NCBI RefSeq assembly: GCF_030227115.1
Contig: NZ_JASSUA010000001.1
Coordinates: forward strand, 1,178,001 to 1,242,000
Direction of reading: 5' to 3'
From: Marinobacter sp. SS13-12
Lineage (GTDB): Bacteria > Pseudomonadota > Gammaproteobacteria > Pseudomonadales > Oleiphilaceae
DNA length: 64,000 nt
Part shown: positions 1-64,000 of the stretch, piece after piece
Numbering within the stretch: the first letter of the stretch is position 1
Layout: each line of letters opens with the position of its first letter
Program-made: the position numbers and the translations under genes
The notes under the pieces: generated by a model
What the model was told of the DNA's origin: nothing
The model's database searches: none
Seen by the model: the letters and a program-made list of their open reading frames with translations, nothing else

Positions 1-373
1 CGATCATGGAATTGATGGCCGAGACCTTGTTACCCATCAGGCGAATGGTTTCAGCCCTGGGGCCGATAAAGCGAAAGCCGCTTTTTTCCACCTGTTCGGC
101 GAAATCGGCGTTTTCCGCAAGAAAGCCATAGCCGGGATGAATACCGACGGAATCCGTCACTTCCGCTGCGCTGATGATCGCGGGGATGTTCAGGTAGCTT
201 TCAGTAGCGCTGTTGGGGCCGATACAGACAGATTCATCCGCCAGGCGCACATGCATCAGCTCGCGGTCAATCTGCGAATGGACGGCCACGGTCTTGATGC
301 CCAGCTCCTTGCAGGCTCGCAGGATGCGCAGGGCGATCTCGCCGCGGTTTGCGATCAGAACTTTTTCTAACAT
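1..373 (-). CDS. accC: Biotin carboxylase subunit of acetyl-CoA carboxylase (5' part, cut by window edge)
   Basis: Only the first ~124 codons are present, read leftwards from an ATG at 371–373 and running off the left edge. The N-terminus reads [20 protein letters not shown], followed by an [10 protein letters not shown] motif. Both are hallmarks of the biotin carboxylase N-terminal (pre-ATP-grasp) domain. The enzyme carboxylates the biotin on AccB using ATP and bicarbonate, the first step of fatty acid synthesis. It lies 22 nt downstream of accB on the same strand, the usual accBC operon order. No frameshift is seen in the visible part. The pairing with a dedicated accB makes AccC far more likely than another biotin-dependent carboxylase. 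Confidence 0.96.
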
Positions 374-395
374 AGCCATGAGGGTATCACCGGGT

Positions 396-857
396 TCAGG
401 AAATGATGATCAGTGGCTGGTCGAATTCGACCGGCTGCCCGTTCTCTACCAGGATCTCGGCGATGGTACCGCTCTTGTCCGCCTCGATCTGGTTCATCAT
501 CTTCATGGCTTCCACAATGCACACCACGTCACCGGCCTTAACCGACTGCCCGACTTCCACGAACGACTTGGCCGTGGGCGAGGGCGAGCGGTAGAAAGTG
601 CCCACCATCGGTGACTTCACGGCATGGCCGGTGGGTTCCGCAGGTTTGGCCGGCTCATCGGCAGCCTGTGTGGACTGCTGCGGGTATGACCCGGGCTGGG
701 GTGCCGGAGACGGATACTGAGCCATGTACTGCGGCGCAGGCAATTGTTCACGACGGCGAGAAATGCGAACGGAATCATCACCCTCGTGAATTTCCAGCTC
801 CTCGACGTCGGATTCCTCCAGCAGCTCTATAAGTTTCTTGATCTTGCGAATGTCCAT
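396..857 (-). CDS. accB: Biotin carboxyl carrier protein of acetyl-CoA carboxylase
   Basis: A 153-residue protein of normal AccB length. It has an acidic N-terminal helix region (1–35), a Pro/Ala/Gln-rich flexible linker (about 38–76) and a C-terminal biotinyl domain (about 80–153). The biotin attachment motif EAMKM places the biotinylated lysine at about residue 119. The [13 protein letters not shown] 'thumb' segment (about 82–94) is characteristic of AccB and separates it from other biotinyl domains. It carries the carboxyl group between AccC and the carboxyltransferase. It is co-directional with aroQ upstream and accC downstream, an arrangement common in gammaproteobacteria, so a single aroQ–accB–accC transcript is likely. 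Confidence 0.98.
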
Positions 858-884
858 AGTCAGTCCGATCCCGTTTAATCAGTT

Positions 885-1325
885 CTATCGATGAATTCGT
901 TGCAGGGCCGCTTTGAGTGCGAGGTCGTACCCATGGCTGCCCAGCCCGCAGATAACGCCTTCGGCGATATCAGAAAAATAGGAGTGATGGCGGAACGCTT
1001 CCCGCGCATGCACGTTGGAAATATGTACCTCAATAAACGGAATGCCTGATGCCAGCATGGCATCCCGCAGTGCAACACTGGTGTGAGTGAATGCCGCCGG
1101 GTTGAAAATGATGAAATCCACCCCTTCTGATCTTGCTTCATGGATCCGCTCAATCAGTTCATATTCCGCGTTTGACTGTAAATGTAGCAGGTGATGACCA
1201 CTTTCGGCGGCTTTCCGGTGCAATCGTTCATCAATGTCGGACAAAGTCTCATAGCCATAGACCTCCGGCTCGCGGGTTCCGAGCATGTTCAGGTTGGGTC
1301 CATGGAGGACGAGTATGGTCGCCAT
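885..1325 (-). CDS. aroQ: Type II 3-dehydroquinate dehydratase
   Basis: A 146-residue protein beginning [20 protein letters not shown], the diagnostic N-terminus of type II dehydroquinases. The flexible loop with catalytic Tyr (EVYGYETL, Tyr near 23), the [15 protein letters not shown] segment and the EVHISN motif with the catalytic His (near 101) are all present. It converts 3-dehydroquinate to 3-dehydroshikimate in the shikimate pathway as a cytoplasmic dodecamer. It is the first gene of the leftward aroQ–accB–accC group, 27 nt before accB. Length and motifs are typical; nothing odd was noticed. Confidence 0.98.
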
Positions 1326-1697
1326 GATTGCATCTGCCTTGCTGACTTATTTACAGGATCGCCGACTTTAGCGACATTTTTCCCCAATAGTGCGTGCTTG
1401 AGGCCTTCAGATCAACACTTTTTGACATTCAGGTTTGTGTCAAAAAGTATCCCGGCACCAGGAGCGCCTTGTTACCCGATAACCCGCCTATTGTCGGGAA
1501 CGATGGGAAAGAGCGCTATAAGACGTTGGTTTCATGTTCGGTTTTTGCCGTATGCGAACAAATCCGATGTCATACCGGCCCGGTACCCCGGATTTACTCC
1601 CTAAGTTCAACTGGATCAAGGCGATGGTGGTCTGTCGATACTTGGCAATGCGAGACAGACTGGCGGTCTCAAAGACCTGCAAGTCCAGGGAGGAATC
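1326..1697. other. Divergent intergenic region between aroQ and the ISL3-like gene
   Basis: A 372-bp non-coding stretch that must hold the promoters for leftward aroQ–accBC and the rightward pair at 1698–3400. The clearest feature is an 11-bp dyad at 1417–1448 (listed separately). The rest shows no convincing ORF, RNA gene or repeat. A strong ribosome binding site (AGGGAGGA) sits just before the ATG at 1698. Confidence 0.5.
1417..1448. promoter_or_regulatory. Perfect 11-bp inverted repeat, candidate operator
   Basis: ACTTTTTGACA at 1417–1427 is exactly mirrored by TGTCAAAAAGT at 1438–1448 with a 10-nt spacer. The centres of the arms are about two helical turns apart, as expected for a dimeric regulator. 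It lies about 90 bp upstream of aroQ and 250 bp upstream of the gene at 1698. The cognate regulator is unknown. A terminator is unlikely, since neither side has a GC-rich stem. Confidence 0.45.
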
Positions 1698-2408
1698 ATG
1701 CGAGATACCGAGATTTGCCGAAAACTGTTGCAATTGGAGGAGCCGTGGACCGTTGACCGGGTCAAAGTCGACGTTCAGGCGAGGGAGCTTCATGCCTATC
1801 TGGTGGCTGGTAAATCCTGGTTCGGCCGGCCCTCCCTTGTCCGCCCCAAAATGCGTTGGCGCCATGCCAATGTTGGCGCTTTCAAGACCTTCATTCACGC
1901 AACGCTACCGGACAACCGGGAGCAACAGCAGGGGCCCTCTTTTCTGGGGCAGGTGGATCGCGACTTTACCCACGGTCTGGCCCAGCGTGTGGTCGAGTGC
2001 CTGAAGGCCGGCCTGGGCTATCGGCAGGTGTGCAATCTGCTGGAGATCGATGTTTATCTGGCCTGGCAGATACGACACGCCCTCGGCGAGGGACAATTGA
2101 GCGCCGAGGAGCAGCCACTCGATCACAACCCGGAGGCGTCCTCGTCACGCCAGATTCCGCCAACCGGCGACCCGGTCTGGTTTCGCCTTTTGGAGTCAGA
2201 GGAGTCCATAGACATCCATCTGCTGGGGCTTCGGTTGTTGCTGGCGCGGTGTCGACAGGAGTTCCCCGCCCTTTCCAGCAACGACGCAAAGATCATGAGG
2301 GTTAATACAGTGCGTCGATTTTTCATCAAGCATGAAAAGCAGCTCGACCATGAAATTTCCCAATTGCTGGAGCTGAAGCGCGCTAGCCAGGCGGGAGCAG
2401 AATCATGA
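1698..2408 (+). CDS. ISL3-transposase N-terminal-like DNA-binding protein, no nuclease domain
   Basis: A 236-residue protein. Residues 1–75 resemble the N-terminus of ISL3-family transposases: an MRDTE start, then L..L..PW.V.RV..DV, then a WRH..V..F.T.IHA block. The Cys pairs of the ISL3 zinc ribbon are absent. Residues about 90–135 (DFTHGLAQRVVECL...LLEIDVYLAWQIRHAL) match the following helix-turn-helix-like segment. The DDE nuclease that should come next is missing; instead there is an unrecognised, mostly helical C-terminus. The start is fixed by AGGGAGGA upstream. It overlaps the next gene by 4 nt (ATGA), so the two are co-translated. I infer a domesticated transposase-derived regulator; a decayed insertion sequence is the alternative, but the frame is intact. 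Confidence 0.7.
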   Translation: MRDTEICRKLLQLEEPWTVDRVKVDVQARELHAYLVAGKSWFGRPSLVRPKMRWRHANVGAFKTFIHATLPDNREQQQGPSFLGQVDRDFTHGLAQRVVECLKAGLGYRQVCNLLEIDVYLAWQIRHALGEGQLSAEEQPLDHNPEASSSRQIPPTGDPVWFRLLESEESIDIHLLGLRLLLARCRQEFPALSSNDAKIMRVNTVRRFFIKHEKQLDHEISQLLELKRASQAGAES

Positions 2409-3400
2409 ACACGCGGGTAGAAGGTGGATTGATGTCTGTGGCGAGCGCCGCGGAGGTGATTGAGCGCGGAGTGGCACTGACAATCGCCGGTGAGGCGTCA
2501 CTTCTGAACCAGTTGCCCCGCGGCCGCTGGATCGGCGGCACCACTCCCTATTTCATGACGTCTGAAGGTGGGCAGTGCTGCAGGGAGGCGGTTTTCGTGC
2601 AGTGTCTGGATACCGTGGATGTGAGTGTCGCCTGTTATGACAAGGATACCCTTGCACATGTGCTGGAAGATGCACCGGAGAATGGCTACTCAATCATTAT
2701 CCTGCCGGCAGGCAGTCCTGTGCTGGAAGTATACGCTCACCACGCTCCGGACTTCCCCGATATGTTCATCAAGCCGATTGTCGGATGGGTTTCGGGGGTT
2801 CACCTGGATGAGTTGGGGCAGAGCAGTGCAGCCGTTCTCGACGGCCAGAGCGGAGAGCTTCACACCGATCGTGCAGTGGTGTTGCACGTGTCGTTGCCGG
2901 AGGGCAGCACAGCCATGGTGCATACGGTCAACCTGTTCGAGGCGGGCTTCGGCCCGGAACTGACGTTCGGCGCCACCAGCGACGTCCTCGACGAGTGTTG
3001 TGTGGATGGTGTCGTTGGCAATCTGGCGGACGTTATCGCCGCACAGGAAACTGGCCTCAGGCTGCCCCTGGTGGCGGATTACTGTGGGGCGATGGTCAAC
3101 GTGAGTATCCAGTCAGTGAACGAGTCGGCAGGCAGGGTCAAACTCTATGCGCCGGTGTTCGAGGGTGTCCGGTACCGGTTCGCGCGACCGGTTGCGGATT
3201 ATCCCGCCAAGTTCATGGCCGCCATGCCCAGGCACCCCGGCAATCTGGTGTTCGGTTGTAACTGTATCCTGAACTACCTCCACTCCGCTCTGGAGGGCAG
3301 GAAAACTGCGCAACTGACGGGCCCCATCACGTTTGGGGAGGTGGCTTATCAGCTACTGAACCAGACGGCCGTTTTTCTCACGGTCGAACATGACGACTGA
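2405..3400 (+). CDS. Conserved protein of unknown function resembling a FIST C-terminal domain (DUF6976-like)
   Basis: A 331-residue cytoplasmic-looking protein with no signal peptide or membrane segment. The last ~60 residues (GNLVFGCNCILNYL...GPITFGEVAYQLLNQTAVFLTV) follow the pattern of the FIST C-terminal domain, in which a Cys-bearing strand is followed by G.ITFGEI......NQT. The segment around 100–115 (GYSIIILPAGSPVLEVYAH) could be a FIST_N-like strand and loop, but that is weak. It overlaps the preceding gene by 4 nt, so the two products probably act together. FIST domains are proposed ligand-sensing modules. The DUF assignment is from memory, and no catalytic motif is recognised. Confidence 0.65.
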   Translation: MNTRVEGGLMSVASAAEVIERGVALTIAGEASLLNQLPRGRWIGGTTPYFMTSEGGQCCREAVFVQCLDTVDVSVACYDKDTLAHVLEDAPENGYSIIILPAGSPVLEVYAHHAPDFPDMFIKPIVGWVSGVHLDELGQSSAAVLDGQSGELHTDRAVVLHVSLPEGSTAMVHTVNLFEAGFGPELTFGATSDVLDECCVDGVVGNLADVIAAQETGLRLPLVADYCGAMVNVSIQSVNESAGRVKLYAPVFEGVRYRFARPVADYPAKFMAAMPRHPGNLVFGCNCILNYLHSALEGRKTAQLTGPITFGEVAYQLLNQTAVFLTVEHDD

Positions 3401-3411
3401 GCCGGATTGGC

Positions 3412-5025
3412 TCAGTCGCCAGCGGCCGTAACGCAGTTCCGCCCCTGCTCCTTGGAGCGGTAGAGCGCCCTGTCTGCACGTTCGCACAGAGCTGGGGAGG
3501 TGTCACCCTTCCAGGCGGCAACGCCGCAACTGAACGTCACGTTGAACTCCCGGTCACCCGCTGGCTGCAGCAGTTCCGAGAAGCGTTCACGGATTTCGTT
3601 CAACACGTTACGGGCGTCGCTCTCGCGGGTGTCGGGCAGGATGATGGCAAATTCCTCGCCACCATACCGGCCTATGTGATCGGTTTTGCGCAGGCGCTGT
3701 TTGAGGAACATGGACAGGCTTCGGAGTACACGGTCGCCAATGGGATGCCCGAAGGTGTCATTCACTTTCTTGAAGTAATCGATGTCGATCATCGCAAAGC
3801 AAAGCGGCTGATCTTTCTGCCGGCATTTCACGATTTCCTGATCCAGCAGGTGCAGTGTGTGGGTGTGATTGAACAGCCCCGTCAGGCTGTCGCGGATCAT
3901 CAGCGCCAGCAGCGAGCGGGCGCGCCGGCCGCGGTTGTGGATGGTGGCGATCAGGTGCTTGGGGTCGATGGGTTTGGTAAGAAAGTCATCGCCCCCGAGG
4001 CTCATGGCATGGAGTTGCTTGCTGACGTCCTCCTCGGCCGACAGGTAAATGATGGGTACGCTGTGGAATCGGTCCTGCTGGCGAATCACCCGGGCGATTT
4101 CCATGCCTGTACAACCGGGCATGTACATATCGAGGATAATGATCTCCGGAGAAAAGTCCTCCAGCGCATGGATGATCTGCATGGGGTCGGTGATGATATG
4201 GGCGGTCATCCCGGCCTTTTTGAGCACCGTTTCCATGAACTTGGCCTGGGCGCGGGAGTCATCCAGAACCAGTACCTTGTAGGGTTCTACCGTGTTGCCG
4301 TGAGTGTATGTCTCGATCTTTTCGATCAGCTGGCCCGGGTCTACTGCCGGAAAGAAAAATTCCTCGCCACCGCAGCGTGAGGCGCGCAGCCGCGTCTCGA
4401 TGGTGCCGTCTTCATCGCTCATGAAGATAATGGGAATGGGCGTATCGTGGCGCTCCTGCAGGCGTTCAATAGTGGCAATGCCACTTAACTGTTCGCCACC
4501 GTAGTTGACGTCCATGAGGATGGTTTCGGGCTTGTGGAGGGCGCAGGCTTCAATCAGCTTGTCCGAGGTGTGGAAAGCGGACGCGCGGAAGCCGAAGAAC
4601 TCGAGCTGACGAATGAGCCGGCCTGCCATTTCCTCGCTGGACAGCGCTATGTAGACCGGGGTGCGGCGATACTGCTGTGGGGCTTCGCTCGCCGTCTGGT
4701 CAGTGCGCCGCAGGGTGCACCGGGAGAGCTGTTCGATGGCATCCTGCAGTTTGCGGTCCAGGCCGTCCGGCAGCGCCTCGCCTTCGGGCCACTCGCCAAT
4801 AAGCTCGAACACTTTCTGTCCGGAGTCAGCATGGCTCGCCATCTCGAAGCGTCTGGCGTAGCGAACCAGCTTGTCGGCCGCTCTGGCAAAATCGCCCCTG
4901 AACGCGGCAGACTGGCTGGTGTCTTCGTGGACCTTCTGCCACGTATCCAGGACAACCCTGGCCTGGGTTGTGACGCGGCGAGCAAAGTGCTGCCTGAGTT
5001 TGTCTTTCTGGCTTTCGTCGTTCAT
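3412..5025 (-). CDS. Tandem-receiver diguanylate cyclase response regulator
   Basis: The start chosen is the ATG at 5023–5025, preceded by GGAG; a longer in-frame opening to 5181 has no such support. The product is 537 residues: a helical N-terminal region (about 1–115), a first receiver (about 120–240), a second receiver (about 250–370) and a GGDEF domain (about 375–537). The GGEEF active site is at about 455–459, with an intact RxxD inhibitory site (RKTD) five residues before it. The second receiver keeps the DD pair and the acceptor Asp (IIILDMYMPG) and the TKPID lysine. The first lacks the acidic pair (ALSS) and is probably non-phosphorylated. It should make c-di-GMP. It is divergent from a LapD-like receptor gene. 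Confidence 0.9.
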   Translation of the reverse strand: MNDESQKDKLRQHFARRVTTQARVVLDTWQKVHEDTSQSAAFRGDFARAADKLVRYARRFEMASHADSGQKVFELIGEWPEGEALPDGLDRKLQDAIEQLSRCTLRRTDQTASEAPQQYRRTPVYIALSSEEMAGRLIRQLEFFGFRASAFHTSDKLIEACALHKPETILMDVNYGGEQLSGIATIERLQERHDTPIPIIFMSDEDGTIETRLRASRCGGEEFFFPAVDPGQLIEKIETYTHGNTVEPYKVLVLDDSRAQAKFMETVLKKAGMTAHIITDPMQIIHALEDFSPEIIILDMYMPGCTGMEIARVIRQQDRFHSVPIIYLSAEEDVSKQLHAMSLGGDDFLTKPIDPKHLIATIHNRGRRARSLLALMIRDSLTGLFNHTHTLHLLDQEIVKCRQKDQPLCFAMIDIDYFKKVNDTFGHPIGDRVLRSLSMFLKQRLRKTDHIGRYGGEEFAIILPDTRESDARNVLNEIRERFSELLQPAGDREFNVTFSCGVAAWKGDTSPALCERADRALYRSKEQGRNCVTAAGD

Positions 5026-5225
5026 TGTGCTCCGGCCTGTATTTTTTTTCGTTCCTGGCCGCCCGTCTCCAATACAGGCAGATATTTTCAACATTAGTCG
5101 TTTTGCAGAGTCTATAGTGTTTAATGTTGTCGGCGTAGGTGACTCTGTGTAAATGTTTGTCAACTCTGCGGTGCAGGTCACATCAGCTCCCCGGTAACCG
5201 TTATTCCAGGCAGGGGTTGCCCGTT

Positions 5226-7214
5226 ATGGCACGGATGCAGGAAACATTACAATTTGCCCGGCAGCGGGGTGTGATCACCCTGCGCAGTCTGCTGTTGTTG
5301 TTCACCGGGGGGCTGTTATTGCTGGTACTGATTGCTGCCGTCAGTGTGAGCTTCGACCGTTTCCGGGACTACATGACCGACCAGCTGCGTGGCCACTCAC
5401 AGGATGGCGCCACCGCTATCGGCCTTTCGCTGTCCAACGCCATCGACGGCCGTGACCCGGTAGCCGCCGCCTCCCTAGTTGACGCCGTGTTCGACAGTGG
5501 TCGTTACCTGTCTGTGGTTTACATTGATAACCAGGGGGAAGAGGTTGCCGGCAGGGAAACGTCCCTTCGTGAATTAAAGGTGCCTGGCTGGTTCGTATCT
5601 CTCGCCGACCTGCCCCTGCCCGTAGGGGAGGCAGAGGTGGTGCGGGGCTGGAGCCGGCTGGGCAAGGTCAGGGTGGTCAGTCATCCTGGTCGTGCCTATG
5701 AAGATCTCTGGAAGGTAACGTCCCGTACGGTCGCCGGTTCCGTGCTGGTTGCCGGCGTCGGGTTGATTGGCCTGTTCTGGACGATGACCCGCATCCTGCG
5801 GCCGCTGAGGGCTGTAGAGATACAGGCTCAGGCCCTTGGCCGGCGAGATTTCCGGCGCAGGGTGGATATCACTTCTACCCGCGAGCTCAATCAGGTTACC
5901 CGTGCCATGAACCAGATGGCGGATGACCTTGGCCAGTTGTTTGAAGGGCAGGCCAAGCTGATCCAGCATTTGCGCAAGGTCAACAACGAAGACAGTGTGA
6001 CGGGGCTGGCCAGTCGCAGGGCTTTCGAACAGAGGCTCAAGGTAGAGGTGGAGTCTGAGGAGCGCGCTGCACCGGGTGTGTTGTTCCTGATCCAGCTGGC
6101 GGATTTTGCCCGGTATAACCAGACCTACGGCCGTGAAGAGGCGGATCGCCTGTTGGTCAGCATTGGCGACGCCATCGGGGGCTTTAGCCGCGGTCACAGT
6201 GACTCCTTTGCAGGAAGGCTGACCGGAGCCGGGTTTGCCGTCTTTCTGCCCGGTGTTTCCCGGGCAGACGGCGTCATATGGTGCCGCCAATTGCTGGACC
6301 AGCTCGATGGCATCTACTCCGACTTCTCCGCGCCGATGGACGTTTCGGTTCACGCCGGTATCGCCCAGGCTGCCGAGAATCGCAATGTCCGTGACCTGAT
6401 GGCTGCCGCCGATGAGGCCCTGCGCCAGGCCCAGGCGGACGAGGCTTCCACATGCCATGCCGCCGACGCCGACCGGCTTGAGCACTACAACAGCGAAACC
6501 TGGCGAGCGATCATCAAGCAGGCTATACGGGATGGCTGGTTGTCACTCTGGCTGCAGCCCATGGTTGGCAAGGGTGACGGTGACGTGCTGTTCCACCAGG
6601 TGTTCTCCCGGATGAAGACGCCCGATGGCTGGGTCAAGGCCAATATCTTCGTGCCCATGGCAGAGCGTTTTGGTATGACCCCTGATATTGACCGCTGGGT
6701 TTTGACGCGCTCACTCGCGCTGCTGCGGGAGCAGCCGGATGCTCAACTGGCAATGACCCTGGGAGTGGTGTCCGTGGCCAGCGACAGGTTCCGGACAGAT
6801 CTTCTGGAGCAATTGGCCATGGCGGGACCGGAACGCCAACGGTTACAGGTAGGCGTATCCGAGCAGGCTATCCACCATCACCGTGTCCAGGTAGGGCTCC
6901 TGGTGCGTGCCCTGAACCGCCTGCAGGTGCCGGTGATTGTCGATCGCTTCGGGGTTGGCGGTGTGCCGTTCAGCTACCTGAGGAATCTGAGATTCCAGGC
7001 GCTGCGTATCGATAGTAGCTTTATCCACGACATCGACAGTCATGAGGATAACCGCTTCTACCTTGAATCCGTGGCCACCATAGCCCACAGCAGAGGCGTC
7101 AGGGTATACGTGACCGGTGTGGAGACCGAGAGCGAGTACTCGGTACTGGGCGGTATCGGTGTTGATGGAGCAATGGGGTACCATCTGGGACGCCCGTTTG
7201 AAGCGGGCCAGTGA
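5226..7214 (+). CDS. LapD-like c-di-GMP receptor with degenerate GGDEF and EAL domains
   Basis: 662 residues from the ATG at 5226. A transmembrane helix (about 17–40) is followed by a periplasmic LapD/MoxY-type sensor (about 41–150), a second transmembrane helix (about 155–178), a HAMP domain (about 179–235), a GGDEF domain and an EAL domain. Both catalytic sites are lost: GGDEF reads GAGFA, EAL is replaced by FHQ, and the DDFGTG loop reads DRFGVG. This is the hallmark of LapD, which binds c-di-GMP through the dead EAL domain and controls a periplasmic protease (LapG) inside-out. No lapG or large adhesin gene is in the window. The adjacent divergent cyclase is a plausible c-di-GMP source. Confidence 0.88.
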   Translation: MARMQETLQFARQRGVITLRSLLLLFTGGLLLLVLIAAVSVSFDRFRDYMTDQLRGHSQDGATAIGLSLSNAIDGRDPVAAASLVDAVFDSGRYLSVVYIDNQGEEVAGRETSLRELKVPGWFVSLADLPLPVGEAEVVRGWSRLGKVRVVSHPGRAYEDLWKVTSRTVAGSVLVAGVGLIGLFWTMTRILRPLRAVEIQAQALGRRDFRRRVDITSTRELNQVTRAMNQMADDLGQLFEGQAKLIQHLRKVNNEDSVTGLASRRAFEQRLKVEVESEERAAPGVLFLIQLADFARYNQTYGREEADRLLVSIGDAIGGFSRGHSDSFAGRLTGAGFAVFLPGVSRADGVIWCRQLLDQLDGIYSDFSAPMDVSVHAGIAQAAENRNVRDLMAAADEALRQAQADEASTCHAADADRLEHYNSETWRAIIKQAIRDGWLSLWLQPMVGKGDGDVLFHQVFSRMKTPDGWVKANIFVPMAERFGMTPDIDRWVLTRSLALLREQPDAQLAMTLGVVSVASDRFRTDLLEQLAMAGPERQRLQVGVSEQAIHHHRVQVGLLVRALNRLQVPVIVDRFGVGGVPFSYLRNLRFQALRIDSSFIHDIDSHEDNRFYLESVATIAHSRGVRVYVTGVETESEYSVLGGIGVDGAMGYHLGRPFEAGQ

Positions 7215-7323
7215 CACCGGCTGCAGAGCCGCAAATTGCATAAAGTTCGCCTATGCGTCATGGTAATTGACGCTCTCGGACGGACTGAGCCAGACAAAAC
7301 GACAGACAGGGGAAAAACAACCA

Positions 7324-8376
7324 ATGTCAGGAAAAATCAGACAGTATTTCAGTGATCGCAAAGATGACCTTCGGGATTTCTCCGGTGGTGGTGGGGTTAT
7401 CGGCAAACTCATCCTGGCTGTCCTGGTCGTTTATTTCCTGGTTGCTCTGGTGCTGGGGATGATCTGGAGCAGTGAGCCGGATGTATTTTCAGTTCGGGAG
7501 CATACGCGGGCGGTTGCCACCGAAATGCAGCGGGAGCCTGTTACTGGTTTTGCGACCACAGTGACCATGATTCGTGTTGCTGAAACATTGCTGGAAAAGC
7601 CCGGGGGGTATGTTTCCAACGACATATTCCCGCCGGGGCTCTGGCTGGATAACATGCCCAACTGGGAATTTGGTGTACTGGTGCAGCTTCGCGACTTCTC
7701 CCGCGCCATGCGCAGGGACATCAGCCGTTCCCAGAGCCAGTCGGCTGAAGATCGGGACCTGGTTATTGCCGAGCCGCAGTTGCACTTCGACAGCGGTAGC
7801 TGGGCGCTCCCCTCCACCGAGGCGGAATACCGTCGTGGTATCAAGGCCTTGCGCAGCTACCTCGACCGCCTGTCGCGCCCGGATCAGCCCGATGCCCAGT
7901 TCTTCGCCAGGGCCGATAACCTGGCAAACTGGCTGGGGGACCTTGAAACCCGTCTGGGCAGTCTCTCCCGTACACTGGGTGAGAGTGTCGGAAAGGCATC
8001 GGTGTCCGACGCAGTGTCCAATATCAATCCTGAGGATCCGCTTTCGGAAGACACCATGGGTGAGGAGGTCAAAACCTCCTGGACCAAAATCGATGATGTC
8101 TTCTATGAGGCCCGTGGCAGTGCCTGGGCCCTGTTGCACATCTTCCGCGCCATCGAGGTGGACTTTCGCAAGGTGCTGAACGACAAGAACGCGCTCGCCA
8201 GCGCCAAGCAGATCATTATCGAACTGGAAGGTAGCCAGGGCGATATGTGGAGCCCGGTGATTCTGAATGGCAGCGGTTTTGGTGTGCTGGCCAACCATTC
8301 CCTGACTATGGCGGCGTATCTGTCACGCGCCAGTGCTGCAATCAGCGACATGCGTGACTTGCTGACCCGGGGCTGA
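7324..8376 (+). CDS. DUF2333 family inner-membrane protein
   Basis: 350 residues starting at the ATG at 7324, preceded by AGGGGA. A short charged N-terminus leads into one transmembrane helix (about residues 27–49, IGKLILAVLVVYFLVALVLG), and the remaining ~300 residues are soluble and presumably periplasmic. The sequence matches the DUF2333 family (from memory), widespread in gammaproteobacteria with no established function. It follows the LapD-like gene on the same strand after 109 nt and ends at a strong bidirectional terminator. Position alone hints at, but does not show, a cell-envelope role linked to the c-di-GMP genes. Confidence 0.82.
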   Translation: MSGKIRQYFSDRKDDLRDFSGGGGVIGKLILAVLVVYFLVALVLGMIWSSEPDVFSVREHTRAVATEMQREPVTGFATTVTMIRVAETLLEKPGGYVSNDIFPPGLWLDNMPNWEFGVLVQLRDFSRAMRRDISRSQSQSAEDRDLVIAEPQLHFDSGSWALPSTEAEYRRGIKALRSYLDRLSRPDQPDAQFFARADNLANWLGDLETRLGSLSRTLGESVGKASVSDAVSNINPEDPLSEDTMGEEVKTSWTKIDDVFYEARGSAWALLHIFRAIEVDFRKVLNDKNALASAKQIIIELEGSQGDMWSPVILNGSGFGVLANHSLTMAAYLSRASAAISDMRDLLTRG

Positions 8377-8394
8377 TGCCGGGAAAAGCTGATG

Positions 8395-8433
8395 ACCTAA
8401 AAAAACCGGGCCATTCGAGCCCGGTTTTTTAGG
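8395..8433. terminator. Bidirectional Rho-independent terminator
   Basis: The stem AAAAACCGGGC (8401–8411) pairs with GCCCGGTTTTT (8419–8429) around a 7-nt loop. Runs of A and T on either side let it work in both directions. It separates the convergent DUF2333 and ppa genes. Confidence 0.9.
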
Positions 8434-8453
8434 TTCACCTGAAAGCGCTGGTG

Positions 8454-8981
8454 TCAGCCCTTGTAGGCATTCACGGCGTCTTCAATGGCTTTTTTGGCCT
8501 CGGCGGCATTGCCCCAGCCCTGAACCTTGACCCACTTGCCCGGCTCGAGAGTCTTGTAGTTCTCGAAGAAGTGATGGATCTGGTCCCGCAGCAGTTCCGG
8601 CAGATCGTCAATTTCCTTCACATTGTGGTAGGAAGTGGTCAGTTTGTCGTGGGGAACCGCCACCAGCTTGGCGTCGCCGCCAGCTTCGTCTTCCATGTTC
8701 AGCACGCCAACCGGGCGGCAGCGGATAACCGAACCTGCCTGTATCGGGTAGGGGGTGACGACCAGTACATCAATGGGGTCGCCATCATCGGCCAGGGTAT
8801 GGGGGATGAAGCCGTAGTTGGCCGGATAGAACATGGGTGTAGCCATGAAGCGGTCTACCAGCAGTGCGCCCATGTCTTTGTCCAGCTCGTACTTGACCGG
8901 GGAGCTGTTGGACGGGATTTCGATGGCGACGTAGATGTCTTCTGGCGGGTTTTTGCCAACCGGGATGTTATCGAAGTTCAT
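8454..8981 (-). CDS. ppa: Inorganic pyrophosphatase (family I)
   Basis: A 175-residue soluble enzyme of standard bacterial length. The family I signature DGDPIDVLV (about residues 66–74), with its metal-binding aspartates, is intact, as are the E.P......KYE and [14 protein letters not shown] segments (here NYGFIPHTL). It hydrolyses pyrophosphate and so pulls biosynthetic reactions forward. It is transcribed alone towards the terminator at 8395–8433. An upstream AAGGA precedes the start. Nothing unusual was noticed. Confidence 0.98.
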
Positions 8982-9102
8982 GAGCGATCCTTCCTGAAGT
9001 GCGTTTAACGGCGTTTAAAAAGTGGGCGCAATTATACGGCACAATGGTGCGGATCGAAACTAAACGTTGGTCTCGCTTTGGGGGTTGCAGGTCATCTTCT
9101 AT

Positions 9103-9136
9103 GTAGGTCGGATTAGGCGAAGCCGTAATCCGACAA
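9103..9136. repeat. REP-like palindrome ('GTCGGATTA' family), copy 1
   Basis: GTAGGTCGGATTAGGCGAAG followed by CCGTAATCCGAC folds into a near-perfect stem with a small GAA loop and a one-base bulge. Related copies are at 38595–38627, 38645–38680 and 42171–42203. Each lies at a gene 3' end; this one follows the acyl-CoA dehydrogenase stop by about 10 bp. Confidence 0.85.
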
Positions 9137-9146
9137 AACCAACCCC

Positions 9147-10286
9147 CTAAAACCGCATCTGCTTCGCGATCAACTCTTTCATAATCTCATCGGTACCACC
9201 ACCAATCGACAGAATCTTCCCATCCCGGTACAGCCGCTCCACCACCGATTCCCGCATATACCCCATGCCACCATGAATCTGGACGGCTTCGCGGGTGACC
9301 TTCTCACAAACGTCCACCGCAAAGTTCTTCGCCATCGCCACCTGTTTGATCGGGTTCTTGCCCGCCTGCATCAGCGCTGCGCAGCGGTAGGTGTACTCCC
9401 GCGCCACATCCACCTGGGTAGCCATGTCCACCAGCTTGTGGCGCGTTACCTGGAAGCCTTTGACCGGGCGACCAAACGCCTCCCGTTGCCCGGCCCAGGC
9501 CAAGGCCGCTTCCAGGGCTATTTCGGCGGTCATGTACGCCATAATCGAGAGACTCAGGCGCTCCGCCAGAAAATTGCTCATGATGGCAATAAAGCCGGCG
9601 TTTTCGGCGCCGATCAGGCGGTTGACCGGCACCCGGCAGTCTTCAAAGAACAGTTCCGCTGTATCGCTGGCCCACCAGCCCATTTTGCGAAGTTTTTTGC
9701 CCCTGAAGAAACCCGGCATGTCGCGGTCAATCAGCAACAGGCTGACACCCCCGTGACCTTCGCCCCCGGTGCGTACTGCAACTGTGTAGTGATCGGCACG
9801 AATGCCGCTGGTGATAAAGGTCTTGCTACCGTTGACGATGTAATGATCGCCTTCCCTGACCGCCTTCGTCTTGAGGCTGGCCACATCAGAGCCGCCACCG
9901 GGTTCAGTGATCGCCAGTGCTGCGATCTTCTCGCCGCGCAGCACCGGCGGTACGATGGCCTCTTTCACCTCTGGTTGCGCCCATTTCGCCACAGGCGGAA
10001 GGCCGATATCCAGCGACCCAAGCCCGGCCACCAGGCCGCCAGAGGTGGAACGCATCAGTTCCTCTGAAACGGCGACCTTCATAAACACATCGCCTTCGCC
10101 AATGCCGCCGAGACTTTCCGGAAACCCGACCCCAAGAAGCCCTGCATCTCCAGCCTGTTTATAAAGTTCCCGGGGAAACTCGCCGGCTTCCTCCCAGTCG
10201 TCTATGTAAGGCAGAACATGTGTGGTAACAAACTTGCGGGCAGTCTGACGGACCTGCTCATGGGTATCGTTGAAGTAATCGGACAC
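9147..10286 (-). CDS. Acyl-CoA dehydrogenase (IVD/LCAD-like active site)
   Basis: A 379-residue flavoprotein of standard family length. The N-terminal helical domain, middle beta domain (AITEPGGGSDVASLKTKA) and C-terminal helical domain (QIHGGMGYMRE...) are all present. The usual catalytic Glu of the YEGT motif is absent (IGGGTDEIM). A Glu in helix G (LAERLSL, about residue 245) is placed where isovaleryl- and long-chain acyl-CoA dehydrogenases carry their base. It oxidises an acyl-CoA to the enoyl-CoA; chain specificity cannot be read here. It is a single gene, with a perfect 8-bp palindrome 54 bp upstream that could be an operator. Transcription ends near a REP-like palindrome. Confidence 0.9.
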   Translation of the reverse strand: MSDYFNDTHEQVRQTARKFVTTHVLPYIDDWEEAGEFPRELYKQAGDAGLLGVGFPESLGGIGEGDVFMKVAVSEELMRSTSGGLVAGLGSLDIGLPPVAKWAQPEVKEAIVPPVLRGEKIAALAITEPGGGSDVASLKTKAVREGDHYIVNGSKTFITSGIRADHYTVAVRTGGEGHGGVSLLLIDRDMPGFFRGKKLRKMGWWASDTAELFFEDCRVPVNRLIGAENAGFIAIMSNFLAERLSLSIMAYMTAEIALEAALAWAGQREAFGRPVKGFQVTRHKLVDMATQVDVAREYTYRCAALMQAGKNPIKQVAMAKNFAVDVCEKVTREAVQIHGGMGYMRESVVERLYRDGKILSIGGGTDEIMKELIAKQMRF

Positions 10287-10339
10287 GGAAAGCCTCCCTG
10301 TGATCGGAAATCATAGGAGCAGTCTCACTCAAATCAAAA

Positions 10340-10359
10340 AACCAAGCAAGCGCTTGGTT
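10340..10359. promoter_or_regulatory. Candidate operator upstream of the acyl-CoA dehydrogenase
   Basis: AACCAAGC (10340–10347) and GCTTGGTT (10352–10359) form a perfect 8-bp inverted repeat with a 4-nt spacer, about 54 bp before the start at 10286. The size and spacing suit a TetR-type dimer, the usual regulators of acyl-CoA dehydrogenase genes. The regulator is not in this window so far as I can tell. Confidence 0.55.
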
Positions 10360-10384
10360 CAATGAAGGCCCGAAAAGAATTTGG

Positions 10385-10492
10385 GCCGCGAAGAGGGGAG
10401 CTCATCAGGGGACGTCAAAAACATGGGTGTTTTTGTCGAGCGTACAGGGACGTATTCACAGCGTGCCCCTGATGAGCTCCCCTCTTCGTGGC
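10385..10492. repeat. Long-arm palindromic element, variant B
   Basis: Perfect 23-bp inverted arms (10389–10411 and 10466–10488), extendable by a G·T and three more pairs, enclose a 54-nt core. The core carries CATGGGTG, AGCG, ACAGGGACGT and AGCGTG in the same order as the variant A elements at 12891–13000 and 60232–60344. It sits 35 bp downstream of the rpiA stop, so an rpiA transcript would end in this hairpin. Confidence 0.8.
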
Positions 10493-10522
10493 TTTCCCCG
10501 AGCTCACGGTCGCCGCAGAAAG

Positions 10523-11203
10523 TCAGCCGTCCTCGCGGGAAATACTCTTGACGCCATCCTTGGTGCCAAGCAACAACAAATCCGCTGGCCGACGAGCAAA
10601 CAGGCCGTTGGTAACAATGCCTACGATATTGTTCAGCTTCTCTTCCACCTGGATCGGCCGGGAAATATCCAGGTTATGGATGTCGATAATGATATTGCCG
10701 TTGTCCGTCGTGAAACCTTCGCGGTAAACCGGGTCACCGCCCAGCTTCACGATTTCGCGGCCAACATAGCTGCGGGCCATGGGTACCACCTCCACCGGAA
10801 GCGGGAACTCACCCAGGATACCCACCTTCTTGGACTCGTCGGCAATGCAGATAAACGTCTTGGATACAGCCGCAACGATCTTCTCGCGGGTCAGGGCGCC
10901 ACCGCCTCCCTTGATGAGTTCCAGGTGTTCATTGGTCTCATCGGCGCCATCCACATAGAACTCGAGCGGCGCGGCACTGTTCAGGTCGTACACCGGAATA
11001 CCGTGACTCTTCAGCCGCTCCGCCGTGGTATCGGAACTGGCAACAGCACCGTCGAAGTCATTACGTATGTTGGCCAACAGGTCGATAAAACAGTTGGCAG
11101 TGCTGCCGGTACCCACGCCAATAATGCTGTCCTGGTCCAGATGTGGCCTGATGTAGTCCAGCGCGGCCTGGGCGACGGCTTTCTTCAGTTCGTCCTGATT
11201 CAT
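10523..11203 (-). CDS. rpiA: Ribose-5-phosphate isomerase A
   Basis: 226 residues, slightly longer than the typical ~220. The phosphate-binding [15 protein letters not shown] motif (about 29–43), the VDGADE motif (about 86–91) with catalytic acids, and the [11 protein letters not shown] motif (about 100–110) are intact. It interconverts ribose-5-phosphate and ribulose-5-phosphate in the pentose phosphate pathway. It is divergent from ilvA, with 142 bp between the starts. Its 3' end runs into the palindromic element at 10385–10492. Confidence 0.98.
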
Positions 11204-11345
11204 TGAAGGAGCTCCGGTTTTTTCGGGAAATGGTCACAGTGTCCGCCATTATAGCGCTTCCGGGCGACCCGCTTATAGACGGAACCCCGCCAAAGTTTCT
11301 ACACTGTCCGTTTTTCCAACAAAACATCGACCTCCGGACGGAACC

Positions 11346-12881
11346 ATGCCGCAACGCTACATAAAGAAAATCCTTGATGCCCGTGTCTACGACGTGGCCA
11401 TCGAGACACCGCTGACCGAGGCCCGCAGCCTCTCAAAGCGCTTTGGCAACAACATTCTGCTCAAGCGCGAAGATCTTCAGCCGGTGTTTTCTTTCAAGAT
11501 TCGTGGCGCCTACAACCGGATTGCCCAGCTTTCGGAGGAGCAAAAAGCCAAGGGCGTGATTTGCGCCTCTGCCGGTAACCATGCCCAGGGCGTGGCCCTG
11601 GCTGCGAAGAAGCTGGGTATCAAGGCGGTGATCGTGATGCCCCAGACCACCCCGGAGATCAAGGTACGTTCCGTGCGTGACCATGGCGCCAGGGTGGTTC
11701 TCAAGGGCGATGCCTTTGATGAAGCCGCCACGCACGCCCAGGAGCTGATCGAGAAGCACGGTTACACCTACATCCCGCCCTACGATGACCCGGACGTGAT
11801 TGCCGGGCAGGGCACCGTGGCCATGGAAATCATGTGGCAGTTCGGCAAGCCTATTCACGCCATCTTTATCTGCGTTGGCGGTGGCGGGCTGATTGCCGGC
11901 ATGGCCGCCTACATCAAGTACCTGCGCCCCGAAATCAAGGTCATCGGAGTGGAGCCGGAAGATTCCAACTGCCTGCAGGCGGCTCTGAAGGCCGGCAAGC
12001 GCGTGGTTCTGGATGAGGTAGGCATCTTTGCCGACGGTGTGGCGGTCAAGCAGATCGGCAAATACCCGTGGGAGATCTGCAAGGATCACGTGGACGAGGT
12101 AATCACCGTTTCCACCGACGAGATCTGCGCCGCCATCAAGGACGTCTTCGAGGACACCCGTTCCATTGCCGAACCAGCCGGTGCGCTGGGCGTGGCGGGT
12201 ATCAAGAAGTACATCGAGCGGGAGCAGATCGAGAATGAAAACCTGATCGCCACCCTGAGCGGCGCCAACATGAACTTCGACCGCCTGAGGTATATTTCAG
12301 AGCGCACGGAAGTGGGTGAAAAGCGCGAAGCCATCCTGGCGGTGACCATCCCGGAGAAGCCGGGTGCGTTCAAGACCTTCATCAACGCCCTGCACAAGCG
12401 CAGCATCACCGAGTTCAATTACCGCTACGCGGATGCCACCAATGCCACCATCTTCGTCGGCATCCAGATCCAGGCCGGCGGCCACGGCCGCGAGGACCTG
12501 ATCCAGGATCTTCGGGAAACCGGTTACTCGGTGATCGACCTGACCGACAGCGACCTGGCCAAGCAGCACATCCGCCATATGGTGGGCGGCCACGCGCCGA
12601 GCATCACCAATGAAAAAGTCTTCCAGTTCGAGTTCCCGGAACGCCCGGGCGCCTTGCTGAAATTCCTGATGTCACTGGGCACCCGCTGGAACATCTCCAT
12701 GTTCCACTACCGCAACCACGGTGCGGCCTACAGCCGTGTGCTGCTCGGAGCTCAGGTGGAAGATGACGAGGTGAAAGACTTCGAAAAAATGCTCGACAAG
12801 GTCGGTTTCCGCTACGAAAACATGACTGATAACGAGGCTTATCAGCTGTTTTTGGGTGCAGGTAATAACAAGTCTGAATAA
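11346..12881 (+). CDS. ilvA: Biosynthetic threonine ammonia-lyase
   Basis: 511 residues, the length of the allosteric biosynthetic enzyme. The N-terminal PLP domain has the lysine-bearing motif PVFSFKIRGAYNRI (about 46–59), the SAGNHAQGVA segment (about 78–87) and the glycine-rich VGGGGLIAGM (about 178–187). Two ACT-like regulatory domains follow, beginning near AVTIPEKPGAF and FEFPERPGALL. It deaminates threonine to 2-oxobutanoate at the start of isoleucine synthesis and is presumably feedback-inhibited. It is monocistronic, divergent from rpiA, and followed 9 bp after the stop by a palindromic element that could terminate it. Confidence 0.98.
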   Translation: MPQRYIKKILDARVYDVAIETPLTEARSLSKRFGNNILLKREDLQPVFSFKIRGAYNRIAQLSEEQKAKGVICASAGNHAQGVALAAKKLGIKAVIVMPQTTPEIKVRSVRDHGARVVLKGDAFDEAATHAQELIEKHGYTYIPPYDDPDVIAGQGTVAMEIMWQFGKPIHAIFICVGGGGLIAGMAAYIKYLRPEIKVIGVEPEDSNCLQAALKAGKRVVLDEVGIFADGVAVKQIGKYPWEICKDHVDEVITVSTDEICAAIKDVFEDTRSIAEPAGALGVAGIKKYIEREQIENENLIATLSGANMNFDRLRYISERTEVGEKREAILAVTIPEKPGAFKTFINALHKRSITEFNYRYADATNATIFVGIQIQAGGHGREDLIQDLRETGYSVIDLTDSDLAKQHIRHMVGGHAPSITNEKVFQFEFPERPGALLKFLMSLGTRWNISMFHYRNHGAAYSRVLLGAQVEDDEVKDFEKMLDKVGFRYENMTDNEAYQLFLGAGNNKSE

Positions 12882-12890
12882 CGCAGATTG

Positions 12891-13000
12891 GGATTGGGTG
12901 CAGGAGGCCTTCCAAAACTGTGCGGAGCCATGGATGGCGGAGCTCAAGCGCCACAGGGATGTGCTTGAGCGTGTTTTGGAAGGCCTCCTGCACCCAATCC
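12891..13000. repeat. Long-arm palindromic element, variant A copy 1
   Basis: Perfect 28-bp arms (12891–12918 and 12973–13000) enclose a 54-nt core containing CATGGATG, AGCG, ACAGGGATGT and AGCGTG. Inside the core, GCTCAAGC pairs with GCTTGAGC, and GCCAT with ATGGC, so the whole can form a three-way junction. It begins 9 bp after the ilvA stop. The copy at 60232–60344 has the same 28-bp geometry but different arm sequence. Confidence 0.9.
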
Positions 13001-13079
13001 GGCAGGCTAACTCCATTCTTACAAAATTTTAACCTGTGAAAAATTGTAAAACTCAGGATAGGTGTTAGTCTTTCGTCTA

Positions 13080-13097
13080 ATTCTTGAAAACAAGAAT
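13080..13097. promoter_or_regulatory. Inverted repeat upstream of a small membrane-protein gene
   Basis: ATTCTTG and CAAGAAT form a perfect 7-bp dyad with an AAAA spacer, 52 bp before the ATG at 13149. The surrounding 80 bp is AT-rich, as expected for a promoter. It could be an operator; the regulator is unknown. Confidence 0.35.
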
Positions 13098-13148
13098 AGT
13101 CCGCTGATTTAGATAGATTTTACTTTTCCGATTCCGGAGACCCTCACC

Positions 13149-13310
13149 ATGGACCGCAAGCCCGATATCATTCGGTCGATTGTGCTGATTTTTGCAGTTG
13201 GTCTTGTGATTACCGGCTTTACATCGCTTCAGGCTTCCGAGGATGAGCCCAGGGCCACTTACAGTGCTGATGGCAGCGAAATCGTTATGGTTCCTGCGGT
13301 CCGGGACTGA
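13149..13310 (+). CDS. Small single-pass membrane or secreted protein, unknown function
   Basis: A 53-residue ORF from the ATG at 13149 with CGGAGA eight bases upstream. The N-terminus is MDRKPDIIRSIVLIFAVGLV followed by ITGFTSLQAS. That is a charged start and a hydrophobic stretch (about 9–28) that may be a signal peptide ending near LQAS or a membrane anchor. The remaining ~22 residues are acidic and end in VPAVRD. An AT-rich promoter-like region with a dyad lies upstream. Its stop is only 6 bp from the ygfA stop on the other strand. I do not recognise the family. Support comes from the ribosome binding site, topology and position. Confidence 0.6.
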   Translation: MDRKPDIIRSIVLIFAVGLVITGFTSLQASEDEPRATYSADGSEIVMVPAVRD

Positions 13311-13316
13311 GCTGCC

Positions 13317-13964
13317 TCACCCCTGTTTCCCGGCTTTTACCCGATAATATCCCCGGTCCGTTACCACACTGTGCAGGGGGATATCCCAGGGCTCCAACGG
13401 TAATTCCGATACCTTCTGACATTCATGGGCCAGCCCGATCAGCTTGGGCGCCAACCGTGGCCGGATGCGCGTAAACGCGAAGGTACGGTCATAGAATCCC
13501 CCGCCCATTCCAAGCCTGCCACCGAATTCATCAAAACCTACCAATGGAAACAGTACCGCATCCAGTGCCCATGGCGGCCGCCTTAATCCCCTGTGGAAAG
13601 GAGGCTCGGGAATGCCGAATCGATTGGCTGTGAGCCCTGTGTCGTCGGTGTAGCGGCTGAATACCAGTCTGCCATGATGAACCGGGTGCAGAACCGGCAG
13701 ATAGAATCGGACACCCCTCCGGCGGGCGATGTGGGCATAGACCTGGGGGTCGATTTCACCGTCGTTGGGCAGGTAAATGGCCACGTGGCGTGCACGGTAG
13801 AGGTCGGGATGTCGCAGCAGGTTCAAGGCAAGCTGGTCGGCCGCTACCTGCTGTTCTTCCACAGAAAGAGCTCGGCGTTTTTGCCTGAGGGTCTTGCGGA
13901 GTTTGCTGCGTGATGGTGAATCGGAGTGGTCTTCGAAAGAATGGGGGGAGATAACGTTGGTCAA
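13317..13964 (-). CDS. ygfA: 5-formyltetrahydrofolate cyclo-ligase
   Basis: A 215-residue member of the 5-FTHF cyclo-ligase family. The basic N-terminal LRKTLRQKRRALS segment binds phosphate in this family, and the C-terminal GRLGMGGGFYDR motif (about 153–164) is diagnostic. It makes 5,10-methenyl-THF from 5-formyl-THF with ATP. The only start codon before the conserved region is a TTG at 13962–13964, with no clear ribosome binding site, 7 nt beyond the 6S RNA 3' end. This implies translation from a processed 6S-ygfA read-through transcript, as described for enterobacteria. The order zapA–ssrS–ygfA is conserved across gammaproteobacteria. Confidence 0.95.
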   Translation of the reverse strand: MTNVISPHSFEDHSDSPSRSKLRKTLRQKRRALSVEEQQVAADQLALNLLRHPDLYRARHVAIYLPNDGEIDPQVYAHIARRRGVRFYLPVLHPVHHGRLVFSRYTDDTGLTANRFGIPEPPFHRGLRRPPWALDAVLFPLVGFDEFGGRLGMGGGFYDRTFAFTRIRPRLAPKLIGLAHECQKVSELPLEPWDIPLHSVVTDRGYYRVKAGKQG

Positions 13965-13970
13965 AATAAG

Positions 13971-14147
13971 CTTCCCGGGCTGCCGTTATCGGATGTGGCC
14001 CTTGAACCCAAAGTTCAAGGTCGGTGGCCGCTGTGACATATTAGGCTTTCCCCGTGAGGGGACGTGCTCACAATGCCCTAGAGTAGCCACCTGGGTAGTG
14101 CGCATCGGCTCGAGGACGAATCCGACCAGCGAACAGCCCAGGAAGTT
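13971..14147 (-). ncRNA. ssrS: 6S RNA
   Basis: About 177 nt on the minus strand between zapA and ygfA, the classical ssrS position. The 5' end (ACTTCCTGGGCTGTTCG...) pairs with the 3' end (...GGCAGCCCGGGAAG) to form the closing stem. The interior holds the hallmark hairpin CCTTGAACTTTGGGTTCAAGG, near-identical to the CCTTGAACCAAGGGTTCAAGG hairpin of E. coli 6S RNA, plus a GAGCCGAT segment. 6S RNA mimics an open promoter and sequesters sigma-70 RNA polymerase in stationary phase. Ends are inferred from the promoter and the closing stem. Confidence 0.95.
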
Positions 14148-14153
14148 ATCTTT

Positions 14154-14184
14154 ATTATACGGGCATTGCCGGGGCTGATTGCAA
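14154..14184 (-). promoter_or_regulatory. Promoter of the 6S RNA gene
   Basis: A perfect TATAAT (14159 down to 14154) lies 6 nt before the inferred 6S start at 14147. A TTGCAA candidate -35 hexamer is at 14184–14179 with a 19-nt spacer. Confidence 0.75.
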
Positions 14185-14211
14185 CACCTGAATCGGATCT
14201 GTGTGTAATGC

Positions 14212-14508
14212 TTAGTTACCGGAGGTTTCGCCCAGGGCTGTATCCAGCTTCTCGTCCATGGCGCTGAGAATCGAGCTGGCGGCGCTGGACATGGTGTCCC
14301 GTTCAAGCAGGTCGTGGGTGATATTCAGGGCCGCCATCACTGCAATGCGCTCGGTGCCGAAGACCTTGCCACTGGCACGGATCTCCCGCATTTTGATATC
14401 GAGGTGCCTGGCGGCCTGTAAGAGGGCGTTCTGCTCTTCTTCAGGGCAGGCGACCAGGTATTCCTTGTCGAGAATCTTGACTTCGACGGTTGTCGGCTGC
14501 TTTGGCAT
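14212..14508 (-). CDS. zapA: Cell division protein ZapA
   Basis: A 98-residue protein of normal ZapA size. The N-terminal VEVKILDKEYLVACPEEEQ globular head (about 8–27) is followed by the conserved AARHLDIKMREIRASGKVFGTERIAVMAALNI region and a C-terminal helical coiled coil. ZapA binds and bundles FtsZ protofilaments at the division septum. The upstream ZapB-like gene overlaps by one base (TGATG), so the two are translationally coupled. The 6S RNA gene follows directly, the conserved order in this class. Confidence 0.95.
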   Translation of the reverse strand: MPKQPTTVEVKILDKEYLVACPEEEQNALLQAARHLDIKMREIRASGKVFGTERIAVMAALNITHDLLERDTMSSAASSILSAMDEKLDTALGETSGN

Positions 14509-14714
14509 CAGTGGTGCTCCAGTGCCCGGAGGCGGCCTATCATGGCTTCGATCTTGTTTTTGGCAAGATCATTCTTGTGCGTAAGCTGCGCCCGCTCGCG
14601 GTTCCAGTCGTCCTGCAGCTCGCGCAGCATCGCGTTGTCACGTTCCAGTTTGCGACAGTGTTCGATCAGCCTGTCGAGTTTGTCCGCCAATGCCTGTAGT
14701 TCGGACTGTTCCAT
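14508..14714 (-). CDS. ZapB-like coiled-coil protein (TIGR02449-type)
   Basis: A 68-residue, almost entirely heptad-patterned protein (LQALADKLDRLIEHCRKLERDNAMLRELQDDW...). It matches the small coiled-coil family that sits directly upstream of zapA in pseudomonads and relatives. A role in divisome assembly with ZapA is inferred from this fixed neighbourhood and from its similarity in size and character to ZapB; it is not shown by any catalytic motif. Its stop overlaps the zapA ATG by one base. It is the first gene of the zapB-like–zapA–ssrS–ygfA series; about 100 bp of promoter space precede it. Confidence 0.85.
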   Translation of the reverse strand: MEQSELQALADKLDRLIEHCRKLERDNAMLRELQDDWNRERAQLTHKNDLAKNKIEAMIGRLRALEHH

Positions 14715-14816
14715 GAGTCGTCCAACGCCTGTATCAAAGAAGTGAACTAACTATAAGTGTGGACTGCAAGCTGGTCAATTTACAGGGATGTCATGGCCCG
14801 CGATGCGTGACGTCCG

Positions 14817-16091
14817 TCACTCCGGCGCCACGTGCCCCAGCCCCTGTTTGCGGCTGCCACGCCAGGCCTGAAGGGCCGGAATCAGTCCTACAACAAACGC
14901 AGCGAAGGGTACGCTGGCAATGATCAGCCATTCCACCCCGTTCAACGGCCGCAAGCCGATCTGAATGCCCCAGGTTTCGAGCAGCCAGGGGCTGAGCCCG
15001 GCAATGCCGGCCGCGCCCGCTATCACCGCGAGTATGCAGGCCGCTATCGCCAGAGCCACGCATTCGATCACGTGGAGTGCTGCAATCAGCAGGGGCGAGG
15101 CGCCCGTAGCCCGGAGTATGGCGACTTCCTGCCGGCGCTGCACCTGTAGCGTCAGCAATACCGCAATCAGCCCGATCAGGCTGGTGACTACCACAAAACC
15201 GGTGATGCCCAGCAGGGCGTTCTCGAATTGTCCCATGATGCGCCATAGCTCGCTGAGGGCGACTCCCGGAAGAATCGCGGACAGGGGTTCCTCCCGGAAC
15301 TCATTGATTTCCCTCTGCACCTGGAAGGTCAGCACCTTGCGTTCGATCCCGACCAGTGCGGCGGTGATGTTGTCGGGCGTCAGGTCGCGCTCCAGGGCCT
15401 GTTCCGGGGTCACGGTGCGCCCGGGAATGGCGACACCGGACTCCCAGCCGATGTGAATGGCTTCCAGGCCTTCCAGGCTGACATAAACCGCCTGGTCTAC
15501 CGGCGTTCCGGTGGGAGCGAGCACTCCGGCTACTGTGAACGGGGTGTCCTTATGGTTCGAGAAGCTGGTCCGGCCGCCCCCGTGGGAAAGGATGATGTCG
15601 TCGCCCAGCTGATGACCATGCTTGCGGGCTACCCGGGCCCCCAGCACCACTTCGAACACATCGCTGAACCACCTGCCCTCGACCAGTTCGGGTTTCTGGT
15701 CGCGGCCGTAACGGAAGTACTCAGGAAACTGCTCACTGGTTCCCACCACCCGATGGCCGCGATAACTGTCACCGAGTGATAGGGGTACCAGCCAGTCTAT
15801 GCGCTGGTCTTCCTGCAGTTTCTGGTAGGTGTTCCAGCGAATGTTATTGGTGGCGTCGCCTATATGAAAAATGGTGTACATCAGAAGGTTCAGCTGGCCA
15901 CTGCGAGCGCCCACAATCAGGTCAGTGCCGGATATGGTATTGGTGAAGGTCTGTTTGACCTCGGTACGGAGGTACTGAACCCCCAGGAGGAGGGTGATGC
16001 TGAGTGTCAGGGTCAGGGTGACCAGTGCCAGCACTTTACGCCGGTACCACAGACTCGCCATCGCCAGTGAAAATGCCAACCGCACAGTCAT
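14817..16091 (-). CDS. FtsX/MacB-like ABC transporter permease of a zrg-type zinc-linked cluster
   Basis: 424 residues. One N-terminal transmembrane helix (about 20–42), a large periplasmic domain (about 43–285) and three C-terminal helices (about 290–315, 345–370 and 385–410) give the four-helix FtsX topology. The early ISGTDLIVGARSGQLNLLMY motif is typical of the subgroup found beside DUF2796/DUF3299 genes. It overlaps the ATPase gene by 4 nt (ATGA). This superfamily usually performs mechanotransmission or extrusion of lipoproteins or peptides rather than ion import. The zinc connection comes only from the cluster and the Zur-like box nearby. Confidence 0.82.
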   Translation of the reverse strand: MTVRLAFSLAMASLWYRRKVLALVTLTLTLSITLLLGVQYLRTEVKQTFTNTISGTDLIVGARSGQLNLLMYTIFHIGDATNNIRWNTYQKLQEDQRIDWLVPLSLGDSYRGHRVVGTSEQFPEYFRYGRDQKPELVEGRWFSDVFEVVLGARVARKHGHQLGDDIILSHGGGRTSFSNHKDTPFTVAGVLAPTGTPVDQAVYVSLEGLEAIHIGWESGVAIPGRTVTPEQALERDLTPDNITAALVGIERKVLTFQVQREINEFREEPLSAILPGVALSELWRIMGQFENALLGITGFVVVTSLIGLIAVLLTLQVQRRQEVAILRATGASPLLIAALHVIECVALAIAACILAVIAGAAGIAGLSPWLLETWGIQIGLRPLNGVEWLIIASVPFAAFVVGLIPALQAWRGSRKQGLGHVAPE

Positions 16092-16828
16092 TGGGCCCTC
16101 TCCAGCGTATCCAGCGCAGTCAGCGCAATCTGGTGGTTGAATCGCTCGGCCAGGCTCTGATCGTGGCTGACAAAAATAACGGATGACTGTTTTGCCTCTG
16201 CCAGCCCGAGCAACAGTTCGATAAAGCGATCGCGGTTGTCGCTGTCAAGGGCGGAGGTGGGCTCGTCCGCCAGGATCAGTTCCGGTCCACCGGTCAGTGC
16301 CCGCGCTGCGGCCACCCGTTGCTGCTGGCCAACGCTCAGCCCCGTCACCCGGCGATGCCAATGGCTCGGGGGGATGTCCAGGGCGGTCAGCAGGGACTCG
16401 GCTTCGCTCTCCGGACTAGGCAAGGCACGGGCACGGCGTTTAGGGGAAAGCCGGCATGGCAGCATGACGTTGTCCAGGGTAGTGAGGTAGGGCACCAGAT
16501 TGAACTGCTGGAAGATCACGCCCATGTGGTCGGCCCTGAACCGGTCCCGCTGGCCGCCGCTCAGGCGGGCCAGGTCGGTTCCGAGCAGGCTCAGTTTGCC
16601 GGCGTCGGGGAGAATCAGGCCACCGAGCAGGCTCAGGAGTGTGCTCTTTCCGCTGCCACTGGGGCCACGAAGGAAAAGGTGTTCACCGGCGTTCAGTGTG
16701 ATGTCCGGGTAGCGTAATGGCGGCTGGGTCTTGTCCCAGCAAAAGGCCAGGTTGCTGATGCTGAGAGCTTGCCGGGGGACTGCGGAACTATCCGCTGACA
16801 AGTCTGTCTTGCTGGTCATGTCAGGCAT
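16088..16828 (-). CDS. LolD/MacB-like ABC transporter ATPase of a zrg-type zinc-linked cluster
   Basis: 246 residues with a complete ATPase core: Walker A GPSGSGKST (about 55–63), the Q-loop in GVIFQQFNLVPYLT, the signature LSVGQQQRVAAARAL (about 163–177), Walker B LILADEPT and the switch His in VSHDQ. It is coupled by ATGA overlap to the FtsX-like permease downstream. The start at 16826–16828 lies 49 bp from the divergent DUF3299 gene. Together with DUF3299 and DUF2796 it reproduces the gene content of the zinc-regulated zrg cluster known from Vibrio, although here the genes form three transcription units rather than one. Confidence 0.87.
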   Translation of the reverse strand: MPDMTSKTDLSADSSAVPRQALSISNLAFCWDKTQPPLRYPDITLNAGEHLFLRGPSGSGKSTLLSLLGGLILPDAGKLSLLGTDLARLSGGQRDRFRADHMGVIFQQFNLVPYLTTLDNVMLPCRLSPKRRARALPSPESEAESLLTALDIPPSHWHRRVTGLSVGQQQRVAAARALTGGPELILADEPTSALDSDNRDRFIELLLGLAEAKQSSVIFVSHDQSLAERFNHQIALTALDTLERAQ

Positions 16829-16877
16829 TGGTCATCCGGTGTATGATTCCTGCATTATCTCGGGAGTAACTGGTCTT

Positions 16878-17441
16878 ATGGTTCACAATCTGAAGGCTAC
16901 TGGACAGCGTAAGCGACTTGCGGTTCCGCTGTCTGTATTTGCCGCCCTGGTATTCACCTCTGCGCTGAGTATGGTCACGACAGCCGGCGCAAAGGAAGCC
17001 GCCGCTGAGATCGACTGGCTTGAACTGATGCCGGCAGAGGATCTCAATCTGCTGGAGAATATGCCAGAGGTCAGCCACGACGGTGACGGCCCTGCTGCCT
17101 TGCCGGACGAAATCATGACCGGCCGTGTCGTCCCGGAGATGGAAGGCAAATCCGGCCGGATTCCGGGCTTTGTGGTGCCGTTGAAAACAACCCAGGATAT
17201 GCGGATTCTCGAGTTCTTCCTGGTGCCGTATTATGGCGCCTGTATCCACGTGCCGCCCCCGCCCCCGAACCAGATTATCCATGTGAAGTACAAAAAAGGC
17301 TTCAAGCTGGAGGCCCTGTACGATCCGGTATGGATTGAGGGCACCCTGCAAATCGAGAGAACCGAGAACGATGTGGCCTCGTCCTCGTATTCCATCGTTG
17401 CCGAAAACGTGACGCCCTACGAGGACGAGGACGTCTACTGA
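16878..17441 (+). CDS. DUF3299 family exported protein (zrg cluster)
   Basis: 187 residues from the ATG at 16878. A signal peptide covers about 1–38 (basic start, then AVPLSVFAALVFTSALSMVTTAGA). The mature part carries the DUF3299 signature: PGFVVPL (about 95), LVPYYGACIHVPPPPPNQ (about 116–133, where the family usually has a GAC/GAG-H.PPPPPNQ motif) and a YDPVWIEG strand near the end. The family is periplasmic and accompanies DUF2796 proteins and LolDE-like ABC genes in zinc-responsive clusters. It is divergent from the ATPase gene and ends one base before the convergent DUF2796 stop. Molecular function is not established. Confidence 0.85.
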   Translation: MVHNLKATGQRKRLAVPLSVFAALVFTSALSMVTTAGAKEAAAEIDWLELMPAEDLNLLENMPEVSHDGDGPAALPDEIMTGRVVPEMEGKSGRIPGFVVPLKTTQDMRILEFFLVPYYGACIHVPPPPPNQIIHVKYKKGFKLEALYDPVWIEGTLQIERTENDVASSSYSIVAENVTPYEDEDVY

Positions 17442-18038
17442 TCAGTGGCTGACTGTGAATGCCCGGTTGGACGGCGTGAGCCGGGCGCTGCCCTGACCTG
17501 ACTGACTCACCCATTCGACAGTGAGTTCCTCCAGGTTCTCGAATTTCTCCATCAGAGCCGACGTAAATTCCCGGTTTGCGCCCATGCCCTGGCACTGCAG
17601 TTGTTGGGAAACGTCGTATTCCCGATGACTGGTTTTCTCATCGTCGTCGTGGTGATCATGGCCATGAGTATCGTCGGTATCTTCGCCCCCGAGTTCGACA
17701 GCGGCAGCCGTTATTCGACAGCTGGCATCATCCACATTCACCAGTGGCGTGGTATTCAGCCACTGTTTGATCTCCGCAAGCCGGTTTCTTTCCTCGTCTG
17801 TGCGGGCTTCGTGTTCAAATCCGGCCAGATTGTAGGCGGGCGAGGTGAACATCAGGTCGATGCTGTTCTTTTCTATCGCTAGCTGAAGCCGGGCGTGGCC
17901 ATGCTCGTGGGCGCCGGGGTTGTCGGCGGCAAAAGTGACGGCCGGCAGGGTGCAGGTGGCAAGCAGGTAGCCCAGGGCCAGGAACGGTTGCGTTCGGCTT
18001 GCCCTTGATGTCAGCACGGTGGATGTCTGAATCGGCAT
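17442..18038 (-). CDS. DUF2796 (ZrgA-like) periplasmic zinc-binding protein
   Basis: 198 residues. A signal peptide ends near residue 37 (LPAVTFAADNPG), directly followed by the family's EHGHARLQLAIE motif. A His/Asp-rich stretch in the middle (HGHDHHDDDEKTSH, about 124–137) is an evident zinc-binding loop. The ZrgA family (DUF2796) takes part in zinc acquisition in Vibrio and is repressed by Zur. A perfect 14-bp palindrome resembling a Zur box lies 27 bp upstream. The gene is convergent with DUF3299, its stop abutting. I infer periplasmic zinc capture handed to the neighbouring ABC system. Confidence 0.88.
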   Translation of the reverse strand: MPIQTSTVLTSRASRTQPFLALGYLLATCTLPAVTFAADNPGAHEHGHARLQLAIEKNSIDLMFTSPAYNLAGFEHEARTDEERNRLAEIKQWLNTTPLVNVDDASCRITAAAVELGGEDTDDTHGHDHHDDDEKTSHREYDVSQQLQCQGMGANREFTSALMEKFENLEELTVEWVSQSGQGSARLTPSNRAFTVSH

Positions 18039-18064
18039 GGACAGGTACTCCGTTTGAATATTGA

Positions 18065-18078
18065 TATGTTATAACATA
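18065..18078. promoter_or_regulatory. Zur-like operator upstream of the DUF2796 gene
   Basis: TATGTTATAACATA is a perfect 14-bp palindrome. It matches the core of the gammaproteobacterial Zur box (about GAAATGTTATANTATAACATTTC) and is 27 bp from the start at 18038. It predicts repression of the DUF2796 gene when zinc is plentiful. It is AT-rich enough to double as a -10 region. Confidence 0.8.
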
Positions 18079-18179
18079 ATTTACGCAATCCGCGCCGGGA
18101 ATCAAGAGGGCAAGTGCCTTAACATTGCCTGAATGCTAGGATAGAGCCTTCACTCATTGATACAGGATCGTCCCGTTTC

Positions 18180-18776
18180 ATGTCCGAAACCGACACCTCC
18201 AACGCCCGCGCTGTGGCATTCGAGCGCTGGGCAAATGTGTTCAGTGCCCACAAGGCCTTCAGCCACCCTTCGGAACTCCACGGCGCTCTTTGTGGCCGAC
18301 TGGCCGCCGGCTCGCGTATAGACCAAGGAGACTGGCTGGCAATGGTCTGCGAACACATGGGTCTGCCGCCCACTGCAACGGAAGAGTCAGATGAGCTCCG
18401 GGAGTTCATGGGGTCTGCCTACGACCAGACCCTGGAACTTATGAAAGCCACCGATATGAGCTTTCAGCCACTGTTGCCGGATGATGACTATGCCATTGAG
18501 CAACGCCTGGAAGCACTGACCTCCTGGGTCCGTGGCTTCCTCGAGGGTATGGCGCTGTCGGCGGGCGAATCCCTGGGCGAAGCGCCGGACGAGATTCGCG
18601 AGCTGATCGAAGACATGGTCGCCATCAGCCAGGTCGCCGACGATGACGAACCGGATGAAGAGAGCGAGCAGCAGCTGATGGAAATCGTCGAATACGTGCG
18701 GCTGGGTGCGCTTGCGGTGTTTACCGAATTCAATCCGCCGGAAAAGCCGTCCCCGAAAACACCGACGCTGCACTGA
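18180..18776 (+). CDS. ygfB: UPF0149 family protein YgfB
   Basis: 198 residues with the UPF0149 features: the SPSELHG-like segment (HPSELHGALCGRLAAGS, about 35–51), the DDDYAIEQRLEALTSWVRGFLEGM block (about 101–124) and a highly acidic C-terminal third (DDDEPDEESEQQLMEIVEYVRLGALAVF). YgfB is a cytoplasmic protein; in Pseudomonas aeruginosa it has been linked to antibiotic-resistance gene regulation, but its role elsewhere is unclear. The order ygfB–pepP–ubiH–ubiI is conserved in gammaproteobacteria. In many relatives it lies next to zapA; here the zrg-type cluster intervenes. Confidence 0.93.
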   Translation: MSETDTSNARAVAFERWANVFSAHKAFSHPSELHGALCGRLAAGSRIDQGDWLAMVCEHMGLPPTATEESDELREFMGSAYDQTLELMKATDMSFQPLLPDDDYAIEQRLEALTSWVRGFLEGMALSAGESLGEAPDEIRELIEDMVAISQVADDDEPDEESEQQLMEIVEYVRLGALAVFTEFNPPEKPSPKTPTLH

Positions 18777-18804
18777 TCCAGGCTACAGAATTGTGGGAGA
18801 AATC

Positions 18805-20127
18805 ATGGCCTCACTGATACCCGTCAAAGAATTCAACGATCGTCGTCGCCGGCTGATGGAACGGATGGCGCCGGACAGCATTGCCATTCTGCCTGCTGCC
18901 CCGGAGCGGGTACGTAACCGGGATGTACTGCATCCATTTCGGCAGGACAGCGATTTTCACTACCTGACCGGGTTTGGAGAGCCGGATGCCGTTCTGGTAC
19001 TGATTCCTGGCCGGGAGCATGGCGAGTCGGTGCTGTTCTGCAAGGAGCGGAACCCCGAGAAAGAACTGTGGGACGGTTTCCTGGTCGGCCCCGAAGGCGC
19101 CATTGAGACATTCGGCCTGGACGATGCCTTCCCGATCTCCGATATCGATGACATCCTGCCAGGCATGATTGAAGGCCGCAGCCGTGTTTATTACCCGCTG
19201 GGGAAGGATCACAACTTTGATGCCAAAGTCATGGACTGGGTCAAGGTTATCCGCAGCAAGGTTCGCTCCGGCGCCCACCCTCCCGGGGAGTTCGTGGCAC
19301 TGGAGCACCTTCTGCACGACCTGCGTCTGTACAAGAGTGCAGCGGAAATAAAGGTGATGGCCAGGGCCGGCGAAATCAGTTGCGAGGCCCACAAGCGGGC
19401 CATGAAACGTGCCCGCAAGGGCGGTTTTGAGTACAACCTCGAGGCCGAACTGATCCACACCTTCATGGAAAACGGCGCCCGCTCCACGGCTTACCCGTCC
19501 ATTGTTGGCGGCGGACATAACGCCTGCATACTGCACTACATCGAGAACAGCGCCCCTTTGAAGGAAGGCGATCTGGTGCTGATCGATGCCGGCTGCGAAC
19601 TGGACTGTTACGCCTCTGATATTACCCGTACCTTCCCGGTCAGCGGCAAGTTCAGCGACGAGCAGCGCGCCCTTTACGAGGTGGTGCTGGCGGCGCAGTA
19701 CGCGGCCATTGAACAGGTACATCCGGGTAATCACTGGGACCATCCTCACCAGGCCGCACTGAAGGTGCTCACCCAGGGGCTGATTGATCTCGGCCTGCTG
19801 AAAAACACCACCGTGGAGCGGGCCATCGAGGAGCAGGCGTTCAAGCCCTTCTTCATGCACCGCACCGGCCACTGGCTGGGGATGGACGTGCACGACGTAG
19901 GGGATTACAAGGTAGGCGATGCCTGGCGTCAGCTGGAACCGGGCATGGCGCTGACGGTTGAGCCGGGGCTTTACGTTGCACCGGACAACACCGACGTGGA
20001 CGAAAAATGGCGTGGCATCGGCATCCGTATCGAAGATGATGTGGTGGTTACCAAAGAAGGCTGCCGGGTACTGACCGATACGGTTCCCAAAACCATCCCC
20101 GAGATCGAAGCGCTGATGGCCGACTGA
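18805..20127 (+). CDS. pepP: Xaa-Pro aminopeptidase
   Basis: 440 residues from the ATG at 18805 (upstream GGGAGAAA); a longer opening into ygfB has no support. It has an N-terminal creatinase-like domain (about 1–170) and a C-terminal pita-bread metallopeptidase domain. Metal ligands are visible in DAGCELDCYASDITRTFP (two Asp), the FFMHRTGHWLGMDVHDVG segment (His) and the TVEPGLY and GIGIRIEDDV motifs (two Glu). It removes N-terminal residues that precede proline, using Mn2+. It is followed 2 nt later by ubiH, so the two are almost certainly co-transcribed. Confidence 0.97.
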   Translation: MASLIPVKEFNDRRRRLMERMAPDSIAILPAAPERVRNRDVLHPFRQDSDFHYLTGFGEPDAVLVLIPGREHGESVLFCKERNPEKELWDGFLVGPEGAIETFGLDDAFPISDIDDILPGMIEGRSRVYYPLGKDHNFDAKVMDWVKVIRSKVRSGAHPPGEFVALEHLLHDLRLYKSAAEIKVMARAGEISCEAHKRAMKRARKGGFEYNLEAELIHTFMENGARSTAYPSIVGGGHNACILHYIENSAPLKEGDLVLIDAGCELDCYASDITRTFPVSGKFSDEQRALYEVVLAAQYAAIEQVHPGNHWDHPHQAALKVLTQGLIDLGLLKNTTVERAIEEQAFKPFFMHRTGHWLGMDVHDVGDYKVGDAWRQLEPGMALTVEPGLYVAPDNTDVDEKWRGIGIRIEDDVVVTKEGCRVLTDTVPKTIPEIEALMAD

Positions 20128-20129
20128 CC

Positions 20130-21410
20130 GTGAAACAGCATGATACCGATATCATCATCGCCGGCGGAGGGCTGGCGGGAGCCACGCTGGCACTGGCGCT
20201 GGCGAGAACCCTGCCGCAACTGCGGGTGACCGTGGTGGAGGCGTTTCCACTGTCTCCTGAAGCCTTGCCAGAAAGCTATCAGCCCAGCTATGACGCCCGA
20301 TCCACAGCGCTGGCCTGGGGCTCGCGGCTGATTTTCGAGGAACTGGGGCTCTGGCAGCGGCTTTCGGAGTACGCCACTCCCATTCGCCACATCCATGTCT
20401 CGGACCGTGGTCACTTTGGTGCTACACGGCTGAATGCAGCCGACCATCAGCAGGAAGCCCTGGGGTATGTGGCAGACAACCGCTGGATGGGACTGTGTTT
20501 GATGCGGGAGTTGCTTCAGACCGGTGTGGTGTGGGAAGCCCCCGCCGAAGTGACGGGCATGCAGCCTTTGCCGGACGGTGTTCGCGTCACCCTTGGCGCC
20601 AAAAGTGGCGAACAGGAGCTGACCGCGCAATGCCTGGTGGTGGCAGATGGTGGTCGCTCCGGGCTGCGCGAAAAGCTGGGGTTCCGGGTCGATGAGCAGG
20701 CGTACGACCAGCACGCGCTGATCGCCAATGTCTCTACCGCCAACTGTCATCACTACACCGCCTACGAACGCTTTACCGATGCCGGCCCGATGGCATTGTT
20801 GCCCCATGGCTCACCAACCCGGGCGGGAAACACCGCGGCTCTGGTATGGACACTGAACAGCGATGCGCTCGAGGAGCTTTTATCCCTCAGCGATGAGGAC
20901 AAGTGCCATCGCCTGCAGCAACGGTTTGGCTGGCGCCTGGGGCGCTTCACCCGCATCGGCGAATGCAGCCATTACCCGCTGACCCTGAAAACCGTGGACG
21001 AGTCGGTTCGCCCTGGCGTTGTATTGGTGGGCAATGCGGCCCACACCCTGCATCCGGTGGCCGGGCAGGGCTTTAACCTGGCCCTGCGCGGGCTGATGGC
21101 CCTGGTAGAGCAGTTCCGGATGGCGGCGGACCGGCAGCAAGCCCTGGGTAGCCTGCCGGTACTGAAAAGCTATCAGAACCGCCATCGCCAGGACTGGCAG
21201 CAAACGGTGCGGTTTTCCGATTCCCTGATTCAACTCTTCGGCACGGATCTGCCGCTGATAACCACCGCCCGTGATGCCGGCCTGATGGGACTGGATCTTT
21301 TGCCCGGCACCAAACGCTGGTTTGCCCGCCAGGCCATGGGCCTGGGCGGTCGCCGTGCCCAGATCCGCACGCCCGGAACCGAATCAACGGAACGCAGCAA
21401 TCATGAGTGA
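20130..21410 (+). CDS. ubiH: 2-octaprenyl-6-methoxyphenol hydroxylase (UbiH)
   Basis: 426 residues beginning at a GTG at 20130, two bases after the pepP stop. It is an FAD-dependent aromatic hydroxylase with an N-terminal dinucleotide motif IIAGGGLAGATLALAL (about 8–23), a DG motif (VVADGGRSGLREKLG, about 170–184) and the C-terminal GNAAHTLHPVAGQGFNLALRG signature (about 300–320). It hydroxylates a ring position in ubiquinone synthesis within the Ubi complex. Gene order and the next paralogue identify it as UbiH. It overlaps ubiI by 8 nt. Confidence 0.94.
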   Translation: MKQHDTDIIIAGGGLAGATLALALARTLPQLRVTVVEAFPLSPEALPESYQPSYDARSTALAWGSRLIFEELGLWQRLSEYATPIRHIHVSDRGHFGATRLNAADHQQEALGYVADNRWMGLCLMRELLQTGVVWEAPAEVTGMQPLPDGVRVTLGAKSGEQELTAQCLVVADGGRSGLREKLGFRVDEQAYDQHALIANVSTANCHHYTAYERFTDAGPMALLPHGSPTRAGNTAALVWTLNSDALEELLSLSDEDKCHRLQQRFGWRLGRFTRIGECSHYPLTLKTVDESVRPGVVLVGNAAHTLHPVAGQGFNLALRGLMALVEQFRMAADRQQALGSLPVLKSYQNRHRQDWQQTVRFSDSLIQLFGTDLPLITTARDAGLMGLDLLPGTKRWFARQAMGLGGRRAQIRTPGTESTERSNHE

Positions 21411-22626
21411 GCTAACACATTTCGATATCCTGGTGGTTGGCGGCGGCATGGTGGGATCCGCCCTGGCGCTGGGGCTGTCACGGCAGGGCTGGAACGTCGG
21501 GCTGGTGGAAGGGAGCGACCGCAAGACGTTGCTACAGGAACCAGCGCCAGCCTCGGATGTGGACGGTTTTGACCCCCGTGTCAGCGCCATTTCAGTCGCC
21601 AGTCAGCACCTGCTCCAACAGCTGGACGTGTGGTCGAATATCACCGCCGGTCGCCATTGCCCTTACCAGACCATGACCGTGTGGGACGGCGACGGCACCG
21701 GCCGTATTCAGTTTGAGGCCGCAGAGCTCCGGGCTCCCGCGTTGGGCACCATCATCGAGAATCGTCGCATTGTGCGGGCGCTGTTTACGGCCCTGGCTGA
21801 CAGCAATGTGGAGCTGATCGATGGCGTCAAGGTGACCGGCTGGTGGCAGGACAGGAACACACGCGGCATTCGTCTTGAAGATGACCGCATGCTGGCCGCG
21901 CAACTGGTGGTGGCGGCCGATGGTGCCCATTCCCGTCTGCGCCAGTGGGTCGGGTTGCCAACCCGGGAATGGGACTATGACCAGCAGGCGATTGTGTGCA
22001 CGGTACGAACCGCGCAAAGCCACCGGTTTACCGCCTGGCAACGGTTTTCTCCCACCGGACCGCTGGCGTTCCTGCCGTTGCTGACCGAATCCGGTGACGA
22101 GCATTTCTGCTCGATTGTGTGGTCCCAGGATACCGAAGAAGCGCGACGCCTGATGGCACTGGATGACGATGCCTTCAGGGCGGAGCTTGAAAACGCTATT
22201 GAGCGCGAACTGGGATCGGTTGAGGTGGTTTCGCGTCGTTACGCGTTCCCGCTGCGCCAGCGCCACGCCAAGGATTACATCGCCACCGGGTTCGCGCTTA
22301 TGGGTGACGCGGCCCATACCATACACCCCCTTGCGGGGCAGGGCGCGAACCTGGGCTATGGCGATGTCCGGGCCTTGCTGGATGAGCTGCTGCGGGCAAG
22401 AAAAGCGGGCATCGACCCTGACAATGATCTGGTGCTGGCTCGTTACCAGCGTCGCCGCAAAGGTGAAAACCTCACGATGATGGCGGCCATGGAGGGTTTC
22501 AAGCAGCTGTTTGGCCGTGATGAGCTCTCTGTGCGTTGGCTACGCAATACCGGAATGCGCTGGCTGAACCAGCTTGGCCCCATCAAGAACCGCATTGCGG
22601 CCGAGGCCATGGGATTGGACGCCTGA
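21403..22626 (+). CDS. ubiI: Ubiquinone biosynthesis FAD-dependent hydroxylase (UbiI/UbiF type)
   Basis: 407 residues from the ATG at 21403, overlapping ubiH by 8 nt. It has the same fold as UbiH: ILVVGGGMVGSALALGLS near the N-terminus, VVAADGAHSRLRQWVG (DG motif) in the middle, and GDAAHTIHPLAGQGANLGYGD in the FAD domain. It performs another ring hydroxylation in ubiquinone synthesis. The pepP–ubiH–ubiI order argues for UbiI (C5 hydroxylation). UbiF cannot be excluded from the sequence alone, since the paralogues share all these motifs. Confidence 0.87.
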   Translation: MSELTHFDILVVGGGMVGSALALGLSRQGWNVGLVEGSDRKTLLQEPAPASDVDGFDPRVSAISVASQHLLQQLDVWSNITAGRHCPYQTMTVWDGDGTGRIQFEAAELRAPALGTIIENRRIVRALFTALADSNVELIDGVKVTGWWQDRNTRGIRLEDDRMLAAQLVVAADGAHSRLRQWVGLPTREWDYDQQAIVCTVRTAQSHRFTAWQRFSPTGPLAFLPLLTESGDEHFCSIVWSQDTEEARRLMALDDDAFRAELENAIERELGSVEVVSRRYAFPLRQRHAKDYIATGFALMGDAAHTIHPLAGQGANLGYGDVRALLDELLRARKAGIDPDNDLVLARYQRRRKGENLTMMAAMEGFKQLFGRDELSVRWLRNTGMRWLNQLGPIKNRIAAEAMGLDA

Positions 22627-22678
22627 TACAGGATTGCACGGTGATCGCCGGAGCAGTTTAACCACAAAGGAATGAACT

Positions 22679-23593
22679 ATGGCTGGCAGCAGTCTTCTCG
22701 TACTGATTGATGACATCGCGACAGTTCTGGATGACGTTGCGTTGATGACCAAGGCCGCCACCAAGAAAACCGCCGGCGTACTGGGCGATGACCTTGCCCT
22801 CAATGCCCAGCAGGTCACCGGTGTGAAGCCTGCCCGGGAACTGCCCGTGGTCTGGGCAGTGGCCAAGGGTTCCATGATCAACAAAGCCATCCTGGTCCCC
22901 GGGGCGCTGGCCATCAGTTTCTTTGTGCCCTGGCTGGTCATCCCCCTGTTGATGTTGGGCGGGGCCTTCCTCTGCTTTGAGGGCTTTGAGAAGCTCGTCC
23001 ACCGATTCCTGCACAAGCAGGAGGTTGAGAAACACAAGGCAGAACTGCACGAAGCCCTGAAAGATCCTGGTGCAGACCTGAGGTCTGTTGAAAAAGACAA
23101 GATCAAAGGTGCGATTCGTACAGACTTTATTCTTTCCGCTGAAATTATTGCGATCACCCTTGGCACTGTCAGTACCCAGGCTTTCGGCACACAGTTTCTG
23201 GTGCTGACGGTGGTGGCGGTGATAGTAACCGTCGGCGTCTATGGCTTGGTGGCGGGTATTGTGAAACTGGATGATGGTGGCCTGCACCTGAGCAAAAAAG
23301 AAAGCCTGGTTGCTCAGCGGGTGGGAGAGGGTATCCTCTGGCTGGCGCCGTGGATGATGAAAACCCTGTCTGTATTAGGCACCATAGCCATGTTTCTGGT
23401 GGGCGGTGGCATTCTGACCCACGGGTTGCCTCCGGTGTATGAGGCCATTCATCGCTTTGCCGAGGGCTTTGGTGGGTATGCCCAGGCCATAGTGCCTGTC
23501 ATTGCTGATGGACTGTTCGGTGTTGTGGTGGGCGCTGTGCTGGTGGTGGTGATCACGCCTGTTATGAAGTTCTGGAAGGGTCGTTCGGACTGA
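22679..23593 (+). CDS. DUF808 family inner-membrane protein (YedI-like)
   Basis: 304 residues. The N-terminal MAGSSLLVLIDDIATVLDDV followed by ALMTKAATKKTAGVLGDDLA is the DUF808 hallmark. Hydrophobic segments occur at about 73–97, 155–175, 178–200, 228–255 and 270–297, so it is a polytopic inner-membrane protein with a charged cytoplasmic loop (FEKLVHRFLHKQEVEKHK). Function is unknown. It has an AAGGA ribosome binding site, follows ubiI after 52 bp, and its stop is one base from the convergent rsmE stop. Confidence 0.9.
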   Translation: MAGSSLLVLIDDIATVLDDVALMTKAATKKTAGVLGDDLALNAQQVTGVKPARELPVVWAVAKGSMINKAILVPGALAISFFVPWLVIPLLMLGGAFLCFEGFEKLVHRFLHKQEVEKHKAELHEALKDPGADLRSVEKDKIKGAIRTDFILSAEIIAITLGTVSTQAFGTQFLVLTVVAVIVTVGVYGLVAGIVKLDDGGLHLSKKESLVAQRVGEGILWLAPWMMKTLSVLGTIAMFLVGGGILTHGLPPVYEAIHRFAEGFGGYAQAIVPVIADGLFGVVVGAVLVVVITPVMKFWKGRSD

Positions 23594-23594
23594 G

Positions 23595-24314
23595 TTAGCT
23601 GCAGGCATCGAACAGGCGGCTGACCAATACCGGCACCGCCGTTTCCACTTTCAGAATGCGCCTGCCCAGGTGAACCGCTTCGCAGCCAGCCTCAACCAGC
23701 TTTTCCACTTCGTAGGGAATGAAGCCCCCTTCGGGGCCGATGCATAGGGTAGCCGGCGCATTGATATGAACCGGGCAGGGCGTGCCGGTGCCGGGATGGG
23801 CAACCAGCGCGTGGGTGTTTTTCAGCAGCGCCGGCAGCTCATCTTCCACGAACGGCTTGAACAGCTTACGGATGTGAACCCGGGGCATCAGAGTATCCCG
23901 CGCCTGCTCCAGGCCAAGCACCATGTTCTCCCGCAGATTTTCCTCTGACAGCCAGGGTGTCTGCCAGAAGCTTTTCTCAACTTTGTAACTGTTGATCAGC
24001 CAGATGTCCTTGACCCCCAGGGTGGCGCAGGTCTGCAGTACCCGGCGGAACATTTTCGGCCGTGGCATCGCCAGAACCATTGTAAGGGGCAGTGGCGAGG
24101 GCGGTGGTTCAGTCAGTTCCACCTGTAGAGTTGCCTGGCTGTCGGTGAGCTGCAGAACGCGGCCGGTGCCGATATCGCCATTCACCAGGCCCACCGGCAC
24201 CAGAGTCCCTTCGGCAACCTTCAGTACCGACTTCAGATGCGCCAGCCGGCGCCCGGTCAGCACTGCTTGCTCAGCGGAGACAAAGTCTTCCCCGAACAGT
24301 AACGCCAGGTTCAT
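23595..24314 (-). CDS. rsmE: 16S rRNA (uracil(1498)-N(3))-methyltransferase
   Basis: 239 residues from the ATG at 24312–24314, which overlaps the tatC stop by 4 nt. The C-terminal SPOUT/trefoil-knot motifs are clear: LCIGPEGGFIPYEV (about 186–199) and LGRRILKVETAV (about 213–224). The N-terminal PUA-like RNA-binding domain starts MNLALLFGEDF. It methylates U1498 in the 30S decoding centre using SAM. It is the last gene of the leftward ubi–his–tat series, as in pseudomonads. Confidence 0.96.
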   Translation of the reverse strand: MNLALLFGEDFVSAEQAVLTGRRLAHLKSVLKVAEGTLVPVGLVNGDIGTGRVLQLTDSQATLQVELTEPPPSPLPLTMVLAMPRPKMFRRVLQTCATLGVKDIWLINSYKVEKSFWQTPWLSEENLRENMVLGLEQARDTLMPRVHIRKLFKPFVEDELPALLKNTHALVAHPGTGTPCPVHINAPATLCIGPEGGFIPYEVEKLVEAGCEAVHLGRRILKVETAVPVLVSRLFDACS

Positions 24315-25105
24315 TCGCCAGAGACTTCCGTGGCGTCCTGGTCTTTCACTTCGCGCCTGGCCAGGCGACCGAACAGAATGCCCAGCTCGAACAGCAGCCA
24401 CATGGGTACGGCCAGCAGAGTCTGGGAGATGATGTCCGGCGGGGTCAGCAGCATGCCGATCACAAAACAGCCCACCACAATGTACGGCCGCTTTTCAGCA
24501 AGATCTTCAGGGGTGGTGGCGCCGGTAAGAATCAGCAGGATGGTGGCAATGGGTATCTCGAAGGCAATGCCGAAGGCAAAGAACATTTTCAGCACGAAAT
24601 TCAGGTAACTGGTGATATCCGGCAATTCAACAATGCCTTCTGGGCCAATGGCGGTGAAGAAGCCGAACACCAGGGGAAACACGACAAAGTAGGCAAACGC
24701 CGCGCCCAGGTAAAACAGGATCACCGAGGTGAATAGCAGTGGAAACGCCAGTTTCTTTTCATGGGCATAAAGTCCCGGTGCGATAAAACTCCAGAGCTGA
24801 TAGAGAATCACCGGTATGGCCACGAAAACCGCCAGTACCAGGGCGAGCTTCAGCGGTGCGAAGAAAGGCGATGTGATGTCCGTTGCGATCATGGTCTGAC
24901 CGACCGGAAGCAGGTCCCGTAACGGCTGGGATATCAGCAGGTAGAGTTCATTGGCGAACGGATAGATAGCGGCGAAACAGATGATCACCGCCAGCACCAT
25001 TTTCAGCAGGCGATTGCGCAGCTCCAGTAAATGCTCGATCAGCGGCATTTCCGGTTGTGCTTCGTCGGAACCTTGGGTGTTTTTGCCGTCAGGCTGGGTG
25101 GTCAT
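24311..25105 (-). CDS. tatC: Twin-arginine translocase subunit TatC
   Basis: 264 residues with six predicted transmembrane helices and the N-terminal signature PLIEHLLELRNRLLK (about 22–36), where the conserved glutamate binds the twin-arginine signal. The FAFGIAFEIPI motif (about 165) is also present. It is the receptor core of the Tat export system for folded proteins. It overlaps tatB by 4 nt upstream and rsmE by 4 nt downstream, so it is translationally coupled on both sides. Confidence 0.98.
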   Translation of the reverse strand: MTTQPDGKNTQGSDEAQPEMPLIEHLLELRNRLLKMVLAVIICFAAIYPFANELYLLISQPLRDLLPVGQTMIATDITSPFFAPLKLALVLAVFVAIPVILYQLWSFIAPGLYAHEKKLAFPLLFTSVILFYLGAAFAYFVVFPLVFGFFTAIGPEGIVELPDITSYLNFVLKMFFAFGIAFEIPIATILLILTGATTPEDLAEKRPYIVVGCFVIGMLLTPPDIISQTLLAVPMWLLFELGILFGRLARREVKDQDATEVSGE

Positions 25106-25530
25106 GAACGGTTTTCCGGCGTGCTGTCCTGTTGTTTCGGGGTGTCTTCCTGTTTCGGGATTTCTTCGCTCTGCTGGATTTCTGGTTCTGCGGGTTCCGC
25201 AACCCGCCGGGTGGCGGGGGCGGGCCGGTGCCCGGGTTTCTCGTCGTCCGAAAGGACCATGTGTTCGTACTTCTTGGCTTCATCCAGGGCGCCGCGAACG
25301 GACTTCTGGACATCGTCCAGGCCGATGTCGCCGGCCTTGCGCAGCTCTTCCCGCAACTCCTCCGCCTTGAGCTGGCGGTCAAGCTCCGAGGAAAACTGAC
25401 TGACCATGCGCCGGGCACCGCCAATCCAGCGCCCGGCCGCCCGGGCTGCCGTGGGCAACCGCTCGGGGCCGAGAACCAGTAACGCGATGATGCCGCAGAT
25501 CAGCAGCTCGACAAAGCCAATATCAAACAT
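25102..25530 (-). CDS. tatB: Sec-independent translocase subunit TatB
   Basis: 142 residues. The start MFDIGFVELLICGIIALLVL leads into GPERLPTAARAAGRW, the TatB transmembrane helix, hinge Gly-Pro and amphipathic helix. The long charged C-terminal tail, ending in a Gln/Glu/Lys/Pro-rich stretch, is normal for TatB and varies between species. TatB works with TatC in substrate recognition. It lies 9 bp downstream of tatA and overlaps tatC. Confidence 0.96.
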   Translation of the reverse strand: MFDIGFVELLICGIIALLVLGPERLPTAARAAGRWIGGARRMVSQFSSELDRQLKAEELREELRKAGDIGLDDVQKSVRGALDEAKKYEHMVLSDDEKPGHRPAPATRRVAEPAEPEIQQSEEIPKQEDTPKQQDSTPENRS

Positions 25531-25539
25531 TCAGCCGTC

Positions 25540-25779
25540 TCAGCTGTGGGACTTGTCCCGTGGCTTTTCTTCGGCGCTGGCCTCATAGGGCTTGGCGTCG
25601 GCATTCTCGCCTTCGATGGCGTCCGGGTCTGCGTCCTTTTTGTCTTCATCGCTCATGGATTTCTTGAAACCACGAATGGCGCCGCCCAGATCGCTACCGA
25701 TGTTGCGGAGCTTTTTGGTTCCGAACAAAAGAATAACAATGCCGAGTACGATTAGGAGTTGCCAGATACTGATGCCCAT
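25540..25779 (-). CDS. tatA: Sec-independent translocase subunit TatA
   Basis: 79 residues starting [20 protein letters not shown] and continuing [22 protein letters not shown]. This is a single transmembrane helix, the conserved FGTKKLR hinge and an amphipathic helix, typical of TatA rather than TatB. The tail is acidic and rich in Asp, Ala and Lys. It oligomerises to form the Tat translocation pathway. It is the first of tatABC, 112 bp downstream of hisE; a promoter of its own in that gap is possible. Confidence 0.97.
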
Positions 25780-25891
25780 GCCGGGACCCTCGTTTCAATG
25801 TTTCTGTTACAGATGATTGTACGCCACATCGGGGGGCATCCGGAAATCCTCTTCAGAGGTATTACCAGTACTATCCCGGGTAGTGGCCCGG

Positions 25892-26221
25892 TTATTGGCT
25901 CCGGGAGGCTTTCTCTTCCAGGCCTGACAGGTCAAAGCGGCTGGCAAGTTCGTCAAGGACATCCTTTGGGCCCAGCCCGAGCCGCGACAGCATCACCATG
26001 CTGTGGAACCAGAGGTCGGCGGTTTCATAGACCACGTCCCGGGTATCGCCGGACTGTTCCGCATCCTTGGCAGCGAGCAGCGTCTCGGTGCATTCTTCCC
26101 CGACCTTCTCCAGGATTTTGTTGAGTCCCTTGTGGTGCAGGCTGGCAACGTAGGAGGTTTCGGGGTCGGCTTCCTTGCGCGCCTCCAACACCTGGGCCAG
26201 TTGTTCCAGAACGTCACTCAT
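25892..26221 (-). CDS. hisE: Phosphoribosyl-ATP pyrophosphatase
   Basis: 109 residues from the ATG at 26219–26221; the opening further upstream lies inside hisI. The MazG-like motif [31 protein letters not shown] (about 27–57) holds the metal-binding Glu residues, followed by [15 protein letters not shown]. It hydrolyses phosphoribosyl-ATP to phosphoribosyl-AMP in histidine synthesis. It overlaps hisI by 8 nt. Here hisI and hisE are separate genes, as in pseudomonads, not a fused hisIE. Confidence 0.97.
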
Positions 26222-26651
26222 TGCTGCTATCTCCCTGCTTGTTGCCATATATTGCGTCCGGGTCACGGAGCACCGGGTCTACGCCTGCCCATTTGCCGTT
26301 TTCCAGTCTGCGGTAGAAGCAGCTGCGACGACCGGTATGGCAGGCGATTCCACCCTTCTGCTCGACTTTGAGCAGAATCACGTCTTCATCGCAGTCCAGG
26401 CGGATTTCTGCAATCACCTGTTGGTGGCCTGAGGTTTCCCCTTTGCGCCACAATTTCCCCCGTGACCTGGACCAGTACACCGCCTGGCCTTCCTCAGCCG
26501 TCAGCCTGAGAGACTCGGGGTTCATCCAGGCCATCATCAGAATATCGCCAGTGGTGGCATCCTGGGCGATGGCGGGCACCAGTCCATCCGCGTTCCAGCG
26601 GATTTCGTCTAACCAGTCAGGTGTCTCGACTGTAGCTTTTGAATCTTGCAT
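26214..26651 (-). CDS. hisI: Phosphoribosyl-AMP cyclohydrolase
   Basis: 145 residues. The MMAWMN motif (about 38–43), the metal-binding [30 protein letters not shown] block (about 85–114, with Asp and Cys ligands) and the [13 protein letters not shown] segment are intact. It opens the purine ring of phosphoribosyl-AMP in histidine synthesis. It follows ubiB by 14 bp and overlaps hisE by 8 nt, so histidine genes ride in the ubiquinone/Tat series, the standard arrangement in Pseudomonas-like genomes. Confidence 0.97.
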
Positions 26652-26665
26652 TTATATGACTTCCA

Positions 26666-28315
26666 TCAGTTTTTTCGTCTGCCGCCAACAATAAGCCAGG
26701 TAGCGCCGGCCAGCAGTGCCCAGCCGTGGGCCGGCATGGTCTGGGCGATGGTGGCAAGGTCATGGTCGACACTCAGCCAGGCCACGCCAGCCAGAGCCGC
26801 TGCCCCCAGCCCTCTGCGCCAGCGCCGGTCCGCACGGGCACGGTTTTTACGAATGAGTTCCAGTGTAGCGCGGCTGGACTGGTCGTTGGAGCCCGAATTG
26901 CGCAGTTGTACCAGGGCATCGTGGACCAGTTGCGGCATCTCGGGCGACTGCTCCAGCCAGGCCGGCAGGTGGGACTGCAGGGACTTGATCAGTCCGGAAG
27001 GGCCAATTCGCTTGCGCATCCAGGTTTCCAGGAAAGGTTGCGCTGTGCTCCACAGGTCCAGGTCCGGATAGAGCTGACGACCCAGGCCTTCCACATTGAG
27101 CAGGGTTTTCTGCAACAGCACCAGTTGGGGCTGCACCTCCATATTGAAGCGTCGGGCCGTCTGGAACAGCCGTAACAGGAAATGGCCAAAGGAAATATCC
27201 TTAAGCGGCTTTTCAAAAATGGGCTCGCAGACGGTACGTATGGCAGCCTCGAATTCGTTGACCCGGGTATCCGGCGGTACCCAGCCAGATTGGATGTGCA
27301 GCTCCGCCACCTGGCGGTAGTCACGGCGGAAGAATGCCAGCAGGTTGCGGGCCAGGTAACTCTGGTCATCCGGGGCGAGGGTGCCGACAATGCCGAAATC
27401 GATAGCAATGTATTTCGGGTCCGCCGGGTTGCTCACATCCACAAAAATATTGCCCGGGTGCATATCGGCGTGGAAGAAACTGTCGCGAAAGACCTGGGTG
27501 AAGAAAATTTCGACGCCTTTTTCCGCCAGCACTTTCAGGTCCACGCCGGCTTCCTTGAGGGCCGGAATATCCGCGATGGGGATGCCGTGGATGCGCTCCA
27601 TTACCAGCACCGACTTGCGCGTGTAGTCCCAGTCGATGGAGGGAATGTAAATCAGCGACGAATTCTCGAAATTGCGGCGCAACTGACTGGCATTGGCGGC
27701 TTCCCGCTGCTGGTCGAGTTCGTCGTGGATGGTGGAGTCGTAATCCGCCACCACTTCCACCGGGTGCAGCCGCCGGCCTTCGGACCAGTAGCGCTCAAGC
27801 AGGCCGGCCATCATATACAGCAGAGCAAGGTCCTGGCGAATGACCCGTTCGATGCCCGGGCGGATGACCTTGACCACAACTTCCCGCCCATCCCGCAGGG
27901 TGGCGGCATGAACCTGAGCCACCGAGGCGGAGGCCATCGGCTCTTTGGAAAACTGTGCAAACAGCTCCGCCACCGGAGCACCAAGGGATTTCTCGATAAT
28001 AGCCTGGGCCACCTCACCAGGGAAAGGCGGTACCCGGTCCTGCAGGTTCTTGAGCGAGAGCGCCATGTCGTCCGGCAGCAGGTCCCGGCGGGTGGAGAGA
28101 ATCTGGCCGAACTTGACGAACACCGGCCCCAGTTCCTCAAAGGCCAGGCGCAGGCGGTCGCCTCTGTCGAGCTTTGGTTGCGGGAACAGGTGCCAGGGGG
28201 CCAGAAGGAAGAACAGCTTGAGCGGGAGCGGCAGTTCCGCCAGTGGCAAAAAAATATCCAGCCGGTAACGGCAGAATACCCAGGCAATGCGGAACAGGCG
28301 TTGCAGGCGCGTCAC
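26666..28315 (-). CDS. ubiB: Ubiquinone biosynthesis protein UbiB (ABC1/ADCK atypical kinase)
   Basis: 549 residues, normal UbiB length. The family KxGQ motif is seen as [16 protein letters not shown] (about 67–82), the Ala-rich nucleotide loop as [13 protein letters not shown], and the kinase-like HADMHPGN and AIDFGIVG motifs follow. Two C-terminal hydrophobic segments (about 500–547) anchor it in the membrane. It is an atypical ATPase needed for ubiquinone synthesis, probably by extracting or presenting lipid intermediates. It overlaps ubiJ by 4 nt. Confidence 0.97.
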
Positions 28316-28950
28316 GGCGTCTCCGGTTGGTCTTTTTGATTGGATTGTTCCAGCCGCTCGACCCTGGCTTCCAGGCGCTCGGTCTGCAGGTTCAGACGGT
28401 CGATATCCGTGAAGGTGGCTTCCAGTTCACGGCGCCCGGGCAAGCTGCGGCTTTCCTCGTGGATGTATTCCTCGATATTGGCATTCAGGGACCTGAACGC
28501 CTGCCGGCTCCAGCTTGCGGCGCCGCGAATGCGCTGGCCGATGAAATGCGCCGGCACATCGCCAACATGCGCAGCCATGGCCGCTTCCCAGTCCGGATTG
28601 AGCTGATCGATAGCGCGCTGGAACTGATGTGCCAGGGCGGTGTCGCCATTCACCTGAATTCGCCCTTCAGTGAATACCCGGTCGTCGCCGGTAGCGAGGG
28701 CGACAAAGGCCATGGGCCGCCCAGACAGCACCAGAGCCGGCATTTCCGCCGGCTGGCTGGCAACCTGGACCCTGCCTCCCGCCTGCTGCAGCACCAGCGT
28801 GAGGTTCACTGACTGCAGCGAAAACTGTACGGGCCCTGTTAACGAGGCCATCAGCGCCTGCTTTCCGGCCGGGTCCAGCTCCAGGGCGCGATTGAGGGCG
28901 CTCTCGACGATGGCGGTAATAGCGGACAGCAGGGTAGGGCCGGGAAACAT
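28312..28950 (-). CDS. ubiJ: Ubiquinone biosynthesis accessory factor UbiJ (SCP2 domain)
   Basis: 212 residues. The N-terminal half is an SCP2-type lipid-binding domain ([25 protein letters not shown], then [10 protein letters not shown]), and the C-terminal ~50 residues form a coiled coil ([31 protein letters not shown]). UbiJ scaffolds the soluble Ubi complex and presents the lipid substrate. The position between ubiE and ubiB, with 1-nt and 4-nt overlaps, is diagnostic. Confidence 0.94.
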
Positions 28951-29741
28951 CAGGGCTTGATCCCCACGTGCAGCGCGACCACGCCGCCGGTCATGTTGTA
29001 GTACTTGCAGTTTACCAGCCCGGCCTCTTCCATCATGGCTTTCAGGGTGTCCTGGTCCGGGTGCATGCGGATGGATTCGGCCAGGTACTGATAGCTGCTG
29101 GAGTCACCCGCGATCAGCTGGCCCATGAGCGGGAGGGCGTTGAACGAGTAGGCATCATAGGCTTTGCTGAGCAGCGGGTTAGTGGGTTTGGAAAACTCCA
29201 GCACCATCACCTTGCCGCCGGGTTTGAGCACGCGGGTCATGTCCCGCAGGGCCTGGTCCTTGTCGGTGACGTTACGCAGGCCAAAGGCAATGCTCACAGC
29301 ATTGAAGCTGTTGTCCGGGAACGGCAGGTGTTCGGCATCCGCCTGGAGGTATTCAATGTTGCCGGCGTAGCCGCGATCCATCAGCCGGCTACGGCCAACC
29401 TGCAGCATGGAGGCGTTGATATCGGCGAGTACGACCTTGCCGGTCGGGCCCACCAGATCGGAAAATTTCATCGTCAGGTCGCCGGTGCCACCGGCAATGT
29501 CCAGCACCTGATGGCCTTTGCGAACGCCGGAGAGCTCAATGGTGAAGCGCTTCCAGAGGCGGTGGATTCCCATGGACATGAGGTCGTTCATCAGGTCGTA
29601 CTTGCCGGCCACCGAGTGGAACACTTCCGCTACCTGGCCCGCCTTCTGGCTTTTTGGCACATCGCGGAAGCCAAAATGGGTAACGTCGTCTTTCGGGGCC
29701 TCCGGCTTCGGCTCGTTGGCAGATGGTTGTTGCTCGCTCAT
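28950..29741 (-). CDS. ubiE: Ubiquinone/menaquinone C-methyltransferase UbiE
   Basis: 263 residues. SAM-binding motif I is [15 protein letters not shown] (about 82–96). The UbiE signature [18 protein letters not shown] (about 48–65) and the [22 protein letters not shown] motif (about 150) are intact. It C-methylates the quinone ring precursor. It is the first gene of the long leftward series ubiE–ubiJ–ubiB–hisI–hisE–tatABC–rsmE, and the 114-bp gap upstream, shared with a divergent gene, is where its promoter should be. Confidence 0.97.
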
Positions 29742-29855
29742 GGCTGGGTCCTGTCAGAATCTGAACCCCGTATTCTAACGCCTGCGGGGGTGGCTACAAG
29801 TTTAATGCCGTCTTACACTGTAAAACGTCCCTTAATTCCCGGAGAAACCTGATCC

Positions 29856-30134
29856 ATGTCTGTTATTGATGTTCATCGCGCCCATTCCCTCGATAAAGAC
29901 CATGCTCGCCAGGCAGCGGAAACCCTGGCCGAGGATCTGTCGAAGCAGTTCGATGTGAATTACCAGTGGGAAGGGGATCATTTGCGGTTTAAACGCAGTG
30001 GGGTGAAGGGACAGCTGGAGATTACCGACAGCGATCTCCACATCCACCTGGAGCTGGGGCTGATGCTGCGGCCGTTCAAATCCCGGATCGAGCAGGAAAT
30101 TCATTCCCAACTGGACCAGATTCTGAAAGCCTGA
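29856..30134 (+). CDS. Polyhydroxyalkanoic acid granule-region family protein
   Basis: 92 residues, from the ATG at 29856 with CGGAG upstream. The alternating pattern and motifs (HSLDKDHARQAAETLAEDLSKQFDVNYQWEGDHLRF...SGVKGQLEITDSDLHIHLELG) fit the small family found near phaC-type genes in Pseudomonas and often next to ubiE. It is a soluble alpha/beta protein without catalytic motifs; a role at PHA granules is inferred from the family name only. No PHA synthase is present in the window. It is divergent from ubiE and convergent with the next gene. Confidence 0.82.
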   Translation: MSVIDVHRAHSLDKDHARQAAETLAEDLSKQFDVNYQWEGDHLRFKRSGVKGQLEITDSDLHIHLELGLMLRPFKSRIEQEIHSQLDQILKA

Positions 30135-30149
30135 GTTGGTTTATCGTGC

Positions 30150-30899
30150 TTAAAGGTCTCCCGGCAGGTCAAACGGTTCCGGGTGGCCTTTGAGGATGTT
30201 GTCCATCACCTTTCTCTCCCGTGTCACCAGGCGGTCGATCAGTCGTTCCACATCCTCCATTTTGCGGAAGGCGGAATAGCCCCGGTGGAGGAAACTGTGC
30301 AGGTCGCTCAGGTCTGCCATTTCCGCCGGTGCCCGGCTCATGCTCAGCAGCCAGCCGAGGGTGCGGTTGCGCACGTAGCGATCCAGTTGCTGCCCCACCT
30401 CTGCGACCAGGGTTATCTGCCGCTCTCTCTGCTCCATGCGCAGGCTGCTGCGAAAAACCTGACAATAGTCGTTGCTGGTGAGGGAGGCGGGGGAGAGTCC
30501 CTGGTGCTGGCAGAGTTCGGCCAGTTCCAGGTCCAGTTGTTGGGTGATCAGGTTCAGTTCCACCAGGCCGGCAAAGGTATCCAGCAGGTTGTCTGGCAAC
30601 CACTTCACCATCTTCGGGAAAACCCGGTCGATATTGTCGTCGCGGCGGGTCATGCCTGCAGGTGCGTACAGGTCTGTCAGCAGGAATTCCAGGCCGGTGT
30701 GATACCCGGGGTGCCGGTAGAGGTCCTCATGGGTGGCTTTCAGCCGCTGCGCCTGCCAGTCTGCGATCAGGAAGGTGTGTTCCAGCAGCGGATGGGTGGC
30801 TTTGTGCTGGCGGAAATCATGGTAGCCCAGCAACAGTTGCTGCAAGCGGCGGGCGCTGTCGGAATGGACGCTGGTGGCGACAAGGCGCTCACGATACAT
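30150..30899 (-). CDS. FFLEELY-motif family protein, unknown function
   Basis: 249 residues, helical, with no signal peptide. The segment GLEFLLTDLYAPAGMTRRDDNIDRVFPKMVKWLPDNLL (about 70–107) corresponds to the FFLEELY(G) motif after which the family is named, here as FLLTDLY. The family occurs in Marinobacter and pseudomonads, often near PHA or lipid genes, but has no assigned activity. It is convergent with the PHA-region protein and lies 73 bp downstream of an alpha/beta hydrolase on the same strand, so a lipid-linked role is possible but unproven. Confidence 0.8.
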   Translation of the reverse strand: MYRERLVATSVHSDSARRLQQLLLGYHDFRQHKATHPLLEHTFLIADWQAQRLKATHEDLYRHPGYHTGLEFLLTDLYAPAGMTRRDDNIDRVFPKMVKWLPDNLLDTFAGLVELNLITQQLDLELAELCQHQGLSPASLTSNDYCQVFRSSLRMEQRERQITLVAEVGQQLDRYVRNRTLGWLLSMSRAPAEMADLSDLHSFLHRGYSAFRKMEDVERLIDRLVTRERKVMDNILKGHPEPFDLPGDL

Positions 30900-30972
30900 G
30901 CGGGTGTAGCTCCACTGAACCTGCGATAGAAGCGCGCCAGTTTAGCGGAGCTGAAGCCTTTGTGCAGCAACC

Positions 30973-31896
30973 TCAGCCCTGGGCGGCGGTGGGCAGGGTC
31001 TCGAATCCGGGTACCCATTCCTTGCTGTCGAGGGTAATGAAGTGGCTGGGGGCCTCGGTTTCAACGATGCGCATGGTGGTCGGGCTCTGGCGCGCACTGG
31101 CCAGCATGGCCTGGCGATCGAGGATACGATCCACGGCGGGGATCAGGAAGGTGCCGTAGCGAATCCGGTCGTAGACACTGGCATCGGTCCGCTCCATCCA
31201 GGCCATCAGGTCCTCAATGTTACGAACGATGGTCAGGTGGTCCTTGGTGGCGGAGAACAGTTTGCCCAGTAGCTGCTTCTTGCGTGGATTCATCTTGCCG
31301 AAGAACGTCTGGCCATAGGCAGACGATGGGGCACTGTTGATCAGGCGGATCAGCCAGGGCCACATGCCGTGGCTTACCGGTTCCAGAACCGCTGTCACCA
31401 GGGCGGAAAGCCGGCCATCGGGGAGGACCGGTGCTTCCAGTACGACTTCTACATTTTCAAACAGTTCCGGCCACTGCTTGATAGCCTCTAGAATGACGGC
31501 TCCACCGCGGGAATGGCCGTGTACACGGATGTTATCAGTACCTGGCAGGTTTGCCAGCGCCTGGTTGAGAATGCAGGCATCGTACTCAATGGTGCCATCC
31601 AGGTACTTGATGGGCACTTCCCAGTCCGGTGACTCGGGTGTTACGCCATTGACCGGAATGTGGTAGTTGCTGCAGGTAAGCAGTATCAGCTCGGTGGTGG
31701 GTGCCTCGTAGGCCTGGGTAAAGTAGCAGTGGTTTTCCAGAAAGCCGTGTACGCCAATAACGGTCTGTTCCGCCTTGCCGCTGTGGTTGCGTACGGAAAC
31801 TGCGCCAGTACCAACCCGGTAGACGCGCCCCGAGAACATTTCGGAGTAGGCGCTTTCAATCGGTTTTATCAGTTTGCGTACATGGCTCGCTTTCAT
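30973..31896 (-). CDS. Alpha/beta hydrolase, probable esterase/lipase
   Basis: 307 residues. It has an oxyanion-hole HGF motif (VIGVHGFLENHCYF, about 46–59) and the nucleophile elbow GHSRGG (about 129–134, Ser nucleophile). A late Asp and the His of SHFITL (about 286–291) are candidates to complete the triad. No signal peptide is evident, so it is presumably cytoplasmic. The substrate cannot be read from sequence. It precedes the FFLEELY protein and is divergent from a wax ester synthase/DGAT gene, suggesting an acyl-ester context. Confidence 0.85.
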   Translation of the reverse strand: MKASHVRKLIKPIESAYSEMFSGRVYRVGTGAVSVRNHSGKAEQTVIGVHGFLENHCYFTQAYEAPTTELILLTCSNYHIPVNGVTPESPDWEVPIKYLDGTIEYDACILNQALANLPGTDNIRVHGHSRGGAVILEAIKQWPELFENVEVVLEAPVLPDGRLSALVTAVLEPVSHGMWPWLIRLINSAPSSAYGQTFFGKMNPRKKQLLGKLFSATKDHLTIVRNIEDLMAWMERTDASVYDRIRYGTFLIPAVDRILDRQAMLASARQSPTTMRIVETEAPSHFITLDSKEWVPGFETLPTAAQG

Positions 31897-32238
31897 GACT
31901 ACTCTCCTCCAGCACCCGGTGTTTGCCTTTTATTCATCGTTGTCGGTGCAGGTGATTCAGTTGTACCGCCTTCTGCTGCTACATATATTGGCACTGGTTA
32001 CACTGTTTACGCTCAGTTGCGGCCAATAGACTTTTGGCGAAGGGGGCGCAAAGGCACGTCGGCTACCTCATAACCATTTCATCAATCCTTATTCCCAGTA
32101 TAGAGGGGAAAGGTTACTACCGTGTAACTTTTTGTGAGTGCGAGCTGCGGGACCTTATATGGAGCCATCAGGGCTTGTCTGGCACAATGCGGGGTCATCT
32201 ATCCATTTCTTGCTGCAATTACCCGGGGACAGACAGGT
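31897..32238. other. Divergent intergenic region, hydrolase / WS-DGAT
   Basis: 342 bp between the hydrolase start and the inferred TTG start of the acyltransferase. It contains promoter space for both. No convincing ORF, RNA gene, repeat or strong dyad was seen. Confidence 0.45.
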
Positions 32239-33633
32239 TTGAGTCAAAAGGAATCGCATCTGCTGTTGCCTGTGGATTCAGCATGGCTGGCCCTGGAGCG
32301 CCCGGAAAACCCGATGACCATCACGGTCATGCTGCGGGTGGAAGGCCTGACAGAAGCCCGGTTCCGGGAATTTCTGCGCATCTACTGGATGGCCTGGGAG
32401 CGTTTCAGTTTCATGCCCGTGCGCCGCGCACCAGGCTGGTGGTGGGAAGAGGACCCGGTGTTCTCGCTTCATCACCACTTTGAAGTGGTCCGGGGCGAAT
32501 TTGGCCATCAGTCATTGCAGGACTGGGTATCTGCCCGACTGAACCAACCTTTGCCGGATTACCGTCCACTGTGGAAATTCTGGCTGCTGCCGGATGCCGA
32601 GGGCGGCGCCGCGCTGCTGCTGCGCATGCATCACTGCTATGCCGACGGACTCTCCCTGCTTGGCATCTTCGAGCGCCTGTGCCCGCCTTCACCGCAACAG
32701 GCACCTGTGCTCTACGGAGCGCCGGAGCAGGCAGATATGGGCCGTTGGAGCCGGGCTGCCAACGCCTGGTTCCGGGAACTGACCGCCAGTGAGGCGCCGC
32801 AGGCTGATGCGGCACGGGGAGGGGATATCCCCGGCAACGGCGGTACAGCCGGTCGCAATGCCCTGGAGCGGGCAACCTGGCGAAGCCTGAAACTGGTGAA
32901 TGAGCTCAGTCAGTTCCTGGTGGAACCGGAAGATACCGACTCATCCCTGAATCGGGCACTGCTGGGCCGTCGCCAGTGCCGCTGGTCGCAGCCGGTTGCG
33001 CTGGAACGCTTTCGCCATATTGCCACGGTCACTGGTGTCACCATCAACGATGTGTTGCTCAGTTGCGTGGCCTCGGCCGTCCGCAAGCGGCTTGTTGCTG
33101 ACAATACCGATACGGATAAGGCGGTGCTCCATGCCGCAGTGCCGGTGGATATTCGCAGCCGCCTGCCAGCGGACATAAAGCCGGAACCCGGCACCCTGGG
33201 TAATTACTTCGGCACTGTTTTCGTACCGTTGCCGGTGGACGGTGAAAGTTCGCTGGAGCGGCTATTCCGCATCAAGCATGAAACCCGCAAGCTCAAGAAA
33301 AGCTGGCAGCCGGGGCTGGCCTGGGCGCTTGCCGGCAGTGCCTCTGTTATCCCCGAAGCCTGGCGCCAGCCAGTGGCGGATCTGTTTTACCGCAAGGCAA
33401 GTACCGTGGTGTCGAACGTCCCCGGCACCCGGGACGAACGCTATCTGGCCGGTTGTCGTATCCTCGAGCAGATGTTCTGGGTACCCCAGGCCGGAGACAT
33501 CGGGCTGGGAGTCAGCATTGTCAGTTATGCCGGCCATATCCAGTTCGGTGTTGTCGCTGACGAAGCCGTCATGGCAGACCCTGAAACCTTCCTTGAAGAC
33601 TGCCTGCAAGAGCTCGATCTTTTCCCTTCCTGA
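32239..33633 (+). CDS. Wax ester synthase / acyl-CoA:diacylglycerol acyltransferase (WS/DGAT)
   Basis: The start is taken as a TTG at 32239, nine bases after GGGGA. It gives 464 residues and places LPVDSAWLALERPENPM where the family N-terminus begins. An alternative GTG at 32134 would add 35 unlikely residues. The catalytic HHxxxDG motif is intact as MHHCYADGLSL (about 135). The downstream SNVPG motif (about 390) and the NDVLLS segment (about 270) are also family markers. WS/DGATs esterify acyl-CoA with fatty alcohols or diacylglycerol and are typical of Marinobacter, which usually has several paralogues. Which activity dominates here cannot be told. Confidence 0.88.
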   Translation: MSQKESHLLLPVDSAWLALERPENPMTITVMLRVEGLTEARFREFLRIYWMAWERFSFMPVRRAPGWWWEEDPVFSLHHHFEVVRGEFGHQSLQDWVSARLNQPLPDYRPLWKFWLLPDAEGGAALLLRMHHCYADGLSLLGIFERLCPPSPQQAPVLYGAPEQADMGRWSRAANAWFRELTASEAPQADAARGGDIPGNGGTAGRNALERATWRSLKLVNELSQFLVEPEDTDSSLNRALLGRRQCRWSQPVALERFRHIATVTGVTINDVLLSCVASAVRKRLVADNTDTDKAVLHAAVPVDIRSRLPADIKPEPGTLGNYFGTVFVPLPVDGESSLERLFRIKHETRKLKKSWQPGLAWALAGSASVIPEAWRQPVADLFYRKASTVVSNVPGTRDERYLAGCRILEQMFWVPQAGDIGLGVSIVSYAGHIQFGVVADEAVMADPETFLEDCLQELDLFPS

Positions 33634-33761
33634 CGAGTAGTAATCCCAAAGTTCTGTTTTCACAGCCTCCTAAAAGATCAGAAAACCTGCCCCCTTGGCG
33701 CATTTCCCACCCCCGCTGCTTCGCCGACCATTGAATTCAGGCGAGAGAATGCGCCTGAGAC

Positions 33762-33777
33762 ACGGGTTATCACCCGT
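33762..33777. promoter_or_regulatory. Short dyad upstream of the porin gene
   Basis: ACGGGT and ACCCGT form a 6-bp inverted repeat with a 4-nt spacer, 38 bp before the porin ATG. It could be an operator or a leader hairpin; no U-tract follows, so it is not a terminator. Confidence 0.3.
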
Positions 33778-33814
33778 TGCTCAATACCCAGATTCAACAA
33801 AAACCGGGGGAGTT

Positions 33815-34918
33815 ATGAACAACAACAATTTCAGAAAGTCAGGGTTGGCCTTTGCCATGGCAGCTGCCATGGGAGCAAGTGCTGGCGCCAATGCAGCGAT
33901 TGAAGTGTACAACGAAGACGGTACCAGCTTTTCTGTGGATGGCTATTTCAACGCGTTCTACGTCAACCGTGATGACAAGCTGAACGATGTTCGCAATTCG
34001 GACGTCAAGATGGGTTTCCTGCCCAACACGATCGGTTTTAACTTCAGCAAAGAGATGGGCGACCTGACCCTGGGTGGCCGGTCGTCCTTCTGGTCCACGA
34101 TCAACGACAGCCTGCAGTCACCGACCGATACTGCCATTGATGTGCGCCAGCTTTATGCCACCGTTGATGGCTCCTTTGGCCAGGTCCTGATTGGCAAGGA
34201 CTTTGGTCTGTACGCCCGTTCCAACATCTTCCTCGACGAGATCCTCATGGGCTTTGGCTCTCCCGGAGCGGCAACCGGCGTTTCTTTCGGTAATATCCGC
34301 ACGGGCTACCCGTATCCGAACCCATCGGCCCAGATTACCTACCGTACGCCTGATATGGGCGGCCTGAAGGTGGCTGCGGGTATTTTTGAGCCTGCCAATA
34401 CCACTCCGGGTGTCCAGTCCGAGCAGTCAGCACCCCGGTTTGAAGCGGAGCTGACCTATGCCGCCGATCTCAACGGCCTGGCGTTGACCGGTTGGGTCAA
34501 CGGTCGTCATCAGAGTTCCGAAAATGCGACCACGGAAGTGGACAGCCAGGGCCTTGGCTACGGACTCAAAGCATCGGTGGCGGGCTTCTCCTTGACGGCC
34601 TCCGGATTTACCTCCGAGGGGGATGTTCCGGTGTTGATCACAGATGCGGCCCTTGCGTCGGAAGAGGATGCCGATGGCTACCTGGTACAGGGGTCATACA
34701 CTCTGGGTGCCAACCGTTTCGTGGTGTCCTATGGTGAAACGGATTCGGACCAGGGCGATTTTGAGACCGAGAACACCTCCTTTGCGCTATTTCATGACGT
34801 GAACAGCAACTTCAAGCTGGTGGGCGAATACAACATGTTCGAGCAGACCACAAAGTCGACCGGTGCTGATGCAGCGGAATTCGACACGCTGGCGCTGGGT
34901 GCTGTCATCACGTTCTAA
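33815..34918 (+). CDS. Gram-negative outer-membrane porin
   Basis: 367 residues from the ATG at 33815 with GGGGGAG upstream. A signal peptide (about 1–26, ending ...GASAGANA) is followed by alternating amphipathic beta-strands. The C-terminus ends LALGAVITF, with the terminal Phe required for BAM recognition. Motifs such as RQLYATVDGSFGQVLIGKDFGLYAR match the general trimeric porin family. The loop around SPGAATGVSFGNI could be the constriction loop. Solute specificity is unknown. It is monocistronic, located just before the alcohol oxidation locus. Confidence 0.88.
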   Translation: MNNNNFRKSGLAFAMAAAMGASAGANAAIEVYNEDGTSFSVDGYFNAFYVNRDDKLNDVRNSDVKMGFLPNTIGFNFSKEMGDLTLGGRSSFWSTINDSLQSPTDTAIDVRQLYATVDGSFGQVLIGKDFGLYARSNIFLDEILMGFGSPGAATGVSFGNIRTGYPYPNPSAQITYRTPDMGGLKVAAGIFEPANTTPGVQSEQSAPRFEAELTYAADLNGLALTGWVNGRHQSSENATTEVDSQGLGYGLKASVAGFSLTASGFTSEGDVPVLITDAALASEEDADGYLVQGSYTLGANRFVVSYGETDSDQGDFETENTSFALFHDVNSNFKLVGEYNMFEQTTKSTGADAAEFDTLALGAVITF

Positions 34919-35058
34919 GCGTACTTTGATGGCGGGTACCTCCCGCGCGCCGGCATGGATTCCAGGCGTGCGGGGCCGCTCTTAAGACTAAAGTGCCGGT
35001 TTGCTTTGCTGCAGACCGGCTGCGCTGGCAGGCATTGATCAGGGAGGTTTTTAAATCA

Positions 35059-36339
35059 ATGGCTTACGATCATTTTGGCGCGCCCATTAAAAGCACTGAA
35101 GTCGCATTGGCTCCGTTTGCAGAAGCCGTAGAATCGGTACAAAGCCACACGGTTGCGGAGCGCCCATTGATGAAGCCAGCCACCATCCTGCCTGCGGTCA
35201 GGGTAGCCAGTTCCGACGCACGTGATCCCATGCTGGCCGCTACCAACCTTGCCAGCCAACTCAGCCACGATAATCTGGGCTGTGTCCTGTTTTTCTGTTC
35301 TGCTGAATACGATCTCGAACGCCTGGGTATTGCGCTGGAGCAGGTGTTTTCCGGAGTCCGGATCAGCGGTTGCACCTCTGCCGGTGAAATTACTCCAGAC
35401 GGGTATGGTCGGGGCTGCATTACTGCCATCGGGTTTGATCGCCGATATTTTTCCATCGACTACGCGCTGATCAGCGAACTGGACCGCTTTACGCTGCAGG
35501 ACGCCCAGAGCGTGATCGACGGCCTGCTGGCCACCTGCCGGGATGCCCGCCTGGCGCCCATCAAGGGCAACACTTTCGCCATCACCCTGCTGGATGGTTT
35601 GTCCAGCCGTGAAGAACTGGTGTTGGCAACCCTCAATGCCGCCCTGGGCACCATTCCGCAGTTCGGCGGCTCGGCCGGTGACGACGAACGCCTGGCCAAC
35701 ACCCATGTTTTCTTCGATGGCCAGTTTCACACCGGTGCTGCCACTGTGATGCTGGTGAACACACCGCTGGATTTCAGGGTGTTTTCCACCCACCACATGG
35801 AGGCCCGAAGCGAGAAGCTGGTGGTCACCCATGCCGATGCCAAGAGCCGCACGGTTTATGAGTTGAACGCGGAACCGGCGGCGGAAGCCTATGCGCGGGC
35901 GGTGGGCGTGACGGTAGAGGAACTGGACCGTAAGGTCTTCGCGCTGCGCCCCATGGGGGTCCGGATTGGCGGCCACTACTTTGTCCGCTCGGTGCAGCGG
36001 GTGAACGCTGACCAGAGCCTGACGTTCTACTGCGCCGTGGAAACCGGCATTGTAATGACGGCCATGGAACCGGGGTCGCTGCTGGACAGTGTCCGCACCC
36101 AGATTGAGGCCTCTGAACGGGTCGTGGGGCCGCCGCTGGTGACCATCGGCTGTGACTGTTTCTTGCGGCGTCTGGAAGCGGAGCTCACCGGTGTGGCGGA
36201 CGAGGTGTCCGATTTTCTTCGCCACCATAAAGTCATCGGATTCAACACCTATGGTGAGCAGTTCGACGGCATGCACATTAACCAGACGTTTACGGGGGTG
36301 GTGATTGGGCAGCCTGATGCCGGATACGGCCACAACTGA
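35059..36339 (+). CDS. FIST sensory domain protein
   Basis: 426 residues from the ATG at 35059 with GGGAGG upstream. The FIST N-domain (about 75–270, with VRISGCTSAGEITPDGYGRG) and FIST C-domain (about 280–420, ending HHKVIGFNTYGEQFDGMHINQTFTGVVIG) are complete. FIST proteins are proposed small-molecule-sensing partners of signalling enzymes. It overlaps the next gene, a hybrid histidine kinase, so the two form one unit. The same FIST–kinase–LuxR regulator order is found beside the ethanol oxidation genes of Pseudomonas (PA1975–PA1978, PP_2663–PP_2665). Confidence 0.9.
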   Translation: MAYDHFGAPIKSTEVALAPFAEAVESVQSHTVAERPLMKPATILPAVRVASSDARDPMLAATNLASQLSHDNLGCVLFFCSAEYDLERLGIALEQVFSGVRISGCTSAGEITPDGYGRGCITAIGFDRRYFSIDYALISELDRFTLQDAQSVIDGLLATCRDARLAPIKGNTFAITLLDGLSSREELVLATLNAALGTIPQFGGSAGDDERLANTHVFFDGQFHTGAATVMLVNTPLDFRVFSTHHMEARSEKLVVTHADAKSRTVYELNAEPAAEAYARAVGVTVEELDRKVFALRPMGVRIGGHYFVRSVQRVNADQSLTFYCAVETGIVMTAMEPGSLLDSVRTQIEASERVVGPPLVTIGCDCFLRRLEAELTGVADEVSDFLRHHKVIGFNTYGEQFDGMHINQTFTGVVIGQPDAGYGHN

Positions 36340-38578
36340 CGCCGACCCTGACAGCGGCAGGGAGCAGCGTATTGCGGAACTGGAGTCGGAGAACGAGCGC
36401 CTGCGGAAAATCCGCGACGCCCTGATCGTGCGGGTGGAGTCCGGTTCGGCCCACAAACCTGAGCCTTACGCGGTGTTCGAGCACTCGGTGGTGCTGGCGG
36501 AGCAGGTGCGTGAGCGTACCGAAGCCCTCAACCAGACAATGGATGAGCTCAAGGGCAGCAACAAGGCCCTAAACCGCGCCCGTGAAGAAGCTGAAACCAC
36601 CCGTCAGCGCCTGGTAGACGCTATCGAAAGCATCGCTGACGGTTTTGTGCTCTTCGATCACCGGCATCGCCTGATCCAGTGCAATACCCGGTTCCGCAGT
36701 TACTGGAAACACTCTGGTCTTGACGTGCCACCAGCCGGCACCTCCATCGCTGAAGTGAAGGAGCGTGCGGTCAGTTCCGGGCTGGTCGTAGAGGAGCATG
36801 CGAATGCCTCTTCTGAAGGGTCGGTGTTCCTGCTGTCCAATGGTCGCTGGGTGCAGATGACGGAGAGGCCCACCCGTGAAGGCGGGCTGGTTGTCCTCTA
36901 CTCCGACATCACGGACGTCAAGAACAGCGAAATGGCACGCCGGATCAAGGCGCTGGAAGAGAGCGAGCGCTGGATACGCGTGGTCACGGACCATGTGCCT
37001 GCCCTGATTGCCTACGTCGGTGCCGATATGACGGTGCAGTTCTGCAACAAGGTCTACGAAGCCTGGTACGGTCGTGATGGCGAATCACCGCTGGGCAAGC
37101 ATCTGCAGGATGTTCACCAGCCGGAGCTTTACCGGCGTCTTATGCCCCATGTCCAGAGAGTGCTGAAAGGCAACAGCGTCAACTTTGAATTCGAGGAAAC
37201 CAACGACACCGGAGAGACCCGCTACATGCTCCGCGCCTACGTGCCCAACGTAGACACCGAAGGGCAGGTGACGGGTTTCTTTGTACTGATCCGGGACATC
37301 ACCGACCGCCGCAAAACTGCCCTGGCCCTGGAACAGGCCTACGATGATCTGGAGCGGCGGGTCAAAGAACGTACGGCAGCGTTGACCGGACTCAACAGCC
37401 AGTTGCGACAGGAAATCGATGAGCGGGCGGCGGTGGAGGCCCGGCTGCGGGATGCCAAGATGGACGCCGAACGCGCCAACCTGTCCAAGACCAAGTTCCT
37501 GGCAGCGGTCAGTCACGACCTGCTGCAACCCCTGAACGCCGCCCGCCTGTTTACCAGTGCCTTGCTGGAGCACTCCTTTGGCCCCAAGGCGGAAGGGCTG
37601 GTGCGGTCGGTCAGTACCTCCCTCGACGACGTGGAGAACCTGCTGGGCACCCTGGTGGATATCTCCAAGCTGGATGCCGGCGTGATCAAACCGGACATAA
37701 TGGCCTTTGACCTGCGGGACCTGCTCAACAACATTGCACGGGAGTTTCGCCAGATGGCTCTTGCAGAAGGGCTGACCCTGGACTTCGTGCCCTCATCGGC
37801 CGTTGTGGAGTCAGACTCGCAGCTGCTGGCGCGTATTCTCCGCAACTTCCTCACCAATGCCATCCGTTACACCGGAGCAGGCCGGATCCTGCTGGGCTGC
37901 CGCCGGCGTACGGACCATGTGCTGTTGCAGGTTTGGGATACCGGCCCGGGCATTCCCCAGGACAAGCTGACCGAGATTTTCCAGGAGTTCAAACGTATCC
38001 GCCCGGCCGGCTCGCAGCCGGACAAGGGGCTTGGTCTGGGACTGGCGATAGTCGACAAGATTTCGCGAATGCTTGGCCACGAGGTGACGGTGTCGTCCAT
38101 TGAGGGCAAGGGTTCGGTGTTCAGCGTGAAAGTTCCAGTCGGGCGGCTGCAGCCGAAGAGGCGAGTGCAGGATGAAACCCCGGCGGTTTCACACAACAGC
38201 GGCCTGGGTGGCGCGAGGATCTGGGTGATTGATAACGACCACGACATTTGCCAGGGCATGCAGACCCTGCTGGAAGGCTGGGACTGCCAGGTGATTGCAG
38301 CGGTTTCCCTGGAAGACCTGGAACGCCAGCTGGACCCGGCCTCGAGCGAGGTGGATCTGATTCTGGCGGATTATCACCTGGACAACGACGAAAACGGGGT
38401 AGACGTGGTGGCCAACATCAACCGGCGCCGGCATTGCCCCGCGCCGGTGGTGATGATTACCGCCAACTATACCAATGAGTTGAAACAGCACATTCGTGAG
38501 CTGGGGTATGTGTTGATGAACAAACCGGTGAAGCCGTTGAAGTTGCGGAGTGCGTTGAATCACCTTTTGAGGGGGTGA
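36317..38578 (+). CDS. Hybrid PAS histidine kinase, NahK/ErcS'-like
   Basis: 753 residues from the ATG at 36317; a TTG 12 nt earlier with GGGGTGG upstream is an alternative. It is cytoplasmic, with no transmembrane helix. Order: N-terminal coiled coil (about 15–95), PAS (about 96–205), second PAS (about 215–335), coiled coil, HisKA with AAVSHDLLQPLNAARLF (phospho-acceptor His about 395), HATPase with NFLTNAIRYT, DTGPGIP and GLGLGLAIV, and a C-terminal receiver (DLILADYHLDND and the MNKPVKP lysine). The SHDLLQPLNA H-box is typical of the NahK/ErcS' family. It overlaps the FIST gene, its likely sensor, and probably feeds the ErbR-like regulator encoded opposite. Confidence 0.9.
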   Translation: MPDTATTDADPDSGREQRIAELESENERLRKIRDALIVRVESGSAHKPEPYAVFEHSVVLAEQVRERTEALNQTMDELKGSNKALNRAREEAETTRQRLVDAIESIADGFVLFDHRHRLIQCNTRFRSYWKHSGLDVPPAGTSIAEVKERAVSSGLVVEEHANASSEGSVFLLSNGRWVQMTERPTREGGLVVLYSDITDVKNSEMARRIKALEESERWIRVVTDHVPALIAYVGADMTVQFCNKVYEAWYGRDGESPLGKHLQDVHQPELYRRLMPHVQRVLKGNSVNFEFEETNDTGETRYMLRAYVPNVDTEGQVTGFFVLIRDITDRRKTALALEQAYDDLERRVKERTAALTGLNSQLRQEIDERAAVEARLRDAKMDAERANLSKTKFLAAVSHDLLQPLNAARLFTSALLEHSFGPKAEGLVRSVSTSLDDVENLLGTLVDISKLDAGVIKPDIMAFDLRDLLNNIAREFRQMALAEGLTLDFVPSSAVVESDSQLLARILRNFLTNAIRYTGAGRILLGCRRRTDHVLLQVWDTGPGIPQDKLTEIFQEFKRIRPAGSQPDKGLGLGLAIVDKISRMLGHEVTVSSIEGKGSVFSVKVPVGRLQPKRRVQDETPAVSHNSGLGGARIWVIDNDHDICQGMQTLLEGWDCQVIAAVSLEDLERQLDPASSEVDLILADYHLDNDENGVDVVANINRRRHCPAPVVMITANYTNELKQHIRELGYVLMNKPVKPLKLRSALNHLLRG

Positions 38579-38594
38579 AAGGTCTTCGGAGATT

Positions 38595-38680
38595 GTCGGA
38601 TTACGGCTTCGCCTAATCCGACCTACAGGGAGTAGAGCCGAGAAACGTAGGTCGGATTAGCCAAAGGCGTAATCCGACAA
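38595..38680. repeat. Pair of REP-like palindromes in opposite orientation, copies 2 and 3
   Basis: One 'GTCGGATTA' palindrome (38595–38627) is followed by a second copy (38645–38680) in inverted orientation, separated by 17 bp. The pair fills the 124-bp gap between the convergent kinase and regulator genes. The inverted pairing resembles BIME-type arrangements and could serve as a bidirectional transcript end. Confidence 0.85.
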
Positions 38681-38702
38681 ACCAACTCGCGTAAAGCAAA
38701 CC

Positions 38703-39476
38703 CTACCGCTTCAAATACTGACTGAAATCCACATCACTGGCCGAAAGAATCGCCTGCACCCGGTTATGAACCCCAAGCTTGCGCAAGATCGCCGATACAT
38801 GAGCCTTCACGGTGGTCTCCGCAATATTCAGGTTATAGGCAATCTGCTTGTTGGACTCCCCCTTGGACATACGCTCCAGCACCAGCAACTGCCGGCGGGT
38901 GAGGGAGTTCAGCAGTTCCGGTGAAATCGGATTGTCCTCATGGCGGCTGCGGCGGCTGTTGCTTTCCTTGCCAGTACGGATGATGTCCGAGGGCAGGTAG
39001 ACGTTGCCATTGAGGATCTGCTGGATGGCCTCTGTCATCTGGGCCCGGGGGGAGGATTTGGTAATGAAACCGCAGGCGCCGTAGGTGATGGCCTGGAGCA
39101 CAACCTGCTTGTCTTCCTCAGCCGACACAATAACCACCGGAATGGTGGGCGCTTCATTGCGCAGGGAAATGAGCCCGTTCAGGCCGTGCATGCCGGGCAT
39201 GTTCAGGTCCAGCAGAATCAGGTCCAGGTCATCGTTTTGGCGGGTAATCTCCAGGGCACTGTCCAGGTCCGCAGTTTCGATAATCTCGCTGCCGCTGAAG
39301 CCGGAGGAAATAACGCTGCTGATGGCTTCACGGAAAAGCGGGTGGTCGTCGGCGATCAGAATCTTGTAAGCCGGCTCCATGGGTGGTTCCACCTGTTTGT
39401 TGTCATTATGTGGGGCTGTTTCCGATGCATGATAGCGCTTTTCGGAAGAGAGTGCGGCATCGAGCTCATCAAGCAT
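38703..39476 (-). CDS. LuxR/NarL-type response regulator, ErbR/AgmR-like
   Basis: 257 residues from the ATG at 39474–39476, which has a perfect AGGAGG five bases upstream. That gives a 32-residue N-terminal extension before the usual [20 protein letters not shown]. The receiver has the DD pair, acceptor Asp in [14 protein letters not shown] (about 87) and a conserved Lys (ITKSS). The LuxR HTH is [48 protein letters not shown] (about 190–237). In Pseudomonas this regulator activates PQQ-dependent alcohol oxidation genes. It is convergent with its probable kinase and divergent from an ABC transporter operon. Confidence 0.88.
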
Positions 39477-39606
39477 AGCGGCCTCCTGTGCAGAGAATTT
39501 CCGGAATCGGAGGTGATCCTCTGATTATTATTGTGATGGTTTCATTACACGCTATCTGCGCCTCAGGTTGAATGCGACCATCGCACCAAAAAACAGGCAC
39601 CAAAGT

Positions 39607-39616
39607 ACTATTCTTG
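39607..39616 (+). promoter_or_regulatory. Shared promoter motif ACTATTCTTG, copy 1
   Basis: ACTATTCTTG occurs here, 30 bp before the start of the ABC substrate-binding gene, and again at 46099–46108 between the pedA1-like and cytochrome genes. Both sites lie in divergent promoter regions of the alcohol oxidation locus. A binding site for the ErbR-like regulator is a reasonable guess. Confidence 0.4.
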
Positions 39617-39645
39617 CGCGGCGGCGGGCTTCGTATCGTGGAAGG

Positions 39646-40671
39646 ATGAACCTACAACCAATAACAAAGCATGCTCCTGACCCATTTGTAGCCAGTGCCC
39701 GGTCCATCCGGCTGACGATGCGGGCTCTGCTACTCGTATTTATGTTGGCGGGACTCGCCCACGCCGGGGACGAAGCTGCCACACCGTTACCCGCGCTTTC
39801 CGTCAGCGTGCTGCAGTTCGGCACCGCCCACTGGGAGCTGGACCATATCCTGCACCAGGGCCTGGACCGACAGAACGGCTATCGGCTTGAACTGAAACTG
39901 GTGGCCAATCTTCCAGCCTCCCGCCTGGCAGTGACCAGTGGCTCCGTGAATGGCGCGGTGGCCGATCTCCTGTGGGCACAGTCCCGGTTTCAGGCAGGCA
40001 CCCCCTACCTGTATGTGCCGTTCTCTTCCAGGATTGGGGAAATTGTGGTGGCAGAGGGCTCCGGTATTCGCGCTGTCCCGGATCTTGTCGGCAAACGGAT
40101 CGGCGTCGCTGGCGGACCAGACAGCAAGGGCTGGATACTGCTCCTGAAGGTTGCCGAGCAGCAAGGGATCAACCTGGATACGTCAGCCAGCGTCCAGTTC
40201 GCGGCACCACCCCTGCTGAGCCAGGCATTGAAGCGGGGCCAGGTGGATGTGATCGTCACCTACTGGCATTTTGCGGCCCGCCTGCGGGGTGAGGGCGGGT
40301 GGCGCTCCGCGTTCGGCATGGCAGACTTGTTGACCGCGATGGATCTGGACCGCAAGCTACCGGTTCTGGGATATGTGTTTCCGGCTGATTGGGCTGAGGG
40401 CCATGGCGCGCTGATTGATCGTTTTGCCGCCTCCTTGAGCCAGGCGAAGATAGAACTGGCGGACGACGAATCTTACTGGCAGCGGCTGCGGCCTCTGATG
40501 GCTAATCCCGAAGAGGAGGTGTTTCAGGCGCTGAAGGAAGGATTTATCGCAGGGAAACCCGCTCCACAAACGGATCAGCGGATTGCTGATTTGCATCGAT
40601 TGCTGATACTGACCGGGGCCGATGCTGACAACCTGATGCCGGCAGACCTGTTCCATCGGAGGCAGCCGTGA
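39646..40671 (+). CDS. NitT/TauT-like ABC transporter substrate-binding protein
   Basis: About 341 residues if started at the ATG at 39646. An ATG at 39718 (MRALLLVFMLAGLAHAGDEA) would give a cleaner signal peptide cleaved after AHA. The mature protein is an SsuA/THI5/NMT1-type type II binding fold: VSVLQFGTAHWELDHIL, GAVADLLWAQSR, the hinge region PDLVGKRIGVAGGPDSKG, and VDVIVTYWHFAARL. It is followed by its permease (overlap 4 nt) and ATPase. Ligand unknown. Its place in the alcohol oxidation locus, with a shared promoter motif, suggests a cofactor, metal or substrate linked to that pathway. Confidence 0.8.
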   Translation: MNLQPITKHAPDPFVASARSIRLTMRALLLVFMLAGLAHAGDEAATPLPALSVSVLQFGTAHWELDHILHQGLDRQNGYRLELKLVANLPASRLAVTSGSVNGAVADLLWAQSRFQAGTPYLYVPFSSRIGEIVVAEGSGIRAVPDLVGKRIGVAGGPDSKGWILLLKVAEQQGINLDTSASVQFAAPPLLSQALKRGQVDVIVTYWHFAARLRGEGGWRSAFGMADLLTAMDLDRKLPVLGYVFPADWAEGHGALIDRFAASLSQAKIELADDESYWQRLRPLMANPEEEVFQALKEGFIAGKPAPQTDQRIADLHRLLILTGADADNLMPADLFHRRQP

Positions 40672-41444
40672 GCAATCTCTCCGGCCGCCCGCCGGCCTGG
40701 AGCTACTGGGTGGTCCTGCCCTCGTTTGTCCTGCTCTGGGCCCTGGTGGCCTGGCTGCTGGAAACACCTTTGCTACCCACACCCCTCAACGTTCTCGATA
40801 CCCTGATGGCAGAGGCTGCCTCCGGGGAACTCTGGCACCACCTGGGAGCCACCCTCGGACGCGTCATCGTAGCCTTCATCCTGGCGATGCTGCTGGGCAC
40901 TGCGATTGGCATCGCCATGGGCCGTTCAAAAACCACCAACGCCCTGTTCGACCCCATGCTGGTGCTGCTGCTCAACCTGCCGGCGCTGGTCACCATCATT
41001 CTGATGTACGTCTGGTTCGGCCTGGTGGAGGTGGCCGCCGTGATGGCCGTGGTCATCAATAAGGTGCCCAATGTTGCGGTGACTGTCCGCGAAGGGGCGC
41101 GAAGCCTGGATTACCGCCTCGAAGAAATGGCCACCGTCTACGAGTTTACTCGCTGGCAGCGGTTTCGCGAGGTCTGGGTGCCGCAACTGTTTCCCTATCT
41201 CATGGCCGCTACCCGCGGTGGTCTGGCACTGATCTGGAAAATTGTTCTGGTGGTGGAACTACTGGGCCGCTCGGATGGCATCGGTTTCCAGCTACACATG
41301 GCCTTCCAGGTATTCGATGTAGCCGCCATCCTCGCCTACAGCCTGGCGTTTATTGCCGTGGTCCAGCTCATCGAACTGGCCATCCTGCAGCCCCTTGAGC
41401 GCCGCTCCAGCCGCTGGCGTCAGCCGGAGGCCGCCCATGCTTGA
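40668..41444 (+). CDS. NitT/TauT-like ABC transporter permease
   Basis: 258 residues from the GTG at 40668, overlapping the binding-protein stop by 4 nt. It has six predicted transmembrane helices. The ABC-coupling EAA loop is EEMATVYEFTRWQRFREVWVPQLFPYLMAATRGGLALIWKIVLVVEL (about 148–194), diagnostic of the SsuC/TauC/NrtB permeases. It overlaps the ATPase gene by 8 nt. As part of a complete three-gene importer it is expected to be functional; the substrate is unknown. Confidence 0.88.
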   Translation: MSNLSGRPPAWSYWVVLPSFVLLWALVAWLLETPLLPTPLNVLDTLMAEAASGELWHHLGATLGRVIVAFILAMLLGTAIGIAMGRSKTTNALFDPMLVLLLNLPALVTIILMYVWFGLVEVAAVMAVVINKVPNVAVTVREGARSLDYRLEEMATVYEFTRWQRFREVWVPQLFPYLMAATRGGLALIWKIVLVVELLGRSDGIGFQLHMAFQVFDVAAILAYSLAFIAVVQLIELAILQPLERRSSRWRQPEAAHA

Positions 41445-42111
41445 ACTGCAGATCGCCGGCCGCAGTTTTGGCCAGCCGGTGCTGGGGGAGGTGTTTGCCA
41501 CCATAGAGCGGGGTGACCGGATTTGTCTGTTGGGGCCATCGGGTATAGGTAAGACAACTCTGCTTAATGCGATTGCGGGGCTGGATAGAACCATTCCGGC
41601 GCAAGCCATTATTGGACGCGAAAAACTCCGGGTGGGTTACCTGTTTCAGGAACATCGGCTCCTGCCCTGGCGGACTCTGAATGCCAATCTACGGTTGGCC
41701 GGTGCAACTTCGGAGGAAGCGGATGCTCATCTGGCCAGTGTGGGGCTGAAGGGGTATGGCCACTATCTGCCGGACCAGCTGTCTCTCGGTATGGCCCGAC
41801 GGGCGGCTTTGGCCCGTTGCCTGGCGGTGAAACCTGATCTGCTGTTGCTGGATGAGCCGTTCGCTTCGCTGGATCCGGTGATGGCGGGTGAGCTGAAGAT
41901 GCTGATTGCGGGGATTCTGGATGCCAATCCGGGGATGGCGATGATCTGTGTGACCCATGACGGGGGGGATGCGGAGATTCTGGCGAATCGGTTGTGGTAT
42001 CTGGATGGTAAGCCGGCGCGGTTGCAGTGGGATGATGTTGTTGGTGGTGAGCCGGGGTTGATTGATGGTCTGCTAGGCAAGCTTCGTCGGCTGGATCTTG
42101 CGGGTTCCTGA
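41437..42111 (+). CDS. NitT/TauT-like ABC transporter ATPase
   Basis: 224 residues from the ATG at 41437, overlapping the permease. Walker A is LLGPSGIGKTT (about 34–44), the Q-loop is YLFQEHRLLPW, Walker B LLLLDEPFASLDP, and the switch His is in VTHDGGD. The signature motif is unusual, DQLSLGMARRAALARCL, with LSLG in place of LSGG, but still compatible with function. At 224 residues it is shorter than the usual ~255 and ends soon after the D-loop/H-loop region, followed by an intergenic repeat region. Confidence 0.87.
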   Translation: MLELQIAGRSFGQPVLGEVFATIERGDRICLLGPSGIGKTTLLNAIAGLDRTIPAQAIIGREKLRVGYLFQEHRLLPWRTLNANLRLAGATSEEADAHLASVGLKGYGHYLPDQLSLGMARRAALARCLAVKPDLLLLDEPFASLDPVMAGELKMLIAGILDANPGMAMICVTHDGGDAEILANRLWYLDGKPARLQWDDVVGGEPGLIDGLLGKLRRLDLAGS

Positions 42112-42170
42112 GGGGTTGTCTGAATAGGGCTTTGTTGATTGGAGCTGCGATGTCTGAGCTCTAGCTCTGT

Positions 42171-42280
42171 TGTCGGATTACGCTTCGCTAATCCGACCTA
42201 CGGGGAGCCATGGATGGCGGAGCTCAAGCGTCACATGGATGTGCTTGAGCGTGTTTTGGAAGCCTCTCCCCCACAACCCA
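42171..42280. repeat. Chimera of a REP-like palindrome (copy 4) and half a long-arm element (variant A copy 2)
   Basis: 42171–42203 is a full 'GTCGGATTA' palindrome. It runs directly into the core of the variant A element (GGAGCCATGGATGGCGGAGC..., from 42204) and its right arm (GTTTTGGAAGCCTC..., 42253–42280). The element's left arm is missing, replaced by the REP. The joint lies at a TACGG present in both families. It sits between convergent gene ends. Confidence 0.8.
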
Positions 42281-42291
42281 CTACCTCCAAA

Positions 42292-43098
42292 TCAAGCAGG
42301 CCTGGAGGTGCCAAGTATCTTGGTCCGCTGAGGCCTGAATCCGGTCGTCGCAAGCAGCGCAAAAACAACAGTCACGCCAGCGGTAATGCCAAAGGCCATC
42401 GGGTTCCATTCCAGATACAGGGAAAACCGGATGGCCTCTACCGCGTGGGTGAAGGGATTGAACTGGCAGATCCAGTAGAGCCAGGGACTGGCCTCATTCA
42501 TGCGCCACAGGGGGTAAAGTGCTGATGACATGAAGAACATGGGGAAAATGACGAAATTCATTACCCCGGCAAAGTTCTCAAGTTGCTTGATCCAGGTGGC
42601 AATCAGCAACCCCAGCGCTCCCAGCATGAGACTGGTTAATACTAGTGCCGGCAACACTGCAAGGTAGCCCCACAATGGCGGCTCCACATCCACCAGTAAG
42701 GCCAGCAGCAGGAACACATATACCTGACCTACCGACACTACGCCCATGGCCAGCAGTTTCGTCACCAGCAAAAACGGTCGTGGCAGGGGACTCATCAGCA
42801 GCACCCGCATGCTGCCCAGTTCCCGGTCATACACCATCGAAAGCGCCCCCTGCATGCTGTTGAACAGAATGATCATCCCGCACAGCCCGGGGGCGATGTA
42901 GGTCTCGTAGGTGATGTAGGTCTGGTAGGGCGGAATGATGGAAATGCCCAGCACCGCCCGGAAACCGGCGGCGAACACCACCAGCCACAACAGCGGCCGC
43001 ACCAGGGCGCTGGCAAAACGGGTTCGCTGCTGCCAGAAACGCAGCCATTCCCGGGTCTGGATGCCAGCGAAACAGTGCCAGTAATGCGCAGCTTTCAT
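42292..43098 (-). CDS. pedC: ABC-2 type permease of the PQQ alcohol dehydrogenase locus (PedC-like)
   Basis: 268 residues from the ATG at 43096–43098; further upstream codons lie inside the ATPase gene. It has six hydrophobic segments and ABC-2 family motifs (ETYIAPGLCGMIILFNSMQGALSMVYDRELGSMRVLLMSPLPRPFLLVTKL, about 60–110, and the FPMFFMSSALYPLWRM loop near 195). The combination with the next two genes matches the PedABC-type transporter next to exa/ped alcohol dehydrogenase genes, which in P. putida KT2440 is needed for growth at low lanthanide. It starts one base after the ATPase stop. Confidence 0.85.
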   Translation of the reverse strand: MKAAHYWHCFAGIQTREWLRFWQQRTRFASALVRPLLWLVVFAAGFRAVLGISIIPPYQTYITYETYIAPGLCGMIILFNSMQGALSMVYDRELGSMRVLLMSPLPRPFLLVTKLLAMGVVSVGQVYVFLLLALLVDVEPPLWGYLAVLPALVLTSLMLGALGLLIATWIKQLENFAGVMNFVIFPMFFMSSALYPLWRMNEASPWLYWICQFNPFTHAVEAIRFSLYLEWNPMAFGITAGVTVVFALLATTGFRPQRTKILGTSRPA

Positions 43099-43099
43099 A

Positions 43100-43822
43100 T
43101 CAACCGGCTCCTGTAAGGGTGTGGAAGGTTTCCGCCAGGTCGCGGGTGCCTTCGGCTTCGCAGATGTCATGCCCCGCGCCGTCGGCCAGCAGTTTGCCTT
43201 CATGCAGGATCAGCACCCGGTCTTCCGGGCGAACCTCTTCGATCAGGTGGGTGGCCCAGAGCACGGTCAGGCCATCGGAGTCACAGAGCATGCGTACGTG
43301 ATCGTTCAGCCCCCGGCGGCTGGCCACATCCAGCCCCACCGTGGGTTCATCCAGCAATAACAGGGAGGGCTCATGGAGCAGGGCACGGGCGATCTCCACC
43401 CGCCGGCGGTGGCCGCCGTTGAGTTTTCGCACCGGTTCATTCGCCCGTTCAAGCAGTTGGAAACGGGTCAGCTCGCGGTCGCCCCGGAGGCGAGCCTCTT
43501 TACGAGAGAGACCATGAAGTGCGGCGTGATAGAGCAGGTTCTGACGCACGGTCAGATCCAGATCCAGGGCATTCTGCTGGAACACCACGCCGATTTTGCG
43601 CATGGCCTCGGCCGGTTGATTTTTCAGGGATTGCCCGGCCATCAGGATATCGCCCTGTTGCAGAGCGAGCAGCCGGGTCAGCAGGCCGAACAGCGTCGAC
43701 TTACCGGCGCCGTTGGGTCCCAGCAAAGCATGAAAACCGCCAGAGGCCAGCACAAAGCTGACCTCCTTGAGCACCGGCTTGTCGCCGTAGCGAAAGCTGA
43801 GGTTACGGGCTTCAATGGTCAT
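43100..43822 (-). CDS. pedB: ABC transporter ATPase of the PQQ alcohol dehydrogenase locus (PedB-like)
   Basis: 240 residues. Walker A LLGPNGAGKST (about 33–43), Q-loop GVVFQQNALD, signature LNGGHRRRVEIARAL (about 137–151, LNGGH instead of LSGGQ), Walker B LLLLDEPTVGLD and the switch His in WATHLIEE. This LNGGHRRRVEIARALLH form is characteristic of the subgroup found in PQQ-dependent alcohol oxidation loci. Its start overlaps the beta-propeller gene stop by 4 nt, so pedA2, pedB and pedC are co-translated. Confidence 0.87.
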   Translation of the reverse strand: MTIEARNLSFRYGDKPVLKEVSFVLASGGFHALLGPNGAGKSTLFGLLTRLLALQQGDILMAGQSLKNQPAEAMRKIGVVFQQNALDLDLTVRQNLLYHAALHGLSRKEARLRGDRELTRFQLLERANEPVRKLNGGHRRRVEIARALLHEPSLLLLDEPTVGLDVASRRGLNDHVRMLCDSDGLTVLWATHLIEEVRPEDRVLILHEGKLLADGAGHDICEAEGTRDLAETFHTLTGAG

Positions 43823-44793
43823 GAAGTGGGATCGATGACCACGCCCCAGGGGAAGCGGCCCACCTTGATGGACTTGATCACCTTCAGCGCTTCCACATCA
43901 ATGACCGATACGTCACTGGACACGCCGTTGGTGGTGTAAAGAAACTTCTCGTCTTTGTCCAGATCCAGCTGCCAGACACGGGCGCCCACCAGCAGGTAAT
44001 CCAGCACTTCATAGGTCTGGGCATTCACCACGGCGACATGGTTGGACGGGCCGAGGGCTACAAAGGCGTACTTACCATCCGAAGTGAGCTCGATGCCCAC
44101 AGGCTGAACCCGATCCTGGGGCACACCCTTGATCTGGAATTCGATCTGCTTGATTTCCTCTATGTTGTCCACGTCGAAGATGTGCACTGTGCCGCCGATC
44201 TCTGCCGAGGCCCAGGCAATCTTGCTGTCGTTGGTGAACTCCACGTGACGCGGGCGCTGGCCCACCACGGTGTTCTTCTCGATCTCGAAGGTTTCGGTGT
44301 TGATCCAGTGCAGCATGCTGGAGGTTTCACTGGTGTTCACCGCCCACTTGCCGTCCGGGCTGACCGCCATGCCTTCCGGTTCCACGCCAACATCGATCTG
44401 GGCCAGAACGTCCTTGGTTTCCACATCCACCACCGTGACGATGGCATCGTCCTCATTGGCGATGTACAGGTGGCGGTTGTTGGGGTGCAGGGCAAACTGC
44501 TCAGGGTCCTCGCCGGAGGGCAGGGTGTCGACGATCTTGCGGGTGGCCAGGTCCAGTACCTGGACGGTGTCGTCGTCACTGGCACAGATGTAGAGTTTGG
44601 TGTAGTCCTTGGACAGCAGAATGCCTCTCGGGCGGGCACCTACTTCAATGGTATCCACCACTTCGTTGGTCTCCGTGTCGATGACAGAGAGGGTGTTGTC
44701 CTTCTCGTTGGACACGTAGGCCATGCTTGCCAGTGCCGGGGCGGAAAGCCCGATGGCTGCAGCCAGGGTTGCGATTCTGAAAGCATTCTTCAT
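43819..44793 (-). CDS. pedA2: YVTN beta-propeller protein of the PQQ alcohol dehydrogenase locus (PedA2-like)
   Basis: 324 residues from the ATG at 44791–44793 with AAGGAA upstream. A signal peptide (about 1–22, ...GLSAPALA) is followed by seven blades with the repeating pattern AYVSNEKDNTLSVIDTETNEVVDTIEVGARPRGILLSKDYTKLYI. YVTN-family periplasmic propellers of this type accompany PQQ dehydrogenases; in P. putida the equivalent PedA2 belongs to the transporter set tied to lanthanide uptake. It lies 31 bp after the pedA1-like gene and overlaps pedB. Confidence 0.87.
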   Translation of the reverse strand: MKNAFRIATLAAAIGLSAPALASMAYVSNEKDNTLSVIDTETNEVVDTIEVGARPRGILLSKDYTKLYICASDDDTVQVLDLATRKIVDTLPSGEDPEQFALHPNNRHLYIANEDDAIVTVVDVETKDVLAQIDVGVEPEGMAVSPDGKWAVNTSETSSMLHWINTETFEIEKNTVVGQRPRHVEFTNDSKIAWASAEIGGTVHIFDVDNIEEIKQIEFQIKGVPQDRVQPVGIELTSDGKYAFVALGPSNHVAVVNAQTYEVLDYLLVGARVWQLDLDKDEKFLYTTNGVSSDVSVIDVEALKVIKSIKVGRFPWGVVIDPTS

Positions 44794-44824
44794 GGTCAGT
44801 GTTCCTTGTTGTTCTTCAGTGGGG

Positions 44825-45994
44825 TCAATGGATCCGGCAGTCACTCTCGGGCCTGTCGTAGCCCAGGGTGTCCAGTTCGGAATCGGGATGCAGGAAGCCT
44901 TCCAGTGGTGGCGTCGCAACCAGTCCCTGGGGGTGAACCAGTGGGATTGGCTGGCGGAGTTGCCCGTTCCAGGGGCGGTAAGTCAGCTTGCGGCCTTTGA
45001 AGGCGGCGAGCTGGAAATCATCGGAAAACAGATACTCGCGAATGTTCGAGTGGCCTGCCTTACCGAGCCCGGTAACGGTGGTTCCGATGGAGCGTATGGC
45101 GGCCCAGGCGGCATAGTCTTCGCTGTTCATTTCGCGCCCGGCCAGTTCCCGGAAGCGGTTCTGCAGCTGTGCCGCACCCCATGCCTCAACCACCCGGTGC
45201 CAGGCTTCCGGCCCCATGCCCTGGGTGCCAACCACCGGTCGCGGGAGCCAGGTGTTGAAGGGCACGTATTCCCCGAAATCACCACGCACGTCTGCGACTA
45301 CCACGGCATCGTAACCACTCGCCTGGGTGAAGGTGGGCAATTCTTTGGAGGCCGTGCGGCGCAAGTCCGAATCGAAAGTCCAGGGTTTGTCAGCAATGAT
45401 GTCCAGGCCGAACCGTTTGCTGGCGCGGCGGAAGGCATCTGCCCAGGCTTTGTCTTGTTCGGTTGGGCCGGTAATAAGGAACACGTCCTTCCAGCGCCGC
45501 ATGTTCAGCCACTGGGCAAGGGCATCGGTCAGCATGGCGTAGGAGGGAATGGTATGCAGGAGGTTGGGCCGGCATTCACTGATCCGCAGGCTATCGTCCG
45601 AGGCACCGGCGTTGAACAGTAACGCTTTACCGTCAGCCTTTCTGGCCATCGCCAGCAGTGTGTCTGCGGGAACGCGGGTCACCAGCAGATCAATGCCGCT
45701 CTCCAGCATGCCATCGAGGGCGGCCAGGGCGCCCTCTTCATCGCTGGCGATGACGGACTCAACAGCATACATCTGGTCCAGAAACTTGCCGGTGGCATTG
45801 TTGTCGGCAATCCCCAGCTCGGCCCCGCGCAGGCCGGCGTCTTCCGGTTCCGGAGTGACATTGGAAAGGACCGGGCCCTGGTCGGGCACCCATTGGATGT
45901 AGCCAATTCTGACTTCAACAGCTATCGCTGCAGCCGGAGCCAGTAGCCAGCTACAGAGCACTGACGTAACCAATAGCCTGCCTTTTGAAATCAT
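44825..45994 (-). CDS. pedA1: Periplasmic binding-protein-like component of the PQQ alcohol dehydrogenase locus (PedA1-like)
   Basis: 389 residues from the ATG at 45992–45994 (GAAGG upstream); an ATG at 46016–46018 would add eight residues. A signal peptide (about 1–25, ending AIA) precedes a type I periplasmic-binding fold: VRIGYIQWVPDQGPVLSN, GAELGIADNNATGKFLDQ, IDLLVTRVPADTLLAMA, VFLITGPTEQDKAWADAFRRA. This matches the branched-chain-amino-acid-binding-like proteins annotated with PQQ-dependent alcohol dehydrogenase ABC systems. It heads the leftward unit pedA1–A2–B–C and is divergent from the cytochrome gene. Confidence 0.84.
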   Translation of the reverse strand: MISKGRLLVTSVLCSWLLAPAAAIAVEVRIGYIQWVPDQGPVLSNVTPEPEDAGLRGAELGIADNNATGKFLDQMYAVESVIASDEEGALAALDGMLESGIDLLVTRVPADTLLAMARKADGKALLFNAGASDDSLRISECRPNLLHTIPSYAMLTDALAQWLNMRRWKDVFLITGPTEQDKAWADAFRRASKRFGLDIIADKPWTFDSDLRRTASKELPTFTQASGYDAVVVADVRGDFGEYVPFNTWLPRPVVGTQGMGPEAWHRVVEAWGAAQLQNRFRELAGREMNSEDYAAWAAIRSIGTTVTGLGKAGHSNIREYLFSDDFQLAAFKGRKLTYRPWNGQLRQPIPLVHPQGLVATPPLEGFLHPDSELDTLGYDRPESDCRIH

Positions 45995-46098
45995 GGTTGC
46001 GGCCTTCTCTGTGTGCATTTTTTGTTCTCGCAACCAGCTTAGAGAAGGGAGGTAGCCGTCGAAATATTCAGAAAGTAGGAAACTGGCGGTACTAAAGA

Positions 46099-46148
46099 AC
46101 TATTCTTGGGGCCCACCTGCGGTAATCCCTCCTCAACCTACTACCAAG
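46099..46148. promoter_or_regulatory. Divergent promoter region with shared locus motifs
   Basis: Between pedA1 (leftward) and the cytochrome gene (rightward) lie ACTATTCTTG at 46099–46108, identical to 39607–39616, and TACTACCAAG at 46139–46148, identical to 47743–47752 upstream of the PQQ dehydrogenase. The flanking sequence differs, so these are conserved short sites rather than long repeats. A role as response-regulator sites is inferred. Confidence 0.5.
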
Positions 46149-46278
46149 GAACTAGAACGAAGACGCCAAAGTGGCATTCTGATCACTATGGCGTGTTCCT
46201 AGACTTGGATGAGGTAGCTGGCAATGCATTCACAACAAACAGCCAGCGCACGGGGATTCAAAACAGAGGTATAACAAC

Positions 46279-46707
46279 ATGTCAGTTTCTTTTTCACTAA
46301 AGGCCATGGTTACCGCCGGTTTACTGGCGACAGCAGGTTTGGCCATGTCTCACGGGGATGTCACACCCCAGGAAGTGGATACCGGAAGCCTGCCCGATCT
46401 GGGGAAGGAAGCCCTGACGGAAAACCCGTTTCGCGAAGGTAATGAACACGGTGACAAGCATGCTGAGGCCGTCAAGGTGGGCAAAAGCGGTTACGCAGGC
46501 AACTGCGCGGTTTGTCATGGCATTGAAGCCATGTCTGGAGGTCTGACGCCCGACCTGAGAGAGCTTTCGGAGTGGGACGATGAGTATTTTATCGGACGTG
46601 TCATGAACGGCACAGGGCGAGGCATGCCGTCGTTCAAGGATAATCTGGATCAAACCGCTATCTGGGCCATCAAGACGTACATTGAGTCAGTCCCGCCGCC
46701 CCGGTAA
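46279..46707 (+). CDS. pedF: Cytochrome c550, PedF/ExaB-like
   Basis: 142 residues. A signal peptide (about 1–24, ...TAGLAMSHG) precedes a single class I heme domain. CAVCH (about 76–80) is the heme-attachment motif, and the distal Met ligand lies in GRGMPSFKDNL (about 112–122). The length and the conserved ENPFREGNEHG stretch before the heme motif match the c550 of PQQ ethanol dehydrogenase systems. It accepts electrons from the periplasmic quinoprotein. It is the first gene of a rightward group with the MoxJ/PedG-like protein and the PQQ dehydrogenase. Confidence 0.92.
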   Translation: MSVSFSLKAMVTAGLLATAGLAMSHGDVTPQEVDTGSLPDLGKEALTENPFREGNEHGDKHAEAVKVGKSGYAGNCAVCHGIEAMSGGLTPDLRELSEWDDEYFIGRVMNGTGRGMPSFKDNLDQTAIWAIKTYIESVPPPR

Positions 46708-46757
46708 TAAGGGTGCAGGGTGCTTTTTAATGGCTGGAATTTCCGGGAGATGATTTT

Positions 46758-47690
46758 ATGAAGTCAGCATTTTACGCCTTGATGCTGGTACTGCTGCTTG
46801 TGGGCATCAGCCAGGTACAGGCTCAGCAGTCCCGCAGCCTGATTCCGGACCGAACGCTGGATATTGTTCAGGATTCCGGCTATCTGAATGTTGGCATGTA
46901 CAAGGATTTTCCGCCTTATTCCTACGAAGTGAATGGCGAGGCTCGTGGTGTGGACGCGGACCTGGGACGCCGTATTGCAGAGGGGCTGGGCGTGGAATTT
47001 CGTCCCTACTGGATTATCCCGGATGAAAGCCTGGGTGACGACCTGCGCAACCATATCTGGAAAGGGCACTATCTGGCGAAAACCCGTATAGCGGACATCA
47101 TGATGCGGGTGCCTTACGACAGCACCTTCAAGTACATGAGGGACTCCACCGGTGAAATGATCAACGAGCAGGTGGTTTTCTTTGGCCCCTACCAGCAGGA
47201 GCGCTGGCAGATTGCCTTTGACAACAGCCGACTGGACGGCGTTGAAACGGTTGCGGTGTTTCAGTATCACCCGATCGGTGTGGAGATCGACACGCTTCCT
47301 GCCACCTATCTGACGTCCGCCTTTGGTGGGCGACTGAGGAATCAGGTGCATCATTACAGGAACGTCGGAGAGGCATTCCAGGCTATGGAGCAGGAAGAGG
47401 TTGCCGGCGTGATGGGTATGCGGGCGGAAATAGAGCACCAACTGGCGGCCCATACCGGCAATGGTTTTACCAAAGCCGGGAACGGCTTCCCCGGGATGAC
47501 CAAGCAGGTGTGGGACGTGGGCCTGGCGGTTCGCCATACACATCGAGCCCTCGGATACGCCATCGCAGCGATTGTTGATGGCATGGTCAGATCCGGAGAA
47601 ATGGCAGAGCTCTACGCCAACCACGGACTCTCTTACAGCCGCCCGGGCTATTACGACGAGATTCTCGGCCCCGATGACAATGGGGAATAA
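46758..47690 (+). CDS. MoxJ/PedG-like periplasmic protein of a quinoprotein system
   Basis: 310 residues. A signal peptide (about 1–22, GISQVQAQ) leads into a type II (SBP_bac_3-like) binding fold: LDIVQDSGYLNVGMYKDFPPYSYEVNGEARGVDADLGRRIAEGLGVEF near the N-terminus and a VGLAVRHTHRALGYAIAAIVDGMVRSGEMAELYANHGL tail. MoxJ/XoxJ and PedG proteins of this type are encoded beside methanol and ethanol quinoproteins, and XoxJ is thought to help activate the dehydrogenase. It is 50 bp after the cytochrome gene and ends at an intrinsic terminator before the dehydrogenase gene. Confidence 0.85.
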   Translation: MKSAFYALMLVLLLVGISQVQAQQSRSLIPDRTLDIVQDSGYLNVGMYKDFPPYSYEVNGEARGVDADLGRRIAEGLGVEFRPYWIIPDESLGDDLRNHIWKGHYLAKTRIADIMMRVPYDSTFKYMRDSTGEMINEQVVFFGPYQQERWQIAFDNSRLDGVETVAVFQYHPIGVEIDTLPATYLTSAFGGRLRNQVHHYRNVGEAFQAMEQEEVAGVMGMRAEIEHQLAAHTGNGFTKAGNGFPGMTKQVWDVGLAVRHTHRALGYAIAAIVDGMVRSGEMAELYANHGLSYSRPGYYDEILGPDDNGE

Positions 47691-47709
47691 GGCAATACCC
47701 GCTGTTCTG

Positions 47710-47732
47710 GCCCGCCATGTGCGGGCTTTTTT
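47710..47732 (+). terminator. Rho-independent terminator after the PedG-like gene
   Basis: GCCCGC (47710–47715) and GCGGGC (47721–47726) form a stem with a 5-nt loop, followed by TTTTTT. It separates the cytochrome/PedG pair from the dehydrogenase gene, implying that the latter has its own promoter. Confidence 0.88.
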
Positions 47733-47742
47733 GTGGGGGTCT

Positions 47743-47752
47743 TACTACCAAG
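47743..47752 (+). promoter_or_regulatory. Shared promoter motif TACTACCAAG, copy 2
   Basis: TACTACCAAG is repeated exactly from 46139–46148. Here it lies about 130 bp upstream of the PQQ dehydrogenase start, just past the terminator. Confidence 0.45.
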
Positions 47753-47881
47753 TGATGAGAAAACCTGTTCGGGCGATTAATTGTTGCGATTGCGGGTGAG
47801 GCCAAGAATGGAGTTTAGAGGCGGGAACAATTCCCGGTTCGCTGCACACACTGACAACAAGAGACTTTGGAGAGCGCAACC

Positions 47882-49657
47882 ATGAGATCGAATCCGTTCG
47901 GTAAACAGTTTGCCGCCAGTGCCCTGGCGCTGGCTGTATCACTGGGGGCCCATGCGGTCACCGATGAAGATATCCTGAATGACCATAACACTGTCGATGA
48001 CATCGTAAGCTACGGTATGGGCGTTCAGGGCCAGCGTTTCAGCCCGATGACGGCCCTTAACACAGACAACGTCCAGTATCTGCAGCCGGCGTGGGCGTTC
48101 TCTTTCGGTGGCGAAAAACAGCGGGGCCAGGAGTCCCAGCCATTGATCAAGGATGGCGTCATGTATGTGACGGCGTCCTATTCACGGGCTTATGCGATTG
48201 ATGCGCGTACCGGCGAAGAAATCTGGCAATACGATGCCCGTCTTCCGGATGGCATCATGCCCTGTTGTGATGTGGTCAACCGGGGTGGTGCTCTTTACGA
48301 CGACCTGTTTATTTTCGGCACCCTGGACGCCAAGCTCGTGGCCCTGAACAAGGACACCGGCAAGGTAGTCTGGATCAAGAAAGTTGCGGATTATCAGGCC
48401 GGTTACTCAATGACGGCAGCCCCGCTGATTGTCAAAGGCAAGCTGATTACCGGTGTGTCCGGTGGCGAATTCGGCATTGTCGGCAAGGTTGAGGCCCGCG
48501 ACCCGAACACGGGTGACCTGCTGTGGATGCGTCCGACTGTGGAAGGTCACATGGGTTACGTCTATAAAGACGGCAAGGAGATCGAAAACGGTATCTCCGG
48601 TGGCGAAGCCGGCAAGACCTGGCCTGGCGACATGTGGAAGACCGGTGGCGCGGCAACCTGGCTCGGCGGCACCTATGACCCGGATACCGACTCGCTGTTC
48701 TTCGGCACCGGTAACCCGGCCCCGTGGAACTCTCACCTGCGTCCGGGTGACAACCTGTTTTCATCCTCACGCGTCGCCATTGATCCGGATGATGGCAGCA
48801 TCAAGTGGCACTTCCAGACCACACCCAACGACGGCTGGGATTACGACGGCGTCAACGAGCTGATTTCCTTTGACTACGAAGAAAACGGCAAAACCGTCAG
48901 GGCAGCCGCCACAGCGGACCGTAACGGCTTCTTCTATGTCCTGAACCGTGAGAACGGCGACTTTATCCGCGGCTTCCCGTTTGTGGACAAGATCACCTGG
49001 GCCAAAGGCCTGAATGAAGATGGCAGGCCGATCTACAATACCGAGAACGGCCGCCCGGGCAACCCGGCTGACGCCGATGGTGAGAAAGGTGAAACAGTCG
49101 TTGCCTTCCCGGCGTTCCTGGGTGGCAAGAACTGGATGCCCATGGCCTACAGCCAGGACACCGGCCTGTTCTACGTGCCATCCAATGAATGGTCCATGGA
49201 TATCTGGAACGAGCCGGTTTCCTACAAGAAAGGTGCTGCCTATCTGGGTGCCGGCTTCACCATCAAGCCCGCAAACGATGAATTCATCGGTGTCCTGCGT
49301 GCCGTAGACCCGAAAACCGGTGAGGAAGTCTGGCGCTATAACAACCCGGCCCCGCTCTGGGGTGGAGTACTGGCCACAGCAGGCAACCTGGTCTTTACCG
49401 GCACGCCGGAAGGCTACCTGAAGGCGTTCGACGCCAAGACGGGTGAAGAGCTCTACAAGTTCAATACCGGTACCGGTGTTGTTGGCACACCCGTAACCTG
49501 GGAAATGGACGGCGACCAGTATGTGTCCATTTCCACTGGCTGGGGCGGTGCGGTTCCGCTCTGGGGTGGCGAAGTGGCCAGGGTGGTCAAGGACTTCAAC
49601 CAGGGCGGCACAGTCTGGACCTTCAAGCTGCCGAGTGACCGGGTTGCCGCCAACTGA
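47882..49657 (+). CDS. PQQ-dependent alcohol dehydrogenase, lanthanide-type active site
   Basis: 591 residues from the ATG at 47882 (GGAGAG upstream). A signal peptide (about 1–25, ending GAHA) precedes an eight-bladed quinoprotein propeller. The vicinal disulfide is MPCCDVV (Cys128–Cys129). Metal ligands appear as SGGEFGI (Glu196), GTGNPAPWN (Asn278) and the catalytic Asp of [11 protein letters not shown] (Asp320). Asp322, two residues on, is the extra acidic residue that marks lanthanide enzymes (XoxF, PedH); Ca enzymes such as MxaF have Ala there. The length suits PedH/XoxF better than the longer ExaA. It oxidises alcohols in the periplasm, passing electrons to the adjacent cytochrome. No pqq synthesis genes lie in the window. 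Confidence 0.93.
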
Positions 49658-49691
49658 TCTGGCGCAACGCCGATGCTATCTCGGTTTTTCA

Positions 49692-49719
49692 GGGGCTGCC
49701 TTCGGGCAGCCCCTTTTTT
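49692..49719 (+). terminator. Rho-independent terminator after the PQQ dehydrogenase gene
   Basis: GGGGCTGCC (49692–49700) pairs with GGCAGCCCC (49705–49713) over a TTCG tetraloop, followed by TTTTTT. It is a textbook terminator. Confidence 0.95.
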
Positions 49720-49741
49720 GTTGGCACGATGCCGGGTCCAC

Positions 49742-50527
49742 TCAGGCTGCCTGATGGCGGGCTGTCTGGGCAACCGAGTCATTGATGTCTTCGAACAGTT
49801 TGCTGTTGACCTGGCCGATGGGCAGGTCATAGGTAATGGTCGCACCAAATGCTTCGGGGTCGTGCGGGTCGTGACGAACCTTGTCAAAGACCAGTAACCG
49901 GGTTCCCAGATAGAAGCCTTCTTTCAGGTCATGGGTGACCATGAAAATGGTGGTACCCGTTTCCTGCCACAGCTTCAGCAGCAGATCGTGCATATCCTTG
50001 CGAATACCCGGGTCCAGGGCACCGAACGGCTCATCCAGCAACAGTACACGCGGACGCATGATCAGGGACTGGGCGATGGCCAGGCGCTGTTGCATGCCGC
50101 CTGAAAGCTCATGGGGCCATTTGTCGGCCGAGGCTTCCAGGCCAACCGATGTCAGCATCGCGTCCACCTTCTCCAGAGCTGTGCGCCGGGCGCGGCCAAA
50201 CAGTTTGCCGAGCCAGGGCTTCTGCTCGAGTTCCAGGCTCATCAGAACATTCTGGCGTACGGTCAGGTGCGGGAACACCGAGTAGCGCTGGAACACGATC
50301 CCCCGGTTCCGGTCGGGTTCTCCCGGAAAGGCCTCGCCGTCCAGCAGCAACTCGCCGCGGCTCGGGGCTTCCTGCCCCAGCAGCATTTTCAGGAAGGTGG
50401 ACTTACCGCACCCTGAAGCGCCAACGAGAGTACAGAATTCGCCCTGTTTCACGCTCAGGTTCAGGTTCTCCAGTACCACCAGATCGCCATACTCTTTCCA
50501 GAGATTATTTACCGTAATGAAGCTCAT
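49742..50527 (-). CDS. ABC transporter ATPase, probable guanidine (or guanidine-derived) importer
   Basis: 261 residues from the ATG at 50525–50527, whose first base overlaps the permease stop. Walker A LVGASGCGKST (about 33–43), Q-loop GIVFQRYSVFPHLT, signature ELSGGMQQRLAIAQSL, Walker B VLLLDEPFGALDP and the switch His in VTHDLKE are all intact. It is of the NitT/TauT type. The permease–ATPase transcript begins with a guanidine-I riboswitch, which points to guanidine as the signal and probable cargo. No binding protein lies beside it; a suitable one is at 60419–61486. Confidence 0.87.
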   Translation of the reverse strand: MSFITVNNLWKEYGDLVVLENLNLSVKQGEFCTLVGASGCGKSTFLKMLLGQEAPSRGELLLDGEAFPGEPDRNRGIVFQRYSVFPHLTVRQNVLMSLELEQKPWLGKLFGRARRTALEKVDAMLTSVGLEASADKWPHELSGGMQQRLAIAQSLIMRPRVLLLDEPFGALDPGIRKDMHDLLLKLWQETGTTIFMVTHDLKEGFYLGTRLLVFDKVRHDPHDPEAFGATITYDLPIGQVNSKLFEDINDSVAQTARHQAA

Positions 50528-51342
50528 CAGTGGCCTCCTGCGTTGTACCATGGGAACAGCCTGCGGTTGGCAAGTCGCAGACACTGATCGATGACAATGG
50601 CAAGAATGGTGATCCAGATGACATAGGGCAGAATCACGTCCATGGCGAGATATCGGCGAACCAGAAAGATGCGATAGCCCAGGCCTTCGGTGGAGGCGAT
50701 GGCTTCTGCGGCAATCAGGAACAACCAGGCCGGGCCCAGGCTCAGACGCACGGAGTCGATCAGGCGTGGCAGAACCTGGGGCAACACCATGCGGGTAATG
50801 ACCTGCCAGGAGTTGGCACCGAGGGTCTGGATCTTGATCAGTTGCTCGCCGGGAAGTTCCCGCACCCGCTGTGCCACATCCCGCATCATGATGGGTGCTG
50901 TGCCGATAACGATCAGCATGACCTTGGAGAGTTCTCCAAGGCCGAATACGATAAACAGGATAGGCAGTATCGCCAGGGGCGGGACCATGGAAAGCGCTGA
51001 CACCAGTGGTGCGAGGTTTGCTCTTATCAGCGGCAGGGCGCCATTAAGAACGCCCACCACCAATGCCAGAGAAGCGGCAATAGCAACCCCGATTCCCAAA
51101 CGTTGCAGGCTGGCGGTGGTGTCCTGCCACATCAGGTAGTCACCGCTGCGCCGGTCTTCCTGAAAGGCCATGCGGTCCACTGCGGCGGTCATCTGTTGCA
51201 GACCGGGCAACAGTTTGTCGTTGGGGTTCTCCGCCAAGCGCTCCTGGGAGGCAAGGCTGTAGATCAACATGATCAACAGGAAGGGAAGCAGGCCAAGCAG
51301 AGTGGCTGAAACACGCCCTGGGTGTCGGTTGATCATTCGCAT
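50527..51342 (-). CDS. ABC transporter permease, probable guanidine importer
   Basis: 271 residues, with six transmembrane helices and a NitT/TauT-type coupling loop (GEQLIKIQTLGANSWQVITRMVLPQVLPRLIDSVRLSLGPAW, about 165–206). An unusual soluble stretch (SQERLAENPNDKLLPGLQQMTAAVDRMAFQEDRRSGDYLMWQD, about 33–75) follows the first helix, as in permeases found in urea/guanidine carboxylase regions. The start has GGAG in a CCAGAGGAG sequence that is complementary to part of the riboswitch upstream. It is the first gene of a two-gene transcript with the ATPase. Confidence 0.87.
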   Translation of the reverse strand: MRMINRHPGRVSATLLGLLPFLLIMLIYSLASQERLAENPNDKLLPGLQQMTAAVDRMAFQEDRRSGDYLMWQDTTASLQRLGIGVAIAASLALVVGVLNGALPLIRANLAPLVSALSMVPPLAILPILFIVFGLGELSKVMLIVIGTAPIMMRDVAQRVRELPGEQLIKIQTLGANSWQVITRMVLPQVLPRLIDSVRLSLGPAWLFLIAAEAIASTEGLGYRIFLVRRYLAMDVILPYVIWITILAIVIDQCLRLANRRLFPWYNAGGH

Positions 51343-51406
51343 AGGCTATCTCCTCTGGTCACACAACACGGCACGTTCATCGCGGGCAACAGCCTCCCTT
51401 GCGATT

Positions 51407-51519
51407 CAGTCTCCCGGGCTTTTGTCCCGCCGTGTAACCTCCCAGAGGTCGGTAACTCTCGGACCAGCCATCCGGGCTGATGATGGTCATCTGCCCGGAC
51501 CGGAACCCTAGTCACCCAT
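51407..51519 (-). promoter_or_regulatory. Guanidine-I (ykkC) riboswitch
   Basis: Read on the minus strand, the leader holds the conserved ykkC blocks in order: GACTAGGGTTCCGG, a GGGC/GCCC hairpin, TGGTCCGAGAGTTACC, the ACCTC/GAGGT hairpin, ACGG and GGGACAAAAGCCCGGGAGAC. All the highly conserved guanidine-I nucleotides I can recall are present. It lies 65 nt before the permease ATG. Downstream there is no U-tract; instead CCUCUGG inside the aptamer (51448–51442) is complementary to CCAGAGG (51358–51352) overlapping the Shine–Dalgarno, so translational control is predicted. Confidence 0.93.
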
Positions 51520-51597
51520 TGTGTTCATTATCTTCGCCGCACGCCTCGCGGTGTTGTTGTGAACGGATCCTGGTATTAAACCGTCTGTCCAGAGTAG

Positions 51598-51613
51598 TGC
51601 AGGTGGCGTGCCA
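51598..51613 (-). promoter_or_regulatory. Sigma-54 promoter of the riboswitch–transporter unit
   Basis: On the minus strand TGGCACGCCACCTGCA matches the -24/-12 consensus TGGCACG-N4-TTGCA at all but one consensus position, with the exact GG-N10-GC spacing. The predicted start near 51587 precedes the aptamer by about 70 nt. Confidence 0.75.
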
Positions 51614-51667
51614 GCTTCGTGAAACGGGAATAACCAGCGCTTTCAGGCCGATTACCGGCAAAAATTT

Positions 51668-51682
51668 GCGCTATAGCGGTGC
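51668..51682. promoter_or_regulatory. NtrC-like enhancer site
   Basis: GCGCTATAGCGGTGC fits the NtrC pattern GCAC-N7-GTGC with one mismatch. Its centre is about 88 bp upstream of the predicted sigma-54 start. A weaker half-site (GGTGCAC) lies 30 bp further upstream, three helical turns away. Confidence 0.6.
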
Positions 51683-51703
51683 GTGGCGGTTTCGGGTGCA
51701 CTG

Positions 51704-52735
51704 TCATGGATCTCTCTTCGAGAGCAGCGAATGAGCTGCGGCAAGAATTTTTTGATGGCTCTGGCGCTCTCGCCCCGCACCACCGGCAATATGCCCCCAC
51801 TCTGATGGCAGGGCTTCTAGCGAGCCTCCCGGCATTTGTCGGGCGTCACCCTGGGCATCCTCGGCGGTAAAGTAGAGATCTGTGGTGCTGGGCATTACCC
51901 GCGTTGGTACAGTGAGTGTGGCAAGCGCTGCCGTGTAGTCGCCCTGAAACACCGGGTTGTCGCTGATATCGCCTTGCTGCCAGGTGTCCAGCACGGCCAG
52001 CAGGTTGTTGGCGTCCTGTGCCAGGTGATCTTCCTCCCAGAACCGCAATAGTGCCTCGACAGAATCGAATCCGAGCTCGCGCCAGCGCTCATGACGGAAG
52101 AACGCCTGGGAATAGGCCCAGCCGGCATACACCCGGCCAAACGCCCGGAGCCCCTTTTCCGGTGGCCTCCGATAGTGGCCATCCTGAAAAGCCTGATCAC
52201 AGGTCAGGGCGGCTTTAACGCCTTCCAGAAACACCCGGTTATGGGGATAGCAGCGCGCCGTGCAGCAGATGGCCAGCACCGCACGAACCTGTTCCGGAAA
52301 CAGACAGCCCCATTGCAGTGCCTGCATACCGCCCATGGACCAGCCCATCGCCAGGGCAATGCTGGCACCACCGAACACGTCGTCCACCAGGCGTTTCTGC
52401 AGCATCACATTGTCGTAAAGACTGACAGTGGGAAAGCCGGGGCCGGCCTGTTGTCCCCAGGTATTCGATGGAGACGAGGATTCCCCGGCCCCCAGCAGGG
52501 ACGGGATGACGATGCAGTACCTGTCAGGGTCCAGCGGGCTGTCGCCGCCAACCCAGGGTTGGTTGCCCGTCGCTGCACCACCATAGTACGTGGGCAGCAG
52601 GATCAGGTTGTCTTTTGGTGCATTCAGTTCCCCGATCTGGTGGTAGTGCAGGCGGGCAGAGTTCAGGGTTTCACCGCTGGAAAGGGGCAGGTCACCCGCT
52701 TCAAAATCATCTTTAAGCCACTGCTTTACCGTCAT
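51704..52735 (-). CDS. Homoserine acetyltransferase-like alpha/beta hydrolase
   Basis: 343 residues with the MetX-like fold: LILLPTYYGG near the oxyanion region (about 46), DRYCIVIPSLLGAGESSSPSNT (about 70–92), the nucleophile elbow GWSMGGMQALQWG (about 130–142, Ser nucleophile), a late Asp in STTDLYFTAED and the His in EWGHIAGG (about 312–319). The GWSMGG elbow differs from the GGSLGG of true MetX, so an amide or ester hydrolase is as likely as an acyltransferase. It is divergent from glnT over 127 bp; paired divergence suggests a shared nitrogen-related role. The first base of the stop is adjacent to the NtrC-like region. Confidence 0.8.
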   Translation of the reverse strand: MTVKQWLKDDFEAGDLPLSSGETLNSARLHYHQIGELNAPKDNLILLPTYYGGAATGNQPWVGGDSPLDPDRYCIVIPSLLGAGESSSPSNTWGQQAGPGFPTVSLYDNVMLQKRLVDDVFGGASIALAMGWSMGGMQALQWGCLFPEQVRAVLAICCTARCYPHNRVFLEGVKAALTCDQAFQDGHYRRPPEKGLRAFGRVYAGWAYSQAFFRHERWRELGFDSVEALLRFWEEDHLAQDANNLLAVLDTWQQGDISDNPVFQGDYTAALATLTVPTRVMPSTTDLYFTAEDAQGDARQMPGGSLEALPSEWGHIAGGAGRERQSHQKILAAAHSLLSKRDP

Positions 52736-52802
52736 TTCTGGCCTCTCTTCCCGTGCGGTTTCCAGGTTCTGAATCGACCTTTCGTTAATTATATATACAC
52801 GC

Positions 52803-52817
52803 TGGCATGTAAGTTGA
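52803..52817 (+). promoter_or_regulatory. Candidate sigma-54 promoter of glnT
   Basis: TGGCATGTAAGTTGA resembles the -24/-12 element (GG-N10-GA instead of GG-N10-GC), about 46 bp before the glnT ATG. No clear NtrC site is seen upstream, so support is modest. Confidence 0.4.
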
Positions 52818-52862
52818 ATGGCAAAGCTCTAGAAAGAAACGTGCCAGAAAAGAGGAATCAAG

Positions 52863-54221
52863 ATGACTGACCTGACCAACAACCAGGCCCTGAAACAGAA
52901 GCTCGCGGATGCCGGTGTCAAATACGCCATCGCCAGTTACGTGGATATTCATGGCATCAGCAAGGGCAAGTTTGTACCCATTGCCCACCTTGGCCAGATG
53001 ATGGAAGGCTCCGAGTTATACACCGGGGCTGCCCTGGACGGCGTGCCCCAGGACATCTCCGACGACGAAGTGGCAGCGATGCCGGATGCCGATGGCGTGG
53101 CCATCTGCCCCTGGAATCGAAAGCTCGCCTGGCTCCCAGGAAACCTCTACCTCAACGGCAAGCCTTTTGAAGCCTGTTCCCGCAATATTTTCCGTCGCCA
53201 GTTGGATGCAGCTGCCGGCATGGGCTATCGCTTTAACCTGGGCATTGAAACGGAGTTCTTCCTGTTCCGCGACACCGAGGACGGCGGTTTCGCCCCGCTG
53301 AGCGATCGCGATACCCTGGGTAAACCCTGCTATGACCCACGCACCCTGATGGACAACTTGCCGGTGGTGGATGAATTGGTGGATGCGATGAATGAACTGG
53401 GCTGGGATGTGTACTCGTTCGACCATGAGGATGCCAACGGTCAGTTCGAAACCGACTTCAAGTACGCCGACGGCCTGACCATGGCCGATCGCCTGGTGTT
53501 CTTCCGCATGATGGCCAATGAAATCGCCCGCAAGCACGGCGCCTTTGCCAGCTTCATGCCCAAGCCATTTGGTGACCGCACCGGTAGCGGCGCCCACTAC
53601 AATATGTCTTTGGCGGACATCAAAACCGGCAAGAACCTGTTCGAGCCTGACGGCGATGACCTGCATGACTGCGGTATCAGCAAGATCGCGTATCACTTCA
53701 CTGCCGGTGTACTGAAACACGGTGCCGCCATCAGCGCCGTCATTGCCCCCACGGTCAACAGCTATAAGCGCCTGGTGCGCCAGGGCAGCATGTCCGGTTC
53801 CACCTGGGCGCCGGTGTTCATGTGCTACGGCTCCAACAACCGCACCAATATGATCCGCATCCCCGGTATGGGCGGCCGCATTGAGTGCCGCGCTGCGGAT
53901 ATTGCGTGCAACCCCTACCTCGGCAGCGCCCTGATCCTGGCCGCCGGCCTGGAAGGCATCCGTGATGGCCTCGATGCGGGCGCTCCCCACCACGAAAACA
54001 TGTACAACTACAGCGACGCGGAAATCGCCGAGCGTGGCATCGAATACCTGCCCCGTAACCTGGGTGAGGCGGTGGAGGCTTTCGAGGCAGATCCGCTGGC
54101 CAAAGACGTGTTCGGCGAGGCAATGTTCAACAGCTTTGTGGAGTACAAGAAAGGAGAATGGGAGAGCTACCAGAACCACGTTTCTGAATGGGAGGTGGAG
54201 CGGTATCTGAAGATGTTCTGA
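52863..54221 (+). CDS. glnT: Type III glutamine synthetase-like enzyme (GlnT)
   Basis: 452 residues, from the ATG at 52863 with AGAGGAA upstream. Catalytic motifs of the glutamine synthetase fold are clear: the N-terminal beta-grasp (SYVDIHGISKGKFVPI), metal ligands in LGIETEFFLF (about 120–129), ATP-binding FMPKPFGDRTGSGAHYNMS (about 232–250) and the late NRTNMIRIP and RIECRAADIACNPYL segments. It matches the GlnT subgroup that includes gamma-glutamylmethylamide synthetases. It would ligate ammonia or a small amine to glutamate. The neighbourhood of guanidine/urea genes and a sigma-54-like promoter suggest assimilation of released ammonia or amines. Confidence 0.9.
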   Translation: MTDLTNNQALKQKLADAGVKYAIASYVDIHGISKGKFVPIAHLGQMMEGSELYTGAALDGVPQDISDDEVAAMPDADGVAICPWNRKLAWLPGNLYLNGKPFEACSRNIFRRQLDAAAGMGYRFNLGIETEFFLFRDTEDGGFAPLSDRDTLGKPCYDPRTLMDNLPVVDELVDAMNELGWDVYSFDHEDANGQFETDFKYADGLTMADRLVFFRMMANEIARKHGAFASFMPKPFGDRTGSGAHYNMSLADIKTGKNLFEPDGDDLHDCGISKIAYHFTAGVLKHGAAISAVIAPTVNSYKRLVRQGSMSGSTWAPVFMCYGSNNRTNMIRIPGMGGRIECRAADIACNPYLGSALILAAGLEGIRDGLDAGAPHHENMYNYSDAEIAERGIEYLPRNLGEAVEAFEADPLAKDVFGEAMFNSFVEYKKGEWESYQNHVSEWEVERYLKMF

Positions 54222-54263
54222 CTCCTGGAGATTGACATGTCGCGCGCCTGGCAGGCTCCTATC

Positions 54264-55547
54264 CTAACTGGCCTGGTTTACTTCATTGAGCAGGCCTAAA
54301 AGCGGTGCCATGGGCATTGGCTTATGGAAGAAGTAGCCCTGCGCGCGACTAACGCCAAGTGACTGGAGCGCAGAGAGCTCCTCCCGATTCTCAATCCCCT
54401 CTGCCAGGAGGGTTAGATCGTGGTCCCCGGCGAAGGCGACCAATGCTTTGACCACTGATTGCATCATGGGGTTTCGGTCTATATTCCGGATTAGAGACAT
54501 GTCTAACTTTATTATGTCGGGGTTCAGTTCCAAGATATGTCGGAAGCCCGCATAGCCCGCACCAAAATCGTCGATGGCCAGTTTCATTCCCTGGTTGCGG
54601 AACTCTGATAAACTGGACACCAGCTCTTTGTAGTCTGCAATCGCGTCGTGCTCCGTGATTTCCAGTACGATTTGATCCAGTTCCTGTTGCTTGAGGAATT
54701 CCTGAAACTCGGGTTCGAGAAAGGTAGCACCGGAAAGGTTGCAGCTCACATAAACGTCTTTCGGTAAATATTCCCTGATAGCAAAGCCCTTTGCGAATGC
54801 ATTCTTTTCCAGCTCGGTACCAATTCCAAGCGCCACAGCCTCATCAAACCACTGGTTGGGCGGTCGGTATGGATCCGTCTGAAACCGAGCCAGGGATTCC
54901 ATACCAACAAGTCTGCCGGTCATTGAATCCACGATGGGCTGCCATACCATCTGTAGCCCCTCGGACTTGACGACACCGCGGATATATTCGCGGCGGCGAC
55001 AGAAGTCATCAAGTAGATGTTGCTCTTCTTCTAATACTGTGCCGATCAAGTCGGCCATAGCGGACATAAAGCCGATATCACGCTCGTCAAGCTCGTCTTT
55101 TTGGCCACAGGAATAACAGCACAGTGTGCCAAAAGCATAGCCTTTCCCAGAGGGAATAGGGACGCTCGCATGAGTTCTCACCTGCAGCGCTCTAACAGCG
55201 GCGAGATCTTTCAAGGAAGGGTGCGTTTGGGCATCCAGAACAAGATTCGGCGCATGGTTCCTGGCAACCCTGATACAGGCTGAGTCTTCCAGCAGGTCGC
55301 TGCTACCGGGAGATGGCGCCCCCGTAAGCCCATCACTACTGACATGAAGAAATTCCCGGCGCCCTCTCGAAAATCGGGAAACGAAACCAACCTCCATTCC
55401 AAGATTGATGCGAACAGCCTCTAGAATGCGGGGAACCAATTGTTGGGCGGCGCTCGCTTCCAGATTTGCTGCAGAATGGATAATCCGACCGATAGAGCCT
55501 AGCCCACTATCTTTGGCACTCTTAGGATCTTCACTTTTTACGGACAT
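54264..55547 (-). CDS. GAF–EAL c-di-GMP phosphodiesterase
   Basis: 427 residues, cytoplasmic. An N-terminal GAF domain (about 35–180; FVSRFSRGRREFLHVSS, then ASVPIPSGKGYAFGTLCCYS) is joined to an EAL domain (about 195–425). Catalytic residues look intact: MESLARF (ESL for EAL, which retains the Glu), CNLSGATF with the metal-binding Asn, EITEHD, AIDDFGAGYAG (the DD pair), IKLDMSLI (catalytic Lys) and LLAEGIEN (Glu). It should hydrolyse c-di-GMP to pGpG, tuned by whatever the GAF domain senses. It is followed at a distance by DUF3135 and chemoreceptor genes on the same strand. Confidence 0.9.
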   Translation of the reverse strand: MSVKSEDPKSAKDSGLGSIGRIIHSAANLEASAAQQLVPRILEAVRINLGMEVGFVSRFSRGRREFLHVSSDGLTGAPSPGSSDLLEDSACIRVARNHAPNLVLDAQTHPSLKDLAAVRALQVRTHASVPIPSGKGYAFGTLCCYSCGQKDELDERDIGFMSAMADLIGTVLEEEQHLLDDFCRRREYIRGVVKSEGLQMVWQPIVDSMTGRLVGMESLARFQTDPYRPPNQWFDEAVALGIGTELEKNAFAKGFAIREYLPKDVYVSCNLSGATFLEPEFQEFLKQQELDQIVLEITEHDAIADYKELVSSLSEFRNQGMKLAIDDFGAGYAGFRHILELNPDIIKLDMSLIRNIDRNPMMQSVVKALVAFAGDHDLTLLAEGIENREELSALQSLGVSRAQGYFFHKPMPMAPLLGLLNEVNQAS

Positions 55548-55624
55548 AAGCTAACTTCCTACTGCCAGGCCGGTTGGTTTGATATATCCGGCGCTGAGGT
55601 GGTTGCTTCGGTTAACGCAAAATA

Positions 55625-55957
55625 TTAATCCCCGGAGGGCAAGCATCGCCGGAACGGCAGGATTCGTGCTCTTGCCGGTCCAGACATTTCAGAAGAGTCC
55701 GGCTTAACCAGCAAGACACGCTTCAAACGAAGGGCCGAGTCGTACATCATGCCCTGAATATCCAGCAGTGCCTTCATGGGGCTGCGCGCTACCCGCCGCC
55801 GGCCCTCAACCATGAATTGACAGCCCCGCAGCCGGCGTTGATTGCAGGCCCGCCTGCGCTCAATGCAGTCGTCAATCAATTCGGCTCGTAATAACTCAAA
55901 GCCTTGCGGGTCACGCTGGGCAAGATCCTTGAGCTCATCGAACGTGGGCATATTCAT
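55625..55957 (-). CDS. DUF3135 family protein
   Basis: 110 residues. MPTFDELKDLAQRDPQGFELLRAELIDDCIE near the start and the basic RRRACNQRRLRGCQFMVEGRRRVARSPMKALLDIQGMMYDSALRLKRVL core match the small DUF3135 family of gammaproteobacteria. It is soluble, basic in the middle, and contains two Cys in the core; function is unknown. It stands between an EAL protein and a chemoreceptor gene on the same strand, with gaps of 77 and 90 bp, so it may be expressed independently. Confidence 0.8.
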   Translation of the reverse strand: MNMPTFDELKDLAQRDPQGFELLRAELIDDCIERRRACNQRRLRGCQFMVEGRRRVARSPMKALLDIQGMMYDSALRLKRVLLVKPDSSEMSGPARARILPFRRCLPSGD

Positions 55958-56047
55958 AACTTTCCGCCTTTACAGTGGTCAATTCATCTCAGGCAAGCAC
56001 CAGGGCCATTCCTCCTGGCCAGGTCTTTTCACTATCTGACTCCCGCT

Positions 56048-57625
56048 TCAGACCTTGAAGCGGGCAATCTGCGTGTTGAGTCCTTCGGCGAGTCGTGCAA
56101 GCTCCTCGCTGGCGGCGGATACCTGTTCGGTGGAAGCCGCAGACTGATCGCCCACATCCCGAATCAGGGTGACATTCTGATTAATCTCCTCCGCCACAGA
56201 GCTTTGTTCTTCCGCGGCGGTCGCAATCTGACTGTTGTACTGGCGGATTTCCTCAACCCCTTGTGCCATTTCCTGAATAACCGTACCTGCCAGTCGCGCT
56301 CGCTCAAGTGTCTGTTCGGCAAGTTTGTTACCGGCCTCCATACTGGTCACCGATGTGTCAGCGCTGCTGACCAGGTTACTGATCAAGGTCTCGATTTCGG
56401 CCGCGGAGCTTTGGGTACGCTGAGCCAGGGATCGGACTTCGTCTGCAACCACGGAAAAACCACGTCCGTGCTCGCCGGCACGGGCGGCTTCTATGGCGGC
56501 GTTCAGCGCTAGCAGGTTGGTCTGATCGGCAACGGATTTGATCACGTCTAACACCGTAGCGATGTTGTTGGTTTCCGCTTGCAGTCCGCTAAGCTGTTTC
56601 ATCACATTGGCGCTCTGTGTGTTCAGGTTAGCGACAAGCTCCAGTGTTTCCCGGACGGCCTTTTCACCATTGCCGGACTTTTCACTGGCATGATTGGCGG
56701 CCTCGAACGCGGCTTCAGCACTTTTGGCTACGTCATTGACGGTCGCAACCATCTCATTCATGGCGGTGGCAACCTGGTCAGTCTGGGACTGCTGCTCTGC
56801 TACGCCTTTACTTGTCTGATTGGTGACTGTGGAGAGTTCTTCCGATGAGGAGGCAATACTTGAAGCGCCAGTTTCAATTTCCCGAATCAACTCTCTCAGG
56901 TTGGTTATCATGGTGGCGAAGGCTGCTAGTAACTGACCGAACTCATCGCCACGCTGGCTGTGAACATTCACAGTCAGGTCACCTGAGGCAACCTTGTTGG
57001 CAATCTCAACCGCTTCATTGATTGGGCGGGTGATGGACCGGGTCAATACCCACCCAAGCACGATGGCGATACCGAAGGCGAACACGGTCACAATAAGGAT
57101 TTCTGCAACTGCAAGGTCATATATTTCCTGCAATTCGGTTTGCTGATCGTACTTCAGCTCCTCCATTGAGTTAATAGTATCGGTTGCGACAGCGTACATT
57201 TGCTCTTCCAGGGATCGGGTGATGTCTGCCGGCTCCGAGATACTCGTTTCGTACTTTTTCAGAAGAGCCTCATAAGACTTTGCACCGTCCAGGATCTGTT
57301 CTGCCTGTTTCCAGTCGTCGCCACCTCTCTCTTGCATATCCCGCAAAGATATCAACGCGTTTTCAGCCTCAACGACGTATTCGACTGCGTCTTTGATGTA
57401 TTTTGGGTCCTGTGTAATTACAAAGTTTCTTTCGTCTCTCTCCGCCTCCAGCAGTTTAATTTCTGCAGTGTTGGCATGATTTACGACTGAGGCGCCGCGA
57501 TTATAGTCACCGAGCGAGAAGTAGCCGACGGTGGATATAGTGATCAGCAGTATGAGAAGGGTGGCAAAGCTGGCCGATAGTTTTTTTCCGACAGCGAGAT
57601 TTCCAAAAAAACTCTTCAGCAGCAT
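56048..57625 (-). CDS. Methyl-accepting chemotaxis protein
   Basis: 525 residues: transmembrane helix 1 (about 13–32), a helical periplasmic sensor of four-helix-bundle type (about 33–180), transmembrane helix 2 (about 185–208, [21 protein letters not shown]), HAMP (about 209–262) and a long cytoplasmic signalling domain. The hairpin tip is visible near [26 protein letters not shown] (about 388–413). Glu/Gln pairs typical of methylation sites flank it. The ligand is unknown. A 9-bp perfect hairpin (56042–56064) spans the stop codon, without a U-tract. Confidence 0.93.
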
Positions 57626-57777
57626 TAGCAGGTTCCTCGAAATTATCAGGGCAGGTTATTTAAGTTACGCACCCGCCAAATTCTAGATCGTCGTTCGACA
57701 TTTTGCTTGCTCAAAGAATAAAAGCACTAAAAGATAAGGCTTTGTTTTATAACGATATTACCAATTAAAAATTGGAG

Positions 57778-58065
57778 TTATTTTCCATATATGGATGCTT
57801 GAAGAGTAAAATTTGCAATAACTGGATGCTCAGTTGGTTTATTAAAACAGGAGTTGAGCTGGTCCACGTTGGCAATAAATAATTCAGCTTGTTGTTTCTG
57901 TAATATCGGTGACCTTAAAGGTTTATTCAGAATGTCCCTGGAGCATTTAAAGTCAATGTGAATATAAGAGCTCTCGACCATCCAGTTAATGAAAAATTTA
58001 TATCTAGTATCCATAATTGGAAGAATAGTCGAGGTTTCAATTTTGCTATTTATATGACAGTGCAC
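57778..58065 (-). CDS. Doubtful small ORF in an AT-rich island
   Basis: A 95-codon ORF opening with GTG at 58065 and lacking a clear ribosome binding site; an internal ATG (MDTRYKFFINWMVESS) could be the true start at residue 19. The product would be soluble, with no signal peptide or recognised motif (ending IANFTLQASIYGK). Its codons are much more AT-rich than those of neighbouring genes. It may be a transferred gene, a fragment or chance; I cannot decide. Confidence 0.3.
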   Translation of the reverse strand: MHCHINSKIETSTILPIMDTRYKFFINWMVESSYIHIDFKCSRDILNKPLRSPILQKQQAELFIANVDQLNSCFNKPTEHPVIANFTLQASIYGK

Positions 58066-58073
58066 CAGTGCGT

Positions 58074-58190
58074 ATGAGGAAAAGATTTCTGCAATGGGCA
58101 GCCCTCTACAACCAAGCCGAAACTGCTAGGCGCTCCCACGCGACATGCCAGGCTAAAGCTGGGCATGATCCTGATCAATGGGAGACATAG
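58074..58190 (+). CDS. Possible 38-residue small protein
   Basis: ATG at 58074 to TAG at 58190. The product (MRKRFLQWAALYNQAETARR, then a His/Cys-containing AGHDPDQWET end) has protein-like composition and is more GC-rich than the adjacent island. It has no clear ribosome binding site and I know no relatives. Short length makes chance likely. Confidence 0.2.
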   Translation: MRKRFLQWAALYNQAETARRSHATCQAKAGHDPDQWET

Positions 58191-58266
58191 TCCTCAAACA
58201 GGCTGCCGAGATCGTGGTGAGCCAGAGAGCGCTCAGGAATGCTGCCAGCTTTATTGAGTATGTGTG

Positions 58267-59349
58267 TCAGGGTTCCTGTTCGTTGAGAGCGGCATTTGTT
58301 CTGACTCGGTCCGTCGTGCTCCGTGCGAAGCTGGTTAACCATTGCTGTCTGGTATTTCCATCTCCATCCCGGGAAGCTCTGACCTTTCCAGATAATTGTT
58401 TGAGATGATCGAGCGTGCTCAAGGTTTGGCTGGGGTACTCACCGAAATGTTTTTCGTAATAGCCCGAAAACCGTCCTGTGTGTTGAAATCCACTATTCAA
58501 AGCGTGTTGAGCAATACTGATGTTTTCGGGGTAGTTCCTGATAATGCTTTCCCGGGCTTTGATCAGTCTCCGACCCCGAAGATATTGGTAGGGAGACTGG
58601 CCGATGTACTGCCTCATAAGGTAGTGGAGATTCCTTAAACTGAGGCCAGAACGACTGGCGATAGATTCAATATCGATATCCGTGTCCAGTTCATCATTCA
58701 TTAATTGAATAGCGCTGCATAGGCGGCGATCACTGCGTACCTGTTTCCGATGGTCGAGCTCTGTAGGCAGCGCTCTGTCTGATTCAGTAAACTCATAGAG
58801 TTCTGCGGAAAACTGCTCAAGACGACTCTGGGCGTGTTTGTAGTCACAAAAGAAAGGCGTCTCGAAAAGAAAAGCCGCAATTAACTCTACCAACGGGCCC
58901 CGACGACGTCGGAATGAAGGTCGCTCACCAGACACGGTGAGACAAGGCAACTGGATAATCAGTATGTGTGTTTCCTCGGACAGAGTGGCGTGGAAATCCT
59001 CGTCCGGTTCCAGCAGGAACGGCATCCATGGACCGCACAAGTAATGGTTGCCCAACACTTTAAAGTCTACTTGGCCCTCGACTGGCATGACAATAGTTGC
59101 AAATCCTGCATTGACGCCGGAAATCATGCTGGGATTTCGTAGATAGCAACCCAATACACTCAGATTATCCGACTGAAGAGAAGACAGACGTGCTCTGAAT
59201 TCGCCCCTGTTTTTCGGGGAAAGGATTTTTCGCGATAGGCGCGGGCTGGTGGTCAGTATCTGTAATGCAGAAAGCCAACCTTCCGGTCGTGAGGTATCAA
59301 TGCGAAGAAAATGTTCAAGAAGAAAGCGTTGGCTTTTACAGAAATACAT
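58267..59349 (-). CDS. AraC family transcriptional regulator
   Basis: 360 residues. The C-terminal ~110 residues form the AraC double helix-turn-helix: DIDIESIASRSGLSLRNLHYLMRQYIGQSPYQYLRGRRLIKARESI, then ISIAQHALNSGFQHTGRFSGYYEKHFGEYPSQTL (about 220–310). The N-terminal ~200 residues resemble the cupin-like sensing region (AraC_binding_2 type) seen in regulators of alcohol or aromatic catabolism. A ~45-residue tail rich in Arg and Thr follows the HTH. It is a single gene flanked by AT-rich DNA, with no obvious target operon next to it. Confidence 0.88.
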   Translation of the reverse strand: MYFCKSQRFLLEHFLRIDTSRPEGWLSALQILTTSPRLSRKILSPKNRGEFRARLSSLQSDNLSVLGCYLRNPSMISGVNAGFATIVMPVEGQVDFKVLGNHYLCGPWMPFLLEPDEDFHATLSEETHILIIQLPCLTVSGERPSFRRRRGPLVELIAAFLFETPFFCDYKHAQSRLEQFSAELYEFTESDRALPTELDHRKQVRSDRRLCSAIQLMNDELDTDIDIESIASRSGLSLRNLHYLMRQYIGQSPYQYLRGRRLIKARESIIRNYPENISIAQHALNSGFQHTGRFSGYYEKHFGEYPSQTLSTLDHLKQLSGKVRASRDGDGNTRQQWLTSFARSTTDRVRTNAALNEQEP

Positions 59350-59587
59350 TTGTGATGTTTTACCCGAGGTTGGCGCGCAAACATCCTTGTTCAGAACTCC
59401 CTGACCTGAGTCTACTCAAAGGCCTCCCCACTACGTGGCCAATTCTTGCAAACTTGTAAGGAATTCTTATAAAGAACCACTAATGCCTTAATAGCGAACT
59501 TGGATTAATCTTACACAAGCGTTTAAGGTGACAATTTTTGCGATTAAATATTGTGGCCGAAGGTTGGCGGAGCAGCGCACATAACCA

Positions 59588-60196
59588 TCAGCGTCCTAAT
59601 AGAGCCCAGAACTGCCGCTTGAAAAACGGCGTTTCCTGTTTCAGCGAAAACAGTTTGGGCGCAAACAGCCACGTCTGGGTGATACCCATGAGATAGGTGT
59701 AACTCAGCAAGCCCAGGTCTTCCGGGTCCTCTTGCGTGGTGATCAAATCCCGATCTACCGCTTGCCCAACCAGATCCCGGAACAACCCGATAATCGACTT
59801 CGTCAGCGCCCGCTCCCGTTTCAGCGTCCGGCTCATGGCGTCCGTCAATTCAGTCTTGTTCAACAGAATCTCGAACGATTGCCGGTATTGCCGGTTATTC
59901 GCCAGCAACCCAAGCCATCGCTCAATAAACCGGTCCATCGCCTCAATCGGCGTCTCTCGCATATCTGCGCACTCGGCCACCAGTGCCTCCAACGGCTCCT
60001 GGGAATAAGCCAACACGGCTTCGTACAAGTCGTCCTTGTTCTCAAAATGCCAGTAGATCGGCCCACGGCTACAGCCAGCTTCTTTGGCAATACGGCTCAG
60101 CGTAGTGAGGGAATAACCATCCCGACTGAACAGTTTCAACGCGGCTTCAAGAACCGTCTGGCGAGTCTTCTCAGCATCTTCCTTGGTACGACGCAT
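59588..60196 (-). CDS. TetR/AcrR family transcriptional regulator
   Basis: 202 residues from the ATG at 60194–60196. A longer reading frame to 60337 only reads through the palindromic element and is not coding. The N-terminal HTH is RRTKEDAEKTRQTVLEAALKLFSRDGYSLTTLSRIAKEAGCSRGPIYWHFENKDDLYEAVL (about 2–62), close to the AcrR/TtgR type that controls efflux pumps. The C-terminal ligand domain is helical (...NRQYRQSFEILLNKTELTDAM...). No efflux genes lie adjacent. It starts 36 bp from the variant A palindrome. Confidence 0.9.
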   Translation of the reverse strand: MRRTKEDAEKTRQTVLEAALKLFSRDGYSLTTLSRIAKEAGCSRGPIYWHFENKDDLYEAVLAYSQEPLEALVAECADMRETPIEAMDRFIERWLGLLANNRQYRQSFEILLNKTELTDAMSRTLKRERALTKSIIGLFRDLVGQAVDRDLITTQEDPEDLGLLSYTYLMGITQTWLFAPKLFSLKQETPFFKRQFWALLGR

Positions 60197-60231
60197 TGGT
60201 ATTTTATATCTCCGGTTAACTGTGAGGCCCG

Positions 60232-60344
60232 GGTTGGTGTGGGGAGGCTTTTCCAAAACTGTACGGAGCCATGGATGGCGGAGTCCAAGCGTCACATGGA
60301 CGTGCCGAAGGAGCGTGTTTTGGAAAAGCCTCCCCACACCAACC
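60232..60344. repeat. Long-arm palindromic element, variant A copy 3
   Basis: Perfect 28-bp arms (60232–60259 and 60317–60344) around a 57-nt core carrying CATGGATG, AAGCG, ACATGGACGT and GAGCGT. The arms differ from those of the 12891–13000 copy at several positions, yet each stays exactly complementary within the copy. It lies 3' of the binding-protein gene, beyond its terminator. Confidence 0.9.
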
Positions 60345-60359
60345 TACTCCCAAACCCAC

Positions 60360-60387
60360 AAAAAAGGGCACGAGTAATCGTGCCCTT
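60360..60387 (-). terminator. Rho-independent terminator of the binding-protein/carboxylase unit
   Basis: AAGGGCACGA (60364–60373) and TCGTGCCCTT (60378–60387) form a 10-bp stem with a 4-nt loop. On the minus strand the stem is followed by TTTTTT, so it ends the leftward carboxylase–binding protein transcript. Confidence 0.9.
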
Positions 60388-60418
60388 AGCTGCCAATCAA
60401 GGCAAGCAATGACCAGAT

Positions 60419-61486
60419 CTAGATCTCGTTGTCAGCAGCCATCTGCATGAAGCTATCATTAAACCGCAGCTTCACATTACTCGAGTCGCCCATGATGGAA
60501 CCGTCCGGAAACTCGATACCAACAAAGTCCGGGCTCATGGCACCCTGGCCCAGCAGGCCCTTGTCGAACGAGAACTGGCGAACACTGTCCATCGCCTCAC
60601 GGGCTTCGCCGCTACGGATAAACTCGACCGAATTCTCCGGCTTCCAGAACATCTTCATGCCAGCCAGCTGAGCTTCATAACCGGCCTGATCGGTGCCTGA
60701 AATCTCACCGAGGAACGCCCGAGCTTCCTGACCCTCCTCGGAATCGGATGCCAGGATACTCATGGTCTCGTACCAGGCACCGACCAACGCCTTGCCCAGT
60801 TTCGGATTGTCTTCCAGAGTCTCGGTGTTCACCAGTGTCAGATCCTTGATGTGGCCCGGAATCTGGCTGGAATCAAACAGCGGCGTCGCGCCGGGGTAGT
60901 TGGTTACTTCCGTCAGCAGCGGGTTCCAGGTTGCGACGTGGCGAACGTCGTCGGTCTGGAATGCGGATACCAGGTCAGCATCGGAAATGTTCACCACACT
61001 GATGTCACGCTCTTCCAGCCCAACAGTGTTCAGGGCGCGGACCAACAGATAATGGGAAACGGACAGCTCCACCAGGTGCACGGTTTCGCCTTCCAGCTCT
61101 TCAATGGACGTGGCGTCCTTGGAGACAAGGCCATCGTTGGCATTGGAGTAGTCACCTACGATCAGGGCTGTGGTATCTATACCCGAGGCTGCCGGAATCG
61201 ACAGTCCGTCCATGCTGGTCGCCACCACGCCGTCAAACTGGCCGGCGGTGAACTGGTTGATGGATTCGATGTAGTCGTTGACCTGCACGATGTCCACCTC
61301 GATATCGTACTTGTCCGCCCACTTTTCCATGATTCCGTAGTCCTCGGCGTACTGCCAGGGCACCCAGCCGGCGTAGATGGTCCAGGCGATGCTGAAGGAA
61401 TCTTTTTCTTCGGCGAGTGCGCCCATGGACAGGGACGCGGTCAGCAGGCCGGCCGCCAGACGTTTGTTCAGGTCAGATGTTTTCAT
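60419..61486 (-). CDS. ABC transporter substrate-binding protein, urea/guanidine carboxylase region
   Basis: 355 residues. A signal peptide (about 1–25, ...SLSMGALA) precedes a NitT/TauT-type binding fold: FSIAWTIYAGWVPWQYAEDYGIMEKWADKY, VQVNDYIESINQFTAGQFDGVVATSMDGL and VSHYLLVRALNTVGLEERDISVVNISDADLVSAF. It corresponds to the periplasmic binding protein family found only beside urea carboxylase genes. It is 64 bp downstream of the carboxylase and ends at a strong terminator. No permease or ATPase follows, so it probably serves the riboswitch-controlled pair at 49742–51342. Confidence 0.88.
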   Translation of the reverse strand: MKTSDLNKRLAAGLLTASLSMGALAEEKDSFSIAWTIYAGWVPWQYAEDYGIMEKWADKYDIEVDIVQVNDYIESINQFTAGQFDGVVATSMDGLSIPAASGIDTTALIVGDYSNANDGLVSKDATSIEELEGETVHLVELSVSHYLLVRALNTVGLEERDISVVNISDADLVSAFQTDDVRHVATWNPLLTEVTNYPGATPLFDSSQIPGHIKDLTLVNTETLEDNPKLGKALVGAWYETMSILASDSEEGQEARAFLGEISGTDQAGYEAQLAGMKMFWKPENSVEFIRSGEAREAMDSVRQFSFDKGLLGQGAMSPDFVGIEFPDGSIMGDSSNVKLRFNDSFMQMAADNEI

Positions 61487-61550
61487 GGTGTCTCTCCTCG
61501 GGCGTTGCCCGTTTTGGTAGATCTGGTCTTTTATTTCAACGTTGTTGGCA

Positions 61551-64000
61551 TTACTCGGTAATTTCTTCCACGATTACCACTGGCGTTCCCGGTGAGACCG
61601 CCTGGCCCGCTTCGCGGCGCACGTCGACCACGCGGCCGGCAACCGGGCTCAGTAGCTCAATCTCCATCTTCATGGATTCGACGACGGCCACCGGGCGCTG
61701 GGCTTCTATGGTGTCGCCCGGCTTGACCAGGCATTCCCAAAGGTTGCCAGCCACGTGGCTTTCCACTGCGTGCTGGCCGGCGGGCAGGTTGGCGATGTCG
61801 TCCTCGCCGGTGTCCTCGATGGGCGCTTCGGAACTGAAATTGATCTGGCCGGATTCGATCCAGCGCTGCAGTTCCTCATCGAACGCCTGCTTTCGTTTAT
61901 CAGTGAAGGCCTGGATCTCGTCGTTGTTTTCAGAAAGAAACCGCTCGTACTCCTTCAGGTTGAAGCGGGTTTCCTCGACCTTGATCGGGTAGTCACCGTT
62001 GGGGAAGTCCCGACGAATCTGCTGCAGCTCCTCCGCGCTGACCTCGTAGAAACGTACCTGGTCGAAAAACCGCAGCAGCCAGGGCTTGCCGGGCTCGAAG
62101 AAGTCTGTGGTGCGGTAACGGTTCCACATCTGCAGGGTGCGACCGACAAACTGGTAGCCGCCCGGGCCTTCCATGCCGTAGATGCACAGATAGGCGCCGC
62201 CAATGCCCACGGAGTTTTCCGCGGTCCAGGTGCGGGCGGGGTTGTACTTGGTGGTGACCAGCCGGTGGCGGGGGTCCAGAGGGGTGGCAACCGGGGCGCC
62301 CAGATAGACATCACCCAGGCCCATCACCAGATAGCTCGCGTCGAAGACGGTCTTTTTCACGTCGTCGATGCTGTCCAGCCCGTTGATGCGGCGGATGAAC
62401 TCCAGGTTGCTCGGGCACCAGGGGGCGTCCTTGCGCACCGACTGCATGTATTTGGCGATGGCGGTCTGGCAGGCCTCGTCGTCCCAGGACAGGGGCAGGT
62501 GCACGATGCGCGCTGGCACGTCCCATTCGGGCTGCTTTTCAAGTTCCTTTTCGGCACTGATCAGCAGGTCCAGCAAAGTGCGCTGGTTCAGTGTCTGGCT
62601 GTCGTAGTGCACCTGCAGGGAGCGGATGCCCGGTGTCAGCTCAAGAATGGCGTCGTGGTTCTGTTCCCGCAGCCACAGCATCAGGGCGTGGGCGCGGAAG
62701 CGCAGTCGAATATCCAGCTCCATGGGGCCGTACTCCACCAGCACGTAGTTGTCGCCGGCGGCCCGGTACACCACACCGGTTTCATGGTCGCTGGTGCTCA
62801 GCGAATCCAGAATCGGGGTTTCCGGTTTGATAGGCGTGATACGGGCGGTGGCAGGCGTCAGCGTTGCAACGGACTCGTCCATCGCTTCCCTTAGGGCAAC
62901 GGCCTGGTCCTGGCTGACCGGCACAAACCGCACCTTGTCGCCGGCCTTGAGCTGGCCCAGTTTCCACAGATCGGCGCTGATCACGGTGACCGGGCAGACG
63001 AAGCCACCCAGGCTGGGGCCGTCGGGCCCGAGAATCACCGGCATGTCGCCGGTGAAATCCACGGTGCCCACGGCGTAGGCGTTATCGTGAATGTTGGAGG
63101 GATGCATACCGGCTTCGCCACCGTCGCTGCGTGCCCACTCTGGTTTCGGGCCGATCAGGCGAACGCCGGTGCGGCTGGAGTTGTAGTGGATTTCCCAGTC
63201 GCTGCTGAAAAAGGTGTCGATGTCCTGGCCGGTGAAATAGTCCGGCGCACCGTGGGGGCCATAGGTCACGTGGAGTTTCCAGGTTTTGCCGATGGTCGGT
63301 TTCAGCTCGTTGGGCAGGGTAGTGGCAGCAACCGGCTTGTTGTCGCTCAACGCCAGCACATCCCCGGCCCGCAGGGCCCGGCCACAGTGACCGCCAAACT
63401 GTCCCAGGGTAAATGTACTGCAGGAGGTGAGGTATTCCGGGCAATCCAGGCCGCCACGGAATAGCACATAGGCCCGTGCACCATCGCCGGTGGTGGCTCC
63501 GAGTTTCAGGGTGGAGCCCGCGGGCACGTCAATCACCTGCCAGAAACCGACCGGCTCATCGTTCAGGGTGGCGTCCAGTGGCGCGCCGGCAAGCGCAATC
63601 TGGGTGGCCCGGTTAAAGCTGAGCACCGGCCCCTTGAGGGTGATTTCCAGGCCCGGCGCTTTTTCCGGGTTGCCCAGCAGGCGGTTACCGAGCCGGAACG
63701 AGTAGCTGTCGAAAGGGCCGGATGGCGGCACACCGACTTCCCAGTAGCCGATCCGTCCGGGGTAATCCTGGATAGTCGTCATTGTGCCGCCACTGAGCAC
63801 GTCCACGGTGGCCGGTCGGTAGTCGAATTCATTCAGGGTGCGAGTGAACAGGCGGCCTTCCACAAAACGTGGGTCATCCAGCACCTGGCGCACGTACTTG
63901 AGGTTGGTTTCAATGCCATACAGCCGACTGTCATCCAGGGCCTGCATCAACCGCTTGCGGGCCGCCTCGCGGTCCTGCTCGTGCACAATGACCTTGGCCA
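61551..64000 (-). CDS. Urea/guanidine carboxylase, C-terminal ~816 residues (cut by window edge)
   Basis: The frame is open to the right edge; the upstream in-frame residues AKVIV show that it continues. Visible parts in order: the end of the biotin carboxylase domain (about the first 55 residues), the AHS2/KipA-like half of the carboxyltransferase (TVDVLSGGTMTTIQDYPGR...GVPPSGPFDSYSFRLGN), the AHS1/KipI-like half (VEYGPMELDIRLRFRAH...YNPARTWTAENSVGIGG) and the biotinyl domain with VESMKME near the end. The full enzyme is ~1200 residues. It carboxylates urea or guanidine with ATP and bicarbonate. The guanidine riboswitch nearby favours guanidine carboxylase. Start and N-terminus lie outside the window. 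Confidence 0.93.
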   Translation of the reverse strand, partial: AKVIVHEQDREAARKRLMQALDDSRLYGIETNLKYVRQVLDDPRFVEGRLFTRTLNEFDYRPATVDVLSGGTMTTIQDYPGRIGYWEVGVPPSGPFDSYSFRLGNRLLGNPEKAPGLEITLKGPVLSFNRATQIALAGAPLDATLNDEPVGFWQVIDVPAGSTLKLGATTGDGARAYVLFRGGLDCPEYLTSCSTFTLGQFGGHCGRALRAGDVLALSDNKPVAATTLPNELKPTIGKTWKLHVTYGPHGAPDYFTGQDIDTFFSSDWEIHYNSSRTGVRLIGPKPEWARSDGGEAGMHPSNIHDNAYAVGTVDFTGDMPVILGPDGPSLGGFVCPVTVISADLWKLGQLKAGDKVRFVPVSQDQAVALREAMDESVATLTPATARITPIKPETPILDSLSTSDHETGVVYRAAGDNYVLVEYGPMELDIRLRFRAHALMLWLREQNHDAILELTPGIRSLQVHYDSQTLNQRTLLDLLISAEKELEKQPEWDVPARIVHLPLSWDDEACQTAIAKYMQSVRKDAPWCPSNLEFIRRINGLDSIDDVKKTVFDASYLVMGLGDVYLGAPVATPLDPRHRLVTTKYNPARTWTAENSVGIGGAYLCIYGMEGPGGYQFVGRTLQMWNRYRTTDFFEPGKPWLLRFFDQVRFYEVSAEELQQIRRDFPNGDYPIKVEETRFNLKEYERFLSENNDEIQAFTDKRKQAFDEELQRWIESGQINFSSEAPIEDTGEDDIANLPAGQHAVESHVAGNLWECLVKPGDTIEAQRPVAVVESMKMEIELLSPVAGRVVDVRREAGQAVSPGTPVVIVEEITE

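Follow-up and report, generated by a model that had tools for sequence, protein, structure and literature searches.

A Guanidine-I riboswitch in the leader of an ABC transporter permease gene of Marinobacter sp. SS13-12 probably switches on translation of the permease and of its coupled ATPase, using the 5' strand of its aptamer's P2 helix as an anti-Shine-Dalgarno sequence. The leader lies on the minus strand of the 64,000-nucleotide stretch that we analyzed (the window), in whose coordinates features are given. We base this reading on several computed features: the aptamer, two complements between the aptamer and the region before the start codon, their conservation, the co-change of P2 and ribosome binding site (RBS) across divergent leaders, the absence of a detected terminator and a promoter motif. 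The model that we infer from them takes in ligand binding, the direction of the switch, its effect on translation, its kinetics and a role for NtrC. When guanidine is absent, the P2 5' strand CCUCUGG would pair with the Shine-Dalgarno sequence CCAGAGG, and the aptamer junction ACACGGC with GCCGUGU just upstream of the Shine-Dalgarno region; in this unliganded fold P2 and the junction would be dismantled and ribosome initiation blocked. Guanidine bound during transcription would hold P2 and the junction in place, and the Shine-Dalgarno region would stay accessible. Transcription itself would need an enhancer-binding protein, plausibly NtrC, acting at a sigma-54-type promoter upstream.

The aptamer and its two complements

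The Rfam covariance model RF00442 (Guanidine-I) matches 51522-51409 on the minus strand over its full length (model positions 1-107 of 107) with 85.4 bits, against a gathering cut-off of 63, and an E-value of 7.9e-14. An earlier note, made from the letters of the sequence, had read a ykkC/guanidine-I leader on this strand, and the covariance search bears it out. The conserved blocks and the helices P1, P2 and P3 are present, with no non-standard pair in the part of the Rfam alignment shown. By this model the element is a Guanidine-I riboswitch, with guanidine as its predicted ligand. Sequence and alignment place hairpin P2, ACCUC-UGG-GAGGU, at 51437-51449.

CCTCTGG (51448-51442), which comprises P2 5' strand and loop and is the proposed anti-Shine-Dalgarno, and CCAGAGG (51358-51352) are exact 7-nt complements, at precisely the positions given in the earlier note. 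CCAGAGG also overlaps the permease RBS, as had been claimed: it falls within the Shine-Dalgarno region CCAGAGGAG (51350-51358), 7 nt before the ATG at 51342. A second complement, absent from that note, lies between the aptamer's conserved junction, ACACGGC (51435-51429), and GCCGTGT (51372-51366), a candidate anti-aptamer strand by its conservation and by the folds below. In an alternative register, the P2 3' strand and junction, GGTTACACGGC (51439-51429), can form 11 contiguous Watson-Crick (WC) or GU pairs with GTTGTGTGACC (51367-51357). Between the aptamer and the anti-aptamer strand lies a spacer (51379-51409) with a hairpin ATCGC...GCGAT, paired in the RNAalifold consensus and found without a T-tract by the terminator scan.

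The unconstrained minimum free energy (MFE) fold of the native leader retains P1 and includes both the CCTCTGG:CCAGAGG and the ACACGGC:GCCGTGT helices, so that the anti-aptamer strand captures the junction. Their predicted probabilities are 0.97 and 0.94, and the ensemble energy of -81.6 kcal/mol lies below the -72.6 kcal/mol obtained by folding aptamer and platform individually. The predicted helix over the Shine-Dalgarno sequence is half of a more extensive anti-aptamer structure, the other half of which takes up ACACGG. Together with the swap tests described below, the folds predict that the Shine-Dalgarno sequence is sequestered by a structure incompatible with the ligand-bound aptamer. 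Accessibility is predicted to rise only modestly: the unpaired probability of the AGGAG core goes from 0.34 to 0.49, and a rise is seen in 39 of 43 permease leaders. Because the unliganded fold is predicted to be 9 kcal/mol more stable, switching would have to be kinetic, and a co-transcriptional decision is likely. The earlier proposal that the P2 strand can sequester the RBS thus finds computational support, from the MFE fold, the RNAalifold consensus, the swap tests and a negative terminator scan.

Conservation among permease leaders

Of 163 genomes from the host's family, 70 carry Guanidine-I aptamers, the source genome among them; these yielded 117 leaders, which we grouped by first gene under names that we assigned: 43 permease, 53 cgdA-type, 20 substrate-binding-protein and 1 atzF-type. 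Wider samples (29/369 genomes of the class and 43/398 of the phylum, the family, class and phylum samples overlapping) gave 79 further usable leaders. Five of 84 wider loci held no new aptamer under the search pattern (L193, L196, L197, L202 and L217), and three matches below the cut-off were left out of the wider leader set. Start codons were picked by script, or by hand for L039, L044, L082 and L083; those of L054, L057, L116 and several wider leaders (e.g., L129, L150, L191 and L219) may be wrong and add noise.

CCTCTG is present in all 43 permease leaders and is accompanied by CAGAGG in 41, with the full 7 nt kept in 38. GCCGTG is found in 42 and GCCGTGT in 40. Where present, the two helices have mean probabilities of 0.91 (CCTCTG/CAGAGG) and 0.86 (GCCGTG), and the RNAalifold consensus of 40 distinct permease leaders includes both. 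The exceptions are L085 and L099, which lack CAGAGG (L099 has CCCGAGG), and L080, which lacks GCCGTG; L078 prefers a different fold (P 0.11). CCAGAGG is likewise kept in all 16 named records matched by a pattern that includes CCTCTGG; every one of them is a Marinobacter, and they overlap with the sampled genomes. The junction complement is not general, reaching p<=0.05 against shuffled spacers in only 15 of 83 representative leaders (in seven the motif was unlocated and scored 0). Within the permease leaders the paired bases hardly vary and show no compensatory change; evidence of co-change must therefore come from divergent leaders.

Co-change of P2 and ribosome binding site in divergent leaders

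We compared P2/RBS partners from the same leader (matched) with partners exchanged between leaders (swapped) in sets of 86, 83, 58 and 29 representatives. L161, whose start was not found, and the duplicates L168 and L170 were left out before the 86-leader test, and leaders with a start less than 35 nt from the aptamer were excluded from the three smaller sets. In the 83 representatives, the P2 and RBS duplex has a mean energy of -14.93 kcal/mol when matched and -12.19 kcal/mol when swapped, a difference reached in 0 of 20,000 permutations. The signal is confined to 58 leaders whose P2 begins GACC, AACC or GGCC (z -9.2). Folding 52 leaders with their own or exchanged platforms (eight swaps each, spacers above 95 nt excluded) gave a probability of 0.51 that the Shine-Dalgarno sequence pairs with P2 when matched and 0.17 when swapped, the matched value being higher in 46 of the 52.

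Such a signal could be an effect of composition if the pyrimidine-rich P2 5' strands of this subtype paired with any Shine-Dalgarno sequence, these being purine-rich. Swapped pairs are indeed also strong (-12.2 kcal/mol) and attain five WC pairs in 49% of cases, and the 25 leaders of the other P2 type gain no energy from being matched with the RBS that belongs to them (z -0.48). Against this, the test corrected for composition again gave 0 of 20,000 permutations, both for the set of 58 and for a set of 29 chosen for strict dissimilarity. Matched z fell below -1 in 38/58 but in only 14/29, so many leaders give no sign of the pairing. Matched WC runs of 9-14 nt occur in L149, L133, L156 and L128, and even the other P2 type has runs of at least 7 in 3 of 25 leaders, compared with 2.8% of swapped pairs. 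The composition-corrected tests led us to set composition aside as the whole explanation, and we consider it highly improbable.

The control regions behaved variously. In the uncorrected swap test, spacer, 5' flank and P1 loop departed little or not at all from chance (z -0.17, -0.18 and -1.25). Coding positions +29..+53 gave an unexpected signal in that test (z -2.7, 77/20,000) and +4..+28 a weaker one (1137/20,000), and both fell to chance after composition correction (n=29 leaders). Of the matched pairs, 14 of 58 have a WC run of at least 7 between P2 and the RBS window, as do 5.7% of the swapped ones (187 of 3306), so a single 7-mer alone is only weakly significant. The weight of the pairing comes instead from its recurrence in permease leaders and from co-change across divergent ones. 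In that series, ACCTCTG stands opposite CAGAGG in permease leaders, CCTTTTCC opposite GGAAAAGG in most cgdA-type leaders, GACCTCCAGTTG opposite CAACTGGAGGTC in L149 and ACCTCTAAT opposite ATTAGAGGT in L128. L005, which belongs to the other P2 group, has CTCCTCC opposite GGAGGAG, and in L133 it is the 3' side of P2, not the 5' side, that pairs with the RBS. These comparisons of divergent leaders support the view that P2:RBS pairing is selected, and they suggest that it is common among them without being universal. In L169, L209 and L210, which have a different P2 type, a spacer hairpin CCCTTTT...AAAAGGG noticed by eye could hide the RBS instead.

If the P2 strand is indeed an anti-Shine-Dalgarno, its sequence would be selected to match the RBS, which would help to explain the variation of P2.

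Terminators and the mode of control

A scan for hairpins followed by a T-tract between aptamer and start found none in the 43 permease leaders, the window's own included, in agreement with the earlier observation that this leader has no terminator U-tract. Terminator-like hairpins with a T-tract are present in 44/53 cgdA-type, 0/20 substrate-binding-protein, 0/1 atzF-type and 11/79 wider leaders. Permease leaders thus look translational, and cgdA-type leaders mostly appear to combine a terminator with P2:RBS complementarity.

The source genome has a leader of the latter kind. Its second aptamer of this class, just outside the window at a distance of 15 kb upstream (L002, G000:C1:1244620-1244744; L033 6621-6745, minus strand), precedes UAAP1-, UAAP2- and urea-carboxylase-type genes (TIGR03425, TIGR03424 and TIGR02712). 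We infer by name that these correspond to the genes called cgdA/B and guanidine carboxylase in the available text of PMC12508155. Like the permease leader, L002 has a Guanidine-I aptamer whose P2, CCTTTTCC, complements the RBS, GGAAAAGG; it differs in carrying a terminator-like hairpin with T-tract as well, and so may exert control at two levels. The CCTTTTCC:GGAAAAGG core is common in cgdA-type leaders but not universal (L013, L044, L054, L057 and L116 differ). By eye, the outer pairs of these leaders do not cleanly covary, many GACC P2 strands facing GGCC. A TwoAYGGAY element matches weakly at L033 230-348 (plus strand; 35.1 bits, below the cut-off of 43).

These distributions bear on how the permease switch would act. 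According to a 2025 review, in the portion available (PMC12186494), guanidine-I is usually a transcriptional ON switch, and the terminators of cgdA-type leaders in the host's own family fit that description; the permease leader might then be an ordinary transcriptional switch, controlled by an intrinsic terminator, with an incidental match between P2 and Shine-Dalgarno sequence. Since related cgdA-type leaders carry both, P2:RBS pairing does not by itself exclude a terminator. We nevertheless set terminator-only control of permease leaders aside and judge it very unlikely, given that the scan found terminator-like structures with T-runs in none of these 43 leaders, and given the advantage of a leader's own P2:RBS match over swapped partners. 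Translation could also be repressed as we propose but have its chief effect through decay of the untranslated mRNA or its termination by Rho, so that control shows up at the mRNA level. PMC12508155, in the text seen, cites work on translational riboswitches coupled to Rho, and we consider this possible if somewhat doubtful. The reverse direction, repression of the permease upon guanidine binding, is extremely unlikely: we found no support for it, the class is described as ON in the excerpted review, and the fold that sequesters the Shine-Dalgarno sequence dismantles P2 and the junction, from which ligand binding and sequestration should be mutually exclusive. We continue to favor a translational ON switch.

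A sigma-54-type promoter

A sigma-54-type promoter, TGGCACG-N4-CTGCA, lies at 51598-51613 on the minus strand, one mismatch from the consensus TGGCACG-N4-TTGCW, in which GG and GC occupy -24 and -12. Here GG is at 51612-51611 and GC at 51600-51599, the latter 86 nt before the aptamer core, and transcription would start near 51587. When up to two mismatches are allowed, the 260 nt upstream contain a site in 43/43 permease leaders (30/43 with no more than one mismatch), 35/53 cgdA-type, 15/20 substrate-binding-protein, 1/1 atzF-type and 63/79 wider leaders; the motif was met in 27/3920 shuffles and 12/1806 downstream pieces (~0.7%). After removal of similar upstream regions, 77 of 102 retain such a site (permease 10/10, cgdA-type 5/10, substrate-binding-protein 11/16, atzF-type 1/1, wider 50/65). 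Transcription from this site probably requires an enhancer-binding protein, for which NtrC is a plausible candidate. Further upstream, a weak NtrC-like palindrome, CGCACC-N5-AGCGCA, is found at 51667-51683 (minus strand) with a loose pattern and three mismatches; that pattern, with three mismatches allowed, matches 40/43 permease leaders and 326/1960 shuffles, so single matches mean little. Among the matches listed, the open-licence literature showed no link of sigma-54 or NtrC to guanidine-I. If the arrangement is as we propose, guanidine sensing would be linked to sigma-54 control, and both nitrogen status and guanidine would govern guanidine uptake and breakdown.

Relation to known guanidine riboswitches

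One close likeness is to the leader of the guanidine operon of Vreelandella boliviensis, which has the same aptamer family with guanidine carboxylase and ABC genes. As the excerpt of PMC12508155 has it, that aptamer binds guanidine specifically (KD 44 uM) and presumably destabilizes a terminator, whereas the scan detected none in the Marinobacter permease leader, whose RBS is predicted to pair with P2. In the part seen of PMC11410670, on comammox, the class is termed a transcriptional suppressor. Guanidine-II and Guanidine-III act on translation by the accounts excerpted (both in PMC12186494, Guanidine-II also in PMC12508155), freeing the Shine-Dalgarno sequence when guanidine binds, and so share the translational logic; their aptamers are unrelated in fold, Guanidine-II having two hairpins and Guanidine-III a pseudoknot. 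No Guanidine-II match at E up to 0.1 was obtained with Rfam in 10.5 kb around the genome's second riboswitch.

The available parts of PMC7266159, PMC7736828, PMC3766115, PMC9788540 and PMC6031431 do not describe a translational guanidine-I platform. A guanidine-I switch with P2 as anti-Shine-Dalgarno was likewise not found in the open-licence literature, as excerpted, among the matches listed, a scope outside which the founding papers (Nelson 2017, Reiss 2017) fall. The riboswitch class is known; the P2 anti-Shine-Dalgarno platform would be a new variant, of which an earlier description is possible. We lean slightly toward a broader picture in which a large guanidine-I branch in Gammaproteobacteria is wholly or partly translational through P2, with some members capturing ACACGG, cgdA-type leaders acting at two levels and many members gated by sigma-54. 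Such a branch would show, in a series provided by nature, a single aptamer coupled to terminators, to translational platforms and to combinations of the two. The element alone is of moderate interest, which would grow if the two-level and sigma-54 pattern were confirmed.

Genes at the locus

The permease (50527-51342, minus strand) contains BPD_transp_1 (PF00528, 68.7 bits); its best NCBIfam match is TauC-like but under that model's cut-off. The ATPase (PF00005; 49742-50527, minus strand) has a likely ATG that shares one base with the permease stop (TGATG). The aptamer is co-oriented with and upstream of guanidine-related genes, and homologues of this pair sit behind other Guanidine-I aptamers: 10 of 11 related riboswitch loci compared have a homologous permease with 56-67% identity (L065 lacks one). 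A TIGR03427-type substrate-binding protein occurs together with permease and ATPase in eight related riboswitch loci. In the source genome the permease/ATPase pair has its own riboswitch, and the gene for this protein (putative urea ABC transporter substrate-binding protein, 495.2 bits, cut-off 333.9) is separate, at 60419-61486 on the minus strand. Urea/guanidine carboxylase and UAAP genes are also near the permease riboswitch; the 3' part of the former (TIGR02712 urea carboxylase, 1877.7 bits) occupies 61551-64000 (minus strand) and belongs to an open reading frame of 1211 aa that runs past the window end. The genes behind the aptamer are likely to serve guanidine uptake.

In other genomes, Guanidine-I aptamers of L150, L200 and L206 also stand before permease and ATPase genes, with 138-224 nt separating them from the start codon selected. 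In the window, a gene for type III glutamine synthetase (TIGR03105; 52863-54221, plus strand) is situated between the units that the two riboswitches would control. A PQQ-dependent alcohol dehydrogenase (TIGR03075) and its ABC substrate-binding protein (TIGR03863), at 44825-49657, adjoin the transporter genes, and a 6S RNA gene (95.9 bits) is located at 13968-14147 on the minus strand.
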